A DNA stretch of 64,000 nt from Umezawaea tangerina (GTDB lineage: Bacteria; Actinomycetota; Actinomycetes; Mycobacteriales; Pseudonocardiaceae). The DNA is taken from the NCBI RefSeq assembly GCF_003002815.1, contig NZ_PVTF01000001.1, positions 992,001-1,056,000 of the forward strand. The letters run 5' to 3'. A model generated the notes under the pieces. It was not told where the DNA came from and did no database searches. It saw only the letters and a program-made list of their open reading frames with translations. Numbering within the stretch: position 1 is the first letter of the stretch; each line of letters opens with the position of its first letter. Positions 1-64,000 of this stretch are shown here, in pieces. Both the position numbers and the translations under genes were made by a program.

Positions 1-122
1 CGACGCCGACGACGACCACGACCACCACGACGACGACCACGACCCCGCCGGTGGGGGCCAACGGCTCGTCGTCGGCGGCCGCGAGCAGCGTCGCCGCCTC
101 GTCGTCGATGAAGCCGTCCTAG
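1..122 (+). CDS. 3' end of an unidentified gene, Thr/Ser-rich tail
   Basis: Only the last 39 codons are visible, in the frame that starts at base 3 and ends at TAG 120-122. The tail is a run of Thr with Pro, then Ser/Ala-rich, ending KPS. Every codon in this frame ends in G or C, and the stop is followed at once by a strong terminator, which supports this frame. In many actinobacteria the genes before ppx are a FtsB-like septum protein and a DUF501 protein, so one of these is possible. The tail alone does not identify it. Confidence 0.5.
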   Translation, partial: TPTTTTTTTTTTTTPPVGANGSSSAAASSVAASSSMKPS

Positions 123-134
123 GCCCGAGCTCCG

Positions 135-178
135 CACGACTGAGGGGAACCCGGCCTGCCGGGTTCCCCTCAGTCGTG
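135..178 (+). terminator. Strong stem-loop terminator before ppx
   Basis: Perfect 20-bp inverted repeat (135-154 against 159-178) with a 4-nt loop CCTG, 13 bases after the upstream stop codon. There is no T-tract, as is common for high-GC actinobacterial terminators. It separates the upstream gene from ppx. Confidence 0.85.
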
Positions 179-238
179 TCCGGCCCAGTGCGGTCGCTAC
201 CGTCCTCACGAGGGGATTCGCGACGAGGAGGACTGACG

Positions 239-1192
239 ATGGCACGGGTGGCCGCGATCGACTGCGGGACGAACTCGATCCGCCTGCTGGTGGCCGACGT
301 GACCAACGGCGACGACGGGAGCCGGTGGCTGCGCGACGTCCACCGGGAGATGCGCGTCGTCCGGCTCGGCCAGGGCGTGGACGCCACCGGTGTGCTGGCC
401 CCGGAGGCCATCGCCCGCACGCGCGCGGCGCTGCTCGACTACAGCGCGGTGCTGCGGCGCAAGGGGACCGAGCGGGTGCGGATGGTCGCGACGTCGGCGA
501 CCCGCGACGCGGCCAACCGCGACGAGTTCTTCGCGATGACCCGCGAGGTGCTGGGCGTCGAGGCCGAGGTGATCACCGGTGACGAGGAGGCGCGCCTGTC
601 GTTCACCGGCGCCGTGGCCGACCTCGACCCCGACGACGGGCCGTTCCTGGTCTCCGACGTCGGCGGCGGGTCGACCGAGCTGGTGCTGGGCGGGTGGGAC
701 GGCGTGCGCGGCACCGTCGAGGCGGCGCGGTCGGTCGACGTCGGCTGCGTGCGGCTGACCGAGCGCTGCCTGCGGTCCGACCCGCCGACCGCCGCGGAGG
801 CCGAGGAGGCGGTCCGGGTCGCGGGCGAGGCGCTGGGGCACGCGTTCGACGCCGTGCCGGTCGCCAAGGCCCGCACGTGGATCGGCGTCGCGGGCACCGT
901 GACGACCCTGGTGGCCATCGCGAAGGACCACCAGGAGTACGACCCGGACGAGATCCACCTGGCCAGGCTGTCGCTCGACCGGGTCAGGGAGATCACCGGC
1001 AGGCTGCTCACCACGACCCACGACGAGCGCGCGGCGATCGGCGCGATGCACCCAGGCCGGGTCGACGTGATCATCGGCGGGGCGCTGGTCGTGCGCACGA
1101 TCGCCGACCACCTCGCCGCGCACACCGGCATCACCGAGCTGGTCGCGAGCGAGCACGACATCCTGGACGGCATCGCGTTCGCGCTGTCGTGA
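239..1192 (+). CDS. ppx: Ppx/GppA family exopolyphosphatase
   Basis: Predicted 317-aa cytoplasmic phosphatase of the Ppx/GppA family, which releases phosphate from the ends of polyphosphate or hydrolyses pppGpp. The N-terminus AIDCGTNSIRLL is the first phosphate-binding loop of the ASKHA fold, and DVGGGSTELVLGG near residue 140 is the second. The length fits the short two-domain actinobacterial form, without the extra C-terminal domains of E. coli Ppx. The ATG at 239 follows a GAGGAGG-like site and puts the motif at the N-terminus. An upstream GTG at 176 lies in the terminator arm and is rejected. Exopolyphosphatase is more likely than GppA, but sequence alone does not separate them. Confidence 0.9.
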   Translation: MARVAAIDCGTNSIRLLVADVTNGDDGSRWLRDVHREMRVVRLGQGVDATGVLAPEAIARTRAALLDYSAVLRRKGTERVRMVATSATRDAANRDEFFAMTREVLGVEAEVITGDEEARLSFTGAVADLDPDDGPFLVSDVGGGSTELVLGGWDGVRGTVEAARSVDVGCVRLTERCLRSDPPTAAEAEEAVRVAGEALGHAFDAVPVAKARTWIGVAGTVTTLVAIAKDHQEYDPDEIHLARLSLDRVREITGRLLTTTHDERAAIGAMHPGRVDVIIGGALVVRTIADHLAAHTGITELVASEHDILDGIAFALS

Positions 1193-1352
1193 ACTCTGGT
1201 AACTGGTATTAGTCGTGACGTGTTCGTGACTGTCCTATTCGGTGCCCCGCAACACGGTCCGGTTACCGTGCCCCTCACGTTCTGGGACCCACCCTTCGGG
1301 GGGTGCGGCGCTTCCGCCTACCTCGGGAGCGCCGATGAAGGCGGGAGGATCG

Positions 1353-2972
1353 ATGTCAGGATCACGCTCGGTTTCATGGCTTGCGCTGCCGGTGGCGCTC
1401 GTCATGACCCTCACGGCCTGCGGTGGCGGCGGCGCCAAGGACAGCGCGGCCGGGGAGAACCCGGACGGCACGGTGTCCATCTACGGCACCGAGCCGAAGA
1501 GCGCGCTGCTGCCCGGTGACACGACGGAGGCGGGTGGTTCCAAGGCCGTCGACGGCCTGTACTCGCGGCTGGTCGCGTTCAAGCCCGAGGACGGCAGCAC
1601 GTCGAACCTGATGGCGGAGTCGATCACGTCGAGCGACGCCAAGGTGTACGACATCAAGATCAAGAGCGGTTGGAAGTTCCACGACGGCACCGAGGTGAAG
1701 GCGAAGAACTTCGTCGACGCCTGGAACTACGCGGCCTACTCCCCGAACGCCCAGCAGGCGGGCAGCTTCTTCGCCCAGATCCAGGGCTACGACGACGTGC
1801 ACCCGGCCGACGAGGCCGCGAAGCCCGCCACGGACAAGATGTCCGGCCTGGAGGTGGTCGGCGACTACGAGTTCAAGGTGACGCTGAAGGGCGCGTTCTC
1901 GGTCTTCACCAGCCAGCTCGGCTACCACCCGTTCTCCCCGCTGCCCGACGTGTTCTTCACCGACCCCAAGGCGTTCGAGGCGAAGCCGATCGGCAACGGC
2001 CCGCTGAAGTTCGTGTCCCGCACGCCCAACGCGTCGATCAAGCTGGAGCGCTTCGACGACTACAAGGGCGAGGACAAGGTCCACTTCAAGACCCTGGACA
2101 TCAAGATCTACTCCAGCCAGGAGACCGCTTACCAGGACCTGGTCGCGGGCAAGCTGGACTTCATGGAGGCGCTGCCGCCGTCGGCCAAGATCGGTGGCAA
2201 GCACAAGGCCGACCTCGGTGACCGGGTGCTCAACGCGAACCTGCTCGGCATCAGCACCATCGGCGTCCCCTCCTACGTGGCGGGGTACAACAACCTCGAC
2301 CTGCGCAAGGCGATCTCGCTGGCGATCAACCGCGAGCAGATCACCAAGACCGTGCTGGCCGACTCCTACACGCCGGTCGACGGCTGGGTGCCGCCGGGCA
2401 TCGAGGGCTACGAGCCCGGCGTCTGCGGCGAGTTCTGCAAGTACGACGCGGCCAAGGCCAAGGAGTACTTCACGAAGTCCGGCTTCACCGGCAAGCTCAC
2501 CATCCAGTCCAACGCGGACGGTGGCCGCAAGGAGCCGCTGGAGGCGGCCTGCAACAGCATCAAGCAGGCGCTGGGCGTGGAGTGCGAGTTCGTGGGGGCG
2601 ACCAACTTCGGCGCGTTCCGCCAGATCGTGGACGGCCACCAGCTCACCGGTCTGAGCCGGTCCGACTGGAGCGCCGACTACCCGTCGATCGAGAACTTCC
2701 TGAACCCGTTGTACCGGACCGGCGGCTCGTCCAACGACACCGTCTACTCCAACCCGGCCGTCGACGCGCTGCTGGCCAAGGCGGACTCCACCGCGGACAA
2801 GGGCGCGGCGATCAAGGAGTACCAGGAAGCCCACAAGCTGCTGGCGAAGGACCTCCCGTCCATCCCGGTGTGGGCGGAGAAGGGCATCGGCGGGTTCTCG
2901 AAGAACCTGACCGCCGCCAAGCTGACGTTCTCCCGCGACGCCGACCTGGCGTCGTTCCGCGTCAAGGGCTGA
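1353..2972 (+). CDS. Oligopeptide ABC importer, substrate-binding lipoprotein (SBP_bac_5)
   Basis: First gene of a five-gene peptide importer. The 539-aa protein begins with a lipoprotein signal peptide ending in LTAC, followed by GGGG, so Cys would be lipidated and the protein held on the outer face of the membrane. The rest is a family 5 solute-binding protein (OppA/DppA type), with typical segments such as SADYPSIENFL and LRKAISLAINREQI. The ATG at 1353 is chosen because GGGAGG lies just upstream and it gives a clean signal peptide. The 160-bp spacer before it probably holds the operon promoter, but no clear -35/-10 pair was seen. The ligand is inferred to be peptides. Confidence 0.9.
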   Translation: MSGSRSVSWLALPVALVMTLTACGGGGAKDSAAGENPDGTVSIYGTEPKSALLPGDTTEAGGSKAVDGLYSRLVAFKPEDGSTSNLMAESITSSDAKVYDIKIKSGWKFHDGTEVKAKNFVDAWNYAAYSPNAQQAGSFFAQIQGYDDVHPADEAAKPATDKMSGLEVVGDYEFKVTLKGAFSVFTSQLGYHPFSPLPDVFFTDPKAFEAKPIGNGPLKFVSRTPNASIKLERFDDYKGEDKVHFKTLDIKIYSSQETAYQDLVAGKLDFMEALPPSAKIGGKHKADLGDRVLNANLLGISTIGVPSYVAGYNNLDLRKAISLAINREQITKTVLADSYTPVDGWVPPGIEGYEPGVCGEFCKYDAAKAKEYFTKSGFTGKLTIQSNADGGRKEPLEAACNSIKQALGVECEFVGATNFGAFRQIVDGHQLTGLSRSDWSADYPSIENFLNPLYRTGGSSNDTVYSNPAVDALLAKADSTADKGAAIKEYQEAHKLLAKDLPSIPVWAEKGIGGFSKNLTAAKLTFSRDADLASFRVKG

Positions 2973-2992
2973 CCCCGCACCGCGACACCGGA

Positions 2993-3028
2993 CGGCTCCG
3001 CGCGGCCCCTACCGGCCGCGCGGAGCCG
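2993..3028 (+). terminator. Intra-operon stem-loop after the binding-protein gene
   Basis: Perfect 15-bp stem (2993-3007 against 3014-3028) with a 6-nt loop, no T-tract. It sits between the binding-protein gene and the permease genes. In such operons these hairpins usually protect the binding-protein mRNA or partly terminate transcription, so that the binding protein is made in excess. That role is inferred here. Confidence 0.7.
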
Positions 3029-3075
3029 CGCCGGTTCGCCATTCCCTTCCCACCACCGCAAAGGGAGCTCCACGC

Positions 3076-4008
3076 ATGGGTCGCTACGTGCTGCGACGCC
3101 TCCTGCAGCTGATACCGGTGTTCCTCGGCACCACGTTCATCATCTACGCGCTCGTCTGGGCCATCCCGCAGGACCCGTTCGCGGGCAAGTGCGGACAGCG
3201 ACCCTGCCCGGACTCCTACATCTCGGCGATGAGCGACAAGTTCAACTTCGACGACCCGCTGGTGCTGCAGTACCTGAAGTACATGGGGAACCTGCTCACC
3301 GGTGACTTCGGCGACACGTTCTCCGGCATCTCGGTCGGCGAGCAGATCTCGACCGCGTACCCGACGACGGTGAAGCTCGCGGTCATCGCCCTGCTGATCG
3401 AGGGGATCATCGGCGTCACCGCCGGTGTGCTGACCGGACTGCGCAAGCAGGGCTTCCTGGACAACCTCGTGCTGGTGTCGACGCTGTTCCTGATCTCGCT
3501 CCCGGTGTTCGTCACCGGTTTCGTGCTGCGCCTCTACCTCGGCCCGCAGGGGCTGGACCTGATGGACACCGGCGTGGACACCGCCGACCCGTCGATCGGC
3601 CAGCTGATCCTGCCCGGCTTCGTCCTGGGCAGCCTGTCGATGGCCTACGTGGCCCGGCTGACCAGGGGCGGCATCGCCGAGAACCGCCGCGCCGACTACG
3701 TCCGCACGGCCATCGCCAAGGGGCAGCCGAACAGCCGCGTCGTCGGCGTGCACCTGCTGCGCAACTCGCTGATCCCGGTGATCACGTTCCTGGGCACCGA
3801 CCTCGGCAGCCTGATGGGCGGCGCGATCGTGACCGAGGGCGTGTTCAACATCAACGGCATCGGCGGTCTGATCTTCCGCGGCATCCAGGAGAAGGAGGGC
3901 GTGATGGTCACCGGCATCGTCACGCTCCTGGTGCTGGTGTACCTGCTGATGAGCCTCATCGTCGACCTCCTCTACGCCGTACTCGACCCGAGGATCCGCT
4001 ATGAGTGA
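3076..4008 (+). CDS. Oligopeptide ABC importer permease, OppB/DppB type
   Basis: 310-aa inner-membrane permease. The N-terminus MGRYVLRRLLQLIPVFLGTT is the classic OppB/DppB first membrane helix, followed by the long extracytoplasmic segment with two Cys that such proteins carry. The BPD_transp_1 core with the EAA-type loop (RADYVRTAIAKGQ) contacts the ATPases. AAGGGAG precedes the ATG. The stop codon overlaps the start of the next permease by 8 bp, so the two are translationally coupled and probably form a heterodimer. Confidence 0.93.
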   Translation: MGRYVLRRLLQLIPVFLGTTFIIYALVWAIPQDPFAGKCGQRPCPDSYISAMSDKFNFDDPLVLQYLKYMGNLLTGDFGDTFSGISVGEQISTAYPTTVKLAVIALLIEGIIGVTAGVLTGLRKQGFLDNLVLVSTLFLISLPVFVTGFVLRLYLGPQGLDLMDTGVDTADPSIGQLILPGFVLGSLSMAYVARLTRGGIAENRRADYVRTAIAKGQPNSRVVGVHLLRNSLIPVITFLGTDLGSLMGGAIVTEGVFNINGIGGLIFRGIQEKEGVMVTGIVTLLVLVYLLMSLIVDLLYAVLDPRIRYE

Positions 4009-4972
4009 CCCAGGTGCCGCGTCGAGCGGCTCGGGACTGGAACAGGCCGCGGCGGCGGGCGTCGGCGACCTCAGCCACGTCGACTCCGGGCAGGGGCAGA
4101 ACAAGCCCCGCAGCCTGTGGAGCGACGCGTGGCGCGAGCTGCGCCGCAAGCCCACGTTCGTCATCTCGCTGGTGATCATCTTCATCGTGGTGCTGATGGC
4201 CGCGTTCCCCACGCTGTTCACCTCGGTCGACCCGCGCTACGGCAACCTGGACAACTACCTGAAGACGCCGTCCGCCGACGCGTGGTTCGGCTACGACGTG
4301 CAGGGCTACGACGTGTACGCGCGGGCAATCCACGGTGCCAGGGGATCGCTGCTCGTCGGGCTGTTCTCGACGATCCTGACCGTGCTGATCGGCTCGGTGG
4401 TCGGGATCTTCGCCGGGTACGCCAAGAGCTGGGTCGACAGCGTGCTCTCCCGGTTCGGCGACATCTTCGCGGGCGTCCCGTTCGTGCTGGGCGCGATCGT
4501 CATCCTGACCACGTTCAACACCCCCACCGAGAACCCCAGCGCGGTGCGGATCATCACCCAGGTCGTGTTCTCCATCGCCGTGCTGTCCTGGCCGGTCGCG
4601 ATGCGGATCATGCGGTCCGCGACGCTCGTGGCCAAGCAGCAGGACTACGTGAAGGCCGCCCGCGGCCTGGGCGCGAGCCCGTTGCGGATCGTCTTCCGCC
4701 ACCTGCTGCCGAACACGGTCGCGCCGGTCATGGTCTACGCGACGATCGCGCTCGGCGCGTTCATCGGCGCGGAGGCCACGCTCGCGTTCCTCGGCATCGG
4801 CCTGCGCCCGCCGGTGGTGTCCTGGGGCGTGATGATCAGCGAGTCCCGCGACTACTTCCAGGCGGCGCCGCACATGCTGCTGTTCCCCGCCGGGTTCGTG
4901 ACGATCACCGTGCTGGCCTTCGTCATGCTGGGCGACGCCGTGCGCGACGCCCTCGACCCCAAGTCGCGATAG
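4001..4972 (+). CDS. Oligopeptide ABC importer permease, OppC/DppC type
   Basis: 323-aa second permease. It has the extended cytoplasmic N-terminus of OppC/DppC, then a membrane helix around RKPTFVISLVIIF, a periplasmic segment, and the BPD_transp_1 domain with the EAA loop QQDYVKAARGLGASPLRI. It overlaps the OppB-type gene by 8 bp and lies 11 bp before the first ATPase gene. It should pair with the upstream permease to form the channel. Confidence 0.93.
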   Translation: MSDPGAASSGSGLEQAAAAGVGDLSHVDSGQGQNKPRSLWSDAWRELRRKPTFVISLVIIFIVVLMAAFPTLFTSVDPRYGNLDNYLKTPSADAWFGYDVQGYDVYARAIHGARGSLLVGLFSTILTVLIGSVVGIFAGYAKSWVDSVLSRFGDIFAGVPFVLGAIVILTTFNTPTENPSAVRIITQVVFSIAVLSWPVAMRIMRSATLVAKQQDYVKAARGLGASPLRIVFRHLLPNTVAPVMVYATIALGAFIGAEATLAFLGIGLRPPVVSWGVMISESRDYFQAAPHMLLFPAGFVTITVLAFVMLGDAVRDALDPKSR

Positions 4973-4983
4973 GAGTTCCGACC

Positions 4984-5967
4984 GTGACCGCACTGCTGGA
5001 GGTCGAGGACCTCCACGTGGAGTTCCGCACCCGCGACGGCGTCGCGAAGGTGCTCAACGGGGTCGGCTACCACGTCGACGCGGGCGAGACCGTCGCCGTG
5101 CTCGGGGAGTCGGGGTCGGGCAAGAGCGTGACCGCCCAGACGATCATGGGCATCCTGGACACGCCGCCCGCGGTGGTGACCAGGGGCGCGATCCGCTTCC
5201 ACGGCGAGGACCTGCTGGCCGCGAGCGAGGAACGCCGCCGCGAGGTGCGCGGCGACGGCATCGCGATGATCTTCCAGGACGCGCTGTCCGCGCTGAACCC
5301 CGTGTTCACCGTGGGGTTCCAGATCGAGGAGCAGCTGCGGGTGCGGCGCGGCATGAGCCGCAAGGACGCCCGCGCCCGCGCCGTCGAGCTGCTGGACCTG
5401 GTGAAGATCCCCAACGCCGCCAACCGGGTGCGCGAGTACCCGCACCAGTTCTCCGGCGGCATGCGGCAGCGCGCGATGATCGCGATGTCGCTGGCGCTCG
5501 ACCCGGAGATGCTGATCGCCGACGAGCCCACCACCGCGCTGGACGTCACCGTGCAGGCCCAGATCATGGACCTGCTGCGGGAGATCCAGCAGGAGCGGGA
5601 CATGGGGCTCATCCTGATCACCCACGACCTCGGTGTCGTCGCGGACGTGGCCGACCGCATCGCCGTGATGTACGCCGGTCGCATCGTCGAGCACGCCGAC
5701 GTGTTCCAGCTCTTCCGCGCACCCGGCCACCCCTACACCGAGTCGCTGCTGGAGTCGTTGCCGCGCCTCGACCTCAAGGGCCAGGAGCTCAAGACGATCA
5801 AGGGCCTCCCGCCGAGCCTCACCCACATCCCGTCGGGCTGCCCCTTCCACCCCCGGTGCCCGCGCGCGGTCGACCGCTGCGCCACCGAGGTCCCCGCGGA
5901 CCACCGCCTCGGGCTGGACCGCACCAGCGCGTGCCACTTCGCCGAGGAGGTCGTCAGCCGTGGCTGA
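4984..5967 (+). CDS. Oligopeptide ABC importer ATPase, OppD/DppD type
   Basis: 327-aa cytoplasmic ATPase powering peptide uptake. Walker A is GESGSGKS, the ABC signature SGGMRQR, and Walker [11 protein letters not shown] followed by the H-loop ITHDL. The C-terminal oligopeptide/dipeptide transporter domain has the Cys pattern [14 protein letters not shown], which in DppD homologues can bind an iron-sulfur cluster. The GTG at 4984 is 5 nt after GGAGTT and gives the normal N-terminus [11 protein letters not shown]. It overlaps the next ATPase gene by 8 bp. Confidence 0.93.
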
Positions 5968-6955
5968 GCCGATCCTCGAGGTCGTCGACCTCGTCAAGCA
6001 CTTCCCGGTCCGCGTCGGCGTGCTGTTCAAGCGCACCATCGGCCAGGTCAAGGCCGTCGACGGCGTCTCCTTCTCGTTGGCCAAGGGCGAGACCCTCGGC
6101 GTGGTGGGGGAGTCCGGCTGCGGGAAGTCCACTTTGGCCCAGGTGCTCATGCGCCTCGAACCGCCCACCTCCGGGACCGCCAGGTTCGAGGGCCGCGACA
6201 TCTTCGCCATGCGGGGCGCCGAGCTGCGGCGGCTGCGGCGCGACATCCAGATCGTGCTCCAGGACCCGTACACCTCGCTCAACCCGCGGATGACCGTCGG
6301 CGACATCGTCGGCGAACCGTTCGAGATCCACACCGACGTGGCGCCCAAGGGCTCGCGGCGCAAGAAGGTCCAGGAGCTCCTGGACACCGTCGGCCTGAAC
6401 CCCGAGCACATCAACCGCTACCCGCACCAGTTCTCCGGTGGGCAGCGCCAGCGCATCGGCATCGCCCGCGCACTCGCCCTGCGCCCCAAGGTGATCGTCT
6501 GCGACGAACCGGTGTCCGCTTTGGACGTCTCCATCCAGGCCCAGGTCATGAACCTCCTCGGCGAGCTCCAGTCCGACCTCGGCCTGTCCTACGTCTTCAT
6601 CGCCCACGACCTGTCCGTGGTCCGCCACCTGTCCGACCGCGTCGCCGTCATGTACCTGGGCAAGGTCGTCGAGATCGGCACCGAGGACCAGATCTACGAA
6701 CGCCCCACCCACCCCTACACCCAGGCCCTCCTCTCCGCCGTCCCCGTCCCCGACCCCACCCAACGCGGCCGCCGCGACGTCATCCGCCTCACCGGCGACG
6801 TCCCCTCCCCCATCAACCCCCCTTCCGGCTGCCACTTCCGCACCCGCTGCTGGAAGGCCCAGGACATCTGCGCCACCGACGAACCAGCCCTCACCACCCG
6901 CGTGGGCGACCACCCCAGCGCTTGTCACTTCGCGGAGGAGCGGACGGTGGTGTGA
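5960..6955 (+). CDS. Oligopeptide ABC importer ATPase, OppF/DppF type
   Basis: 331-aa second ATPase, last gene of the importer operon. Walker [10 protein letters not shown], signature SGGQRQR, Walker [13 protein letters not shown]-loop IAHDL. The C-terminal domain again carries paired Cys ([15 protein letters not shown]). The start is a GTG inside the end of the preceding gene. The two ATPases are expected to form the heterodimeric motor of the importer. About 200 bp without a recognisable gene follow. Confidence 0.93.
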
Positions 6956-7155
6956 CCCGCGGGGGCTGCTCGGGTTTTCTTGTCACGGGCCGCCTCCAGC
7001 GCTCGCGGGTGAGCCTCCGTCACCGGTGGCCCACCCGCGCACACGGCGATCTCGACCCGCGGCAGCCGCTTTGGACAACCACCGCGCGGGGCGTCGACAC
7101 GGCCGCGGGCAGGCGGGTACCGCGTTTCCACGCGGTACCCGCCTGCATACGTGGC

Positions 7156-7317
7156 CTAGCTACCTCCCGCGAGGAAGTACACGACGACCAGCACGGCCAC
7201 CGTCAACGCCGTACCGCTCAACGCTGTCGCCCCCTGATGCCCGGCCTTGCGCCCCGACACCACCCCGGCCAGCCCGAACAACGCGCCGACACCCAGGACG
7301 GTGACGTTGAACGTCAC
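7156..7317 (-). CDS. Small membrane protein (53 aa), unknown function
   Basis: A 54-codon ORF on the minus strand with two hydrophobic stretches, VLGVGALFGLAGVV and ALTVAVLVVVYFLAGG, joined by a short basic loop SGRKAGHQ. That is the pattern of a two-helix hairpin membrane protein. G/C dominate third positions. The GTG start at 7317 is the only start codon downstream of an in-frame stop. It lies 15 bases after one copy of a 43-bp repeat also found at 9637. No Shine-Dalgarno is obvious. No family recognised; the ORF looks real but lacks functional evidence. Confidence 0.6.
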   Translation of the reverse strand: MTFNVTVLGVGALFGLAGVVSGRKAGHQGATALSGTALTVAVLVVVYFLAGGS

Positions 7318-7331
7318 CGGCGCGGGTGTCG

Positions 7332-7374
7332 CGTTACGGCCCGGACGTCCGGTTCGACCGGACGCGTGAACGGC
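7332..7374 (-). repeat. 43-bp inverted repeat, copy 1
   Basis: Identical, in opposite orientation, to 9637-9679. It contains an internal palindrome with 8-bp arms CGTCCGGT/ACCGGACG around a 3-nt loop. It begins at the base next to the glycosylase stop codon (7375) and ends 15 bases before the small membrane ORF start (7317). It may carry a promoter or operator; see findings. Confidence 0.85.
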
Positions 7375-8067
7375 TCATCCCACCTCCGCCGCCCGCTTCA
7401 GCACCTCCCGCACCATCTCCTGCGTCAACCTCCCCGTGAACGTGTTCTGCTGGCTCACGTGGAAGCACCCGAACACGTGCAACGGCACCCCGCCGTCGCG
7501 CGCGGCCAGCACCACCTCCACCCCGTGGCCGAACTTCGGGCGTGGGGTGGGGAGTTCCCAGTGGGCGGCGAGGACGGGGAGGAGGGCCTGCCAGCCGAAG
7601 CCGCCGAGGACGACGATCGAGCGCAGCGTCGGGCGGAGGAGGGCGAGTTCGCGGACCAGCCAGGGGCGGCAGGTGTCGCGTTCCTGCGGGGTGGGCTTGT
7701 TCTCGGGTGGGGCGCACTTGACCGGGGCGGTGATGCGGGTGCCGTACAGCTCGAGGCCGTCGCCGAGGTGGTCGGCGGTGGGCTGGGAGGCTAGGCCGAC
7801 GGCGTGCAGGGCGGCGTAGAGGAAGTCGCCGGAGCGGTCGCCGGTGAACATGCGGCCGGTCCGGTTGGCGCCGTGGGCGGCCGGTGCGAGGCCGACGATG
7901 GCGAGGTGGGCGTCGGCGGGGCCGAAGCCGGGGACGGGGCGGCCCCAGTAGTCCTGGTCGCGGAAGGAGGCGCGTTTCACCCGCGCGACCTCCTCACGCC
8001 ACTCCACCAGCCGTGGACACGCCCGGCAGGACGTGACCTCCGCGTCGAGTTCGGCGAGTCCGAGCAC
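7375..8067 (-). CDS. Uracil-DNA glycosylase, family 5 (UdgB-like)
   Basis: 230-aa base-excision repair enzyme that removes uracil, and in this family other deaminated bases, from DNA. The motif GLAPAAHGANRTGR is the UDGb active-site loop, lacking the Asp/Asn general base of family 1. CFHVSQQNTFTGRL is the second catalytic motif. CRACPRL near the N-terminus and CAPP further on supply the Cys of the family's 4Fe-4S cluster. The GTG at 8067 follows GGAGGAG with good spacing. The gene is divergent from the S10 peptidase, with a 30-bp gap between them. Confidence 0.9.
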   Translation of the reverse strand: MLGLAELDAEVTSCRACPRLVEWREEVARVKRASFRDQDYWGRPVPGFGPADAHLAIVGLAPAAHGANRTGRMFTGDRSGDFLYAALHAVGLASQPTADHLGDGLELYGTRITAPVKCAPPENKPTPQERDTCRPWLVRELALLRPTLRSIVVLGGFGWQALLPVLAAHWELPTPRPKFGHGVEVVLAARDGGVPLHVFGCFHVSQQNTFTGRLTQEMVREVLKRAAEVG

Positions 8068-8085
8068 CGCACTCCTCCCCGAAAG

Positions 8086-8091
8086 TAGGGT
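8086..8091 (+). promoter_or_regulatory. -10 hexamer of a probable leaderless promoter
   Basis: TAGGGT lies 6 nt before the ATG of the S10 peptidase gene at 8098. Transcription should start at or next to the A of ATG, giving a leaderless mRNA. No Shine-Dalgarno is present. Confidence 0.55.
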
Positions 8092-8097
8092 TCGACC

Positions 8098-9576
8098 ATG
8101 ACCGACAAGGACACCGGCGAGAACTCCGACGAGTCGAAGGACGAGAAGGACATCCCTTCCGACGACCTCGTCAGCGCCCAGCACAGCATCACCGTCAAGC
8201 GCCGCAAGCTGAACTACACCACCACGACCGGCCGCGTCGTGCTGCGGCAGGAGGTGACCACCGACGGCAAGTTCGACGGCCACCAGCCGAAGGCCGAGGT
8301 GTTCGTCACCGCCTACACGCTCGACGGGGCCGACCCGAAGACGCGGCCGGTGACGTTCGCGTTCAACGGCGGGCCCGGCTCGTCCAGCGTGTGGCTGCAC
8401 CTCGGCCTGCTCGGGCCGCGGCGCGTCGTCAGCGGCGACGTCGGCGAGATGGCGCCCCCGCCGTACGAGCTGGTCGACAACGCCGAGACCCTGCTGGCCC
8501 ACAGCGACCTGGTGTTCATCGACCCCGTGTCGACCGGCTACTCCCGCGCCGTCAAGGGCGAGAACCCGAGCCAGCACCACGGTTTCCAGGGCGACATCGA
8601 CTCCGTCGGAGAAGTGATCCGGCTGTGGACGTCGCGCAACGGCCGGTGGATGTCGCCGAAGTTCCTCGCGGGCGAGTCGTACGGCACGCTGCGCGCGGCG
8701 GGCCTGGCCGAGCACCTGCAGTCCCGGTACGGCATGTACCTCAACGGCCTGATGCTGATCTCGTCGGTGCTCGACTTCACCACGCTCGACTTCAACGACA
8801 ACAACGACGTGGCCTACGCGCTGTTCCTGCCGACCTACGCCGCGATCGCCCACTACCACGGCCTGCACGGCGACCGCCCGCTCGACGAGGTCCTCGCCGA
8901 GGCCGAGGAGTTCGCCTCCCGCGACTACCCGTGGGCCCTCGCCCGCGGCCACCGGCTGACCGCCGACGAACGCGCGTCCACCGTCACCAGGCTGGCCGCG
9001 CTGACCGGGCTGTCGGAGGACTTCGTGGACCGGGTCGACCTGCGCGTCGAGCACATCCGGTTCTTCACCGAGCTGCTGCGCTCCGAGCGCAAGGTCGTCG
9101 GCAGGCTCGACGGCCGCTTCTCCGGCTGGGACACCGACTACGGCCTCGAGAACATGTCCGAGGACGCCTCCTACTCCGCCATCCTCGGCCCGTACACGGC
9201 CGCGCTCAACCACTACGTGCGCGCCGAGCTGGAGTACTCCAACGACCTCCCGTACGAGATCATCTCCCGCTCCGTGCACCCGTGGTCGTACAAGGAGTTC
9301 GAGGGCAAGCACGTCACCGTCACCCGCAAGCTGGCCGCCGCCATGCGCGCCAACCCCCACCTCAAGGTGCACGTCGCCTTCGGCTACCACGACGGCGCGA
9401 CCGCCTACTACGCCGCCGAACACGTGCTCGCCCACCTGGCCATCCCGGAGGAGTTGCGCGCCAACATCGAGTCGGCGTACTACCCGGCGGGGCACATGAT
9501 GTACGTCCACGAGCCTTCGCGGGTGCAGCAGTCGAAGGACCTGGCCGACTTCGTGAAGTCCGCCTCGAACCGCTGA
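8098..9576 (+). CDS. Serine carboxypeptidase-like S10 family peptidase
   Basis: 492-aa alpha/beta-hydrolase of peptidase family S10. The oxyanion-hole segment is FNGGPGSSSVW, the nucleophile elbow is GESYG with Ser194, and the catalytic His lies in AGHMMYVHE (His466). The N-terminus is acidic and unstructured and lacks a signal peptide, so the protein is probably cytoplasmic. S10 enzymes cleave C-terminal residues from peptides; the substrate here is unknown. Translation probably starts on a leaderless mRNA. A 13-bp stem-loop terminator follows. Confidence 0.85.
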   Translation: MTDKDTGENSDESKDEKDIPSDDLVSAQHSITVKRRKLNYTTTTGRVVLRQEVTTDGKFDGHQPKAEVFVTAYTLDGADPKTRPVTFAFNGGPGSSSVWLHLGLLGPRRVVSGDVGEMAPPPYELVDNAETLLAHSDLVFIDPVSTGYSRAVKGENPSQHHGFQGDIDSVGEVIRLWTSRNGRWMSPKFLAGESYGTLRAAGLAEHLQSRYGMYLNGLMLISSVLDFTTLDFNDNNDVAYALFLPTYAAIAHYHGLHGDRPLDEVLAEAEEFASRDYPWALARGHRLTADERASTVTRLAALTGLSEDFVDRVDLRVEHIRFFTELLRSERKVVGRLDGRFSGWDTDYGLENMSEDASYSAILGPYTAALNHYVRAELEYSNDLPYEIISRSVHPWSYKEFEGKHVTVTRKLAAAMRANPHLKVHVAFGYHDGATAYYAAEHVLAHLAIPEELRANIESAYYPAGHMMYVHEPSRVQQSKDLADFVKSASNR

Positions 9577-9608
9577 CCACCAGCCTCTGACCGCACCAGG
9601 ATCACGAG

Positions 9609-9640
9609 CGGCCCCGGCGTTCCAGCGAACGCCGGGGCCG
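9609..9640 (+). terminator. Stem-loop terminator after the S10 peptidase gene
   Basis: 13-bp perfect stem (9609-9621 against 9628-9640), 6-nt loop, 33 bases after the stop codon. Its last four bases are shared with the start of the 43-bp repeat at 9637. Confidence 0.75.
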
Positions 9641-9679
9641 TTCACGCGTCCGGTCGAACCGGACGTCCGGGCCGTAACG
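9637..9679 (+). repeat. 43-bp inverted repeat, copy 2
   Basis: Exact reverse complement of 7332-7374. It is followed, 60 bases later, by the GTG of the ORF at 9740, as the first copy is followed by a small membrane ORF. Confidence 0.85.
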
Positions 9680-9739
9680 TGTGCCAAGGACGCCACCGGC
9701 ACCGCGGCGCCCGGTCCGACACCGAGCGGTGGGACCGCC

Positions 9740-10249
9740 GTGAGCACCCCGCAGACCACCTCGGCGGCCGTGACCACGCAGAAGGCGGGGCTGACGCCGC
9801 AGGGGTTCCTGCCGAAGGCGATCGGACAGCAGGCGGGGTGGGACTGTTCCGGTTCGGTGATCGACTCGTGCGGTGTCAGGTTCCAGGTGACGGCGGTGGA
9901 GACGAGCCCGCAGTGCCACCAGTACGGGCGGGCGCCCGCGGCGGGGCGGAAGATTTTGCTGCTGCGCGTCTCGATGACCACCGGCACGTTGAGCCGGGAC
10001 GGGGCGGCGGTGGCGCCGGAGCTCTTCGCCCCGTTCTCGCTGAAGGGGATCAGTGCGGACGGGTTCGTGCACGACGCCGAGCCGGGGAGCTGCGCGGACC
10101 TGGACGGCAGGCTGTCCGGCACGATCCTGCCGAACGCGAAGTACGAGGGCGCGGTGGAGATCGAGGTGCCCGAGTCGGTGACGTCGGTCGCCTCCGCCCA
10201 CCAGCCCGCGCAGGACGGCAACCGCGGTTGGGTGTGGCCGGTCGGCTGA
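9740..10249 (+). CDS. Hypothetical protein, possibly a truncated secreted protein
   Basis: 169 aa, no family recognised. It starts with a Ser/Thr-rich stretch and continues into a compact domain with four Cys (WDCSG, DSCGV, PQCHQ, SCADL), which suggests disulfides and an extracytoplasmic location. No signal peptide precedes the GTG. The same frame stays open upstream through VTCAKDATGTAAPG, which resembles a region after a lipoprotein Cys, up to the 43-bp repeat. A signal peptide may have been lost when the repeat was placed there. GC3 supports coding. The start is uncertain. Confidence 0.5.
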   Translation: MSTPQTTSAAVTTQKAGLTPQGFLPKAIGQQAGWDCSGSVIDSCGVRFQVTAVETSPQCHQYGRAPAAGRKILLLRVSMTTGTLSRDGAAVAPELFAPFSLKGISADGFVHDAEPGSCADLDGRLSGTILPNAKYEGAVEIEVPESVTSVASAHQPAQDGNRGWVWPVG

Positions 10250-10311
10250 CCACCGGGCACGAGTCCTCTTAAACCGTGGTCCCCGGACCCCGAGGCAGGC
10301 ATGCTGCTGGC

Positions 10312-10986
10312 ATGAGGTCGCGGTGGGTGGGGGCGGTGCTGGTGGGGGCGGCGTTGGTGCTTGTCGCGCTCGAGGCCCGTGGCAGCTCGCCGGTGGTGTA
10401 TGGGGCGCGGTTGGTGCCGCCCGCGGTGGCCGCGCGGAGTGCTTCGCCGCCGACGGACGACCTGTTGGCGTCGGACGGGGTGGCGGGGGTGGTGGGGGGA
10501 TCGGTCGTGGTGGTGCTGGTGGTGCTCTTCGTGCTGCTGTCGGTCGCGTCGTTGGGGATCGTGCTGTTCATGGTCGGGCCGCGTCGTCGTCGGGTTCGGC
10601 GCGGGTACGACGCGGTGGGGGAGACGGCGCAGGAGGCGGCGGACGGCGGGGGAGGGGCGGTCGTGCTGCTGTCGGGGGCGCGGAAGGCGTTGGGGCAGTT
10701 GCGGGAGCGGGTGGGTGGGCCCGCGTCGGACGCGGTGGTGGCGGCGTGGCTGGACCTGGAGGACGCTGCGGAGCGCTGCGGTGCGCCGAGGAGGCGGCAC
10801 GAGACGTCGACGGAGTTCACGGGGGCGCTGCTGGTGCGCTACGAGGTGGACGCGGAGGCGGCGGCGACGTTGCGGGGGCTCTACCAGCGGGCGCGGTTCG
10901 GAGGGGCCGGTGGGGTGTCCGCGCAGGACGCCGAGCGGGCCGTGGACGCGCTGGAACGGGTCGTGGTCTCGTTGGACCGCGGATGA
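10312..10986 (+). CDS. DUF4129 domain membrane protein
   Basis: 224 aa. An N-terminal helix (RWVGAVLVGAALVLVALEA), a second strong membrane segment (VVVVLVVLFVLLSVASLGIVLF) followed by a basic RRRRVRRG stop-transfer, then a cytoplasmic DUF4129 domain (WLDLEDAAERCG ... LLVRYEVDAEAA). DUF4129 proteins occur with MoxR ATPases and DUF58 proteins, as here. The ATG at 10312 is preferred over GTG 10276 because it starts right at the hydrophobic helix. It overlaps the next gene by 4 bp (ATGA). Confidence 0.75.
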   Translation: MRSRWVGAVLVGAALVLVALEARGSSPVVYGARLVPPAVAARSASPPTDDLLASDGVAGVVGGSVVVVLVVLFVLLSVASLGIVLFMVGPRRRRVRRGYDAVGETAQEAADGGGGAVVLLSGARKALGQLRERVGGPASDAVVAAWLDLEDAAERCGAPRRRHETSTEFTGALLVRYEVDAEAAATLRGLYQRARFGGAGGVSAQDAERAVDALERVVVSLDRG

Positions 10987-11443
10987 CGCCGCTGCTGGGG
11001 CTGGTGCGGGCGGGGCTGCTGGCGCTCGCGGTGGGGGCGGTGGCCGGGTTCGTGCTGCACCGGCTGGGCGCGCCGGTGGGGTGGGCGGCGGTGGTGGCGG
11101 TGCCGATCGCGGGGCTCGTGCTGCTGGTCGCGCGGCTGCCGCGCGGGGCGGACATCGCGTGGTCGCCGTTGCCCGCGCACGCGTCCGGCGCCACGTCCGT
11201 GCAGGCCTCCACGCTGGTGAGCAGGCTCGACGAGGCCTCGCGGGACCGGGACCGGTTCGCCACCCGGATCCGGCCGCGGCTGCGCGCGCTGGCCGACGCC
11301 CGGCTGCGCCAACGGGGTGTGACGACCCTGGCCGAGGGCCGTGCCCTGCTGGGTGAGGACGCCTACCGGCTGCTGACCGACCCGGCCGCGGCGATGCCGA
11401 CCCCCAAGGCCCTGTCCGACCTGCTGGACCGGCTGGAAGCCCT

Positions 11444-11447
<4 letters not shown>
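10983..11447 (+). CDS. Two-helix membrane protein of the MoxR operon
   Basis: 154 aa. Two membrane helices near the N-terminus (LLGLVRAGLLALAVGAVAGF and a second around VAVPIAGLVLLVARL) precede a soluble helical tail rich in Arg, Leu and Asp. No named domain recognised. Both ends use 4-bp overlaps with the neighbouring genes, so it is translated as part of the DUF4129-MoxR-DUF58 operon and probably belongs to the same complex. Confidence 0.7.
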
Positions 11448-12438
<991 letters not shown>

Positions 12439-12442
<4 letters not shown>

Positions 12443-13773
12443 GCAGGGCGGACCGGATCCGCGAGGCGTTCACCGGCGGGCGCGGCCCCGGCTGGCGCGC
12501 CACCGACGCCTACGCCCGCGCGGTCCTGCTCGGCGTCGGGCTGGTCGTGCTCGGCGCGCTGCTGCACAAGGTGGAGCTGGTCCTGTTCGGCGCCCCGTTC
12601 CTGGTGTCGGCGCTGTTCGCGCTGGGCACGGAGGTTGCCGGCGAGCCCTCGGTGTCGGTCCGCCCGCTGCCGCGCACGGCCGAGCCGGGCGAGGCGACCA
12701 CGGGCGTCGAGGTGGACCCGGCCGTCGGCACCGAGCTGCTGGCCGTGCGGCTGCCCGTGCCGGGCACGCCGGGGGAGCTGGGGCCGATCCACCTGCTGCC
12801 CGCCACCAGCGCGCCGATCGTGGTGAAGCTGCGCCGCGAGGCCTGGGGCGACGGCGTCGACCTGCGGGCCGACCACCTGTTCGCGGGCCCGGACGCGCTG
12901 CTCGTGCACGGCCCCGTCGTCGGCGTCGAACGCGGCCGCGTCGTCCTGCCGCCCGTGGACGCGCTGCCCGCCGGGCTGCTGCCCGCGCGCGCCGCCGGGC
13001 TGGTCGGCGTGCACCGCACCCGCCGCCCCGGCGACTCCACGGAGCTGCGCGACATCCGCGCGTTCCAGCCCGGCGACCGGCTGCGCCGCATCGACTGGCG
13101 GGTGTCGCTGCGCAGCCCGACCCTGCACGTGCGCGAGCACCACGCCGAGGCCGACGCCGACGTCGTGCTGGCCCTGGACACCCGCCTCGACCTCGGCCGC
13201 GCGGTCGCCGACTGGTCCACCGGCCACCCCGGCGGCACGTCCCGGCCCGGCGGCAGCCTCGACACCGCCGTCCGCGCCGCCGCGTCGCTGGCCGCCGGCT
13301 ACCTGCACCAGGGCGACCGGGTGGCGCTGGCCGACCTCGGCCGCCCGCAGCTGGGCGTGCGGCCCGGCGTCGGGCGGCGGCAGCTGCTCCGGCTGCGCAA
13401 CCAGCTCGTCGTGTGCGCCCGGTCGGCGGGCTGGTCGCCGCGTCCGGTGCTCAACGCCCACCAGGTTCCCCACGGCGCCCTCGTGGTCGTGCTGTCCCCG
13501 TTCCTGGACGACCACGTCGTGCAGGTCACCGTCCAGGCGGCCCGCCGCGGCAGCCTCGTGCTGGCCGTGGACGTGCTGCCCGCCGACCTCCGCCCCGACC
13601 CCGAGTCGCCGTGGGGCGGGGGAGCGCTGCGGATCATCCGGCTCGAACAGCGCACCCGGCTCGCGGCGATGAAGCAGCACGGCATCGCCGTCGTCCCCTG
13701 GGACGGCCACGGGGCAGGCGTGGCCGCCGCCCTGCGCCGGGCGAACCGCCCCGGACGGCCGGTGGTCCGGTGA
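12439..13773 (+). CDS. DUF58 domain protein
   Basis: 444 aa. Two membrane helices near the N-terminus (AVLLGVGLVVLGALL and LVLFGAPFLVSALFAL), a beta-rich middle region, then the DUF58 signature DIRAFQPGDRLRRIDWRVSLR around residues 205-230, followed by a VWA-like fold with ADVVLALDTRLDLG. This is the usual partner of the MoxR ATPase upstream, with which it overlaps by 4 bp. The cellular role of such operons is not settled; cell-envelope or transglutaminase functions are proposed for relatives. Confidence 0.8.
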
Positions 13774-13886
13774 ACGCCCCTGACAGCTCGTGGACAGCTT
13801 TCCCGCCCGCGCCCGCCCCGTCCGCCCGGACGGCTCCGCCCGGCCCGCACCGCCGCCGTGAGGCACCGGGAAGGGCGCTCCGGTGA
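13770..13886 (+). CDS. Short Pro/Arg-rich ORF linking two operon genes (38 aa)
   Basis: A 38-codon ORF whose GTG overlaps the DUF58 stop (GTGA) and whose own stop overlaps the GTG of the next gene in the same way. The product is rich in Pro, Ala, Ser and Arg and has no recognisable fold. It may be a real coupling peptide or simply the consequence of high-GC sequence between two genes. The exact double overlap is the only argument for it. Confidence 0.3.
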   Translation: MNAPDSSWTAFPPAPAPSARTAPPGPHRRREAPGRALR

Positions 13887-14395
13887 GCGCCCCCGTGCAC
13901 CTCCCCGCGGGCCTCCCGGCCTGGCTCCTGCGCGCCACGGCCGCGCTGGCGTGCGCCGCGACGGCGCTCGTGCTGGCGGCGAACGGCGTCCAGGGCGTCG
14001 CGCTGGGCCTGTTCGCCCTGGTCGCGCTGGCCGCGGTCGCCGTCCCGGCCTCGGCGGCCCCGGCGCTGGTGATCGGGACCGCCGCGGTCACCCTCGCCTT
14101 CACCGGCGGCGACCCGCTGCGGCCGGGCGTCCTGCTGGTGGTCGTGCTGCTGCACCTCGTGCACCTCACGTGCGCCCTGGCCGCCGTGACCCCGGCGCGC
14201 GCCCGGCTGCACCCGCGGGCCCTCAAGGCCCCCGCCCGCCGGTTCGCCGCGACCCAGCTGGTCGTGTTCGCGCTCGCCGGCGCGGTCGCCGTCCTGCCCG
14301 CGGGCGGGACCGAGCCGGTGGTCGAGGTCGCGGGTCTCGCGAGCGCCGTCGGACTGGTCGTCGGAGCCGTCCTCCTGATGCGCCCGAGAAGCTGA
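13883..14395 (+). CDS. Multi-spanning membrane protein of the MoxR operon
   Basis: 170 aa, nearly all hydrophobic, with four or five membrane segments (LLRATAALACAATALVLAA, ALGLFALVALAAVAVPA, VLLVVVLLHLVHLTCAL, LVVFALAGAVAVLPA, GLVVGAVLLM). No named domain recognised. It ends the DUF4129-MoxR-DUF58 operon and probably anchors or belongs to that complex. The GTG start overlaps the stop of the 38-codon ORF. Confidence 0.65.
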   Translation: MSAPVHLPAGLPAWLLRATAALACAATALVLAANGVQGVALGLFALVALAAVAVPASAAPALVIGTAAVTLAFTGGDPLRPGVLLVVVLLHLVHLTCALAAVTPARARLHPRALKAPARRFAATQLVVFALAGAVAVLPAGGTEPVVEVAGLASAVGLVVGAVLLMRPRS

Positions 14396-14576
14396 GGAAC
14401 GGGGCCGGAAGACTCAGTTCCAGCTGAGCTACTGGATCGATCCTCTCAGGCGTTATGCCCATCCGAGACGCTTCCCGCAGGTCAGCGCGCGGAGTGTCCG
14501 CGATCACCCGGCGACCGTGGTCACAACGGGCCCTCGGAACGCGCGATCACAGGGGTTCCGGTGCGACCATGTGCGT

Positions 14577-15902
14577 ATGGCTGCTGTGAAGTCGCAACCC
14601 ACGAGGATCGTCATCGTCGGCGGTGGGTACGTCGGTATGTACACCGCGCTGGGGTTGCAGAAGAAACTGCGTTCCGGTGAGGCGTCGGTGACCGTTGTCG
14701 ACCCGCAGCCTCACATGACCTACCAGCCCTTCCTCCCCGAGGCGGCGGCCGGCTCCATCGAGCCGCGCCACGTCGTGGTGCCGCTGCGCAAGGTCCTCAA
14801 CCGCTGCCACGTCGTGACCGGCCGCGTGACGAAGATCGAGCACGCGGACAAGTCCGTCACGCTGGAGACCGCCGACGGCCACGTCGAGACGATCGAGTAC
14901 GACGTGCTGGTCAACGCGCTCGGCTCGATCGCCCGCACGCTGCCCATCCCCGGCCTGGCCGAGCAGGGCATCGGCGTGAAGACCATCGGCGAGGCCATCT
15001 ACATCCGCAACCACGTGCTGTCGCGCCTCGACCAGGCCGCGAGCACCCGCGACCCGGAGCTGCGGCGCAGGCTGCTCAGCTTCGTCGTCATCGGCGGCGG
15101 GTTCGCCGGCATCGAGACGCTGGCCGAGCTGGAGGACATGGCCCGGTACGCGCTGCGCTACTACACGCAGCTCAAGCCCGAGGACATGAACTGGGTGCTC
15201 GTCGAGGCCACCAAGCGGGTCATGCCCGAGGTGAGCGAGAAGATGGGCGTCTACACCGTCCAGCAGCTCGAGAAGCGCGGCATGAAGGTCTTCCTCGACA
15301 CGAGGGTCAAGACCATGGAGAACGGCCACGTCGTCCTGGACGACGGCACCGAGTTCGACAGCGACACGATCATCTGGACCGCGGGCGTCAAGGCCAACCC
15401 CGTGCTGCGCAACACCGACCTGCCGCTCGACGAGCGCGGTCGCGTCCGCTGCACGGCCAAGCTCCAGGTCGAGGGCCTCGCGGGCGTCTGGTCGGCCGGT
15501 GACTGCTCGGCCGTGCCGGACCTGTCGCGCACCGAGGAGGACCCGACGGCGACGTGCAGCCCCTCGGCCCAGCACGCCGTGCGGCAGAGCAAGGTGCTCG
15601 TCGGCAACATCGTGGCCAGCCTGCGCGGCAAGGACCAGAAGGACTACTTCCACAAGTACATCGGCTCGGTCGCGGGTCTGGGCCTGTACAAGGGTGTCGC
15701 GGACGTCTACGGCATCAAGATGAAGGGCCTGCTGGCCTGGTTGGCCCACCGCGGCTACCACGTCGCCAAAATGCCCACCTTCAACCGCAAGTTCCGTGTT
15801 CTCATGGACTGGCTGCTCGCGTTCGTCAACGGACGCGAGGTCGTCGCCCTCGGTCAGATCAACGACCCGAAGGCGGAGTTCGACCGCGCTTCGAAGAGCT
15901 GA
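14577..15902 (+). CDS. ndh: Type II NADH dehydrogenase
   Basis: 441-aa NDH-2, a peripheral membrane flavoprotein that passes electrons from NADH to menaquinone without pumping protons. The N-terminal FAD-binding loop is IVGGGYVGMY, the NADH-binding loop VIGGGFAGIE near residue 175, and the second FAD motif AGDCSAVPD. The C-terminal helices that sit on the membrane follow. The ATG at 14577 is given; a GTG 6 bases upstream is in frame and equally possible. The 180 bp upstream hold no gene. A long hairpin follows the stop. Confidence 0.92.
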   Translation: MAAVKSQPTRIVIVGGGYVGMYTALGLQKKLRSGEASVTVVDPQPHMTYQPFLPEAAAGSIEPRHVVVPLRKVLNRCHVVTGRVTKIEHADKSVTLETADGHVETIEYDVLVNALGSIARTLPIPGLAEQGIGVKTIGEAIYIRNHVLSRLDQAASTRDPELRRRLLSFVVIGGGFAGIETLAELEDMARYALRYYTQLKPEDMNWVLVEATKRVMPEVSEKMGVYTVQQLEKRGMKVFLDTRVKTMENGHVVLDDGTEFDSDTIIWTAGVKANPVLRNTDLPLDERGRVRCTAKLQVEGLAGVWSAGDCSAVPDLSRTEEDPTATCSPSAQHAVRQSKVLVGNIVASLRGKDQKDYFHKYIGSVAGLGLYKGVADVYGIKMKGLLAWLAHRGYHVAKMPTFNRKFRVLMDWLLAFVNGREVVALGQINDPKAEFDRASKS

Positions 15903-15911
15903 GCCCACCCG

Positions 15912-15961
15912 ACGGGTGTTGCCGGCACTGCGCCGTTCGGTTGCAGCCCGGTGACACCCGT
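15912..15961 (+). terminator. Candidate terminator hairpin after ndh
   Basis: 8-bp arms ACGGGTGT (15912-15919) and ACACCCGT (15954-15961) enclose a GC-rich loop that can fold further. It lies 10 bases after the ndh stop. Confidence 0.5.
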
Positions 15962-16016
15962 CTGGCTTAGTGCCGTAACTTAAGCCCCCAAATAGAGCAA
16001 CATCGGGGCCCTCATC

Positions 16017-16045
16017 TTGACATTGCGTTACGTGAACCCGAGACT
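16017..16045 (+). promoter_or_regulatory. Promoter of the RiPP-like operon
   Basis: A perfect -35 TTGACA (16017-16022), a 17-bp spacer and -10 GAGACT (16040-16045, one base from TAGACT) lie about 60 bases before the start of the 40-aa peptide gene. This is the clearest housekeeping-type promoter in the window. Confidence 0.65.
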
Positions 16046-16102
16046 ACTGCTTGTGCATCACCTGAAAGCGTGATGCGCGCGTTGGGGAAAGAGGTGACCG
16101 CG

Positions 16103-16225
16103 ATGTCCCTTGAGGAGCTGGCCGCACAGCTTCGCCGCGGTGAGATCGAGGACCGCGCTTTGGCCGAGTACGCCGCTGAGTACGTCACGGCCGGGAAGTG
16201 TTTCCGAAGCAAGAAAGACGACTGA
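16103..16225 (+). CDS. Candidate RiPP precursor peptide (40 aa)
   Basis: A 40-aa peptide with an excellent ribosome site (AAAGAGGTGA, 5-6 nt from the ATG). The first 30 residues are acidic and helical, with LEELAAQLRRGEIEDRALAE, as expected for a leader that an enzyme recognises. The last nine, KCFRSKKDD, are a different composition: Cys, Ser, three Lys and two Asp, residues that ATP-grasp ligases and flavin dehydrogenases could modify. Two bases separate its stop from the ATP-grasp gene. The tight operon with two tailoring-type enzymes is the main evidence that it is a modified peptide. No known precursor family was recognised. Confidence 0.65.
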   Translation: MSLEELAAQLRRGEIEDRALAEYAAEYVTAGKCFRSKKDD

Positions 16226-16227
16226 GC

Positions 16228-17367
16228 GTGACCGCTTCCGAGCGGGGGGTCGAGAGACCCCCGCTCGAAGCCGTAAGAGTACTGGCCGAACCGAGTCGCA
16301 CTCCGGTGAAGCCCACTCCGCTCCTCCTCCAAGGCCAGAACTACCTCTTCCGCTCGCCACCGAAGACCCTGGACTTCCAGGAGCAGGTGCACCGGATGGG
16401 CATGGTCGACGAAGGCGACGGCAGCCCGGTGCCCTGCGTGCTGGTGCTCGCGCGCAGCGCCGACATGGAGATGAACGAGCTCTCCATCGCCCTGGCCGAA
16501 CGCGGCATCCGGATGGCCCGCATCGACGCCGACCGCTGCGTCGACCTGCCGCTGACCGTCTACACCGACGCGCCCCTGGTCGAGCTCGACCGGTGGCTGC
16601 TGCGTCCGCTGCTGGTGTGGCGCAGGCACTTCGAGCTCTCCGCCCTCCCCGTCGAGCCCGGCACGCTGGCGGGCGCCTACGCCGTCGACCAGTGGGGCGC
16701 GGTGTCGAACTGGCTGGCCACCCGCGGTGACTGGGCGCACGTCAACCCCACCCGTTCCACGGCCCACCTCGACCGGCTCACCCAGCTGTCCGACGCGGCC
16801 TCGTTCGGCCTGACCATCCCGCGCACGGCGGTGACCACGCGCCCCGGCCGCACCCGGCCCGGCGGCGGGCACTGCATCGTGAAGACCACCGGGCGGCACC
16901 TGCTCGAACCGCGCCCCGGCGTGCAGCACGGCCTGTTCCCGCGCCCGCTGGAGACCAGCAGGTCCAGCGACGCGCCCGAGTCCGCCCCGGTGATCGTGCA
17001 GCAGTACCTGCCGTCGGAGACCGAGCTGCGGGTGTTCGTCGTGGGCGAGCGGTGCGTCGCCTACCAGGTCGACAAGCTCGACCCCGCCCAGCTGTGGGTC
17101 GACCCGGACGCCGTCCGGGTGACACCCACGACCGTGCCCGCGGCGGTGACGGACAAGCTGCTGGCGTTAGCCCGTTACTGGAAGGTGCAGGTCGCGGCGT
17201 TCGACCTCCTGGTGACGGGCAAGGACCACGTCTTCCTGGAAGTGAACGTCAACTGCGACTGGCGATGGTTCGAACACCGCGCTGAGGACACCCTGGTGTC
17301 GGACGCGGTGCACGACTGGGTGGCGTCGCGCTTCAAGGAGCTGATAGGTGCGGGCAAAGGTCGCTGA
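16228..17367 (+). CDS. MvdC/MvdD-like ATP-grasp ligase
   Basis: 379 aa. The C-terminal half is an ATP-grasp fold like that of the graspetide ligases MvdC/MvdD: GGGHCIVKTT, VIVQQYLPSETELRVFVVG, then FDLLVTGKDHVFLEVNVNCD with the metal-binding Glu/Asn. Family members join side-chain carboxylates to amines or hydroxyls in peptides. The GTG at 16228 is 2 nt after the peptide gene stop, and the gene overlaps the dehydrogenase gene by 20 bp. An in-frame TTA codon lies at 17167-17169 (codon 314), a codon that is nearly absent from this window. The substrate is inferred to be the 40-aa peptide. Confidence 0.8.
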   Translation: MTASERGVERPPLEAVRVLAEPSRTPVKPTPLLLQGQNYLFRSPPKTLDFQEQVHRMGMVDEGDGSPVPCVLVLARSADMEMNELSIALAERGIRMARIDADRCVDLPLTVYTDAPLVELDRWLLRPLLVWRRHFELSALPVEPGTLAGAYAVDQWGAVSNWLATRGDWAHVNPTRSTAHLDRLTQLSDAASFGLTIPRTAVTTRPGRTRPGGGHCIVKTTGRHLLEPRPGVQHGLFPRPLETSRSSDAPESAPVIVQQYLPSETELRVFVVGERCVAYQVDKLDPAQLWVDPDAVRVTPTTVPAAVTDKLLALARYWKVQVAAFDLLVTGKDHVFLEVNVNCDWRWFEHRAEDTLVSDAVHDWVASRFKELIGAGKGR

Positions 17368-18418
17368 ACACTCGACGCTGTTCTACGAGAACGGCGCCGT
17401 GGTCTGGGACGACTACCTGCACCACCGGCAGTTCGCCATCAGCGAGACCGCCGAGCTGCTCTGCCGCAAGTTCACCACCTTCACCGAGGTCGACGACCTC
17501 CTCGCCCCGCTGGGCGAGGAGGACCGCGCCGTGCTGCGCCGGGTGCTCGACGAGCTCGTGGCCGCGGGCGTGCTCATCGTGGAGGGCTCGCCCGAGCACG
17601 AGGCCGAGCTGGCGATGCTCGACGGGTGGTCCAGCTGGGGCGCTTCCGCCCGGCACTTCCACTTCGCCAGCCGCACGCTGGCGGGCGCCGAGTACCTGGC
17701 CGCCGACGAGCACGACGCGGTGCTGGAGGCCAAGCTCGACGAGGAGCCGCCGCCCGCCCCGTTCCGCACCCTCGGCGGCGACGCGGTCGCCTTGCCGGTG
17801 CTGCCTGCCCGGCCGAGCTGGGGCGAGACCGGTGTCCTCGACGTCCTGCTGGCCCGCCGCACCACCCGCGAGTTCGGCACCGACGGCCTCGCGCTGGAGC
17901 AGGTCGGCGAGCTGCTGGCCGTGCTCGCCGGGCCGTCGCCGATGAGGTCGCGCATCGGCCGTTCCGGGACCGTGTTCAAGACCAGCCCGTCCGGCGGCGG
18001 CCGCCACCCGGTGGAGCTGTACGCCCACGTCCGCGACGTCGAGGGCCTGCCCGCGGGCTGGTACCACTACGACGGTCTCCGGCACGCGCTGGAGCCCCTC
18101 GGACCGGAGTGGCCCGCCGAGCGGATCGCCGAGGCGGCCGGCGACCAGGAGTGGGTCGGAGAGGCCCCACTGGTCCTGGCCTACACTGCCGTGCTCGAAC
18201 GCACCCGCTGGCGCTACGACACCTCTCGCGCCTACCGGGTCGTGCAGATGGATGTCGGCCACCTGTCGCAGACCGCGTACCTGGTGGCCACGGCGATGGG
18301 ATTGGGAGTCGGCTACACGGCGGCTCTCCGGGACGAACTGGTGGAACGGGCAATCGGCTGTGACGCCTATCACGAAGTGGTATTGGGGATGACGGTCGTC
18401 GGTCCATTACGCAAATGA
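17348..18418 (+). CDS. SagB/ThcOx-type flavin dehydrogenase
   Basis: 356 aa. The C-terminal half is a nitroreductase-fold FMN enzyme of the SagB group: LLARRTTREFG binds FMN phosphate, SPSGGGRHPVELYAHV lines the flavin, and MGLGVGYTAALRDELVERAIG closes the fold. The first 90 residues look like a small winged-helix region, as is usual for standalone SagB proteins, and could bind a leader peptide. SagB enzymes oxidise azolines to azoles in RiPPs, but no YcaO cyclodehydratase is present here, so the reaction is open. A TTA codon lies at 18407-18409, three codons before the stop. Confidence 0.82.
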   Translation: MRAKVAEHSTLFYENGAVVWDDYLHHRQFAISETAELLCRKFTTFTEVDDLLAPLGEEDRAVLRRVLDELVAAGVLIVEGSPEHEAELAMLDGWSSWGASARHFHFASRTLAGAEYLAADEHDAVLEAKLDEEPPPAPFRTLGGDAVALPVLPARPSWGETGVLDVLLARRTTREFGTDGLALEQVGELLAVLAGPSPMRSRIGRSGTVFKTSPSGGGRHPVELYAHVRDVEGLPAGWYHYDGLRHALEPLGPEWPAERIAEAAGDQEWVGEAPLVLAYTAVLERTRWRYDTSRAYRVVQMDVGHLSQTAYLVATAMGLGVGYTAALRDELVERAIGCDAYHEVVLGMTVVGPLRK

Positions 18419-18505
18419 CCGGAATAGCGGAACGCGTTGAGCCGTGCGGGTGTCTTGAGTCGATTCCGATACGAGAACCCGCGCACTCCCCTTAAGCTGC
18501 CCGCT

Positions 18506-18580
18506 GCCCCCGTAGCCCAACCGGCAGAGGCAGGCCCCTTAAAAGGGTCACAGGTACGGGTTCGACTCCCGTCGGGGGCA
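18506..18580 (+). tRNA. tRNA with UAA anticodon and class I variable loop (tRNA-Leu-like)
   Basis: A 75-nt cloverleaf: acceptor GCCCCCG/CGGGGGC with A73, D-arm with GG in the loop, anticodon stem GGCCC/GGGTC, loop CTTAAAA giving anticodon UAA, T-arm ACGGG-TTCGACT-CCCGT. CCA is not encoded. The UAA anticodon reads UUA (Leu), but the variable region is only 6 nt (ACAGGT). Normal bacterial tRNA-Leu is class II with a long variable arm. The D-stem has one C-A mismatch. It starts 88 bases after the SagB-type gene. Confidence 0.85.
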
Positions 18581-19279
18581 CTACTGCTGTTAAGCATAGA
18601 CAACGTTCTGGCCTGTGCAAACCTGACTTGGAATCATCCTACGACTCCGGGTCGGTCACGGATCCGGTCGTCGGCGCGCGTTCTCACTCCCACTTAGCGA
18701 TTACTCCTTTGGAGTGAATTCCAGGTGACTGGGCGTAGTGGTGAAAACGAAGTGGGACAGGTGCGCCCAGCGGGGGTGACACCTGCTGTGCGGCCGGGTG
18801 ACCAGGGTCGACGGGCGGCCCCGCGAGGTTGCGGAAAACGAGTGGTCCGCGACGTGCGGAACTCTTATGGGCCGGGGTGCCGCGGTTTCGTAACAACGAT
18901 TCGAGGAAATGACCGCTGGTAGCGGCCGCGGCGTGGAACCGAACTGGTCGCACGTCGGCGGAGTGCCGTGCGCGACCCGGACGACAAGGTTGTGGCACAA
19001 CTTCTCCGCACCGCGTCCGGCATCGCATTCCGCACCCGGTCATCGGTGTCGACCGGACGCGCTTCCCGCTTGTCGTGCCGATCCCCGCAGGTCTTTCCGG
19101 TAATCGCCCGCGAGTCGCGGAACACATGCCGGGAGTGGGGTGCGGGCACTACTCGCGCCACCTGCCGGAACGTGTTCGATCCCGGTGATCGGCACGACTC
19201 GGGGGACCCGCCGAACGGGTGAATGTGGACGATCGCGAAGTGACCATCCGCATTCACCGGGCGAAGTCGCGCGGTCCGG
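18581..19279 (+). other. 700-bp spacer without a recognisable gene
   Basis: Short ORFs exist on both strands, but none has a ribosome site, consistent GC3 pattern or recognisable product. Local GC is lower than in neighbouring genes. No tRNA, repeat or clear terminator was seen. It could hold a decayed gene or the promoter region of unseen small RNAs. Confidence 0.4.
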
Positions 19280-20932
19280 TCAGACGACGACGGCGGACGC
19301 GCTCCACGCGGTGACGACCTCGTCCAGCACGGCCAGCGGCAGCGGCCCGCCCGCGAGCACCAGGTCGTGGAAGGCGCGGATGTCGAAGTCGTCGCCCAGC
19401 GCCCGCTCGGCCTCGGCGCGGATCCGCTGGATCTCCAGCCGACCGACCATGTAGGCCAGCGCCTGTCCGGGCGCGGCGATGTAGCGGTCCACCTCCGACT
19501 CGATCTCCACGAGCGGCAGCGGCGTGTTCCCGCGCAGGTAGTCGACGGCCTGGGCGCGGCTCCAGCCGAGCGCGTGCAGGCCGGTGTCCACGACGAGCCT
19601 GCCCGCGCGCATCGAGTCCAGCGACAGCATCCCCAGCCGCGAGGTGTCGTCGGAGTACAGGCCCATCTCGTCGGCCAGCCGCTCGCAGTACAGGCCCCAG
19701 CCCTCCAGGTAGGCGGTCACCGCGGCCAGCCTGCGCAGCATCGGCAGCCCGGTCAGGCCCTGGGCCAGGGTGATCTGGAAGTGGTGGCCGGGAACGGCCT
19801 CGTGGAACGCGATGGCCTCGGACTGGTAGCGGTGCCGCTCCCGGGCCCGCGAGGTGTTCGCGTAGTACGTGCCGGGACGCGAGCCGTCCATCGCGCCCGG
19901 CGAGTAGTAGGCGGTCGGGGCGCCGGGCGCCTCCGTCTCCGGCACGGCCGCGACCACGCACGCCGAGTCGGGCAGGGTGCCGAACCACTCCGGCGCGGCG
20001 GCCTCGGCCCGCGTCACGGTGTCGCGCGCGGCGCCGAGCATCTCCTCGGCGTCCCGCCAGCGCAGCTCCGGGTCGGTGCGCATCCGGTCGAAGATCTCGG
20101 CCTGGTCGGACGTGCCGAACACCCGCTGCCCGAGCACGGCGTACTCCTCGGCGAGCTCGGCCATCAGCGCCAGCCCGGTCTCGTGCAGCTCGTCGGGCGT
20201 GCGGGAGGTCGTGGTGTGCACCCGAGCCAGCGCGCTGTAGATCGCGGCGCCGTCGGGCAGCCAGCACAGCCCAGGACGGCCCTCGGGGCGGCCCGCGGGC
20301 AGGACCTCCTCCTCCAACACGTCCCGGTAGCGCCGGTAGGCGGGCCGCACGGCCTCGGCGAGCAGCCGGTCGCGCTCGGCGGTGAAGCCGGGCTCGGCGT
20401 GCTCCTGGCGGGCCAGCGGGTCCTCGTCGGCGGAGGTGGCCAGGTAGCGGTCGACGAACGCGATGGCGTCGCGGACCAGGTGCGCCACCGGCAGGCGGCC
20501 CGCCAGCAGGCCTGCCCGGTGCCGTTCGGCCAGCACGTCGAGGACACCGGGCACGGCGGCGAGCCGGAGCAGGTAGTCGCGGCCCTGCTCGGGGGTGGTC
20601 ACGGCGACCATCGGCAGGATCGTCAGCAGCGCGCCCGCGGGGGCGAAGAACGACGCGGTGATCGTGTACTCGGCGGAGCGCGCGTCCAGCCGGTCGACGA
20701 TCGCCTCCGCCTGCTGCGCGACGACCGCGCGGGTGACCGGGTCGCCGGTCGCGAGGGCCCGCGCGCGGGCCGCGACGTCCGCGGCGGCGGCGCGCAGGGC
20801 CACCTCGCCCTCCTCGCTGAGGTCGGGCAGCCGGTCGTCGTACCCGCTGATGCCGTAGAGGCTCGCGTCCAGTGGGTCGGCCGCCATCATCAGCGCGAAC
20901 AGCTCGTCCGCCAGCTCCGTCGTCTCCGTCAT
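19280..20932 (-). CDS. DUF885 family protein, putative metallopeptidase
   Basis: 550-aa DUF885 protein, a family thought to be zinc carboxypeptidase-like. The core motif is FHEAVPGHHFQ, a variant HExxxGHH metal site, followed by the family signature EGWGLYCERLADE, which contributes the third ligand. No signal peptide, so probably cytoplasmic. A -10-like TAGCAT (20940-20945) is 7 nt before the ATG, suggesting a leaderless mRNA separate from the response regulator gene just upstream on the same strand. A second DUF885 gene lies at 52.7 kb. Confidence 0.82.
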   Translation of the reverse strand: MTETTELADELFALMMAADPLDASLYGISGYDDRLPDLSEEGEVALRAAAADVAARARALATGDPVTRAVVAQQAEAIVDRLDARSAEYTITASFFAPAGALLTILPMVAVTTPEQGRDYLLRLAAVPGVLDVLAERHRAGLLAGRLPVAHLVRDAIAFVDRYLATSADEDPLARQEHAEPGFTAERDRLLAEAVRPAYRRYRDVLEEEVLPAGRPEGRPGLCWLPDGAAIYSALARVHTTTSRTPDELHETGLALMAELAEEYAVLGQRVFGTSDQAEIFDRMRTDPELRWRDAEEMLGAARDTVTRAEAAAPEWFGTLPDSACVVAAVPETEAPGAPTAYYSPGAMDGSRPGTYYANTSRARERHRYQSEAIAFHEAVPGHHFQITLAQGLTGLPMLRRLAAVTAYLEGWGLYCERLADEMGLYSDDTSRLGMLSLDSMRAGRLVVDTGLHALGWSRAQAVDYLRGNTPLPLVEIESEVDRYIAAPGQALAYMVGRLEIQRIRAEAERALGDDFDIRAFHDLVLAGGPLPLAVLDEVVTAWSASAVVV

Positions 20933-20962
20933 GGCGACGATGCTACTGACCGGTCACGACGG

Positions 20963-21610
20963 TCAGCCGCTGTTCAGGTAGGCGAGCACGGCCAGCACGC
21001 GGCGGTTGTCGTCGTCGCACTGCGGCAGCCCGAGCTTGGCGAAGATGTTCGCGGTGTGCTTGCCGACGGCCTTCTCCCCGACGAACAACCGGGTCGCGAT
21101 GGCCACGTTCGACCGGCCCTCGGCCATCAGCGCGAGCACCTCCCGCTCGCGCGGCGTCAACGACCCCAGCGGCTCGTCGCGCACGTGGCTGTCGAGCAGC
21201 TGCGTGATCACCTCGGGGTCCATCGCGGTGCCGCCCGCGGCGACCCGGCGGATCGCCTCGACGAACTGGGTCACGTCCGACACCCGGTCCTTGAGCAGGT
21301 ACCCGACCCCGCCCGCCCGGTCGGACAGCAGCTCACGCGCGTAGAGCTGCTCCACGTACTGGGAGAGCACCAGAACCGGCAGCCCCGGCACCCGCTTGCG
21401 GGCCGCGATGGCGGCGCGCAGGCCCTCGTCGGTGAACGTCGGCGGCAGCCGGACGTCCACCACCGCGACGTCCGGCCGGTGCCGCACCATGGCGGCCAGC
21501 AGCGACGGCCCGTTGTCCACGGCCTCCACCACCTCGAAGCCGTACGCCCCCAGCAGTCGGATCAGGCCGTCCCGGAGGAGGACGAGGTCTTCACCGAGGA
21601 CAACACGCAC
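20963..21610 (-). CDS. NarL/LuxR-type response regulator
   Basis: 215 aa. Receiver domain with the acidic pocket GEDL at the N-terminus and phosphoacceptor Asp in DVAVVDVRLPP, then a LuxR helix-turn-helix (LTPREREVLALMAEGRSNVAIATRLFVGEKAVGKHTANIFAKLGL). It is the partner of the histidine kinase upstream, and its GTG start lies 49 bp inside the end of the kinase gene, so the pair is coupled. The target genes are not evident; no obvious transport or resistance genes are next to it. Confidence 0.88.
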   Translation of the reverse strand: MRVVLGEDLVLLRDGLIRLLGAYGFEVVEAVDNGPSLLAAMVRHRPDVAVVDVRLPPTFTDEGLRAAIAARKRVPGLPVLVLSQYVEQLYARELLSDRAGGVGYLLKDRVSDVTQFVEAIRRVAAGGTAMDPEVITQLLDSHVRDEPLGSLTPREREVLALMAEGRSNVAIATRLFVGEKAVGKHTANIFAKLGLPQCDDDNRRVLAVLAYLNSG

Positions 21611-22839
21611 GGCAGCTCCAAGGTCACGATGGTCGGTCCGCCGACCGGACTGGCCAGGCCGAGCGCGCCGTCGAACGCGGCGAGCCTGCGCTCGGTCCCG
21701 CGCAATCCTCCACCCGGCACGACCTCCGCCCCGCCGCGGCCGTCGTCGCCGACCATCACCGACAGCCGGTCGTCGGCGTGCCGGATCCGCACCCACGCCG
21801 ACGTCGCGCCGCTGTGCTTGGCCACGTTCGCCAGCGTCTCGGCCACGGCGAAGTACACGGCGGACTCGACCGGCGCCTGCGGCCTGCCCGCCAGCTCGAC
21901 GTCCACCTCCACCGGCAGCGGCAGCGCCAGCCCCAGCGCGCGCACCGCGCCGTCGAGCCCGCGGTCGGCCAGCACCGGCGGGTGGATGCCGCGCACCAGG
22001 TCCCGCAGCTCCGACAGGGCCAGCGTGGACGACTCGCGGGCCTCGGTCAGCAGCGCCCGCGCGGCCTCCGGGTCGCGCGACAGCAGGTCCTCCGCCATCC
22101 CCAGGCTCATTCCCAGCGCCACCAGCCTGGCCTGCGCGCCGTCGTGCAGGTCCCGCTCGATGCGGCGCAGCTCGGCGGCCTGCGCGTCCACCGTGTCCGC
22201 CCGCGACTCGGCCAGCTCCTGCACCCGCGACGACAGCGTGGACCGCGCGGACGGCGCGAGCGCCCACCGGGTCGCCCTCGCGTGCACCCTGGTGGCCCAC
22301 GGCGTGAGCCGCCACGCCACCACGAGGTACAGGCCACCGAGGATCGGCGCCAGCGCGTAGCCGAACGGCGTGTCCGGCCCGATACCGGAGAAGTCGAGGT
22401 CCTCCGCGCCGAACACCCACAGGGCGGGTGCGGCGAAACCGAGGAGACCGCCGGACCAGAACATCAGCGGCAGCGCGCCCAGGACGACGCTCAACACCGC
22501 GTTGACGGGGAGCCAGGCGAGTTCTCGCCAGGTCGCGGGATCGGTGGCGATCGCACGGACCTTGGCGATGGGGCCGCCGGTGGGGACGCGGTAGGGGCGG
22601 GGGATGGCCTCGCCGAGGGCGCGGCCCGCCCAGGTGCGGTGGACGTCCATGTACCTGCGGGTGAGGGCGTTGGTGCCGATGAGCAGGGGGACGCCGATGG
22701 TGACGAGGACGAGGGGGTAGGGGACGAGCTGGAGGGGGATGAGGGGGAGGCCGACCAAGGCCAGGGGAACCCGTGCGAAAGCCCAGAACTGGAGGCGGAG
22801 CCGGTCGCGGAAACCGCGCAGCAGGTCCATGTCCGTCAT
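21562..22839 (-). CDS. Two-component sensor histidine kinase (HisKA_3 type)
   Basis: 425-aa membrane kinase. Helices in the first 200 residues (LALVGLPLIPLQLVPYPLVL, ELAWLPVNAVLSVVLGALP, LAPILGGLYLVVAWRL) form a sensor domain, followed by the HisKA_3 box IERDLHDGAQARLVALG with the phosphorylated His, and a HATPase_c domain (NVAKHSG, GDDGRGG, GLRGTERRL). It pairs with the overlapping response regulator. Two Met codons (22839 and 22830) are possible starts and neither has a strong ribosome site. A G-rich tract and a repeat region lie upstream. Confidence 0.85.
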   Translation of the reverse strand: MTDMDLLRGFRDRLRLQFWAFARVPLALVGLPLIPLQLVPYPLVLVTIGVPLLIGTNALTRRYMDVHRTWAGRALGEAIPRPYRVPTGGPIAKVRAIATDPATWRELAWLPVNAVLSVVLGALPLMFWSGGLLGFAAPALWVFGAEDLDFSGIGPDTPFGYALAPILGGLYLVVAWRLTPWATRVHARATRWALAPSARSTLSSRVQELAESRADTVDAQAAELRRIERDLHDGAQARLVALGMSLGMAEDLLSRDPEAARALLTEARESSTLALSELRDLVRGIHPPVLADRGLDGAVRALGLALPLPVEVDVELAGRPQAPVESAVYFAVAETLANVAKHSGATSAWVRIRHADDRLSVMVGDDGRGGAEVVPGGGLRGTERRLAAFDGALGLASPVGGPTIVTLELPCVLSSVKTSSSSGTA

Positions 22840-22921
22840 GGTGTCGAGTGTGGGGGGTGGTGGGGGGTGGGCGCGGTGGGTTTAACCCCCCTGTTTGGTG
22901 GTGGGGGTGCTGGGCGGAGTC

Positions 22922-23152
22922 TGGGCCTGCCCTCTCAGCGCGTGAAGCCTGGGCCTGCCCTCTCACCTGTGGGAAGCCTGGGCCTGCCCTCTCACCTGTG
23001 GGAAGCCTGGCCCTGCCCTCTCACCTGTGGGAAGCCCGGCCCTGCCCTCTCACCTGTGGGAAGCCCGGCCCTGCCCTCCCACCTGTGGGAAGCCCGGCCC
23101 TGCCCTCCCACCTGTGGGAAGCCCGGCCCTGCCCTCCCCACCGTGCGAAGCC
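22922..23152. repeat. Tandem array of eight 29-bp units
   Basis: Eight head-to-tail copies of a unit with core CTGCCCTCTCACCTGTGGGA, starting at 22922, 22950, 22979, 23008, 23037, 23066, 23095 and 23124. The first (28 bp) and last copies are degenerate. From copy 6 on, a T-to-C change makes the core a perfect palindrome TCCCAC-CT-GTGGGA. No spacers between units, so this is not a CRISPR array. 29 is not a multiple of 3, so it does not encode a repeat peptide. Confidence 0.9.
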
Positions 23153-23178
23153 CGGCCCCCGGCGCGCGATTGTCTCAA

Positions 23179-23233
23179 TGCCCGATCTTGCTTGTCAAGA
23201 CGATAAAGCCATCTTGACAAGCAAGATCGGGCA
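23179..23233. repeat. 22-bp perfect inverted repeat (stem-loop)
   Basis: Arms 23179-23200 and 23212-23233 are exact reverse complements, with an 11-nt A-rich loop CGATAAAGCCA. The arms contain ATCTTGCTTGTCAAGA and have lower GC than their surroundings. It could be a terminator serving the array region or the remnant of a mobile element. Confidence 0.85.
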
Positions 23234-23267
23234 GGAGGGCGCTGTGGATCGGGGGCAGAGGGGAAGT

Positions 23268-23394
23268 CTGGCTTCGCCAGCATCAGGCTCCGCCTGACTC
23301 AAGCATCGGACTCCGTCCGACACTGCATCCTCGCTGCGCGTCGGACAAGGCCCCAGGCGCTTCGCGCCGGATGCGCGCTGGCGGGCTGCGCCCG
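23268..23394. repeat. Cluster of short palindromes with 3-nt loops
   Basis: Five perfect mini-hairpins with 5-6 bp arms and exactly 3-nt loops: 23268-23280 (CTGGC-TTC-GCCAG), 23284-23296 (CAGGC-TCC-GCCTG), 23306-23320 (TCGGAC-TCC-GTCCGA), 23356-23368 (GGCGC-TTC-GCGCC) and 23382-23394 (CGGGC-TGC-GCCCG). They lie downstream of the deacetylase-like gene, which ends at 23451. Confidence 0.75.
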
Positions 23395-23450
23395 ACGGGG
23401 GTGGGGTCGGTTGGTTGGTTGGTTGGTGTCGCCTCTTCCTCTTCGCCTGT

Positions 23451-24620
23451 CTAGTTGCGGGCGGCGGGGAAGCTGCGCAGTTGGGCGAGGATGGAGGGGT
23501 CTTGTAGTTGCATCCACTGGATGACTTCGGTGTAGGTGGCGCAGACCGTGTCCTTCAGGACGCAGACCTCGCCCATGAACTTCTCGACGGCGTCGGCGAA
23601 GGCGCCGCCCGCCCATTCGTTGAAGTGGTTGCCGATGGTGAGCGGGGCGCGGTTGCCGTTGAAGACGGTGCGGTAGACGTCGCGGTAGGTGTCGACGACG
23701 ACGGAGCTGAACTCGGCGGCGCGTTCTGGTTGTTCTTTGGCGCCGTTGAGGACCGACCAGAGGTTGAAGTCCATCATGACGGCCTGCTTGTTGAGGGCGG
23801 GGACCTTGACCTCGGGCAGGGGGAACTCGTAGACGCCGTCGATGACGGTGGGCCAGGTGACGCCGAGGCTGACGTGGCTGGTGTCGTAGACGAGGCCGTG
23901 GGACTTCATGGCGGGGAAGGCGGCTTTCCAGTCGGCTTCCAGGCAAGGGGTGCGGCCGCCGCGGATGTTGGCCGGGTCGAGTGCGAAGCCGCGGGCGCGG
24001 GACTTGTCGATGATGGCGAAGAACTGGTCGAGCTCGTTGTTCCACTGGTCGGTGTTCCAGGTGCCGACGCTGGGTTCGGTGCCCTTGCAGAAGTGGCCGT
24101 TGTAGTGGGTGCCGATCTCGTGGCCGGCCGCGATGGCGTCGTTGAGGTAGCCGATGCGCAGGTCGACGTCCTGCCTGCTGCCGCCGAAGTCGATGGCGGA
24201 CTCGCCGCGGTCGTGGCCGGGACCGGTGTAGCCGGTGGCGCCCTCGCTCTCGGTGAGCATGTAGACGCCGGACAGCAGGCCGGTCACGTGGGCCTTGGCG
24301 TCGCGGGCGATGGGCAGGACGCGGTCCCAGTGCTCCTTGGAGGCGGCGCCGTCGAAGGAGAACATCACGAACTGCGGGGGCTTCTCGTTCGGGCCGAGCT
24401 TGTGCATCCACTCGGCGCGCGGCTCGGCGGGCGGGGGCACGACGGGCACGTCGCTGGTGTCGACGGGGGTGCGGGGTGGGGCCGGGAGGCCTGCGGCGAC
24501 GTTCTCCGGTGCGGTCGCGCCCTGCTCGGGAGTGCGCCCGATGGTGATCAACACGGCCATCGTGACCCCGAGGGCCACTCCGGTCGTCACCCAGCGCAAC
24601 CGCTTCTCATTCCTTGCCAC
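23451..24620 (-). CDS. Secreted or membrane-anchored polysaccharide deacetylase-like protein
   Basis: 389 aa. A basic N-terminus and one hydrophobic segment (WVTTGVALGVTMAVLITIG) form a signal anchor, followed by a Pro/Ala-rich linker and a NodB-like fold: FVMFSFDGAAS holds the position of the catalytic Asp pair, and EIGTHYNGHFC the metal His residues. One of the usual two Asp (TFDD) is replaced, since FSFDG has a single Asp. It may act on cell-wall or extracellular glycans, or be a divergent member with changed chemistry. The GTG start is preceded by an AT-rich stretch rather than a ribosome site. Confidence 0.7.
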   Translation of the reverse strand: MARNEKRLRWVTTGVALGVTMAVLITIGRTPEQGATAPENVAAGLPAPPRTPVDTSDVPVVPPPAEPRAEWMHKLGPNEKPPQFVMFSFDGAASKEHWDRVLPIARDAKAHVTGLLSGVYMLTESEGATGYTGPGHDRGESAIDFGGSRQDVDLRIGYLNDAIAAGHEIGTHYNGHFCKGTEPSVGTWNTDQWNNELDQFFAIIDKSRARGFALDPANIRGGRTPCLEADWKAAFPAMKSHGLVYDTSHVSLGVTWPTVIDGVYEFPLPEVKVPALNKQAVMMDFNLWSVLNGAKEQPERAAEFSSVVVDTYRDVYRTVFNGNRAPLTIGNHFNEWAGGAFADAVEKFMGEVCVLKDTVCATYTEVIQWMQLQDPSILAQLRSFPAARN

Positions 24621-24741
24621 GAAAGGTAATGACGGCCGGTACGGGCCGGAGGTTGCGTGGAGATCACGATCAGGTTCACCCGGTTGTGTCGATCGTTACG
24701 TACCGCGACCGGTGTTGCCGAGGTCCGGGTTGGACGCTCCA

Positions 24742-24759
24742 GGTAAAGTCACTTTTACC
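24742..24759. promoter_or_regulatory. AT-rich inverted repeat, candidate operator
   Basis: GGTAAA and TTTACC arms with a 6-nt spacer, in the 209-bp divergent spacer between the deacetylase-like gene and the BI-1-like gene, 71 bases before the GTG of the latter. AT content is high for this genome, which suggests a regulatory site. Confidence 0.4.
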
Positions 24760-24829
24760 CGACGGGAACCGATCGACTCGTGTGGTCGTTGAACCCCGTG
24801 ACGGCGTCAGCACGCCACAGGAGGACGAG

Positions 24830-25621
24830 GTGCGCACCACCAGCAACCCCGCTTTCCGCAACCTGCCGACCGGCGGTTACGGGAACAACTACGCAGGCTT
24901 CGGTCAGCCGCCGCAGCAAGCGGGCACCGGCTACGACCCTGCGCCCCCATCGGCGGCCAACCGCCCGATGACCATCGACGACGTGGTGACCAAGACCGGC
25001 GTCACGCTGGCCGTTCTCCTCGTCGCGGGCACCATCACGTTCGCGATGGAGCTCTACGCGCTGGCACTGCCGGCGATGATCATCGGTTTCGTGTTGGCCC
25101 TGGTCAACATCTTCAAGAAGAAGCCGAGCCCGGCGCTCGTGCTCGCCTACGCCGTCGCCGAGGGCGTCTTCCTCGGCGCGGTCAGCGGTGTCATCGGCCG
25201 CATGTTCGACAACGGCAACGCCATCGTCGTGCAGGCGATCATCGGCACCATCGGCGTGTTCATCGGCATGCTGGTCGTCTACAAGACCGGCGCCGTGAAG
25301 GTCACGCCCAAGCTGACCAAGTGGATCACCGGCGCCGTCATCGGCGTCGCGGTGCTCATGCTGGCCAACCTGGTCGCGAGCTTCATCACGCCCGGCGGTC
25401 TCGGCCTGCGCGACGGCGGCACCATCGCCATCATCTTCAGCCTGGTCTGCATCGGCATCGCCGCGTTCAGCTTCCTGCTGGACTTCGACGCCGCCGACGA
25501 GGCCATCCGGGCCGGTGTGCCCGCGGTGTTCGCGTGGCGGATCGCGTTCGGCCTGACCGTGACGCTGGTCTGGCTGTACCTGGAGATCCTGCGACTGCTG
25601 TCCTACTTCAACTCGGACTGA
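24830..25621 (+). CDS. Bax inhibitor-1/YccA family membrane protein
   Basis: 263 aa. A soluble Gly/Pro/Gln-rich N-terminus (GGYGNNYAGFGQPP) precedes seven hydrophobic segments typical of the BI-1/YccA superfamily. The last segments contain the acidic pair seen in the family (FLLDFDAADEAI). Family members are calcium-permeable channels or protease modulators in other organisms; the role in actinobacteria is not established. The GTG at 24830 follows CAGGAGGACGAG. A bidirectional hairpin terminator lies after the stop. Confidence 0.85.
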   Translation: MRTTSNPAFRNLPTGGYGNNYAGFGQPPQQAGTGYDPAPPSAANRPMTIDDVVTKTGVTLAVLLVAGTITFAMELYALALPAMIIGFVLALVNIFKKKPSPALVLAYAVAEGVFLGAVSGVIGRMFDNGNAIVVQAIIGTIGVFIGMLVVYKTGAVKVTPKLTKWITGAVIGVAVLMLANLVASFITPGGLGLRDGGTIAIIFSLVCIGIAAFSFLLDFDAADEAIRAGVPAVFAWRIAFGLTVTLVWLYLEILRLLSYFNSD

Positions 25622-25646
25622 TCGCGGGAACACCCCTCGAACGACA

Positions 25647-25682
25647 CCGAAGGCGTCCGGCCACCAGGTCGGGCGCCTTCGG
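25647..25682. terminator. Bidirectional terminator between convergent genes
   Basis: 9-bp arms CCGAAGGCG and CGCCTTCGG around a GC-rich 18-nt loop, between the stop of the BI-1-like gene (25621) and that of the small minus-strand gene (25698). Confidence 0.65.
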
Positions 25683-25697
25683 CGCGTCCGGGGTCCG

Positions 25698-25919
25698 TCA
25701 GCCCCGCCAGCCGCCCGGCCCGTCGTCGGGCAGCGCCGCGCCCACCTTGACCAGGCAGGGCACGCACAGGTGGCCGTGCTGCTCGCGCTCCAGCCGCTCC
25801 ACCGGGACGCTGTGCTCGCACACCGCCTCGTAGAAGACGCGGTCCGCCACGGCGGTCTGCGCGGACTCGAACGCGTGGCACCTCCGGTCGTAACCGCTGT
25901 GCCACCAGGTGTACGTCAT
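25698..25919 (-). CDS. Small Cys-containing protein (73 aa), unknown function
   Basis: 73 aa with a good ribosome site (GGGAGG, 8 nt before the ATG). It starts MTYTWWHSGYDRRCHAFE and contains CVPC and two further Cys plus His, so it may bind a metal such as zinc. No membrane segment or signal peptide. No family recognised. It is convergent with the BI-1-like gene and shares a terminator with it. Confidence 0.65.
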   Translation of the reverse strand: MTYTWWHSGYDRRCHAFESAQTAVADRVFYEAVCEHSVPVERLEREQHGHLCVPCLVKVGAALPDDGPGGWRG

Positions 25920-26040
25920 GCGGGGCCTCCCTGCTCCGAGGTGGAGACGAGTTCGCGGGGCCCGGATGACGCGCGACGAGGACGACCACCGGGATGGCCC
26001 AGTGATCGTCCTCGTCGGGGTGGTTCGTTACGCGCGGCGA

Positions 26041-27261
26041 CTAGCTCAGGCGCTCCAGCACCATCGCCATGCCCTGGCCGCCGCCGACGCACATGGTCTC
26101 CAGACCGAACTGCTTGTCGTGGAACTGCAGCGAGTTGATCAGGGTCGTGGTGATCCGCGCGCCGGTCATGCCGAACGGGTGGCCGACGGCGATCGCGCCG
26201 CCGTTGACGTTCAGCCGGTCGATGTCGATGCCGAGGTCCTGGTAGGAGGGGATCACCTGGGCGGCGAACGCCTCGTTGATCTCCACCAGGTCGATGTCGC
26301 CGATGCTCATCCCGGCCAGCGCCAGCGCGCGCCGCGACGCCTCCACGGGGCCGAGCCCCATGATCTCCGGCGACAGGCCGGACACGCCGGTCGACACGAT
26401 CCGCGCCAGCGGCGTGATGCTCAGCTCGCGGGCCTTCACGTCACTCATGACCACCAGCGCCGCGGCGCCGTCGTTGAGCGGGCAGCAGTTGCCCGCGGTG
26501 ACCTTGCCGTTCGGCCGGAACACCGGCTTCAGGCCGGACACGCCCTCCAGCGTCACCCCCGGCCGCGGGCCGTCGTCGGCCGACACGACGGTGCCGTCCG
26601 GCAGCGTCACCGGCGTGATCTCGCGCGCCCAGAACCCGTTCGCGATGGCCTTCTCGGCCAGGTTCTGCGAGCGCACGCCGAACTGGTCCATCTCCTCGCG
26701 CGAGATGCCCTTGGCCCACGCCAGGTTCTCGGCGGTCTGGCCCATCGCGATGTAGACGTCCGGCACCTGCCCGGCCTCGCGCGGGTCCGTCCACGACTCG
26801 GCACCCGCCTCCGCCGTCGACGCGGTCCGCGCCTCGGCGTCGGCGAACAGCGGGTTGTGCGTGTCCGGCCAGCCGTCGGAGTTGCCGCGCGCGAAGCTCG
26901 ACACCGTCTCGACGCCCGCGCTGATGAACACGTCGCCCTCGCCCGCCTTGATGGCGTGCAGCGCCATCCGGGTCGTCTGCACGCTCGACGCGCAGTACCG
27001 CGTCACCGTCGTGCCGGGGATCCGGTCGTAGCCCGCCAGCACGGACACCACCCGCCCCATGTTGAAGCCCTGCTCACCACCGGGCAGCCCGCAGCCCAGC
27101 ATCAGGTCGTCGATGGTGTTCGGGTCCAGCTCCGGCACCTTCGCGAGCGCGGCCTTGACCATCTGCACGGTCAGGTCGTCGCCGCGGATGTCCTTCAGGG
27201 AGCCCTTGCCCGCGCGGCCGATGGGGGACCGGGCGGCGGAAACGATGACGGCCTCAGGCAT
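26041..27261 (-). CDS. Acetyl-CoA acetyltransferase (thiolase)
   Basis: 406-aa thiolase of the FadA/AtoB group, cleaving or forming 3-ketoacyl-CoA. Nucleophile Cys90 lies in RYCASSVQTTRMA, the His motif is NGGAIAVGHPFGMTGAR, and the C-terminal Cys is in CVGGGQGMAMV. The ATG follows AAAGGAG, and a -10 TAGGGT (minus strand, 27298-27303) lies about 37 bases upstream. In mycobacteria a thiolase gene (fadA3) sits at the same position relative to the SGNH, cbs and metB genes. Degradative beta-oxidation is likely, but acetoacetyl-CoA synthesis cannot be excluded. Confidence 0.92.
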   Translation of the reverse strand: MPEAVIVSAARSPIGRAGKGSLKDIRGDDLTVQMVKAALAKVPELDPNTIDDLMLGCGLPGGEQGFNMGRVVSVLAGYDRIPGTTVTRYCASSVQTTRMALHAIKAGEGDVFISAGVETVSSFARGNSDGWPDTHNPLFADAEARTASTAEAGAESWTDPREAGQVPDVYIAMGQTAENLAWAKGISREEMDQFGVRSQNLAEKAIANGFWAREITPVTLPDGTVVSADDGPRPGVTLEGVSGLKPVFRPNGKVTAGNCCPLNDGAAALVVMSDVKARELSITPLARIVSTGVSGLSPEIMGLGPVEASRRALALAGMSIGDIDLVEINEAFAAQVIPSYQDLGIDIDRLNVNGGAIAVGHPFGMTGARITTTLINSLQFHDKQFGLETMCVGGGQGMAMVLERLS

Positions 27262-27418
27262 TACGGAACTCCTTTGTTCACCGCAGCGTGTCGACCTACC
27301 CTAGTTAACGCCTGTTCAGCCAGGCCACCACTCGTGACGCACGCCGCCTGCTTTCACGATGCCGAAAGGTCGTCGGGTGGGCCATCCGTGTGATCGCCTG
27401 TTGGGGGTGGGGTGGTGT

Positions 27419-27652
27419 CGAGGCGTGGTGAGTGCTGTTTGTGGGGCGGCTCGGTGGGGGTTGCGTGGTTCCGATGCGCAGCGAGTCCCGTGTGTGGGTG
27501 GCTTGGTGGTCTGGGGCTGCCAGGTGGTTCCGAGGCGTAGCGAGTCCCGAGGGTGGATGGCTCGTTGGGGTTGTGCGTGGTTGTCGAGGCGTAGCGAGTC
27601 CCGTACCTGGGTGGCTCGGTGGGTTGTGTGTGGTTGTCGAGGCGTAGCGAGT
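27419..27652. repeat. Degenerate 52-59 bp tandem repeats
   Basis: Five spaced copies of the core CGAGGCGTAGCGAGT, at about 27419, 27471, 27530, 27585 and 27638, each followed by a GGGTGGCT-like segment. The last copy runs into the palindromic element at 27697. A sixth copy of the core precedes the related element at 35770. The 27262-27696 spacer holds no gene. Confidence 0.7.
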
Positions 27653-27696
27653 TCGCCGGGGTGCGTGGCTGGGTGGGGGTTACGACCCGCGGTGGT

Positions 27697-27813
27697 GTGG
27701 TCGATTTGACTTGGGGCCCCTCTTTTTGGGCCTCGTCGGGCGAAAAAGGGCAGGTGGTAGAGCCTGCCCGCCGACTAATTGTAGGCCCAAAAACCCCAAG
27801 TAAAATCGACCAC
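27697..27813. mobile_element. Palindromic repeat element, copy A (MITE-like)
   Basis: 117-bp element with terminal inverted arms GTGGTCGATTTGACTTGGGG and its near-complement at the right end (one mismatch), nested inner arms GGGCCT/AGGCCC and an apical hairpin GGGCAGG/CCTGCCC. It lies downstream of the SGNH gene. Related to copies at 35770, 55919 and 59529. No transposase inside. It may be a non-autonomous mobile element, a bidirectional terminator or a structured RNA. Confidence 0.75.
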
Positions 27814-27955
27814 GGTTGCGTGCTTTCGTTGCGTACCAGCGGCTTGCGCGGGTCGGCCTTGGCGTGTTGGTTCCAGCGGCTTGGGCTTGGGGCTTGGGCG
27901 TGTTGGGTTCAGGGCTTGGTGGCTTCGGGCTTGGGTTGCTGGTGCTTGGGTGCTG

Positions 27956-28852
27956 TCACTTCTGTTGGCGGTGTTTGCGGTTGAGCCAGGCGACGATCCT
28001 TGTCGTGGGTCTTCTGGCTTCTGCGAGTGCTGAGCGCTGTGGCCATTCCGGTAGTGGGCCGCCGTGCCACACGCCGGCCACGCTGCACAGCGGGGCGAGC
28101 AGGATGGCGGCTGCGGCGTCGTAGCCGGCGGCGTTGGGGTGGAAGCGGTCGGCGCTGAAGAGGTCGCCCGGTCGGGCGAGGAACTCGGGGGAGAGGAGGT
28201 CGGCGAGGGGGACGGCTACGCCGCCTGCCTGTTCCACGGCGGTCTTCTGCTCCTTGGCCAGGCGGAGGCTCCAGGACCGGGCCACGGAGCGCAGGGGTTG
28301 GGCGATGGGGCGGATCGCGCCGAGGTCGGGGCAGGTGCCGACGACGACGCCGATGCCGGCGAGGCGAAGCCTGCGGACTTCGGTGGCGAGGACCGTGACG
28401 GCTGTGCCGATGGAGACGCGTGTGGTGACGTCGTTGGCGCCGATGATCACCAGGGCGACGTCCGGCGGGTCTTGCAGGACCCGGTCTACCTGGGCGGGGA
28501 GGTCGTTGGTGGTGGAGCCGCTGATGGCGTAGGTGGTGAGTCGCACGGGGCGGTCGGCCTCCTCGGCGAGGCCCCTGGCCATGAGCACGCCGGGCAGCTC
28601 GTCCTCGCGGTCGACGCCCAGGCCCGCGGCCATGGAGTCGCCGACCACGGCGAACCGCAGTGACGGTCGGATGCCGTGCAGGTGGGCGGGGGTGTAGACG
28701 CCGTCGGCCCGCGGCGGGGGCGCCTCGGGCACGCCGATCGCCAGCCTCGCCCGCCTGCCCTGCTCGCTGAGCAGCGCGTACAGGGCGCTGAACCCGCCGC
28801 CGACCGCCCCCAGCGCGACCGCGGCCACCCGTAATCGTCGTGCACCCACCAC
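27956..28852 (-). CDS. SGNH/GDSL hydrolase, probably membrane-anchored
   Basis: 298 aa. A basic N-terminus and one hydrophobic helix (VAAVALGAVGGGFSALYALL) suggest export or anchoring. The catalytic blocks are AVVGDSMAAG (block I Ser), GAND (block III) and SADRFHPNAAGYD (block V Asp-x-x-His). Substrate unknown; relatives are lipases or acetyl-esterases acting on cell-wall glycans. The assumed start gives a TTA codon at position 7, one of only three TTA-bearing genes noticed in the window. It is divergent from cbs, as in mycobacteria where Rv1075c precedes cbs. Confidence 0.82.
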   Translation of the reverse strand: MVGARRLRVAAVALGAVGGGFSALYALLSEQGRRARLAIGVPEAPPPRADGVYTPAHLHGIRPSLRFAVVGDSMAAGLGVDREDELPGVLMARGLAEEADRPVRLTTYAISGSTTNDLPAQVDRVLQDPPDVALVIIGANDVTTRVSIGTAVTVLATEVRRLRLAGIGVVVGTCPDLGAIRPIAQPLRSVARSWSLRLAKEQKTAVEQAGGVAVPLADLLSPEFLARPGDLFSADRFHPNAAGYDAAAAILLAPLCSVAGVWHGGPLPEWPQRSALAEARRPTTRIVAWLNRKHRQQK

Positions 28853-28969
28853 GTGACCACCCCTTTCGCCCCGGTGAATCGTCCACCAACAGCCGGACCG
28901 GGTGGGGGCACCCCGCCGTCGGAGTTACGCTGCCCGCGTCATCTCGCAAAGTGGGAAGGGACTCTCCCG

Positions 28970-30340
28970 GTGGAGTACGTCGAGCACGTCGTCGACCTGG
29001 TTGGCAACACGCCGCTGGTGAAGCTGAACTCGGTGACCGAGGGCGCGGCGCCGCTGGTGCTCGCCAAGGTCGAGTACCTGAACCCCGGCGGGAGCGTGAA
29101 GGACCGCATCGCGCTGCGCATGGTGGAGGCGGCCGAGGCCTCCGGTGAGCTGAAGCCGGGCGGGACGATCGTGGAGCCGACGTCGGGCAACACCGGGGTG
29201 GGGCTGGCGCTGGTCGCGCAGCGGCGGGGCTACAAGTGCGTGTTCGTCTGCCCGGACAAGGTCAGCGAGGACAAGCGCAACGTGCTGAAGGCGTACGGCG
29301 CCGAGGTCGTGGTGTGCCCGACGGCGGTCGCCCCGGAGCACCCGGACTCCTACTACAACGTGTCGGACCGGCTGGTGCGCGAGATCCCGGACGCGTGGAA
29401 GCCGGACCAGTACTCGAACCCGCAGAACCCGCTGAGCCACTACCACTCGACCGGCCCGGAGATCTGGCGGCAGACGGAGGGGCGGATCACGCACTTCGTC
29501 GCGGGCGTCGGCACCGGCGGCACGATCTCGGGCACCGGGCGCTACCTCAAGGAGGTGTCCGGCGGCAAGGTGAAGATCATCGGCGCGGACCCCGAGGGCT
29601 CCGTGTACTCCGGTGGCACCGGACGTCCGTACCTCGTCGAGGGCGTCGGCGAGGACTTCTGGCCGGACGCCTACGACCGCGACATCTGCGACGAGATCGT
29701 CGCGGTGTCGGACGCTGACTCCTTCGCCGTCACCCGCCGCCTCGCCCGCGAGGAGGGCCTGCTCGTCGGCGGCTCGTGCGGCATGGCCGCCGCGGCCGCG
29801 ATGAAGATCGCCAAGAGCTGCGGCCCGGACGACGTCGTGGTCGTGCTGCTGCCCGACGGCGGCCGCGGCTACCTGTCGAAGGTCTTCAACGACCAGTGGA
29901 TGTCCTCCTACGGCTTCCTGCCGCCCGACTCCTCCGGCGCCACCGTCGGCGACGTGCTGCGGCGCAAGGACGGCCACATCCCGGACCTGGTGCACGGCCA
30001 CCCCAAGGAGACCGTGGCCGAGGCCGTGGCGATCCTGCGCGAGTTCGGCGTGTCCCAGATGCCCGTCGTGAACGCCGAGCCGCCGATCATGGCGGCGGAG
30101 GTCGCGGGCGCGGTCAACGAGCGCGACCTGCTGGAGGCGCTGTTCACCGGCAAGGCGCAGCTCGCCGACACGCTGGAGAAGCACATGTCGGCCCCGCTGC
30201 CGACGATCGGCGCGGGCGAGTCGGTCGGCGTCGCGATGAAGGCGCTGTCGCACGCCGACGGCGCCCTGGTGCTCGACGACGGCAAGCCGGCGGGCGTCGT
30301 TACCCGCCAGGACATCCTGGGTTTCCTCGCGGGCAGGTGA
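28970..30340 (+). CDS. cbs: Cystathionine beta-synthase
   Basis: 456-aa PLP enzyme that joins homocysteine and serine to cystathionine, the first step of reverse transsulfuration. The PLP-binding Lys44 is in GGSVKDRIALRM, the substrate loop is EPTSGNTGVGLALV, and the phosphate cup is GVGTGGTISGTGRYL. A tandem CBS-domain pair occupies about residues 340-456, as in the mycobacterial enzyme; it usually controls activity. The GTG at 28970 follows GGGAAGGGA. metB is two genes downstream, so both transsulfuration steps are encoded close together. Confidence 0.92.
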   Translation: MEYVEHVVDLVGNTPLVKLNSVTEGAAPLVLAKVEYLNPGGSVKDRIALRMVEAAEASGELKPGGTIVEPTSGNTGVGLALVAQRRGYKCVFVCPDKVSEDKRNVLKAYGAEVVVCPTAVAPEHPDSYYNVSDRLVREIPDAWKPDQYSNPQNPLSHYHSTGPEIWRQTEGRITHFVAGVGTGGTISGTGRYLKEVSGGKVKIIGADPEGSVYSGGTGRPYLVEGVGEDFWPDAYDRDICDEIVAVSDADSFAVTRRLAREEGLLVGGSCGMAAAAAMKIAKSCGPDDVVVVLLPDGGRGYLSKVFNDQWMSSYGFLPPDSSGATVGDVLRRKDGHIPDLVHGHPKETVAEAVAILREFGVSQMPVVNAEPPIMAAEVAGAVNERDLLEALFTGKAQLADTLEKHMSAPLPTIGAGESVGVAMKALSHADGALVLDDGKPAGVVTRQDILGFLAGR

Positions 30341-30455
30341 GCGGGGCGATCGACGACACGTTCAGCGGTTGCCGGTGGCGCGACCCGCGCCATCCGCTAG
30401 CGTGGCCAGCACTTACCGGCAATCGCGACCCACGCCAAGGGGATGGGAAACTCCG

Positions 30456-31601
30456 ATGAACGCTCCGCAGCCGCCAGGAAACCAATACGGCGGCCAACCA
30501 CAGGAGGGACAGGGCAACGAGCCCCCGTCCCCCAGCGCCGAAGCGACGCAGGTGGTGCCGAGCGGCGGACAGCCCCCGGCGTTCCCGCCCGCCGAAGCCA
30601 CCCAGGTCGTCCCGTCCGGCCAGGCCCAGCAGCAGCCGAGCTCGGAGGCGACCCAGGTCGTCTCCGGCCAGCAGCACCAGCAGCAGCCCTTCGGCCAGCA
30701 GCCCGGCGCCCCCTCCGGCGGGTTCCCGGCGCAGCCGCCCTCGGGCGGGTTCCCGTCCCAGCAGCCGCCCGCGCCGCAGCAGCCCTACGGCCAGCAGCCC
30801 CAGCAGGGCTACGGCCAGCCGCAACAGCCGTACGGCCAGCCCCAGCAGCCCTACGGCCAGCCCCCGCAGCAGCCCTACGGCCAGCAGCCGTACGGCCAGC
30901 CGCAGCAGCCCCAGCAGCCGTGGGGCGCGCAGGCACCGGCCTACGGCCAGCCGCAGCAGCAGGCGTGGGGCGGGGCGCAGCCCGGTTACCCGGCGCAGGC
31001 GGGCTACGGCGCGGCCCCCGCGGGCAACTACGCCGAGTGGGGCCAGCGGCTCATCGGCGGTCTGATCGACTTCGCGGCCCCCGCCGTGGTGTTCTACGTG
31101 CTGGTGTTCGCCATCGGCGGCACGTCGCGCAACCTCTCGGCCTCGCTGGCCATCAGCGGCATCGGCTACATCGCGCTGCTGGGCTACATGGGCTACAACT
31201 CCTGGTACCTGCAGGGCACCACCGGCCAGTCCTTCGGCAAGAAGGTCGCCAAGATCAGGCTGATCAAGGAGGAGACCGGGCAGCCGGTCGGCTTCGCGAA
31301 CGCCTTCGTCCGGCACCTGTGCCACGTCGTGGACGCGCTGCCCTGCTACGTCGGGTTCTTCGCCCCGCTGTGGGAGGTCAAGAAGCAGACCTGGGCCGAC
31401 AAGATCATGGGCACCGTCGTGGTCAACGAGAGCGGCGGCCCCGGCGCCATCGGCGGCGGGAACTTCCCCGGCACCGGCGCCCAGGCGGCCCAGCCCTACG
31501 GCCAGCAGCCGCAGCCGGGCCAGTACGGCCAGCCGCAGCAGCCCTACGGCCAGCAGCCCCAGCAGGGCTACGGCCAGCAGCAGCCGCCCGCGCAGTGGTG
31601 A
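30456..31601 (+). CDS. Pro/Gln-rich RDD domain membrane protein (Pra-like)
   Basis: 381 aa. The first 185 residues are a low-complexity tract of PYGQ/QQP repeats, with three EATQVV motifs near residues 28, 48 and 65. An RDD domain follows (NYAEWGQRLIGGLIDF ... GQSFGKKVAKIRLIKEETG) with three membrane helices, and a second PYGQ tract ends the protein. Position between cbs and metB matches the mycobacterial proline-rich antigen gene pra (Rv1078). Function unknown; the TQVV motifs resemble sites phosphorylated by PknB-type kinases and bound by FHA domains. AAGGGG precedes the ATG. Confidence 0.87.
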   Translation: MNAPQPPGNQYGGQPQEGQGNEPPSPSAEATQVVPSGGQPPAFPPAEATQVVPSGQAQQQPSSEATQVVSGQQHQQQPFGQQPGAPSGGFPAQPPSGGFPSQQPPAPQQPYGQQPQQGYGQPQQPYGQPQQPYGQPPQQPYGQQPYGQPQQPQQPWGAQAPAYGQPQQQAWGGAQPGYPAQAGYGAAPAGNYAEWGQRLIGGLIDFAAPAVVFYVLVFAIGGTSRNLSASLAISGIGYIALLGYMGYNSWYLQGTTGQSFGKKVAKIRLIKEETGQPVGFANAFVRHLCHVVDALPCYVGFFAPLWEVKKQTWADKIMGTVVVNESGGPGAIGGGNFPGTGAQAAQPYGQQPQPGQYGQPQQPYGQQPQQGYGQQQPPAQW

Positions 31602-31686
31602 CCCGCTGACCCAGAGGTCGCACACCGGCCCCCGACCACCCGGTCGGGGGCCGGTCCGGCATCCGGGACGGTCCCATTCCACGCCG

Positions 31687-31692
31687 TAGGCT
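31687..31692 (+). promoter_or_regulatory. -10 hexamer of a probable leaderless metB promoter
   Basis: TAGGCT lies 6 nt before the metB ATG at 31699, and no Shine-Dalgarno intervenes. The same hexamer and spacing occur before the ABC ATPase gene at 57859. Confidence 0.6.
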
Positions 31693-31698
31693 CTAGTC

Positions 31699-32853
31699 AT
31701 GACCGACAGCTCCGCTCACCACGGCTTCGCGACCAGGGCGATCCACGCGGGCCAGGACCCCGACCCGACCACCGGCTCGGTGATCCCACCCATCCACGCG
31801 ACCTCCACCTACGCCCAGGACGGCGTGGGCGGGCTCCGCGACGGCTACGAGTACTCCCGCACCGGCAACCCGACGAGGACCGCGTTGCAGGAGTGCCTGG
31901 CCTCGCTGGAGGGCGGCAGGCACGCCCGCGCGTTCGCCTCCGGCATGGGCGCGACGGACGCGGCGCTGCGGTCGATGCTGCGCCCCGGCGACCACATCCT
32001 CATCCCGAACGACGCCTACGGCGGCACGTTCCGGCTCATCGACAAGGTGCTGGGCCACTGGGGCATCGAGCACAGCCCCGTCGACCTGTCGGACGTGGAC
32101 GCGGTCCGCACGGCGATGCGCCCCAACACCAAGGTCGTCTGGATCGAGACGCCCACCAACCCGCTGCTCAACATCGCGGACATCGCGGGCCTGTCCCAGA
32201 TCGCGCACTCCGGCGGCGCGCTGCTCGTGGTGGACAACACGTTCGCCTCGCCGTACCTGCAGAGCCCGCTCGGCCTCGGCGCCGACGTGGTGATGCACTC
32301 CACGACCAAGTACATCGGCGGCCACTCCGACGTTGTCGGCGGCGCGCTCGTCACCTCCGACGACGAGCTGGACGCCCAGTTCGGCTTCCTGCAGAACGGC
32401 GCGGGCGCGGTCGCCAGCCCGTTCGACTCGTGGCTCACGCTGCGCGGCATCAAGACCCTTGAGCTGCGCATGGAGAAGCACTCCGACAACGCCGAGCTGG
32501 TCGTGCAGGCGCTGCTCAACCACCCCAAGGTCAAGACCGTGCTCTACCCCGGGCTGCCCGACCACCCCGGTCACGAGCTGGCGGCCAAGCAGATGCGCCG
32601 CTTCGGCGGGATGATCTCGTTCACCGTCCACGGCGGCGAGCAGGCCGCGCTGGAGGTGTGCGCGCGCACCAGGCTGTTCACGCTGGCAGAGTCGCTGGGC
32701 GGCGTGGAGTCGCTGATCGAGCACCCCGGCAAGATGACGCACGCCAGCACCGAGGGCTCGCTGCTGGAGGTGCCGTCGGACCTCATCCGCCTCTCGGTCG
32801 GCATCGAGTCCGGTGACGACCTGGTCGCCGACCTGCTCGCGGCGCTGGGCTGA
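31699..32853 (+). CDS. metB: Cystathionine gamma-synthase/lyase (Cys/Met metabolism PLP enzyme)
   Basis: 384-aa PLP enzyme of the Cys/Met family. Residues RTGNPTRTALQE bind PLP phosphate, VVDNTFASPYLQ is the Asp/PLP-ring region, and Lys204 in STTKYIGGHSD forms the Schiff base. By order and similarity it matches mycobacterial metB (Rv1079), which can act as cystathionine gamma-synthase and/or lyase. With cbs it allows both directions between Cys and homocysteine. A strong terminator follows, shared with the convergent small gene. Confidence 0.9.
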   Translation: MTDSSAHHGFATRAIHAGQDPDPTTGSVIPPIHATSTYAQDGVGGLRDGYEYSRTGNPTRTALQECLASLEGGRHARAFASGMGATDAALRSMLRPGDHILIPNDAYGGTFRLIDKVLGHWGIEHSPVDLSDVDAVRTAMRPNTKVVWIETPTNPLLNIADIAGLSQIAHSGGALLVVDNTFASPYLQSPLGLGADVVMHSTTKYIGGHSDVVGGALVTSDDELDAQFGFLQNGAGAVASPFDSWLTLRGIKTLELRMEKHSDNAELVVQALLNHPKVKTVLYPGLPDHPGHELAAKQMRRFGGMISFTVHGGEQAALEVCARTRLFTLAESLGGVESLIEHPGKMTHASTEGSLLEVPSDLIRLSVGIESGDDLVADLLAALG

Positions 32854-32870
32854 GCCTCCCCGACCACGAC

Positions 32871-32905
32871 GAAGGGGCCCGCCCGAGGTTCGGCGGGGCC
32901 CCTTC
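32871..32905. terminator. Bidirectional terminator after metB
   Basis: GAAGGGGCCC-type stem (32871-32883 against 32892-32905, one bulged base), extended by CCACGAC/GTCGTGG outside. It lies between the metB stop and the convergent small gene ending at 32918. Confidence 0.75.
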
Positions 32906-32917
32906 GACGTCGTGGCC

Positions 32918-33166
32918 CTAGGGCTTGAGCAGGTTGTCGCCCTGCTGCGGGTACTGGGTGTTCTCGACCTTGGGCACCGCGGGCAGCTCCTGCCCGCTGA
33001 CGCACCCGCCGACGAACTGGAGCACACCGCCGTGCTGCTCGAAGTGCCCAGCCTCGTGACAGCCCGTCTGGGCGACGGTGAAGAAGGCCGCGCCGGTCAG
33101 GGCCACGGCCGTGGCCACCGCTCCGACGAGCGGAATCACGGCGGCTGCGCGTCCCACGTGTGCCAT
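32918..33166 (-). CDS. Small exported or membrane protein (82 aa)
   Basis: 82 aa with an N-terminal hydrophobic helix (AAVIPLVGAVATAVALTGAAFF) and a Pro/Gln-containing tail carrying two Cys (TGCHEAG and GGCVSG) that could form a disulfide outside the cell. GGGAGG precedes the ATG by 5 nt. No family recognised. It is convergent with metB. Confidence 0.65.
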   Translation of the reverse strand: MAHVGRAAAVIPLVGAVATAVALTGAAFFTVAQTGCHEAGHFEQHGGVLQFVGGCVSGQELPAVPKVENTQYPQQGDNLLKP

Positions 33167-33281
33167 GCCGCCTCCCTGGTGTGAATGCCCTGTGAGGTCC
33201 CCCACGACAGAGCGTACCCGTCTCCGGGCAGTGCCCTCCAAGCTCGTCGCCCGGAGTTGGCTGCTATCCGCCGTCGGTTCA

Positions 33282-33800
33282 TCACGGATGGTAGTGGTTC
33301 GCCATCTTCGTGATCTCACCCGCCGCGTTGAACGAGATCGCGGGCGCGTACTCGGTCCACGTGGGGGTCAGGGCGGCGTACTCGGCGACCGAGCACAGCA
33401 CCGTGCCGAGACCGTTGTCGTCCAGCACCAGCTCCGCGGAGCCCTTGCCGGGCGTGCAGCCCTCGGGCGACAGCAGCACCGCGTCGGGTGCGAGCCGCGA
33501 GATGTGCTCGACCTGGTCGACGGCCTCGACCGTGCGGTTGTTCGTCCTGGCCGTCACGAACCGGGCGGTCAGCCACCTGACCTCGCCGTCGGCGGTCATG
33601 GCGGTCACGATCGACACCGGCACGTCCGCCAGCGGCTTCGGCTGGTTCGACGGCACCGCGGTCCCGGTGGGCGCGTCCAGCACGCCCCGCGCGCTCGGCT
33701 CGACCGACGGCGCGCTGTGCTTCCCGATGCCCGCGCACGCGCTGAGCAGCAGGAGCGCCGCGCCGACGCCCACCAGCCCCGTCCCCCTGGCGATCCCCAC
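33282..33800 (-). CDS. Putative lipoprotein, unknown function
   Basis: 172 aa. Signal peptide LVGVGAALLLLSAC ends in a lipobox (LSAC), followed by a Ser/Pro linker and a beta-rich domain with two Cys (EGCTPG and VLCSV). The GTG at 33800 has AGGGGG upstream; a TTG 36 bases further upstream is possible but gives a poor signal peptide. No family recognised. It follows hppD on the same strand with a 55-bp gap and may be cotranscribed. Confidence 0.7.
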   Translation of the reverse strand: MGIARGTGLVGVGAALLLLSACAGIGKHSAPSVEPSARGVLDAPTGTAVPSNQPKPLADVPVSIVTAMTADGEVRWLTARFVTARTNNRTVEAVDQVEHISRLAPDAVLLSPEGCTPGKGSAELVLDDNGLGTVLCSVAEYAALTPTWTEYAPAISFNAAGEITKMANHYHP

Positions 33801-33855
33801 GACGTGCCCCCTGGTTGCGGTGTCGTTGTCCCGCAACCAGGACGCCCGCCGGAGG

Positions 33856-35124
<1,269 letters not shown>

Positions 35125-35148
35125 TCAGTGAAATTCCTGGTCATTTTG

Positions 35149-35154
35149 TACAGT
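35149..35154 (+). promoter_or_regulatory. -10 hexamer of a probable leaderless promoter for the Lrp/AsnC gene
   Basis: TACAGT ends 5 nt before the ATG at 35160, in the 101-bp divergent spacer with hppD. The spacer is AT-rich around 35120-35150 and is the likely binding site for the regulator itself. Confidence 0.5.
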
Positions 35155-35159
35155 GCACC

Positions 35160-35654
35160 ATGACTTCGGGCGAGCAACTAGAACACTCTGACCAGACACT
35201 GGACGTACTCGACGCACGACTCCTCCTGCTCCTCACCGACGAACCCCGCCTCGGGGTGCTGGAGTGCTCACGGCGGTTGGGAGTCGCGCGGGGCACCGTG
35301 CAGGCACGGCTGGACCGGCTGGTGGGCAAGGGCGTGCTCACCGGGTTCCCGCCCGCGCTGGACCTCGCGGCGATGGGGTACGGGCTCACGGCGTTCGCGG
35401 TGCTGGAGATCGCGCAGGGGCGCAGGCAGGAGGTGTCCGACGGGCTGGCGGCGATCAACGAGGTGTGCGAGGTGCACGCGACGACGGGGCAGGGGGACCT
35501 GTTCGTGAGGATGGTGGCCCGGTCGAACGCGGACCTGCAGAGGGTGATCGACGAGATGGTGGACGTGCCGGGGGTGGAGAGGCTGTCGACGTCGATCGCT
35601 TTGTCCACGCCGGTGCCGCCGAGGGTGCGGCCGTTGTTGGAGCGGATCGGGTGA
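35160..35654 (+). CDS. Lrp/AsnC family transcriptional regulator
   Basis: 164 aa. N-terminal winged helix-turn-helix (LLLLLTDEPRLGVLECSRRLGVARGTVQARLDRL) and a C-terminal RAM domain (VCEVHATTGQGDLFVRMVARSNADLQRVI) that binds amino acids or related effectors. It is divergent from hppD and most likely controls tyrosine catabolism, sensing an aromatic amino or keto acid; this is inferred from position. Probably leaderless. Confidence 0.87.
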   Translation: MTSGEQLEHSDQTLDVLDARLLLLLTDEPRLGVLECSRRLGVARGTVQARLDRLVGKGVLTGFPPALDLAAMGYGLTAFAVLEIAQGRRQEVSDGLAAINEVCEVHATTGQGDLFVRMVARSNADLQRVIDEMVDVPGVERLSTSIALSTPVPPRVRPLLERIG

Positions 35655-35769
35655 TTGTTGGGTGGTCGGGTGGGGTCGGTCGGGGGTGGCTGGGTGGTCG
35701 TGCGTGGTTGTCGAGGCGTAGCGAGTTCGTCGGGTGCGTGGCTGGGTGGGGGTTACGACCCGCGGTGGT

Positions 35770-35884
35770 GTGGTCGATTTGACTTGGGGCCCCTTTTTTG
35801 GGCTTTGTCGGCGTAAAAGGGCAGGTGGTAGAGCGTGCCCGCCGACTGATTGTAAGCCCAAAAACCCCAAGTCAAATCGACCAC
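35770..35884. mobile_element. Palindromic repeat element, copy B (MITE-like)
   Basis: 115 bp, same subfamily as copy A. Outer arms GTCGATTTGAC/GTCAAATCGAC are perfect. Inner arms read GGGCTT/AAGCCC, where copy A has GGGCCT/AGGCCC. Homology with copy A extends about 65 bp upstream, including one CGAGGCGTAGCGAGT core, and about 40 bp downstream. It lies between the convergent Lrp/AsnC and greA genes. Confidence 0.75.
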
Positions 35885-36059
35885 GGTTGCGTGCTTTCGT
35901 CGCGTACCAGCGGCTTTCTCGGGTCGGACTTTTTGTTTTTTGGGCTTCTGGTGGGGTTCGTTGCTTTGTTCTTGTTGTTGGGGGTTTTGTTGGGCTTCTG
36001 GACACGCAGAAGAGGCGATCACCGGGTGGTGATCGCCTCTGTGCGTGGTGCTGTGCTGG

Positions 36060-36548
36060 TCAGGCGGAGTAGGGGACTGCCTTGATCAGGGTGACCTTCT
36101 GGCTCTTGCCGTTGGGCAGTTCGTACTCGACGGTCTCGCCGTCCTTGGCGCCGAGCAGGGCCTTGCCGAGCGGGGAGGCGGGGGAGTAGACCTCCATCGC
36201 GCCGTGGGCGCCCTCCTCGCGGGTGGCGAGCAGGAACTCCTCGGTCTCGTCGTCGCCGTCGTAGCGGATGGTCAGCACGGTGCCGGGGGCGGCGACGCCC
36301 TTCGTGGTCGGGGCCTCGCCGACCTTGGCCGCCTGGAGGAGCTCCTGCAGCTGCCGGATCCGGGCTTCCTGCTTGCCCTGCTCCTCGCGGGCCGCGTGGT
36401 AACCGCCGTTCTCACGGAGGTCGCCCTCCTCGCGGCGCGCGTTGATCTCAGTGGCAATGACCGGGCGATTCTGGATCAGCTCGTCCAGCTCAGCCTTGAG
36501 CCGGTCGTAGGCCTCCTGGGTAAGCCAGGTCACCTGGGTGTCGCTCAC
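36060..36548 (-). CDS. greA: Transcription elongation factor GreA
   Basis: 162-aa factor that rescues backtracked RNA polymerase by stimulating RNA cleavage. The N-terminal coiled coil carries the acidic tip ([23 protein letters not shown]) and the C-terminal FKBP-like domain ends with [24 protein letters not shown]. The GTG at 36548 is chosen because GAGGAG lies 9 nt upstream; a GTG 6 bases earlier would be too close. An intrinsic-type hairpin lies in its upstream region. Order greA-DUF4307-mca is as in mycobacteria. Confidence 0.92.
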
Positions 36549-36630
36549 GGTCACCAACTCCTCGTCTTGCTCCAGGCCCACCTTGTGGACTGGCAGTTTC
36601 CGGGCAGCACCGCGCCCGGAACGGAAAAAC

Positions 36631-36650
36631 ACGGCCCACACCGGGGCCGT
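36631..36650 (-). terminator. Intrinsic-type terminator upstream of greA
   Basis: On the minus strand ACGGCCC-CGGTGT-GGGCCGT is followed by GTTTTT, a 7-bp stem with a T-run, rare in this genome. It lies 83 bases before the greA start. It may end the upstream DUF4307 transcript or act as an attenuator in the greA leader. Confidence 0.65.
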
Positions 36651-36742
36651 GCTGAGCTGCAAGAGTAACACGTTTACAACGTTCGACTACGGTGTTTTGT
36701 TCCCGACACCGCCGCTAAACCCGCAGATCACCCGCTTGGCCG

Positions 36743-37165
36743 CTAGTTCGTGGACAGGTAGGCGGGTACCTGGTAGGAGCAGCCGAACACCTCGCCGGTG
36801 ACCGGTGGTTTCGACGTGCGCAAGGTGGTCTTCTCGATCACCGTCGTCCTACCTGGTGGGACGAGCACCTCGCGGCGCCCGGCCTCGTCGCCGTCGTCGG
36901 AACGGGCCCGGATGATGCACACGGCGGCGCGGGCCGGATCGTCCCTGACCACCTCGAACGTGACCTCGACGGTGCTGTCGCCGAGCACCTCGAAGCCGCT
37001 CTGCTTGGCCTCGATGGGCTGGTTGCCGAGGTTCCGGTAGGCGACGAGGGCGATCACGACGCCCACGAGCACGCCCACCACGGGCAGTGACCAGCGGAGC
37101 CACCTCGGCAGCGGGCCCTTCGCCCGCTTGCCGTAACGGCCCTCGGGCAGCGTGCGCTGCACCAC
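36743..37165 (-). CDS. DUF4307 membrane protein
   Basis: 140 aa. A short basic N-terminus ([20 protein letters not shown]) leads into one membrane helix ([18 protein letters not shown]) and an extracytoplasmic beta domain ending in Cys and PAYLSTN. This is the DUF4307 family, found next to mca and greA in actinobacteria (Rv1081c in M. tuberculosis). The GTG at 37165 has GGGAGG about 11 nt upstream; earlier in-frame GTGs overlap that site. Divergent from mca. Function unknown. Confidence 0.78.
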
Positions 37166-37313
37166 CGCGGTCACCACCTCCCGACCCCGCCCGTTCGCCT
37201 GCTGCGGACCAGCGGGAACAATGGGCGTCGACGTCCGCGTTGAGTGTCGCAGGGTCCTGTGGGGCCCTGCCCGGTGGGGCTGGACGGAAACTACGAGGAG
37301 GACCGGGTCGGTC

Positions 37314-38195
37314 ATGGTCGAGAAGCTGCGCCTGATGGCGGTCCACGCGCACCCCGACGACGAGTCGAGCAAGGGCGCGGCCACGATGGCCCGCTACGTC
37401 TCGGAGGGTCACGAGGTGATGGTCGTGACCTGCACCGGGGGTGAGGCGGGCAGCATCCTGAACCCGGCGATGGACCGGCCCGAGGTGCTGGAGAACATGG
37501 CGGAGATCCGTCGTGACGAGATGGCGAAGGCGGCCGAGATCCTCGGCATCCAGCACCGCTGGCTGGGGTTCGTCGACTCCGGGCTGCCCGAGGGCGACCC
37601 GCTGCCCCCGCTCCCGGAGGGCTGCTTCGCGCTGGTCCCGCTGGAGGAGTCGGCGGAGAAGCTGGTCGAGGTCATCCGCGAGTTCCGCCCGCACGTCGTC
37701 GTCACCTACGACGAGAACGGCGGCTACCCGCACCCGGACCACATCCGCACGCACGAGGTGTCCGTCGCCGCGTTCGACGCGGCGGGTGACCCGGAGCGGT
37801 TCCCCGAGGCGGGCGAGCCGTGGCAGCCGTTGAAGCTGTACTACTCGCACGGCTTCTCCCGCGCGAAGATGACGGCCTTCCACAACGCGATCATCGAGTC
37901 CGGCCAGGAGTCGCCGTACACCGAGTGGATCGCGAAGTGGGACCTCAACACCCCCGACGTGCTGGAGCGGGTGACGACCAGGGTCGAGTGCGCCGAGTTC
38001 TTCCCGCAGCGCGACGCCGCGCTGAAGGCGCACGCCACCCAGATCGACCCGGAGAGCCGCTGGTTCTTCATGCCGCTGGAGATGCAGCAGAAGCTCTGGT
38101 CGACCGAGGAGTACGAGCTCGCGCGCTCGCTGGTCGACAGCACCGTCCCCGAGGACGACCTGTTCGCCGGTCTGCGCGAGCGGGTGTCCGCGTGA
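37314..38195 (+). CDS. mca: Mycothiol S-conjugate amidase
   Basis: 293-aa zinc amidase that cleaves mycothiol conjugates of toxins to a mercapturic acid and GlcN-Ins, allowing detoxification and recycling. The zinc motif is [11 protein letters not shown] with the third ligand in [11 protein letters not shown], and TGGEAG lies close to the site. It is distinguished from the deacetylase MshB by length and by the partner genes. The ATG at 37314 follows GAGGAGG. It overlaps the next small gene by one base or more (GTGATG). Confidence 0.93.
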
Positions 38196-38443
38196 TGCTC
38201 GCCCGCGTCCCGCTGCAGGACACCGTCGCGCTCGTCGTGGCCCAACCGCCCACGTCGAACGACCCCGGCGGTCAGCGGGAGGACTTCGGCAAGTCCTCCC
38301 CGCTGGGCCTGCTGCTGCTGGTGCTGTTCTTCATCGCGGTCTTCTTCCTCGTCCGCTCGATGAACAAGCACCTGCGCAACCTGCCCGCGAGCTTCGACGA
38401 ACCGCCACCTTCCGACAAGAAGGACGACCCCTCGCAGGGTTGA
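38195..38443 (+). CDS. Small single-span membrane protein (Rv1083-like position)
   Basis: 82 aa. One membrane helix (PLGLLLLVLFFIAVFFLVRS) followed by a basic then Pro/Asp/Lys-rich cytoplasmic tail. It starts at ATG 38195, overlapping the mca stop; GTG 38192 is also possible. A small membrane protein follows mca at the same place in mycobacteria. Function unknown. Confidence 0.72.
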   Translation: MLARVPLQDTVALVVAQPPTSNDPGGQREDFGKSSPLGLLLLVLFFIAVFFLVRSMNKHLRNLPASFDEPPPSDKKDDPSQG

Positions 38444-38460
38444 CCTGCCCTGCCGTGGAC

Positions 38461-39027
38461 ATGATCGACTGGGACGTGCTCGACCCCCGCGCGGGCGCCC
38501 TGGCCCTGGACGGCCTCGGCGCCCCGTGGTGGGTCTGCGGCGGCTGGGCGCTGGAGCGGTACACGGCCGTCCGCGGCGCCCACGACCGCCTGGTCGTCGG
38601 CCTGTTCCACGACGACCTGCCCGCGCTGCGCGCCCACTTCGCGGGGGCGGACGTGCGGGCGGTCGTCGACGGCTTCGCGGTCCCGCTGCCCGCCGAGGTC
38701 CCCGCGACCGCCACCCGCCTGTGGGTCCGCGCGGGCCCGGACAGCCCGTGGCAGCTCGACGTCCGCCCGACGAGGCGGTGGCGGGGTCGGTGGGTGTTCG
38801 CCCGCGACCCCTCGGTCACCTACCCGCTGGACGAGGCGACCTGGGTCGAGGACGGCCTGCGCTACCTCAACCCGGAGCTGGTGCTGCTCTTCCGCTCGGC
38901 CCGCACCCGCACCACCGCGGACCTGGACCGCACCCTCCCGTGGCTGCGCGCCGAAGCCCGCGAGCGGCTGTTCACCGAGCTCCGCAGGCTCGACCCCGAC
39001 CACCCCTGGCTGGCACTGGCCGACTAG
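38461..39027 (+). CDS. Degenerate nucleotidyltransferase-like protein
   Basis: 188 aa. It resembles aminoglycoside-type nucleotidyltransferases: VCGGWALERYTAV at the N-terminus, WQLDVRP in the middle, and LRYLNPELVLLFRSARTR with a C-terminal DPDHPWL. The catalytic acidic pair that normally follows the GGWAL helix as HEDLDV or similar reads HDRLVVG here, so the second Asp/Glu is missing and catalysis is unlikely. It may be a pseudoenzyme. The ATG at 38461 is chosen. First gene of the accessory block that interrupts the mycobacterial gene order. Confidence 0.65.
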   Translation: MIDWDVLDPRAGALALDGLGAPWWVCGGWALERYTAVRGAHDRLVVGLFHDDLPALRAHFAGADVRAVVDGFAVPLPAEVPATATRLWVRAGPDSPWQLDVRPTRRWRGRWVFARDPSVTYPLDEATWVEDGLRYLNPELVLLFRSARTRTTADLDRTLPWLRAEARERLFTELRRLDPDHPWLALAD

Positions 39028-39047
39028 CGCCGTCCGGGTGGAGCGCC

Positions 39048-40127
39048 CTAGACCAGCTTCCCCGCCCGCTCGAACCAGCGCCTCCGCGCGGGCACCCACA
39101 CGACCTCGCGCTCCGGGTACCTCAGCGCCGACAGCCGTCCGCCGAACACGCACCCCGTGTCCAGGCACATGGTCCCGTTCACCCAGCGCGCCTCCGCCAC
39201 CGGCGTGTGTCCGTAGAGGACGGTCGCCGCCCCGGAGTACTCCTCGGCCCACGGGTACCGCACCGGGTTCCCGGCCTCGTCGACCTCGCCCGTGTTCTCG
39301 CCCCAGATGGCCAGGCTGCGCGTCCGCGAGGACTCCCGGCCGTGGTACTTCTCCGGCAGCCCGGCGTGCGCGACCACCAGCGCGCCGCCGTCGAGCACGT
39401 AGTGCGGCACCAGCCCGGAGCAGAACTCCAGCACCCGCCCGCGGAACCCCGCCGACTCCCGCCCCAGCTGCGCCATCGACTCGGCCAGCCCGTGGGTCAT
39501 CCGCACGTCGTTGCCCCGCAACGCCTTCACCAGCTTGTCCTCGTGGTTCCCCCGCACCACGAGCGCCCGCCCGGCCGCCACCATCCCCATGGCGAGCCGC
39601 AGCACGCCGGGCGTGTCCGGACCGCGGTCCACCAGGTCGCCCACGAACAGCACCGTGCGCCCGTCCGGGTGCACCGCGTCCACCGCGCGCAACCGGTCGT
39701 CGTGCACGATCCCGTACCCCAGGTCCCGCAGCAGCTCCTCCAGCTCCACCCGGCACCCGTGCACGTCCCCGATCGCGTCGAACGGCCCGGTCAGCTCCCG
39801 CAGGTCGTTCGGCAGCCGCTCGACCTCGAACCGCACGGCGTCCACCGCGGCCTGGTCGGCCAGCACGTGCACGCGCCGGAAACCCTGTTCGCGCAACGAC
39901 CACTCGGTCGCGCCGACGGCGACGGCCACCGGGGTGGCGCTGCGCCGCTTGGCCAGCACGACCAGCTCCGCCCGCGCCTGGCGGGTCGCCCCGGTGGCGT
40001 CGACGACGGTGATCCCGCCCGCGCGCAACCGGCGGTCGATCTCGTCGTGCCGGTCCGCGGGCAGCGCGCCCGCCATCCGCGCACCGAGCAGCACGACGAG
40101 GGACAGGTCGGGGATCGACAGGTTCAC
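39048..40127 (-). CDS. Pnkp-like protein: metallophosphatase with a degenerate kinase region
   Basis: 359 aa, a shortened paralogue of the adjacent Pnkp. The N-terminus keeps IPDLSLVVLLGARMAG but lacks the P-loop GSGKST and about 60 residues of the kinase core, so it cannot phosphorylate. The metallophosphatase domain is intact: GDVHGC, GDLVDRGPD, RGNHED, AHAGLPEKYH and GHTP. The C-terminal ligase/adenylyltransferase domain is absent. It could remove 2',3'-cyclic phosphates or 3'-phosphates from RNA ends, or act on nucleotides. The GTG overlaps the pnkp stop by 4 bp, so it is the third gene of the hen1-pnkp operon. Confidence 0.8.
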   Translation of the reverse strand: MNLSIPDLSLVVLLGARMAGALPADRHDEIDRRLRAGGITVVDATGATRQARAELVVLAKRRSATPVAVAVGATEWSLREQGFRRVHVLADQAAVDAVRFEVERLPNDLRELTGPFDAIGDVHGCRVELEELLRDLGYGIVHDDRLRAVDAVHPDGRTVLFVGDLVDRGPDTPGVLRLAMGMVAAGRALVVRGNHEDKLVKALRGNDVRMTHGLAESMAQLGRESAGFRGRVLEFCSGLVPHYVLDGGALVVAHAGLPEKYHGRESSRTRSLAIWGENTGEVDEAGNPVRYPWAEEYSGAATVLYGHTPVAEARWVNGTMCLDTGCVFGGRLSALRYPEREVVWVPARRRWFERAGKLV

Positions 40128-42652
40128 AGGCGCGGGTCCACCGGTTCCGATTCGAGGGCCAGGACGGCGAAGACGCACTCGTGCACGCGCCACAGCGGTT
40201 CGCCCGCCGCGACGCGCCGCAGCCCTTCCAGGCCGAGCGCGTACTCGCGGAGCGCCAGCGAACGCTTCCCGCCCAGCGAGCGCTCGCGCAGCCGGTCGAG
40301 GTTCGCGGTCTCCGTGTAGTCCGGACCGTAGATGATCCGCAGGTATTCCCGGCCGCGGACCTTCACACCGGGCTGCACGAGCCCGCGCCGCCCGCGCACG
40401 AGGTTCGCCAGCGGCTTGACCACCATGCCTTCGCCACCGGCCGCGGTCAGCTCCTCCCACCAGGCCGCACCCGCCGCGAGGGACCGCTCGTCGGTGGTGT
40501 CGACGACCAGGTTCCTGGTCGCGGTGAACAGGTCCGGGTCGGCCGCGCGCAGCCGTCCGGCCACCGCCAGGTGCCATGGGTGCGGCTTGCCCTCGTAGGT
40601 GCGGCCCTGGCTCGCGAGCACCTGGAACGGCGCCAGCCGGACGCCGTCCAGCCCGTCGGTGTCCCACACGTACCGGCGGTAGGCCGCGCGGTAGGCGGAG
40701 GCGTTCGCGGCCCGCGACGCGGTGCGCGCCAGCAGGTCCCCGACGTCGACCCCGCGCTCCCGCGCCGCCGTCAGCGCGTCGACGGCCCTCGGCAGCGCGG
40801 CGCACGCCGCCGCGCCGACGGACGCGTACTGCTCGCGGACCAGCCCATCCGCCTTGGCGCTCCACGGCAGCAGCTCGGCGTCCAGCAGCAGCCAGTCCGT
40901 CGCCAGCTCCTCCCACAGCCCGGCCGACGCCACCGCCGCGCGCACCCGGTCCAGCAGCGCCTCGTTGAGGTCGGTGGGGAAGAACGCCCGCCCGGTGCGG
41001 GTGTGCACGGCACCGGTGCCCTCGACGTCGAACCGCCGCGGCGCGGTCGCGGCGTCGCGGCAGACCAGCACGACGGCCCGCGAGCCCATGTGCTTCTCCT
41101 CGCACAGCACGTGCGCCACCCCGGCGCCGCGGAACCCGGCGAACGCCTCGGCGGGGTGCTCCAGCACGTCCTGCCGCGCGGAGGTCGCGGTCGGCGCCAT
41201 CGTCGGCGGCAGGTAGGCCAGCCAACGGGGGTCGACGGCGAACCGGCTCATCACCTCCAGCGCCGCCGCGGAGTGCTCCGCGCTGATGGCGACCCGGCCG
41301 TGGTGCGCGGTCCCGACCGCGCGGTTCCCGGTGACGTCGCCCAGCTTCAGCGGCCGCGGCCCGCGGTCGGGCGCGGTGCCGAGCGGGCGCACCGGCTCGT
41401 ACCAGACCCGGTGGGCCGCGACCGAGACGACCTCCTTCTCGGGGTAGCGCAACGCGGTCAGCCTGCCGCCGAACACCACACCGGTGTCCAGGCACAGGGT
41501 CCGGTTGACCCACTCGACGTCGGGCACCGGCGTGTGCCCGTAGAGGACCACCGCCTCGCCGCGGTAGTCGTCGGCCCACGGGTAGCGCACCGGCAGCCCG
41601 AACTCGTCGGTCTCGCCGGTGGTGTCGCCGTAGAGCGCGAAGCTCCGCACCCGACTGGAGGCGCGGCCGTGGAAGCGCTCCGGCAGACCGGCGTGCGCCA
41701 GCACCAGCGCACCGCCGTCGAGCACGTGGTGCGACACCAGGCCGTGGCAGAACGCCTCGACCTCCTCGCGGAACCCCGCGGGCTCCTCGGCCAGCTGCGC
41801 CAGCGACTCGCCCAGCCCGTGCGCGACCTTCACGTCGCGGCCGCGCAGCGCCCGGACCAGCTTGTGCTCGTGGTTGCCGCTCACCGCGAACGCGTGCCCC
41901 GACCGCACCATGCCCATCACCAGCCGCAGCACGCCCGGCGTGTCCGGACCGCGGTCCACGAGGTCTCCGACGAACGCCGCCCGCCTGCCCTCCGGATGCG
42001 CGGCGTCGACCGCGCGCCCGGCGTCGTCGCGGCTCAGCACGTACCCCAGCGCGCCGAGCAGCTCCTCCAGCTCGGCGCGGCAGCCGTGCACGTCGCCGAC
42101 CACGTCGAAGGGCCCGGTCTCGTGCCGCAGGTCGTTCAGCATCCGCTCGTAGGCGAAGGACGCGCTGTCCACTTCGGACTGACCGTGCAGCACGTGCACC
42201 TTGCGGAAGCCCTCCTTCCCCAGGTGCCGCAACGACTTCCGCAGGTCGGCCACGTGCCTGCGCACGACCCGCGCGCCGAAGTCCCGGTCCGGCCGCGCCG
42301 CGTTGCGCGCGACGCAGACGTCCTCCGGCAGGTCGAGCACGACCGCGACCGGCAGCACGTCGTGCTCGCGCGCCAACGCGACCAGCGCGGCACGGGCGCG
42401 CCGCTGCACGTTGGTCGCGTCGACCACGGTGACCCGGCCCGCGGCGAGCCTCTTGCCCGCCACGTGGTGCAGCACGTCGAACGCGTCGGCGGTCGCGGAC
42501 TGGTCGTTCTCGTCGTCGGAGACCAGGCCGCGGAAGTAGTCGCTGGACAGCACCTGCGTGGGCGCGAAGTGCCGGGCGGCGAACGTGGACTTGCCGGACC
42601 CGGACGCGCCGATCAGCACGACCAGCGACAGGTCGGGGATGGTCAGCTCCAT
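40124..42652 (-). CDS. pnkp: Polynucleotide kinase-phosphatase-ligase (RNA repair)
   Basis: 842-aa three-domain RNA repair enzyme. Residues 1-170 are a 5'-OH kinase with P-loop GASGSGKST. About 180-440 is a metallophosphatase that heals 3' ends (GDVHGC, GDLVDRGPD, SGNHEH, GHTP). About 480-842 is an adenylyltransferase/ligase with nucleophile Lys in EEKHMGSRAVVL. Bacterial Pnkp seals cut tRNAs with Hen1, encoded immediately upstream; the two genes overlap by 1 bp (TGATG). Together they reverse damage by ribotoxins that cleave tRNA. A paralogue follows. Confidence 0.93.
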   Translation of the reverse strand: MELTIPDLSLVVLIGASGSGKSTFAARHFAPTQVLSSDYFRGLVSDDENDQSATADAFDVLHHVAGKRLAAGRVTVVDATNVQRRARAALVALAREHDVLPVAVVLDLPEDVCVARNAARPDRDFGARVVRRHVADLRKSLRHLGKEGFRKVHVLHGQSEVDSASFAYERMLNDLRHETGPFDVVGDVHGCRAELEELLGALGYVLSRDDAGRAVDAAHPEGRRAAFVGDLVDRGPDTPGVLRLVMGMVRSGHAFAVSGNHEHKLVRALRGRDVKVAHGLGESLAQLAEEPAGFREEVEAFCHGLVSHHVLDGGALVLAHAGLPERFHGRASSRVRSFALYGDTTGETDEFGLPVRYPWADDYRGEAVVLYGHTPVPDVEWVNRTLCLDTGVVFGGRLTALRYPEKEVVSVAAHRVWYEPVRPLGTAPDRGPRPLKLGDVTGNRAVGTAHHGRVAISAEHSAAALEVMSRFAVDPRWLAYLPPTMAPTATSARQDVLEHPAEAFAGFRGAGVAHVLCEEKHMGSRAVVLVCRDAATAPRRFDVEGTGAVHTRTGRAFFPTDLNEALLDRVRAAVASAGLWEELATDWLLLDAELLPWSAKADGLVREQYASVGAAACAALPRAVDALTAARERGVDVGDLLARTASRAANASAYRAAYRRYVWDTDGLDGVRLAPFQVLASQGRTYEGKPHPWHLAVAGRLRAADPDLFTATRNLVVDTTDERSLAAGAAWWEELTAAGGEGMVVKPLANLVRGRRGLVQPGVKVRGREYLRIIYGPDYTETANLDRLRERSLGGKRSLALREYALGLEGLRRVAAGEPLWRVHECVFAVLALESEPVDPRL

Positions 42653-44037
42653 CAGGACTCCTGCCTCCTCGTGAACACGGCGAGCTGGGTGGGGGAGCCG
42701 AGCGCGGGGTCCTCGGGCCCGACGGGCAGGTGCGCGGCGGTGTAGCCGTACCGCCGCCCGACGGCGTCGGCCCAGGCCCGGAACCGCGCCCTCGTCCACT
42801 CGAAACGGTGGTCGGCGTGCCGGAAGGCGTTGGGGCGCAACGACTCGAACAGCGCGTTGTACTCGACGTTCGGCGTCGTCACGACCACCGTGCCGGGGCG
42901 CGCGACACCGAAGACGTTGTGCTCCACCACGGGCAGCCGGTCCTCCTCGACGTGCTCGACGACCTCCATCAGCACCGCCGCGTCGTACCCCGCCAGGCCC
43001 TCGTCGGCGTAGGTGAGCGAGGACTGCCGCACCGAGATCCGCCCGCGCGCCCGGTCCGACAGCCGGTCCAGGTGCAGCCGCCGCTCGGCCGTGCGCAGCG
43101 CCTTCGACGACACGTCCACGCCCAGGACCTCGGTGAACAGCGGGTCCTCCACCAGCGCGCGCAACAACGCGCCCTCACCGCAGCCCAGGTCGACGACCCG
43201 TCGCGCCCCGGCCGACCGCAGGACGGCCAGCACCGCCTCCCGGCGCTGCACGGCCGGCGGCAGCGGCACGTCGACGGGCTCGTCGAGCGCGTTGTCCAGC
43301 GCCTCCTCCGGCACGTCGTCGGCCTCGGCCAGCCGTTCCAGCGCCGACGGCACGAACCCGCCACCGCGCCCCAGGTACCGGCGGGTCACCAGCTCCCGCT
43401 CCGGGTGCCCGGCCAGCCAGCCCGCACCCGCCCGCAGCAGCTTGTCCACCTCCTGCCGGTCGACCCAGTAGTGCTTCGAGCCGTCCAGCACCGGCAGCAG
43501 CACGTAGAGCTGCCGCAACGCGTCGGCCAGCCGCAGCTCGGCGGTGAGCACCAGGTCCACGTACCGCGAGTCGCCCCACGCGGGCACCTCCGGGTCCAGC
43601 GGCACCGGCGTCGCCTCGACCGCCCACCCCAGCGGCCCGAACAGCGCGGCGGGCAGCCCCGCGTCGGGCGTCCCGACCGCGGGCACCTCGACCCGCAGCG
43701 GGATCACCTGCCCGACCAGCTCGGGCCGCGCGTCGCACCGCCCGTTCAACGCCGTCCGGAACACCGCCCCCATCGCCACCGCCACCAACGACCCCGCCGC
43801 GTACGGCCGGTCGTTCACGTACTGCGCCAGGCCTCCCGCCCGCCCGCGCCGCACCAGCGCGACCGGATCGACCTCCAGCAGCAGCGCCACCGTGCACACG
43901 TCCTCGTCCGCGCGCGGGTAGAACACGTGCGCCACCCCGCCCGCCACCGCGAACACCTGCGCCCGCCCCGGATGCTTGTGCAGCAGGAAGCCGAGGTCGG
44001 ACGCGGGCCGGTGGGTGGTCGTGATCGTCAACAGCAC
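42652..44037 (-). CDS. hen1: Hen1, RNA 3'-terminal ribose 2'-O-methyltransferase
   Basis: 461 aa. The N-terminal half, starting LLTITTTHRPASDLGFLLHKH, is the bacterial Hen1 domain that activates the Pnkp ligase. The C-terminal half is a Rossmann methyltransferase (VVDLGCGEGALLRAL) with the Mn-binding EVVEHVEEDR and the downstream His pair in FRHADHRFEW. It methylates the repaired 3' end before sealing, making the RNA resistant to a second cut at the same place. Start GTG 44037 matches the family N-terminus. First gene of hen1-pnkp-pnkp-like. Confidence 0.93.
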   Translation of the reverse strand: MLLTITTTHRPASDLGFLLHKHPGRAQVFAVAGGVAHVFYPRADEDVCTVALLLEVDPVALVRRGRAGGLAQYVNDRPYAAGSLVAVAMGAVFRTALNGRCDARPELVGQVIPLRVEVPAVGTPDAGLPAALFGPLGWAVEATPVPLDPEVPAWGDSRYVDLVLTAELRLADALRQLYVLLPVLDGSKHYWVDRQEVDKLLRAGAGWLAGHPERELVTRRYLGRGGGFVPSALERLAEADDVPEEALDNALDEPVDVPLPPAVQRREAVLAVLRSAGARRVVDLGCGEGALLRALVEDPLFTEVLGVDVSSKALRTAERRLHLDRLSDRARGRISVRQSSLTYADEGLAGYDAAVLMEVVEHVEEDRLPVVEHNVFGVARPGTVVVTTPNVEYNALFESLRPNAFRHADHRFEWTRARFRAWADAVGRRYGYTAAHLPVGPEDPALGSPTQLAVFTRRQES

Positions 44038-44104
44038 CAACCGAGTCTGACCGACCACCCCCGCCCGACGCGCCCGAATTACCGGCGGCGCGGCATCCGT
44101 GACG

Positions 44105-44323
44105 TCAAGGAGAACGCAGGGCTGAGCGTGCGGTGCCGCGAGTGGGGTGATCGCCCACTTCCGCGACCGCTCGGGCGAAAGCGCGGAAGGTCAGAACCCG
44201 CTCGCGCGCGCTCAGGCCGCGCAGCGCCGACAAGAAGCCGACCAGGAGGGCCAACGGGCGGATGGCCCGCTGAAGGGCGAGTGCGCCGGCGCCGATCAAG
44301 GTGGACAGCAATGCCGCGGTCAC
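44105..44323 (-). CDS. Small protein with an N-terminal hydrophobic segment (72 aa)
   Basis: 72 aa. The N-terminus LLSTLIGAGALALQRAIRPLALLVGFLSALRG is mildly hydrophobic, followed by a basic tail. AAAGGA lies 8 nt before the GTG. No family recognised. It lies between the HTH/P-loop gene and hen1, on the same strand, with 67 bp to hen1 start. Coding potential is plausible but not certain. Confidence 0.45.
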   Translation of the reverse strand: MTAALLSTLIGAGALALQRAIRPLALLVGFLSALRGLSARERVLTFRAFARAVAEVGDHPTRGTARSALRSP

Positions 44324-44552
44324 GATGGGAGTCCTTTCGGAGTGACTGCGCACCACTCGGTGCGCTGACGCTGATCCAAGCCGCGCGGTAACCGGACTCC
44401 GAGGCGCCTTGTGCGCTGTGGCCCTCGAAGTGCCTGGTCGGAGGTGGTACGTCCGGACTTCCGGTCCGGATTTCCGCTCCGCCGGCATGGCGCAAGACCG
44501 CGATCCCACCGCTCAGGACGAGAGCGCGGCGAAGTGGTCGGGCGGGGTCGCG

Positions 44553-47003
44553 TCAATGCACGAACCCACGGGTGGGATCGCGAGGCGGTGCTTTCCCGAA
44601 CTCCTTGAACCACCCTTCCGGGCGCAGGTCTCCGATGTCCATGCTCTGGTTGAGCGGGTCGTCGGGGTGCTCCACGCCTTGCATCACCGGGGAGTAGAGG
44701 AAAAGCACGTCGTGGTCCTGGAAGAGCAGGGTCGAGCAGGTGCGCCAGTCGAAGTCGTCCGGTAGTCCGGGGAGTCCCCCGGTGAACTCGGCCACCAGAT
44801 CCGGTTGATCACATGTCATCGCGGAAGCGCTCTGCAGGGCGAAGTGGAGCGCCAGCTCCTCCGCCGCGCAGCGAGGTTCAGGGGAATGACCGAGGGTGAT
44901 GTCCTCGTTGAGGTCGTCCAGTGCCCGCAGCATCCTGCGCCGCCACGACCTAGGTTGGCCCCAGGTGGCCGCGGGCAGGCGTGTGAAGAAGATCCCGAAG
45001 TGGTCCGGGGAGATCGGCTGGTCACCCAGCTCCTCCAACTCGTCGTGAGCCATGTCGGCGAGGATCTCCAGGTTGCAGCCGAGGACGCGCGCGGTGCGGG
45101 GTGTCATCCGCCACGGCTCTTCTTCTTCCTCATCCCGGTCGACATCCGAGTCGCGGGTTGTCGAACCTGGTTCGCGACCACTTCTCGGCAGGTGTATTCC
45201 CGGTTCGTCGAAGGAGGTGATCGCCACGGCATCTCCGCCTTTTGCCGCGCGGACGTACCACTCATGGGATTCGTCGTCCCGTCCGTTCCGCTGAGCGATC
45301 ACACCCCGGAGTCGCATGGCGAGTGCGTCCCCCTGCGCTGCGGCCCTTTCATAGCAGGCCGCCGCCTCCTCCCGTCGTCCTTCGACCTCGTGCAGGACAC
45401 CAAGGGTGCGGGCCTGCAGTGGAGTCCCCGCTTCGGCGACCGTCCGGTACCACGAGGGCCAGGTGTGTTCCGGGCGTCGCTCGCGCTGCACGAATCCCAG
45501 GTGGTGCATGGCGGCACGGTCACCTCGGGACGCCAACGGGGAGAAGCAGCGCTCGGCGAGCGCCAAGCGACCGCAGCGGGAAGCGGACCGCCCGACGGGC
45601 AGCAGTTCGCTGCCGCCGTTCGCGTGCGCGACCGCGGCCTCCCACGTCTTGTCGGGGATGTCCGCCGATCCGACGGTGTCCACGAGGTAGTCGAACGGTC
45701 GCCAGGCTGCCGCGGTATCCGTGGCGACCAACATCCCCGCCACCCCGAACTGGGTCTCCGTCGCCCACACCAGTGCCTGCTCGGGGCTCTCCGCTCGGAG
45801 GCGGTGGGCATCCTCGACGGTGAGGTAGCACGGAGTCAACGCCAGCAGGGTCTTGGCGGGCAGAGGGGTGGAGATGCCCGCCCGTGCGAGGTCGATGGCC
45901 GCTTGGACCAATGCCGCGCCGCGGGGATGACCGCCGGGCCTGCGTCTGGTGGTCAGGAACTCCGCGAGCAGCTTCGGGCCGGCGGCGAGGTGTTCCGCGA
46001 CGCCGTGAACGCCGTGGTGGCGTGCCGCGTCCTCCAGGCGCACGTCGCCGTTCGGGCCCGCGAGGTGCGCGCCGAGCCTGCTCATCTCCGCCTCGGACCA
46101 CTGTCGGTCCAGGACAAGCGGTTCGACGAGGTTCAGGATTCGGGACCCGAGGCGGTGCGCGGACCTCGCACCGGCGTCCACGCCTCTGAGTGCGCGCTCG
46201 CTGTAGTTCCCGTAGACCTCGGAACGCATGGTGGCGACGACCACGACGTGTTGTTCCAGGAGCGCGGACAGCATGCCCTGGTCGAGACCGCCGGGCAGGA
46301 GGAAGCGGTCGAGGTCGTCCAGCCACAGCACCCACTTCCGGGGGTCGGGTTCCGGTAGCGATACCCGCGACAGCACAGGACTCAGATCGCCGGCCGCGGG
46401 TGGTGCGATGATCCAGTGGTCCGGGAGCTCACGTCGCACGGCCTCGAACGCGCACCGTGACTTCCCGGCCGTGGACTCGCCGACCAGCAGGACGAAGCCG
46501 CCGTTATCCCTGGCGTCCGCCAGTCGGGCTGAGATCGTGCTGTCCGCGTCCCTCGGCACGTAGGTCGGCAGAGGTGGAGCACCTTCGACGCGGCTCGTGC
46601 GGTGCACGCCCAGTTCCAAGGGGTCGGCGTCGGCCACTGCGCGGATCGGGATCCGGACTTCGCCGGCCGTGGGGTTCGACCTGTCCCGCGCTGGAGTCAG
46701 AGCCTTGGTGCGCGCCGCCCGCAGTAGGCGATCCCACCTCGCCGGGTCGGCGAGTTCGGGAGGGAGGACCTTTTTCCGCTGCTGGGCGCAGATGGTGACC
46801 GCGCGGAGGAAGTGGAGGAAGAGCTTGAGGGTCGGTACGTGCTTTCCGCTCCGCCAGTCGCTGATGCGCTGCACTGACAGGGAGGTTCGTCCGAGGGAGT
46901 TCTTGCTCGCGGAGCAGATGGAAGCCGGTTTGGGAGAGCCGGACGCGACGAGCAGGGCGTCCAGGCGTTCCCGGAAGACCCGCTTCCCCTTGTGCTCGGT
47001 CAC
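44553..47003 (-). CDS. HTH - P-loop ATPase (STAND-like) - Sel1/TPR repeat protein
   Basis: 816 aa. Residues 1-75 hold a helix-turn-helix-like region ([18 protein letters not shown]). A P-loop ATPase follows, with Walker [12 protein letters not shown] (about 174-184) and Walker [13 protein letters not shown] (223-234). Sel1/TPR-like repeats lie around residues 470-570 ([19 protein letters not shown]). After an acidic tract [10 protein letters not shown], a C-terminal domain of about 210 residues has no recognised match. This layout is common in predicted actinobacterial conflict or signalling proteins. The GTG overlaps the stop of a 66-codon ORF by 4 bp. Biological role inferred only. Confidence 0.75.
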
Positions 47004-47200
47004 AAGGCGTCCCCGGCAGGCATGATGTACCGCTTGTCCGTGCCCACGACGACCATTCCGTCCGCGATCCCGATACCGGTGCACTGCTCCTCGGACCGAG
47101 GAGCGTACTGCTCGACGCTGGTTCGAGCGGGCAACTGCGCGGCCACGGCGGCGCCGCCGTCGGGCGCGACACGGCCGTCGAGAATTACTGTGGACGCCAT
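47000..47200 (-). CDS. Small protein coupled to the HTH/P-loop gene (66 aa)
   Basis: 66 aa, no family recognised. The C-terminal part ([25 protein letters not shown]) looks like a folded beta-rich protein. Its TGA overlaps the GTG of the HTH/P-loop gene (GTGA), as in true operons. Its ATG overlaps the ATG of the divergent DUF255 gene (shared CATG), so both transcripts would have to be leaderless or overlap. That makes the start uncertain. It may be a partner of the large protein. Confidence 0.5.
47186..47191 (+). promoter_or_regulatory. -10 hexamer of a probable leaderless promoter for the DUF255 gene
   Basis: TACTGT ends 7 nt before the ATG at 47199, within an AT-rich patch AGAATTACTG. No Shine-Dalgarno is present. 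Confidence 0.5.
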
Positions 47201-49199
47201 GACGAACCGGCTCGCGTCCTCGACCAGCCCGTACCTCCTCCAGCACGCGGACAACCCGGTGCACTGGTGGCCGTGGTCGGAGGAGGCGTTCGAGGAGGCG
47301 CGGCGGCGGGACGTGCCGGTGTTGTTGTCGATCGGGTACGCGGCGTGCCACTGGTGCCACGTGATGGCGCACGAGTCGTTCGAGGACGAGGCGACGGCGG
47401 CGTACCTGAACGAGCACTTCGTGAACGTCAAGGTGGACCGCGAGGAGCGCCCGGACGTGGACGCGGTCTACATGGAGGTCACGCAGGCCTTGACGGGGCA
47501 CGGCGGGTGGCCGATGACGTGCTTCCTGACGCCCGCGGCGGAGCCGTTCTACGCGGGCACGTACTACCCGCCGCAGCCGCGGCCCGGCATGCCGTCGTTC
47601 GGGCAGGTGCTGGAGTCGATCGCGGCGGCGTGGGCGGACCAGCGCGACGAGCTGCTGGAGTCCGCGGCGGCGGTGGTCGCCGAGCTGTCCCAGCGCGGCG
47701 CGCCGCTGCAACCGTCCACAGTGGACGAGGAGGCGCTGTCGGGTGCGGTGGTGTCGCTGCTCGGCGAGTACGACCGCAAGCGCGGCGGGTTCGGCAACGC
47801 GCCGAAGTTCCCGCCCGCCATGGTGGTCGAGTTCCTGGTGCGGCACGGCGAGCGCACGGGGTCGGTGCAGGCGCTGTCGATGGCCCGCGCGACCTGCGAC
47901 GCGATGGCGGCCGGCGGCATCTACGACCAGCTGGCGGGCGGGTTCGCGCGGTACTCGGTCGACGCGTCCTGGGTGGTGCCGCACTTCGAGAAGATGCTGT
48001 ACGACAACGGTCTGCTGCTCCGCGCGTACACCCACCTGAGCCGCCGCGACGACAACCCGCGCTACCGCGAGGTCGTCCGCGACACCGCCGAGTTCCTGCT
48101 GCGCGACCTCGGCACGCCGCAGGGCGCGTTCGCCTCCTCGCTGGACGCCGACACCGACGGCGAGGAGGGGCTGACCTACGTGTGGACGCCCGCCCAGCTG
48201 GTCGAGGTGCTCGGCCGGGAGGACGGCGAGTGGGCCGCCGAGCTGTTCGCCGTGACCGCCGAGGGCACCTTCGAGCACGGCACCTCCACGCTGCGCCTGC
48301 CCGCGCCGGCGACCGACCGCGACCGCTGGGACCGCGTCCGCGAGGCCCTGCTCAAGGCCCGCGACCTGCGTCCGCGGCCGGGCCGGGACGACAAGGTCGT
48401 CACCGCCTGGAACGGGCTCGCCATCTCGGCGCTGGCCGAGGCGGGCGCCCTGTTCTCCGAACAGCGCTGGGTCGACGCGGCCGTCCGCGCGGCCACCCTG
48501 CTGCTCGACGTGCACCTGTCCGACGGCCGACTGCTCCGCACCTCCCGCGACGGCGTCGCGGGCACCGCCGCGGGCGTGCTGGAGGACTACGGCTGCCTCG
48601 CCGACGGCCTGCTGGTCCTGCACCAGGTCACCGGTGCCACCCGCTGGCTCGACGCGGCCTGCGGCCTGCTGGACACCGCGCTGGCCCGCTTCCCCGTCCT
48701 CGGCGCCGAGGGCGCGTTCTTCGACACCGCCGACGACGCCGAGACCCTGGTCCGCCGCCCCTCGGACCCGACCGACAACGCCAGTCCGTCCGGTGCGTCC
48801 TCGCTCGCGTCCGCCCTCCTCACGGCCTCGGCGCTCGGCCCGGACCGCGCCGCCCTGTACCGGACCGCCGCCGAGCACGCCGTCGCCCGCACCGGCCTGC
48901 TGGCCGCCCGCGCGCCCCGGTTCGCGGGCCACTGGCTCTCCGTCGCGGAGGCCCTGCACGCGGGCCCCGTGCAGGTCGCCCTGGTCGGCGACGCGCCCGA
49001 GCTGGTCGCCGCCGCCCGAGCTGGTGTCCACGGCGGTGGCGTCGTGGTCGCGGGCGCTCCCGACTCGGCCCCGCTGCTGGCCGAACGCCCCCTCGTCGAC
49101 GGCGCCCCGGCGGCTTACGTCTGCCGCGGCTACGTCTGCGACCGCCCGGTCACCTCGCCCGAGGAGCTGGCCGCCGCCCTCCGCCCACAGCGAACGTAA
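47199..49199 (+). CDS. DUF255 thioredoxin-fold protein (YyaL/Spermatogenesis-associated protein 20 family)
   Basis: 666 aa. The N-terminal thioredoxin-like domain ([22 protein letters not shown] ... [16 protein letters not shown]) holds the CHWC motif, and the remaining 480 residues form an (alpha/alpha) barrel like N-acylglucosamine 2-epimerases ([31 protein letters not shown]). The family is widespread and its reaction is unknown. In mycobacteria (Rv1084) it follows the small gene after mca directly; here the accessory block separates them. Confidence 0.88.
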
Positions 49200-49220
49200 G
49201 CTTGTCAGCCGCGTTGCAAG

Positions 49221-49252
49221 CGTAGCGTCGTAATCAAGTAATCAACGCTACG
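49221..49252. promoter_or_regulatory. Inverted repeat in the promoter region of the gene at 49266
   Basis: 8-bp arms CGTAGCGT (49221-49228) and ACGCTACG (49245-49252) flank an AT-rich core with TAATCAA twice. It ends 13 bases before the ATG and overlaps any promoter there (TTGCAA at 49214 could be the -35). Likely an operator, possibly for autoregulation. Confidence 0.5.
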
Positions 49253-49265
49253 GGTTGGAGCTGAC

Positions 49266-49832
49266 ATGGGACGCGGATGGGGCCCCGGACGGGGCAAGGG
49301 CGGCTGGCAGCAGGCGGACCTGCCGTCGGCGGACGACGCGGCCGCGTGGTTCAGCGGCCGCCTGCCGGACGGCTGGTTCACCGGCGCGCCGGAGGTCGTG
49401 GTCGACCGCGAGGAGATCCTCGTCGTCGGCACGCTGCCGGACCTGGAGGGCGAGTTCGCCGACGAGGCCGCGAAGTCGGCCGCCGAGTCGGGCCGGATCA
49501 GCCGGTACCGCGAGCAGACCAGGGACGAGCGCATCGAGATCGCCAGGCAGGCCGAGCACCGCTACGGCCGCAAGGTCGCCTGGGGTGCCCGCCTCGGCGG
49601 GACGGAGGAGCTGTTCACCACGCTGTCGGTGCCGGTCATGACCAGGCTCAGGCAGCCGGAGCGCAAGGTCCTCGACACGCTCGTGGCCGCGGGCGTGGCC
49701 CGGTCCCGCTCCGAGGCGCTGGCCTGGGCGGTCCGGCTCGTCGGCGAGCACGCCGACACGTGGCTGGGCGAGCTGCGCGAGGCCATGTCCAAGGTGGACG
49801 ACCTCCGGGCGCAGGGCCCGGACCTGGGATGA
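49266..49832 (+). CDS. Conserved-looking soluble protein of unknown function
   Basis: 188 aa, no membrane segment. A Gly/Arg-rich start (GRGWGPGRGKGGW) is followed by an alpha/beta region with EVVVDREEILVVGTLPD and a C-terminal part (RKVLDTLVAAGVARSRSEALAWAVRLVGEH) that resembles a ribbon-helix-helix. That hints at DNA binding, and fits the inverted repeat upstream, but is inference. TTGGAGCTGAC precedes the ATG. Confidence 0.6.
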   Translation: MGRGWGPGRGKGGWQQADLPSADDAAAWFSGRLPDGWFTGAPEVVVDREEILVVGTLPDLEGEFADEAAKSAAESGRISRYREQTRDERIEIARQAEHRYGRKVAWGARLGGTEELFTTLSVPVMTRLRQPERKVLDTLVAAGVARSRSEALAWAVRLVGEHADTWLGELREAMSKVDDLRAQGPDLG

Positions 49833-49960
49833 CACGTCCACCGGGCAGTCGTCCACCAGGGTGAACCCGGCTCCTGGGACCTCAAGGCCTTCTTAAGCGC
49901 CGGTCCGGATCGCAGTGGTGTGGGCCACACTCGATCCGTGGCCAGGGGGTGCCAGGGGAA

Positions 49961-49992
49961 GCCGCTGATCGGTCTGGGGGCCGGTCAGCGGC
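49961..49992. terminator. Bidirectional terminator candidate
   Basis: 8-bp arms GCCGCTGA (49961-49968) and TCAGCGGC (49985-49992) with an inner CGG/CCG pair, between the convergent genes ending at 49832 and 50030. A separate palindrome GTGTGG-G-CCACAC lies at 49918-49930. Confidence 0.5.
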
Positions 49993-50029
49993 AAACCCCG
50001 GAACGGCGGGTCGGGCGGTGCACAGGGCC

Positions 50030-50713
50030 TCAGCCCGAGTACACGGCCAGGAAGATCGCGATGTAGTGGCAGATCGCCGCCACCACGGTCGTCGCGTGGA
50101 ACACCTCGTGGAACCCGAAGACACCGGGCCACGGGTTGGGCCACCGCACCGCGTAGAACACGGCCCCCACCGTGTACAGCAGACCGCCGGCGATCACGAG
50201 CACCAGCGCGGCCACCCCGGCCTGGTGCAGGATGTCCGGCAGCACGAACACCGCCACCCACCCCAGCGCGATGTACATCGGGACGCCGATCCACTTGGGC
50301 GCGTGCGGCCAGGCCAGCTTCAGCACCACACCGCTGACGGCACCGATCCACACCACCGCCAGCACGACGTTCCCGGTGCTCGCGGGCATGGCGAGCAACG
50401 CGAACGGCGTGTACGTCCCCGCGATGAACACGAAGATCATCGAGTGGTCGAGCCGCTTCATCCACGTCCGCGCGCTGACGCTCACCCAGTTCACCCGGTG
50501 GTAGAGCGCGCTGATCCCGAACAGCCCGAGCACGGTCGCCCCGTACACCGACGTCGCCAGCGCGGCCTTCCCCGACACGGTCGCGGCCGCCAACGAGATC
50601 AGCACCGCCCCGGTGGCCAACGAGGTGAAGAACGACCACACGTGCAGCCACCCGCGCATCCGGGGCCGCAGTGCGGGCTCGGGTTTCCGCGGGTGCGTCG
50701 CTGAGGTCGTCAC
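50030..50713 (-). CDS. Hemolysin III family membrane protein (TrhA-like)
   Basis: 227 aa, seven membrane helices of the hemolysin III/PAQR superfamily. Conserved His/Asp/Ser positions are seen in SALYHRVNW, KRLDHSMIFVFIAGTYTPF and FHEVFHATTVVAAICHYIAIF, which in PAQR proteins form a zinc site in the membrane. In Bacillus TrhA affects membrane energetics. The GTG at 50713 is chosen; an earlier start would add an arginine-rich tail. Divergent from the prenyl transferase gene, as Rv1085c is from Rv1086. Confidence 0.87.
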   Translation of the reverse strand: MTTSATHPRKPEPALRPRMRGWLHVWSFFTSLATGAVLISLAAATVSGKAALATSVYGATVLGLFGISALYHRVNWVSVSARTWMKRLDHSMIFVFIAGTYTPFALLAMPASTGNVVLAVVWIGAVSGVVLKLAWPHAPKWIGVPMYIALGWVAVFVLPDILHQAGVAALVLVIAGGLLYTVGAVFYAVRWPNPWPGVFGFHEVFHATTVVAAICHYIAIFLAVYSG

Positions 50714-50809
50714 CCGTCCGAGGTTACGGCACCGTAGGTTCCGGCGCAGTGGTCGTGCGGTGAACTTCACGCGCTCGCGGCAGCCGCCCGTGACGCCGCT
50801 CACCCGGCG

Positions 50810-50815
50810 TAGGCT
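50810..50815 (+). promoter_or_regulatory. -10 hexamer before the prenyl transferase gene
   Basis: TAGGCT, 8 nt before the GTG at 50824, with no ribosome site between. Leaderless or nearly leaderless transcript expected. Confidence 0.5.
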
Positions 50816-50823
50816 CTTCGGTC

Positions 50824-51603
50824 GTGGGGCTTCGCAAGCGCGTCAGGGACGTCTTTTTCCGGGTCTACGAGTACCGGTTGAACCGGTGGCTCGACGGCAA
50901 GCAGCGGCCGCGCCACGTCGGGGTCGTGTTGGACGGCAACCGCAGATGGGCCAAGGAAGCCGGGTTCACCGACGTCGCGCACGGGCACCGCGAGGGGGCC
51001 CGCAAGATCCTCGACCTGCTGCGGTGGTGCCGGGACGCCGACGTCGAGGTGGTGACCCTCTGGCTGTTGTCGACGGACAACCTGGACCGTCCCGCCGAGG
51101 AACTGGGTCCGCTGCTGGACATCATCGCGGACATCGTGGACGAACTGGCCGGTCCGGAGAACCCCTGGCGCGTCAGGCACGTGGGCGCGCTGGACATGCT
51201 GCCCACGGAGACCGCGGCGAGGTTGTCCGCCGCCGCGCTGCGCACGACCGGCCGAACCGGACTCGAGGTCAACGTCGCGGTCGGCTACGGCGGCAGGCAG
51301 GAGATCGCGGACGCGGTCCGCAAGCTGCTCCAGCAGCACGCGGAGAGCGGCGGCACGATCGAGGAGCTGGCGGAGGTCCTCGACGTGGACCACATCGCCG
51401 AGCACCTCTACACCTCCGGCCAGCCCGACCCCGACCTGCTGATCAGGACGTCGGGGGAGCAGCGGCTGTCCGGGTTCATGCTGTGGCAGTCGGCGCACTC
51501 GGAGTTCTGGTTCTGCGAGGCGTACTGGCCCGCGTTCCGCCGCACGGACTTCCTGCGCGCCCTGCGCGACTACGCGATCCGGCACCGCCGCTTCGGCTCC
51601 TGA
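50824..51603 (+). CDS. cis-Prenyltransferase (short-chain Z-isoprenyl diphosphate synthase, UppS family)
   Basis: 259-aa enzyme that adds isoprene units in cis. The catalytic Asp37 lies in GVVLDGNRRWAKEAG, substrate contacts in YGGRQEIADAV, and the C-terminal RTSGEQRLSGFMLWQSAHSEFWF binds pyrophosphate and magnesium. Position beside hemolysin III matches mycobacterial Rv1086, a Z-farnesyl diphosphate synthase that primes decaprenyl phosphate formation, so a C15 product is likely; undecaprenyl synthase cannot be ruled out. Confidence 0.9.
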   Translation: MGLRKRVRDVFFRVYEYRLNRWLDGKQRPRHVGVVLDGNRRWAKEAGFTDVAHGHREGARKILDLLRWCRDADVEVVTLWLLSTDNLDRPAEELGPLLDIIADIVDELAGPENPWRVRHVGALDMLPTETAARLSAAALRTTGRTGLEVNVAVGYGGRQEIADAVRKLLQQHAESGGTIEELAEVLDVDHIAEHLYTSGQPDPDLLIRTSGEQRLSGFMLWQSAHSEFWFCEAYWPAFRRTDFLRALRDYAIRHRRFGS

Positions 51604-51630
51604 GGGCCCCGCACGACAGGCCTTGAACGC

Positions 51631-51669
51631 GGGGAAGGGGTGCCGCGCTGAGCGCGGCACCCCTTCCCC
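51631..51669. terminator. Bidirectional terminator, 17-19 bp stem
   Basis: Perfect complement between 51631-51649 and 51651-51669 (about 17 bp paired around CGCTGAGCG). It separates the prenyl transferase gene from the convergent rodlin-like gene ending at 51683 and serves both. Confidence 0.85.
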
Positions 51670-51682
51670 GTCAGAGCTGGAC

Positions 51683-51949
51683 TCAGCCCTCGAAGTTCAC
51701 GTCGTCGCCGTCGACGATGGCGCCGGCGGCGCAGTTGCCCGTGATGGACGGGGAGTTGATCGGCACCGCGGCACCGAGCACGCCGACGTTGTTGCCGCAC
51801 ACGCCGGCCGTCACGTTGGCGTTGTTGCCGTTGAGCGCGGAGAGCAGGCCGCCGTTGTTCCAGGTGGCGTGGCCCTCGGCGAACGCGGGGGAACCGATCA
51901 TCATGAGGCCTGCCGCAACGGCCGCGACAACGCCTGCCTTCTTCAGCAC
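51683..51949 (-). CDS. Small secreted rodlin/chaplin-like protein
   Basis: 88 aa. Signal peptide MLKKAGVVAAVAAGLMMIGS with an AFA cleavage site, then a Asn/Gly-rich mature part with LLSALNGNN, CGNNVGVLGAAVPIN and a second Cys (ITGNC). The MLKKA start and NVGVLG segment recall rodlins, and the two-Cys Asn/Gly/Val pattern recalls chaplins, which coat aerial hyphae and spores of Streptomyces. GAAGGAGA precedes the GTG. A paralogue lies directly upstream on the same strand. Confidence 0.72.
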   Translation of the reverse strand: MLKKAGVVAAVAAGLMMIGSPAFAEGHATWNNGGLLSALNGNNANVTAGVCGNNVGVLGAAVPINSPSITGNCAAGAIVDGDDVNFEG

Positions 51950-52030
51950 TGTGAATCTCCTTCAGATCAGGTAGGGATTTCCCTGGTGGAAAAAGTACCG
52001 GTTCCGATCCGGGAATGCGCGCTGGCTAAT

Positions 52031-52047
52031 CATATTGTGTGAATATG
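52031..52047. promoter_or_regulatory. AT-rich inverted repeat upstream of the rodlin-like gene
   Basis: CATATT-GTGTG-AATATG, 82 bases upstream of the GTG at 51949. The core ATTGTGTGA (52034-52042) occurs again at 52585-52593 upstream of the paralogue. Candidate binding site for a shared regulator. Confidence 0.45.
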
Positions 52048-52082
52048 GCCCGTCGCGATGTCGGACGGTGTCCGGACATGCG

Positions 52083-52122
52083 TCAGGAGCGTCACCGGAA
52101 TGGGATCCGGTGACGCTCCTGA
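52083..52122. terminator. Terminator after the second rodlin-like gene
   Basis: 17-bp perfect stem (52083-52099 against 52106-52122) with a 6-nt loop, 26 bases past the stop of the minus-strand gene ending at 52148. Confidence 0.85.
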
Positions 52123-52147
52123 GCTCACTCGACCAGCGAGGGGAAAA

Positions 52148-52459
52148 TCAGCCCTCGAAGTTCACGTCGTCACCGTCGACGATGCCGCCCGCGGCGCAGT
52201 TGTCCGTGATGGACGGGGAGTTGATCGGCACAGCCGCGCCGAGCACGCCCACGTTGTTCCCGCAGGCACCGATGGTGCCGTTCACGTTGTTGCCGTTCAG
52301 CACGGACAGCAGCGGGCCGTTGTTCCAGTGGTAGCCGTGGCTGTGGCCGTGGCCGTGGCCCTCGTCGTCGTGGCCCACACCGGTGGTGGCGAACGCCGGG
52401 GCGCCGATCATCATGAGGCCGGCCGCAATGGCGGCGACAGCGCCTGCCTTCTTCAGCAC
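52148..52459 (-). CDS. Small secreted rodlin/chaplin-like protein with a His-rich insert
   Basis: 103 aa, clear paralogue of the 88-aa protein downstream: same signal peptide (MLKKAGAVAAIAAGLMMIGA), same NNVGVLGAAVPINSPSIT core, same ending DGDDVNFEG. After the signal peptide it has an extra segment GHDDEGHGHGHSHGYHW, rich in His and Asp, which could bind metals such as zinc, copper or nickel. GAAGGAGA precedes the GTG. Confidence 0.72.
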   Translation of the reverse strand: MLKKAGAVAAIAAGLMMIGAPAFATTGVGHDDEGHGHGHSHGYHWNNGPLLSVLNGNNVNGTIGACGNNVGVLGAAVPINSPSITDNCAAGGIVDGDDVNFEG

Positions 52460-52683
52460 GTTAAGTCTCCTTCTAATTCGGGATTTCCCCGTGTTTTCCG
52501 GAGTCTTCGGGGATCTCCGGATGGTGGGGCCCTCGACTGTGGAAGTTACCGAACGACAACGGGGGTCCGCTCACCGCTGACACCATTGTGTGACGCCGGG
52601 TGCACGTTCTGTCGCCTGTTCCGGTGCACTTTCTTTTCCGATTCGTTGCCGCGTCGTGCGCTGTGGTAGCCGCATTCGCCTCG

Positions 52684-52689
52684 TATGCT
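52684..52689 (+). promoter_or_regulatory. -10 hexamer before the second DUF885 gene
   Basis: TATGCT, 9 nt before the ATG at 52699. No ribosome site in between, so a leaderless or 1-2 nt leader mRNA is likely. Confidence 0.45.
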
Positions 52690-52698
52690 GCCGTGCTC

Positions 52699-53937
52699 AT
52701 GGACGTCAACCAGCTGGTGCGCGAGTACCAGGTGCTCGGGCTCAGGCTCGGCCGCCTCGTGCCGGGTCTCGTGGACTCGTTCACCGGCGACCACGGCGTC
52801 CGCCGCCAGGTGGACAACGAGCCGGTGCCGCACCCCACGGCGCTGGCCGCGCTGGCCGGGCTGCTGCGCCGCGAGCTGGTCGGGTGCGAGCTGTCCGAGC
52901 AGCGCCGCCGCTTCCTCGACGCGCACCTGGTCGCGCTGGAGTGCACCGCCCGCAAGCTCGCGGGCGTGCGCGTCGGCTACGTCGACGAGGTGCGCGCGTA
53001 CTTCCAGGTGACGATCCGGCCGGGCAACGTCGAAGGCTACCGGCACGCGCACGCCCGGCTGGACGACCTGCTGCCGGGGCCGGGGTCGCTGGCCTACCGG
53101 CTGGGCGAGTTCCGCGCCCTGGACGAGATCCCGGCCAAGCGCCTGGAGCGCTGCGTGCACGCGCTGTCGAGCGCCCTGCGCGACCTGGCGCGCGAGCGGT
53201 TCGGGCTGCCCGAGAGCGAGACCGTCGAGTACCGGATAGTGCGGGACAAGCCGTGGAGCGGCTTCAACTACTACCTGGGCGGCTTCCGCTCGCTGGTGGC
53301 GGTCAACGCCGACCTCGGGCACCGGATGTCGAACCTCCCGCACCTGGTCGCGCACGAGTCCTACCCCGGCCACCACACCGAGCACTGCCGCAAGGACGCC
53401 GGGCTGGTCGCGGGCCGCGGCTTCGCCGAGCAGTCCCTCTTCCTGATCAACACCCCGCAGTGCCTGATGGCCGAGGGCCTGGCCGACCTGGGCCTGCACG
53501 CGCTCGTCGGCCGCGGCTGGGGCAGGTGGACCGAGGACATCCTGCGCGACCTGGGCCTGCGGATGGAGGGCGACCTGGCCGAACGCGTCGAGCTGGCCAC
53601 CTCCGGCCTCGCGGCCGTGCGCCAGGACGCCGCGCTGATGCTGCACGACCGCGGCGCCGACGAGGCCGACGTCGTCGCCTACCTGTGCCGCTGGCTGCTC
53701 GTCCCGGAGCGCCGGGCGCGGCAGATGGTCCGGTTCCTGGCCGACCCGCTGTGGCGCGCCTACACGACGACCTACGTCGAAGGGGTGCGCCTGGTGCGTG
53801 CCTGGCTGGACTCGAGACCACCGGGGGTGTCCCTTGCGGACAGATACCTGACCGTCCTCGATGAACCTCTCGTTCCGGCCACGTTGCGGGAAGAAGTCGA
53901 GTCCGGGGTGTCCTGGCTCCCCCGCGACTCTGCGTGA
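52699..53937 (+). CDS. DUF885 family protein, putative metallopeptidase (second copy)
   Basis: 412 aa. Metal motif VAHESYPGHHTEHC (HExxxGHH type) and the downstream acidic segment MAEGLADLGLHAL in place of the usual EGWGLY. It is shorter and more diverged than the DUF885 protein at 19.3-20.9 kb, with little similarity outside the motif. No signal peptide. The ATG at 52699 is chosen over a TTG/ATG further upstream because of the -10 hexamer and the soluble N-terminus MDVNQLVREYQ. Substrate unknown. Confidence 0.72.
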   Translation: MDVNQLVREYQVLGLRLGRLVPGLVDSFTGDHGVRRQVDNEPVPHPTALAALAGLLRRELVGCELSEQRRRFLDAHLVALECTARKLAGVRVGYVDEVRAYFQVTIRPGNVEGYRHAHARLDDLLPGPGSLAYRLGEFRALDEIPAKRLERCVHALSSALRDLARERFGLPESETVEYRIVRDKPWSGFNYYLGGFRSLVAVNADLGHRMSNLPHLVAHESYPGHHTEHCRKDAGLVAGRGFAEQSLFLINTPQCLMAEGLADLGLHALVGRGWGRWTEDILRDLGLRMEGDLAERVELATSGLAAVRQDAALMLHDRGADEADVVAYLCRWLLVPERRARQMVRFLADPLWRAYTTTYVEGVRLVRAWLDSRPPGVSLADRYLTVLDEPLVPATLREEVESGVSWLPRDSA

Positions 53938-54310
53938 TCATCGGCATTCGGGTGACACAACGTGCGGTGAGCTGCGCGAACGCCACTTCCACTGGGCCGG
54001 TTGGAGTCCGGTTCGGGCCTCCGATCACCCAGCGCGGCGGACTCGGGCCGTTCGGGGGCGGCAAGAGGAATTTGCGAATCACCTGTGTGGCTCCCTGCAC
54101 ACGGGGCACTTTCGCAGGTAACTTTCGAACTGGCGGGACGCGACCACTGCGGACCGCGCAGGGAGGCCCTGATCGTGGTGGTTGACGCGAGGGGGCCGGC
54201 ACCCGGCCTCCGTGGTCGGTTCGCCTGAACGTAGGCGCTCCGACCGATCGGGGTTGGTGCCTGGCCCAGCGAGGAACGGACGCGGGTGCCGCGTTCGTGA
54301 GGGAGTTGCC
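53938..54310 (+). other. 373-bp spacer with a long hairpin upstream of phoH
   Basis: No gene seen. A hairpin spans 54073-54116: outer arms TGCGAA/TTCGCA, inner CCTGTGTG/CACACGGG with one wobble. A second GC-rich foldback lies near 54189-54213 (GGCCGG/CCGGCC). These may be a terminator for the DUF885 gene or a leader structure of the phoH mRNA. Confidence 0.4.
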
Positions 54311-55687
54311 GTGAACGCACGACGACCCGCGAGCCGTTCCTCAGGCTCATCGCGCAGTACTTCCCAGGACGGCGACGGTCCGGCCATCCACACCTACGTG
54401 GTGGACACGTCCGTTCTCCTCTCCGACCCGATGGCGACCACGAGGTTCGCGGAGCACGAGGTCGTGCTGCCGCTCGTGGTGATCAGCGAGCTGGAGGGCA
54501 AGCGGAACCACCCCGAGCTGGGCTGGTTCGCCAGGGAGGCGCTGCGACTGCTCGACGACCTGCGTCTGCGGCATGGTCGGCTGGACTCCCCGGTGCCGAT
54601 CGGCGATGTCGGTGGAACCCTGCACGTCGAGCTCAACCACACCGATCCGGAGGTGTTGCCCGCCGGTTTCCGCACCGACTCGAACGACGCGCGCATCCTC
54701 GCCTGCGCACTGAACCTGGCCGCCGAGGGCCGCTCCGTCACCCTCGTCACCAAGGACATGCCGCTGCGCGTGAAAGCGGGTGCCTGCGGCCTCGCCGCGG
54801 ACGAGTACCGAGCCCACGACGTCACCCTGTCCGGCTACAACGGCATGTCGGACGTGGACGTCGACCAGGACGTGGTGGACGCGCTCTTCCGGGACAGCAC
54901 CATCGACCCGGCGCTGCACGACCTCGCCGACCTGGCCGAACTGCCCTGCCACAGCGGGCTGCGCCTGCTCGCGGGGTCGTCGAGCGCGCTCGCGCGGGTC
55001 ACACCGGACAAGCAGATCAGGCTGGTCAGGGGCGACCGCGAGGCCTTCGGCGTGCACGGCCGGTCCGCCGAGCAGCGCATCGCGCTCGACCTGCTGCTCG
55101 ACCCCGACGTCGGCATCGTCTCGCTGGGCGGACGAGCCGGGACGGGGAAGTCGGCGCTCGCGCTGTGCGCGGGCCTCGAAGCCGTCATGGAACGCCAGCA
55201 CCACCGCAAGGTCGTCGTCTTCCGCCCGCTGTACGCGGTCGGCGGCCAGGAGCTGGGCTACCTGCCGGGCTCCGAGAGCGAGAAGATGCAGCCCTGGGCG
55301 CAGGCGGTGTTCGACACCCTCGGCGCACTGGTCAGCCAGGACGTGGTCGAGGAGGTCATGGACCGCGGCATGCTCGAAGTCCTGCCCCTCACCCACATCC
55401 GCGGCCGGTCGCTGCACGACTCGTTCGTGATCGTCGACGAGGCGCAGTCGCTGGAGCGCAACGTGCTGCTGACGGTGCTGTCCAGGCTGGGCACGAACTC
55501 GCGGGTGGTCCTCACCCACGACGTGGCGCAGCGGGACAACCTGCGGGTCGGACGGCACGACGGGGTGGCGGCGGTGATCGAGAAGCTGAAGGGGCATCCG
55601 CTGTTCGCGCACGTGACGCTGACGCGGTCTGAGCGGTCGCCGATCGCGGCGCTGGTGACGGAGATGCTGGAGGACTATTCGAGTTAG
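54311..55687 (+). CDS. phoH2: PIN-PhoH fusion protein (PhoH2-like)
   Basis: 458 aa. Residues about 28-150 form a PIN ribonuclease domain with acidic residues in [17 protein letters not shown] and [10 protein letters not shown]. Residues about 240-458 form the PhoH ATPase with Walker [13 protein letters not shown] and Walker [14 protein letters not shown], plus the RGRSLHDSF motif. In mycobacteria PhoH2 is a sequence-specific RNA helicase and RNase whose activity is tempered by a small protein PhoAT encoded just upstream. No such ORF was recognised here. The GTG at 54311 follows GAGGGAG. An intrinsic terminator follows. Confidence 0.9.
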
Positions 55688-55704
55688 GGGTGGTTGTGGG
55701 GAGG

Positions 55705-55733
55705 GGCGCTCACCGGGAGGTGGGCGCCTTTTT
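55705..55733 (+). terminator. Intrinsic terminator with T-tract after phoH2
   Basis: 10-bp stem GGCGCTCACC/GGTGGGCGCC (one wobble) with loop GGGA, followed directly by TTTTT. One of few canonical intrinsic terminators in the window. Confidence 0.85.
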
Positions 55734-55918
55734 CTCGTTTGTGGGGGTTGTGTGTGGCGGCGTTGGGGAGGGGTTCGCGGCGTCGGGAAATGTCGTACCC
55801 CGGTCGTAGTGTGTGCGTCGGGGGGTTCTCGCTGCGGGGGGACCTCTGTTTGGGGTGGGTGTTGCGCGGTATGGGAGCCGTGGTGTGTGTCGCCCGGTGT
55901 CGCTACCACGGACTCCGG

Positions 55919-56039
55919 GTGCGGTCGGCTTGACTTGGGGCCCCTTTTTTGGGCTTCGTCGGGCGAAAAAGGGCAGGTGGTAGAGCCTGCCCGCCGCCGC
56001 AAGTTTAAGCCCAAAAACCCCAAGTCAAGCCGACCGCAC
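55919..56039. mobile_element. Palindromic repeat element, copy C (MITE-like)
   Basis: 121 bp. Outer arms GTGCGGTCGGCTTGACTTGG and their exact complement at the right end; inner arms GGGCTT/AAGCCC; apex GGGCAGG/CCTGCCC. Copies C and D form a second subfamily with GCCGCCGCAAGTTT in the right half. It lies between the convergent phoH2 and ABC permease genes. Confidence 0.8.
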
Positions 56040-56123
56040 TAGCGGACGAGCACTGCTCGCTTCCAGCTTCGTTGGGCCGCTTGTGTTGCTGTTTCAGCGT
56101 TGTTGGGCCGTTGGTTTTTGTGC

Positions 56124-56909
56124 TCAGTCCAGTGCGCGCCGCATGAAGCCCTTCATGCCCAGGGTGCCGAAGGCGGTGATGGAGATGGTGAGTACCAGCA
56201 GGCAGGTGCCGAGGGGGATGTGGGGGACGGTTGGGGCGAGGACGGCGCGCATGCCTTCGCTGACGTAGGTGAGGGGGTTGAGGGCGCAGAGGAGTTGGAA
56301 CCAGCGGGTGTGGTCTAGGGCGGACCAGGGGAATTGGGCGGAGCCGGTGAAGAGGAGGGGGGTGAGGATGACGGCGAACATGATGTTGATGCGGCGGGGT
56401 GGGACCGAGGTGCCGATGACCATGCCGACGGAGGCGCCGGCGAGGGAGCCGAGGCAGACGACCAGGAGGGCGGCGGGGAGGCCGGAGGTGGGCCAGGTGA
56501 CGTCGAGCAGGAGGAAGCCGATGGGGACCATCAGCACGGCGGCGAGGAGGCCGCGGAGGGCGCCGAAGACCATTTTCTCGACGGCGACCAGGGGGATGGG
56601 GATGGGGGCGAGCAGGCGGTCCTCGATCTCGCGGGTCCAGGAGAAGTCGAGGACGAGGGGCAGCGTGGTGTTCTGCAGGGCGCCGAGGAAGCCGTTCATC
56701 GCGACGATGCCGGGCAGCAGCACGGCGGCGAAGTCGCCCTGCACGAAGCCGATGTCGCCGAGCACCTTGCCGAAGATGAACAGGGTGAAGAACGGCTGGA
56801 TGAGCACCTGGGCGAGGAAGCTGGGCAGTTCGCTGCCGGTGACGAACACGTCGCGCCACAGGATCGCGCGGAACGTGCGCACGGAGACCGACGTCGGTGT
56901 CGCGCTCAT
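56124..56909 (-). CDS. ABC-2 type exporter permease (DrrB-like)
   Basis: 261 aa with six membrane helices of the ABC-2 family (PFFTLFIFGKVLGDIGF, LLPGIVAMNGFLGALQN, ILTPLLFTGSAQFPWSAL, the last being the family signature region). Drug or lipid export is the usual role of such two-gene systems (daunorubicin DrrAB type). It overlaps the ATPase gene by 4 bp (ATGA). Substrate unknown; no biosynthetic genes lie nearby. Confidence 0.87.
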   Translation of the reverse strand: MSATPTSVSVRTFRAILWRDVFVTGSELPSFLAQVLIQPFFTLFIFGKVLGDIGFVQGDFAAVLLPGIVAMNGFLGALQNTTLPLVLDFSWTREIEDRLLAPIPIPLVAVEKMVFGALRGLLAAVLMVPIGFLLLDVTWPTSGLPAALLVVCLGSLAGASVGMVIGTSVPPRRINIMFAVILTPLLFTGSAQFPWSALDHTRWFQLLCALNPLTYVSEGMRAVLAPTVPHIPLGTCLLVLTISITAFGTLGMKGFMRRALD

Positions 56910-57859
56910 CGGAGCTCCCTGCCGGTCATCTGGATGAACACGTCCTCGAGGCTCGGTTTGCCGATCGCCAGGTCGCTGACCTGCACGTCGAGGGCCTCAA
57001 GGGTGCGCAGCACGGCGGGCAGCGCGATGGCGGCGGTGGCGTCGGTGTAGACGCGGAACACGCTGCCGCCGGACACCTCCTCGACCCGCACGACCCCGTC
57101 GAGGTCGGTCAGGGCCGCGTTGACCGGCCTGTCGCCGTCGGGGGAGACGGTGACGCTGATGGTGGTGCTGCCGGGCAGGGAGGAGGTGAGCTTGTCCGGG
57201 CTGTCCAGGGCGAGCAGCTTGCCGTGGTCGACGATGCCGACCCGGTCGCACAGCTTCGCGGCCTCGTCCATGTCGTGCGTGGTCAGCACGATCGTCACGC
57301 CCTCCGCCCGCAACGCGGCCACGCGGTCGTGGACGAACAGCCGCGCCTGCGGGTCGAGGCCGGTGGACGGCTCGTCGAGGAACAGCACCTTCGGGCGGTG
57401 CATCAGCGCCCGCGCGATCATCAGGCGCTGCGCCTGACCGCCGGACAGCGTGTCGACCAGCGCCTTCGCGTGGTCCTCCAAGCCCATCTTGGCCAGGATC
57501 CCGTCGGCGAGCGCGGTCCGCTCAGCCCGGCCGATGCCGTGGTAGGCGGCGTGGAACAGCAGGTTCTGCCGGGCGTTCAACGTCCGGTCGAGGTTGTTGC
57601 GCTGCGGCACGACGGCCAGCAGCTGCCGGGCCCGCTGCGAGTCGGCGACGACGTCCACCCCGCACACCAGGGCACGGCCCGACGTGGGCCGCACCCTGGT
57701 CGTGAGCACGCCGACCGTGGTCGTCTTGCCGGCACCGTTGGGGCCGAGCAGGCCGAACACCTCACCGGGCGGCACGGTGAAGCCCAACCCGTCGACGGCC
57801 GGTTTCCCGCCCGCCTTGTAGACCTTCACGAGGTCCACGACCTCCACGGCATCGTCCAC
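56906..57859 (-). CDS. ABC exporter ATPase (DrrA-like)
   Basis: 317 aa. Walker A GPNGAGKTTT, signature LSGGQAQRL, Walker B VLFLDEPSTGLD, H-loop TTHDM, then the C-terminal DUF4162-like domain. It powers the permease encoded downstream. The GTG at 57859 is chosen because a TAGGCT -10 hexamer on the minus strand (57866-57871) ends exactly 6 nt before it, the same spacing as at metB; a GTG at 57865 would directly abut the hexamer. Confidence 0.88.
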   Translation of the reverse strand: MDDAVEVVDLVKVYKAGGKPAVDGLGFTVPPGEVFGLLGPNGAGKTTTVGVLTTRVRPTSGRALVCGVDVVADSQRARQLLAVVPQRNNLDRTLNARQNLLFHAAYHGIGRAERTALADGILAKMGLEDHAKALVDTLSGGQAQRLMIARALMHRPKVLFLDEPSTGLDPQARLFVHDRVAALRAEGVTIVLTTHDMDEAAKLCDRVGIVDHGKLLALDSPDKLTSSLPGSTTISVTVSPDGDRPVNAALTDLDGVVRVEEVSGGSVFRVYTDATAAIALPAVLRTLEALDVQVSDLAIGKPSLEDVFIQMTGRELR

Positions 57860-57919
57860 GCGCACAGCCTAAAACATGGGGGCAGCCCACATTTCAGGAT
57901 CTGAGGAATGTCCGTTTCG

Positions 57920-59649
<1,730 letters not shown>

Positions 59650-59720
59650 GGCGGACGGGCGTGCTCGGTTTCGTTGTGGTGGGGGTGCTTGCTCGGTGGG
59701 GTGTTTGGTTGGCGGGGTGC

Positions 59721-61292
59721 TCAATCGGTGGGTTGGTTTGGGTTTTGGCTTGGGTTTTGGTTTTGGCTCTGTGGTGGGGGTGTGGGTGTGGGTAGTAGGG
59801 CGCGGACGGCGTCGATGGTGTCGGCGTCGGTTGGGTCTTTGTCCGGGCGGTAGCGGAGGACGCGGGCGAAGCGCAGGGCGACGCCGCCCGCGTAGCGGGG
59901 GCTCACCTGGGCGCCGTCCAGTTCGATCTCGATCACCATGGTCGGGCGCACCAGGATTCCCCAGCGGTGTTCCTCGACGGCGATGGTGGCGAGTTCGCGG
60001 GTTTGCCAGTCGAGGAGTTCGTCGGTCATGCCCTTGAAGGTCTTGCCCACCATGATGGGCGGGCCGCCGTCGGGGTCGCGGGCGCCCAGGTGGAGGTTGG
60101 AGAGCTTGCCGGAGCGGCGGCCGCTGCCCCATTCGACGCCGAGCACGACGAGGTCGAGGGTGTGGACCGGTTTGACCTTCTGCCAGGCGCGGCCGCGGCG
60201 GCCGGCGGCGTAGGGGGAGTCGAGGGCCTTCACCATCACGCCCTCGTGTCCGGCGGCGAGGGCCTGGTCGACGACCGAGGCCGCCTGTTCCTCTGTGGCC
60301 TCGACGACGCCGGGGATGACGTGGACGCCCGCGACGGTGCGCAGGGCGGTCAGGCGGTCCCGCAGCGGGGTGTCCAGGAGGTCGTGGCCGTCGAGGTGGA
60401 GGCAGTCGAAGAAGAACGGGGACAGCAGCAGCTCGCGGACGTCCTGGGCGCCGAAGCGGCTCATGGTCTCCTGGAACGGGCGGGGTTTGCCGTCGTCGGT
60501 GAGGGCGAGGGTCTCGCCGTCGAGGACGACGCTGGTGCAGGGCATGGCGCGGACGAGGTCGACGAGCTCGGGGACGGTGGCGGTGATCTCGCGCAGGGTG
60601 CGGGTGAAGACGTGCACGTCCGAGCCCTGGCGGTGCACCTGGATGCGGGCGCCGTCGAGCTTGTGCTCGACGACGACGCTGCCCAGCTCCGCCAACGCCT
60701 CCGGCAGCGACTCGGCGGGGGAGGCGAGCATCGGGCGGACGGGGCGGCCGACCACGAGGCGGAAGGCGGACAGCTCCTCCTCGCCGCCGTGCAGGGCGGC
60801 GACCGCGGTGTCGGTGAGGCTGCCGGAGAGCATGAAGGCGCGGCGGACGGAGGGGGCGGGGACGTCGGCGGCGGAGGCGATGGCGTCGAGCATCACGCCC
60901 TCCAGCGCGCCTTGGCGCAGTTCGCCGGTGAGCAGGCGCCGCAGGAACCCCTGTTCCGCCGCGGTGGCCCGGCCGAACAGGGCGGCGAGCAGGTCGGACC
61001 GGCGCTGCGCCGAGCCCTTGCCGCTGAACTCGCCGTACGCCCCCAGGGCCTCGTCGACCTCGACGACGGTCAGCGACTCGCCGCCCGCGGGCGGGACGTC
61101 GAGGTCCTGCACGGTGCGCCAGCCCGCGCCGATGCGCCCCTGGCTGGGCACGCCGACGAGGAACGACACGACCGCGGGCGTGTCCAGCCGCTTCAGCAGC
61201 GCCGCCAGCGCGGCGACCTTGGCCAGCCGCGACCGGGTTCCGGCCACGGTCTCGGACGTCTCGACCACCTCGGTGAACAGCACGTCGTCCAT
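59721..61292 (-). CDS. ATP-dependent DNA ligase (LigB-like)
   Basis: 523 aa. N-terminal DNA-binding domain (1-180), adenylation domain with nucleophile Lys211 in VVEHKLDGARIQVHR, motif III VLDGE, motif V EGVMVKALDSPYAAGRRGRAWQKVKP, then the OB-fold domain ending near residue 500. A low-complexity Pro/Gln/Asn tail (PPPQSQNQNPSQNPNQP) ends the protein. Mycobacterial LigB has this architecture. It supplements the NAD-dependent LigA. The ATG at 61292 is chosen. It lies 28 bp after the MocR-type gene on the same strand. Confidence 0.9.
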   Translation of the reverse strand: MDDVLFTEVVETSETVAGTRSRLAKVAALAALLKRLDTPAVVSFLVGVPSQGRIGAGWRTVQDLDVPPAGGESLTVVEVDEALGAYGEFSGKGSAQRRSDLLAALFGRATAAEQGFLRRLLTGELRQGALEGVMLDAIASAADVPAPSVRRAFMLSGSLTDTAVAALHGGEEELSAFRLVVGRPVRPMLASPAESLPEALAELGSVVVEHKLDGARIQVHRQGSDVHVFTRTLREITATVPELVDLVRAMPCTSVVLDGETLALTDDGKPRPFQETMSRFGAQDVRELLLSPFFFDCLHLDGHDLLDTPLRDRLTALRTVAGVHVIPGVVEATEEQAASVVDQALAAGHEGVMVKALDSPYAAGRRGRAWQKVKPVHTLDLVVLGVEWGSGRRSGKLSNLHLGARDPDGGPPIMVGKTFKGMTDELLDWQTRELATIAVEEHRWGILVRPTMVIEIELDGAQVSPRYAGGVALRFARVLRYRPDKDPTDADTIDAVRALLPTPTPPPQSQNQNPSQNPNQPTD

Positions 61293-61320
61293 GGTGCACC
61301 CGAGCACCGACAAGGGCAGA

Positions 61321-62685
61321 TCAGCGGAGCTCCCGGACGGCTTCCCGCAACCGGTCGGGTGACAGCGACGCGTAGCCGAGCACGAGCCCCGGCCACAGCG
61401 GGGTGCGCACGTAGTGCGCCAGGGCCACCGCGTTGACACCGCGGGCGGCGTACTTGCGCTGCAACGCGAGGTCGTCCGTGCCCGGCGGCAAGCGGACCAC
61501 GACGTGCAAGCCGGCCGCGACCCCGATCGGCTCCCAGGACGGCTGCTCGCGGGCCAGCGCGTCGATGAGCGCGTCGCGGCGCTTGCGGTACAGGGCCCTG
61601 GTCCGCCGCAGGTGCCGGTCGTAGCCGCCGCCGCGCAGCAGCTGCGCGAAAGCGGCCTGCCGCAACGTCTCCGTGCCGAGGTCGTCGTGCCGCTTGCGCT
61701 CGACCACCGGTTCCCGCAACGACTCCGGCAGCACGAGCCAACCCAGCCGCAGCGCGGGGGCGAGCACCTTGCTCGTGCTGCCCTGGTGGACCACGCGGCT
61801 CGGGTCGAGGGCCTGCACGGCGCCGACGGCGGGCCGGTCGTAGCGGTGCTCGGCGTCGTAGTCGTCCTCGATGACGATCCCGTCGCACGCCCGCGCCCAC
61901 GCGATCAGCGCGTGCCGCCGTTCCGGGTGCAGCACGACGCCGAGCGGGAACTGGTGCGCCGCCGTGACGAGCACGACCCGGCAGTCCGTTGTGGACAGCG
62001 CGTCGACCCGGATGCCGTGGTCGTCCACCGGCACGCCGACGACGCGCAGCCCGTGCGAGGCCAGCATCTCCGCGGCGCCGAAGTGGCTGGGCTCCTCGAC
62101 GGCGATGCTGCGGTGGCCCTGGGCGCGCAGCACCCGGCACAGCAGCGACAGGCCCTCGGCCGAGCCGTTGGTGACCACGACGGCCTCGGGTTCGGTGACC
62201 GCGGCGCGCACCCGGCCGAGGTAGTCGGCCAGCTCCGCGCGCAGCGGCGGGAACCCGGCGGCGTGCGGGTAGCCGAGCTCCTCGTCGGAGAGCCCCGCGA
62301 GCCCGGCGCGGTAGGCGGCGACCCACTCGGCGCGCGGGAACGCGTTCAGCGCGGGCAGTCCCGGTCGCAGGTCGTAGCGCCAGTGCGGCGTCGGGTCGGG
62401 CTCGGGGCGGCTGTCCGACGGCCACGTGCCCGCCGCCGTCACGGTGGTGCCCGACCCGCGCTTGGCCGTCAGGTAGCCCTCGCCCACGAGCTGCGCGTAC
62501 GCGGCCGTCACGGTGCCCCTGGCGACGCCGAGCTGCTCGGCCAGGTCGCGGCTGGACGGCAGCCGGGTGCCGGTGGTGAGCCTGCCGTCGCGCACGGCCC
62601 GGCGCAGCTCGGTCTCCACGGCGCGACGGCGCCCGCTCACCGCCGGGAGCAGCAGCTCCCGATAAGTGGACCAGTCGGCGGTCAT
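61321..62685 (-). CDS. MocR/PdxR-type regulator (GntR HTH fused to aminotransferase)
   Basis: 454 aa. The N-terminal GntR winged helix (LPSSRDLAEQLGVARGTVTAAYAQLVGEGYL) is joined to a fold-type I aminotransferase domain with PLP Lys in QGSTSKVLAPALRLGW. MocR proteins sense PLP or PLP-amino acid adducts and usually control a divergent gene. Here that gene encodes an EamA exporter, with only 46 bp between start codons, so the exporter is the probable target. Ligase gene downstream may be cotranscribed. Confidence 0.88.
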   Translation of the reverse strand: MTADWSTYRELLLPAVSGRRRAVETELRRAVRDGRLTTGTRLPSSRDLAEQLGVARGTVTAAYAQLVGEGYLTAKRGSGTTVTAAGTWPSDSRPEPDPTPHWRYDLRPGLPALNAFPRAEWVAAYRAGLAGLSDEELGYPHAAGFPPLRAELADYLGRVRAAVTEPEAVVVTNGSAEGLSLLCRVLRAQGHRSIAVEEPSHFGAAEMLASHGLRVVGVPVDDHGIRVDALSTTDCRVVLVTAAHQFPLGVVLHPERRHALIAWARACDGIVIEDDYDAEHRYDRPAVGAVQALDPSRVVHQGSTSKVLAPALRLGWLVLPESLREPVVERKRHDDLGTETLRQAAFAQLLRGGGYDRHLRRTRALYRKRRDALIDALAREQPSWEPIGVAAGLHVVVRLPPGTDDLALQRKYAARGVNAVALAHYVRTPLWPGLVLGYASLSPDRLREAVRELR

Positions 62686-62731
62686 GGAATTGGAGCTTAA
62701 TCATGAGCCACTCGGCGGGCACGCTGTCCGC
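62686..62731. promoter_or_regulatory. Divergent promoter region of the MocR/EamA pair
   Basis: 46-bp spacer with an AT-rich patch GGAATTGGAGCTTAATCATG in otherwise GC-rich sequence. Both promoters and the MocR operator must overlap here. Neither gene has a clear Shine-Dalgarno. Confidence 0.45.
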
Positions 62732-63673
62732 ATGACCAGCAGAACCGCCGTCGCCGCGGGGGCGACCGCCGCCGTGATCGTCGGAGCGTCCGTGCCGGTC
62801 ACCGGCATGCTCCAGGACTACCCGCTGCTCACCGGCCAGGCCCTGCGGTACGGGCTCAGCGCCGTCGTGCTGCTCGGGTGGACGTTCGCCCGCGGCCGGC
62901 GCCTGCCGCTGCCGAGGCCGGCGGACGTGCCGTCGTTGCTGGCGCTCGTCGGGCTCGGGATGCTCGGGTTCACCGGCGCCCTCCTGTACGCCCAGCGCTA
63001 CGCCGAGCCCGGTTTCGTCGCGGCGATGCTCGGCGGGACACCGGTCGTGCTGGCGCTGGCGAGCAGGCGGCGGTCGGCGGTGACGGTGGTGGGCGCGGGG
63101 ATCGTGGCGCTCGGCGTGGTCGTGCTGTCCGGCGGTGGCGCGTGGCACGGGCCGGGACTGCTGCTCGCCGCGTTGGCGCTGGTGGGGGAGGCGTCGTTCA
63201 CGCTGTTCGCGGTGGGGGTGGTGCGGCGGCTGGGCGGGGTGGCCGTGGCGACGTGGTGCTGCCTGCTCGCGGCGGTGTCCGGGGCGGTGCTGGGCACGGT
63301 CTTTGGCGGCTGGCGGGTGCCGGACGCCAGGCAGGGCCTCGCCCTGGTCGCGCTGGCGGTCGTGGTCACCGCGTTGGCGTTCGGGCTCTGGTACTTCGCC
63401 GTCGGACGGCTGGGCGCGGACCGGGCGGGAGTCCTCATCGGACTGATGCCGATCTCCGGGCTGCTGGTGTCGGTGCTGCTGGGCGTGCAGGAGTCCAGCG
63501 CGCTCGACCTGGTCGGCGCGGCCGTGGTCGCGGTCGGCTGCGTGGTCGGGCTGTCGACCGCCCGCGCCCGACCCCGCGCGGGCACGGTGGAGACCGTGCC
63601 CGCGCCGTGGGTCAGCGGCCGCCGCGGGCCATGTGCAGCACGTCCAGCGCCGCGTCGAGCTGCTCCTCGGTGA
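62732..63673 (+). CDS. EamA/DMT superfamily exporter
   Basis: 313 aa with ten predicted membrane helices in two EamA repeats (repeat 1 around residues 10-125, repeat 2 around 135-270). Such proteins export amino acids or metabolites. Control by the divergent MocR protein is likely. The last 40 residues (from [10 protein letters not shown] on) are basic and lie beyond the membrane domain; the final 62 bases overlap the 3' end of the convergent fumarase gene. The ATG at 62732 gives the normal family start. Confidence 0.83.
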
Positions 63674-64000
63674 GCTTGCCGGGCACGTGGCCGCGCTCCA
63701 GCACGACCTCGCGGATCGTCTTGCGCTCCTTGAGGGACTGCTTCGCGATCGCCGCCGCCTCCTCGTAGCCGAGGTAGCGGTTGAGCGGCGTCACGATCGA
63801 CGGCGACGACTCGGCCAGCTCGCGCAGCCGGTCCACCTGCGGCTCGGTGCCCACGAGCACCTTGTCCGCCAGCAGCCGGGCCACCGCGGCGATCAGCCGG
63901 GCGGACTCCAGCACGTTGCGCGCGATCACCGGCAGCATGACGTTGAGCTGGAAGTTGCCCTGGCTGCCCGCGAACGCGACGGCGGCGTCGTTCCCGATCA
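63612..64000 (-). CDS. fumC: Class II fumarate hydratase, C-terminal part (cut by window end)
   Basis: 129 C-terminal codons of a fumarase/aspartase superfamily enzyme. [34 protein letters not shown] is a strongly conserved fumarase C segment and [34 protein letters not shown] is the typical C-terminal domain. The catalytic GSS loop lies outside the window. It catalyses fumarate to malate in the TCA cycle. Fumarase also lies a short distance from phoH2 in mycobacteria. Confidence 0.92.

Follow-up and report, generated by a model that had tools for sequence, protein, structure and literature searches.

In the window, a stretch of 64,000 nucleotides from Umezawaea tangerina, a promoter, a 40-aa ORF, an ATP-grasp gene and a SagB-like gene follow one another on the plus strand, between ndh and the gene for tRNA-Leu(UAA). 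Comparison with related genomes is best explained if this cassette, which sits at one fixed chromosomal spot, is a self-contained RiPP-type unit. The ATP-grasp enzyme probably modifies the tail of the peptide, whatever the chemistry, the peptide being its presumed substrate. The reading that we prefer, with a probability of roughly 0.45, is that it acts on the C-terminal carboxylate of the peptide. The SagB-like enzyme is best explained as a dispensable second enzyme, an FMN oxidase that would act on the product. The features are as follows.

14517..15902, plus strand: ndh, encoding an NDH-2 type oxidoreductase (Pfam Pyr_redox_2; NDH2_C below cut-off); left flank, outside the unit
16017..16045, plus strand: promoter (TTGACA, 17-bp spacer, GAGACT), conserved in 24 aligned loci, with L139 deviating
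16103..16225, plus strand: 40-aa putative precursor or carrier peptide, leader plus KKDD tail (73 of 73 loci, selection, spacing)
16228..17367, plus strand: ATP-grasp ligase with predicted graspetide-synthetase fold (NCBIfam, AlphaFold model, Foldseek, PDB profile search)
17348..18418, plus strand: SagB-like FMN oxidoreductase, optional component
18506..18581, plus strand: tRNA-Leu(UAA); right flank, outside the unit, also found in relatives without the cassette

The window peptide, MSLEELAAQLRRGEIEDRALAEYAAEYVTAGKCFRSKKDD, is 40 aa long; its ATG lies at 16103, its stop codon at 16223-16225 and its ribosome site, AGGTG, at 16092-16096. The promoter consists of TTGACA (16017-16022), 17 bases and GAGACT (16040-16045), a pattern with a single match in the whole genome when up to three mismatches are allowed. 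The ATP-grasp ORF extends from a GTG at 16228 to the stop codon at 17365-17367; its true start may be located downstream, as the first ~25 residues are not conserved. The SagB-like ORF starts with a GTG at 17348. The coordinates of the three ORFs in the earlier note (16103-16225, 16228-17367 and 17348-18418) were correct, as were the gap of 2 bp between peptide and ATP-grasp gene and the overlap of 20 bp between the latter and the SagB-like gene. In the 5′ region, the sequence CACCT (16059-16063) is able to pair with the ribosome site. Both motifs are nearly invariant in 19 sequences, which leaves no covariation by which to judge a hairpin; no covariation was found either for a 5-pair fold of this region.

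A scan of named relatives retained 80 out of 216, and 72 of these 80 carry both ndh upstream and the peptide. The eight others (L147-L151 and L153-L155; L147 has a diverged peptide) were kept outside the peptide counts, which refer to 73 ndh-linked loci, that is, the 72 named ones plus the window. In all 72 orthologous named loci ndh is located upstream of the cassette. They correspond to 14 named genera: Umezawaea, Saccharothrix, Lentzea, Actinosynnema, Solihabitans, Goodfellowiella, Kutzneria, Gandjariella, Allokutzneria, Crossiella, Streptoalloteichus, Longimycelium, Saccharopolyspora and Actinoalloteichus. The nearest named genome is that of Umezawaea endophytica (L137), with an ATP-grasp protein 93% identical. 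Among 200 genomes drawn from the family (Pseudonocardiaceae, which are soil bacteria), 70 encode the ATP-grasp protein at 60% identity or more, two of them as partial copies; 65 of the 70 were fetched, and their species overlap with those of the 72 named loci. When 394 genomes were drawn from the whole class, only eight others had an ATP-grasp match at E ≤ 1e-20, with 33-40% identity. Across the 73 loci, the distances between ATP-grasp proteins parallel those between NDH proteins (r = 0.92), which fits vertical inheritance.

The limits of the unit were drawn from sites that lack it. Fourteen regions around the tRNA without ATP-grasp were fetched and 13 used (L305 was left out); L302, one of the regions without the cassette, comes from a genome that carries a distant pair elsewhere (L061). 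In nine of the 13 regions ndh ends 29-186 bp before tRNA-Leu(UAA), and in the remaining four ndh is absent, more distant or in another orientation. As the empty sites lack just these elements, we take the unit to comprise the promoter, the peptide, the ATP-grasp gene and, where present, the SagB gene. Analysis with ARAGORN located tRNA-Leu(UAA) just behind the last cassette gene in 31 of the 31 ndh-linked loci submitted, about 1 kb nearer in those missing SagB, and did not find it behind the last gene at six distant loci. ORF reading of the interval between ndh and tRNA-Leu(UAA) revealed no YcaO gene, in agreement with the earlier note, and no exporter, protease or PEARL (LanB-like) gene. No copies of SagB were found on viral contigs, nor of the L196 ATP-grasp in plasmids, and defence-system models gave no matches.

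The neighbours of the cassette were considered separately. A functional link to ndh is unlikely: no NDH relative is present in the fetched stretches of the distant pairs L061, L147 and L196-L198, which are those that the check covered (L246 and L247 were left out). That the tRNA is dedicated to the cassette was rejected, a similar tRNA being present in 199 of 200 family genomes and also beside ndh where the cassette is missing. This tRNA-Leu(UAA) (18506-18581) has only 76 bases and, by eye, no long variable arm; it has 74-79 bases in 31 related loci, and a search of the same genome with a crude pattern gave no tRNA-Leu(UAA) with a long arm. Beyond the tRNA, ~0.9 kb downstream and convergent with the cassette, a DUF885 protein is encoded on the other strand (19280-20932); a relative is found downstream in 18 of the 80 named loci.

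The earlier note had proposed to align the small ORFs upstream of homologous enzymes, and the alignment bears out its expectation: at every orthologous ATP-grasp gene examined (73 of 73, 14 named genera), a peptide with a conserved leader and a near-invariant Lys/Asp tail precedes the gene. The peptide ends with KKDD in 72 loci and with RKDD in one, from a Kutzneria MAG. Its length is of 40 aa in 48 loci and of 39 aa in 25, with 41 distinct sequences among the 73; with starts set by the leader motif, ATG is used in 53 and TTG in 20. From the last leader Tyr to the C-terminus there are 13 residues in 48 loci and 12 in 25. Within the tail, the second Lys is encoded by AAG (57) or AAA (16) and the last Asp by GAC (50) or GAT (23), the first Asp (position -2) being GAC in all 73 loci. 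In the 40-aa class dN/dS is ~0.17 (mean values from the 537 sequence pairs for which 0 < dS < 1, among 38 distinct sequences). The peptide is under purifying selection at the protein level. The window peptide contains no Pro and no GG, and hence neither a GG nor a Phhx(1,2)h leader motif.

When compared with NCBIfam, the window ATP-grasp protein matched GRASP_SAV_5884 (3.9e-25), MvdD (6.7e-15) and MvdC (1e-14), with scores that fall well short of the respective cut-offs. The graspetide ligase models were not reached, the best score being 88.7 bits for the window protein and 157.1 bits for five distant relatives, with a cut-off of 350. The AlphaFold model has a mean pLDDT of 77.6, residues 1-43 and 223-247 being poor. 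With this model, Foldseek ranked MdnC, AMdnB, PsnB, CdnC and PruB before RimK, and a profile search of the PDB likewise placed graspetide synthetases before RimK. The fold, as modelled, is that of a graspetide synthetase. An alignment of 16 ATP-grasp rows shows seven invariant residues (Lys219, Asp326, Glu338, Asp344, Trp345, Trp347 and Glu349), of which Lys219, Asp326 and Glu338 are presumably the ATP/Mg ligands typical of the superfamily.

Seven distant ATP-grasp/SagB pairs were found with a leader-like small ORF upstream, their ATP-grasp proteins being 33-45% identical to the query used. The tail reads NHDKKDN in L147 (Actinomadura sp. DC4), VLKKDN in L246 and INKKDS in L247, the latter two from genomes that kinship codes assign to another class of Actinomycetota; for the peptides of L147 and L246, which lie inside longer frames, the start codon was chosen by us. 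The four others end differently, two with CHGG (ICKSCHGG in L061, YCKGCHGG in L196) and two with KTHC (PCAKTHC in L197, PCNKTHC in L198). In the seven pairs, 11-14 residues separate the leader Tyr from the C-terminus. Every tail has a Lys within its last six residues, and Asp at -2 is kept in every KKD tail. After the leader Tyr there is no Asp or Glu in L061, L197 and L198, and a single Asp in L196. The sequences CKSCHGG and CKGCHGG contain CxxCH, as do c-type haem sites, a likeness that is probably due to chance. The L247 ATP-grasp is complete and its SagB is cut by the contig end; in L248, of the same genus, a C-terminal piece of SagB (~5986-6438) occurs without ATP-grasp. The claim that no exporter accompanies the enzymes is true for the lineage of the window but not for three distant pairs, where an MFS gene lies one or two genes behind SagB: L061, L197 and L147, in the latter preceded by a gene for a JmjC-type protein.

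Two other families gave ATP-grasp matches in 48 of 341 and 10 of 101 genomes; 20 regions were fetched, three of which have SagB and a leader-like ORF. The 17 others show no SagB and no ORF judged leader-like (L209 holds a 25-aa ORF that could not be judged). A SagB profile matched 39 of 396 genomes of the phylum; three places were fetched, and most of the other matches span the nitroreductase domain alone. In the second class, ATP-grasp was present in 2 of 39 genomes of one family.

Taking these data into account, we propose that the peptide would be a precursor or carrier, its N-terminal part serving as recognition leader and its last residues, KKD followed by D, N or S, as substrate. The ATP-grasp enzyme would bind the leader, phosphorylate a carboxylate at the C-terminal end and join it to an amine. 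We favour activation of the alpha-carboxylate at the C-terminus, by analogy with RimK and the PEARLs, over that of an Asp side chain; the amine might be supplied by the side chain of a nearby Lys or by a separate molecule (an amine or an amino acid), and SagB, where present, would be an FMN oxidase of the ligation product. As the tail persists where SagB is missing, it would serve the ATP-grasp enzyme. The C-terminal carboxylate is the only one available in the tails of L061, L197 and L198, since no Asp or Glu follows the leader Tyr, and KKDD peptides may, by analogy, use this group too. In favour of this are also the synonymous codon change at two tail positions while KKDD is kept in 72 of 73 loci, and the recurrence of KKDN and KKDS in another class of the phylum and of KKDN in Actinomadura. 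Against it, the closest enzymes link one side chain to another; the Asp at -2, for which a purely C-terminal mechanism would have no need, is conserved in every KKD tail; the L196 tail has one Asp; acids are present in the leaders; and no exporter or protease belongs to the cassette. In addition, the CHGG and KTHC pairs have enzymes that share only 39-45% identity with those of KKDD type used in the comparison, and may work by a different chemistry. More tentatively, the cassettes could define a ligase group descended from graspetide synthetases that uses the alpha-carboxylate of a fixed scaffold peptide, vertically inherited in 14 named genera and with SagB optional. At the same tentative level, such a group might be a tRNA-independent counterpart of the PEARLs or, alternatively, form a lactam between a Lys side chain and the tail.

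Not far behind stands a minimal graspetide, given that the closest enzymes form side-chain links and that the Asp at -2 is conserved; here the ATP-grasp enzyme would make a side-chain lactam between Lys and Asp of KKD[DNS] and SagB would oxidise the product. We regard it as rather unlikely. It accounts well for the closest folds and profiles, those of graspetide synthetases, and for a tail that offers both Lys and Asp, the Asp at -2 being encoded by GAC at all 73 loci and found again in KKDN and KKDS; Lys isopeptide rings are moreover described for corallotide in the abstract of PMC13097080. It accounts poorly for the L061, L197 and L198 tails, for the one Arg at Lys -4, which would leave an adjacent Lys-Asp, for the strict C-terminal position and for the lack of Pro or GG motifs in the window peptide.

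It is improbable that the peptide is an accessory subunit or regulator of a ligase acting on a small molecule or protein. Its almost invariant sequence, unlike many RiPP cores, and the lack of exporter and protease in the cassette would suit such a role, and the same abstract (PMC13097080) mentions partner proteins for some graspetide synthetases. The distant pairs, however, swap tails while keeping leader and spacing, which is the usual leader/core layout.

The window SagB-like protein matched antibiot_sagB (3.5e-37; 127.5 bits, over the cut-off of 78.4) and, below cut-off, SagB_rel_DH_2 (4.3e-48). A putative RRE domain in its N-terminus would be placed as in ThcOx; RRE sequence searches gave no match. 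It has WRY in place of WKY/FKY, with Lys in 3 of 12 family members; presumably, the catalytic Lys of McbC corresponds to this Arg. SagB is present in 23 loci and missing in 47, three more being cut by contig ends (70 scorable of 73). The obligatory ATP-grasp/SagB pair that had been assumed is thus not supported, as the 47 loci without SagB keep the KKDD-type tail and at least five changes of state are needed on the tree (a quick tree, with long branches flagged). Repeated loss of an ancestral SagB is likely, a result that partly reflects the choice of rows, the outgroup pairs having mostly been picked for SagB; in L023 a short SagB remnant is left. An unlinked homologue (E ≤ 1e-20) was absent from 22 of 33 genomes searched (32 without SagB at the locus plus G192, whose locus is cut) and present in 11, where an unlinked SagB may act. 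No ATP-grasp relative was found beside five such homologues (L249-L253; stretches of 3.4-4.1 kb). Three of these genomes, L249, L252 and L253, are of one genus; one SagB relative has an in-frame TGA and two miss a middle stretch.

The earlier note had proposed Cys as the oxidation site, so that SagB would oxidise a Cys-derived ring built by the ATP-grasp enzyme. Loci with SagB do have a Cys within the last nine residues more often (11 of 23) than those without it (1 of 47), and the CHGG and KTHC tails contain Cys. Nevertheless, the proposal is weakened and now appears very unlikely: such a Cys is missing from 12 of the 23 SagB loci, seven of the 11 with it share one tail (KRFCSKKDD), only 13 of the 73 peptides have Cys in their last 12 residues, the KKDN/KKDS pairs have SagB and no Cys, and Arg replaces the catalytic Lys of McbC. 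The motif K-x-[FY] before the tail (23 of 23 SagB loci, 17 of 47 without, by hand count) was rejected as a residue tracking SagB; kinship confounds its distribution, and the KKDN/KKDS pairs do not have it. Least probable of all is a Pup-like tag whose C-terminus the ATP-grasp enzyme would link to lysines of target proteins: the peptide is small, conserved, invariant at its end, vertically inherited (r = 0.92) and without export, but no target is known, MFS genes occur at distant pairs and the ligase is graspetide-type, not PafA-type.

With respect to known systems, the enzyme resembles graspetide synthetases (MdnC, AMdnB, PsnB, CdnC, PruB) in fold, profile and a leader-plus-core precursor, and differs in NCBIfam scores far below cut-offs and in three distant tails without acidic acceptors (L061, L197 and L198). 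Graspetide cores have Ser, Thr or Lys as donors and Asp or Glu as acceptors; KKDD offers both kinds, those three tails no acceptor. Unlike the systems of SagB/ThcOx/McbC azoline oxidases, the cassette has no YcaO and the window protein has WRY. A SagB-family oxidoreductase, as in azole/azoline RiPPs, is present, and a conserved Cys/Ser/Thr core is not found, the last four residues being KKDD or RKDD. Pearlins/PEARLs, as portrayed in the available text of PMC11117183, share a possible C-terminal chemistry that passes through an acyl phosphate on a conserved scaffold peptide; here the ligase is an ATP-grasp, and the cassette contains no LanB-like ligase gene. The available text of PMC8939145 (2022) describes branch 6 ATP-grasp loci, with small precursors lacking the GG or Phhx(1,2)h motifs and mostly with a SagB-like nitroreductase, and gives no chemistry. 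The window shows this combination. Differences are the lack of SagB from most of the loci compared here, the KKDD tail and the fixed site; the branch 6 precursors include clusters 367 and 1115, to which the KKDD peptides may belong. The main text of PMC13097080 mentions no SagB or nitroreductase. In the open-licence literature, no characterised RiPP or graspetide case of SagB with ATP-grasp was found, nor, among the matches listed, the KKDD tail. The combination, for which the earlier note knew of no characterised RiPP class, had already been reported, as uncharacterised, in PMC8939145.

The unit is tiny, in most lineages a peptide and a ligase. Tails without Asp or Glu bear directly on whether ATP-grasp RiPP ligases use the peptide C-terminus. 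Many RiPP cores vary quickly; as this tail is nearly frozen in 14 named genera and recurs, with slight changes, in another class of the phylum, a fixed cellular role, such as that of a cofactor, signal or carrier, is suggested rather than that of a weapon.
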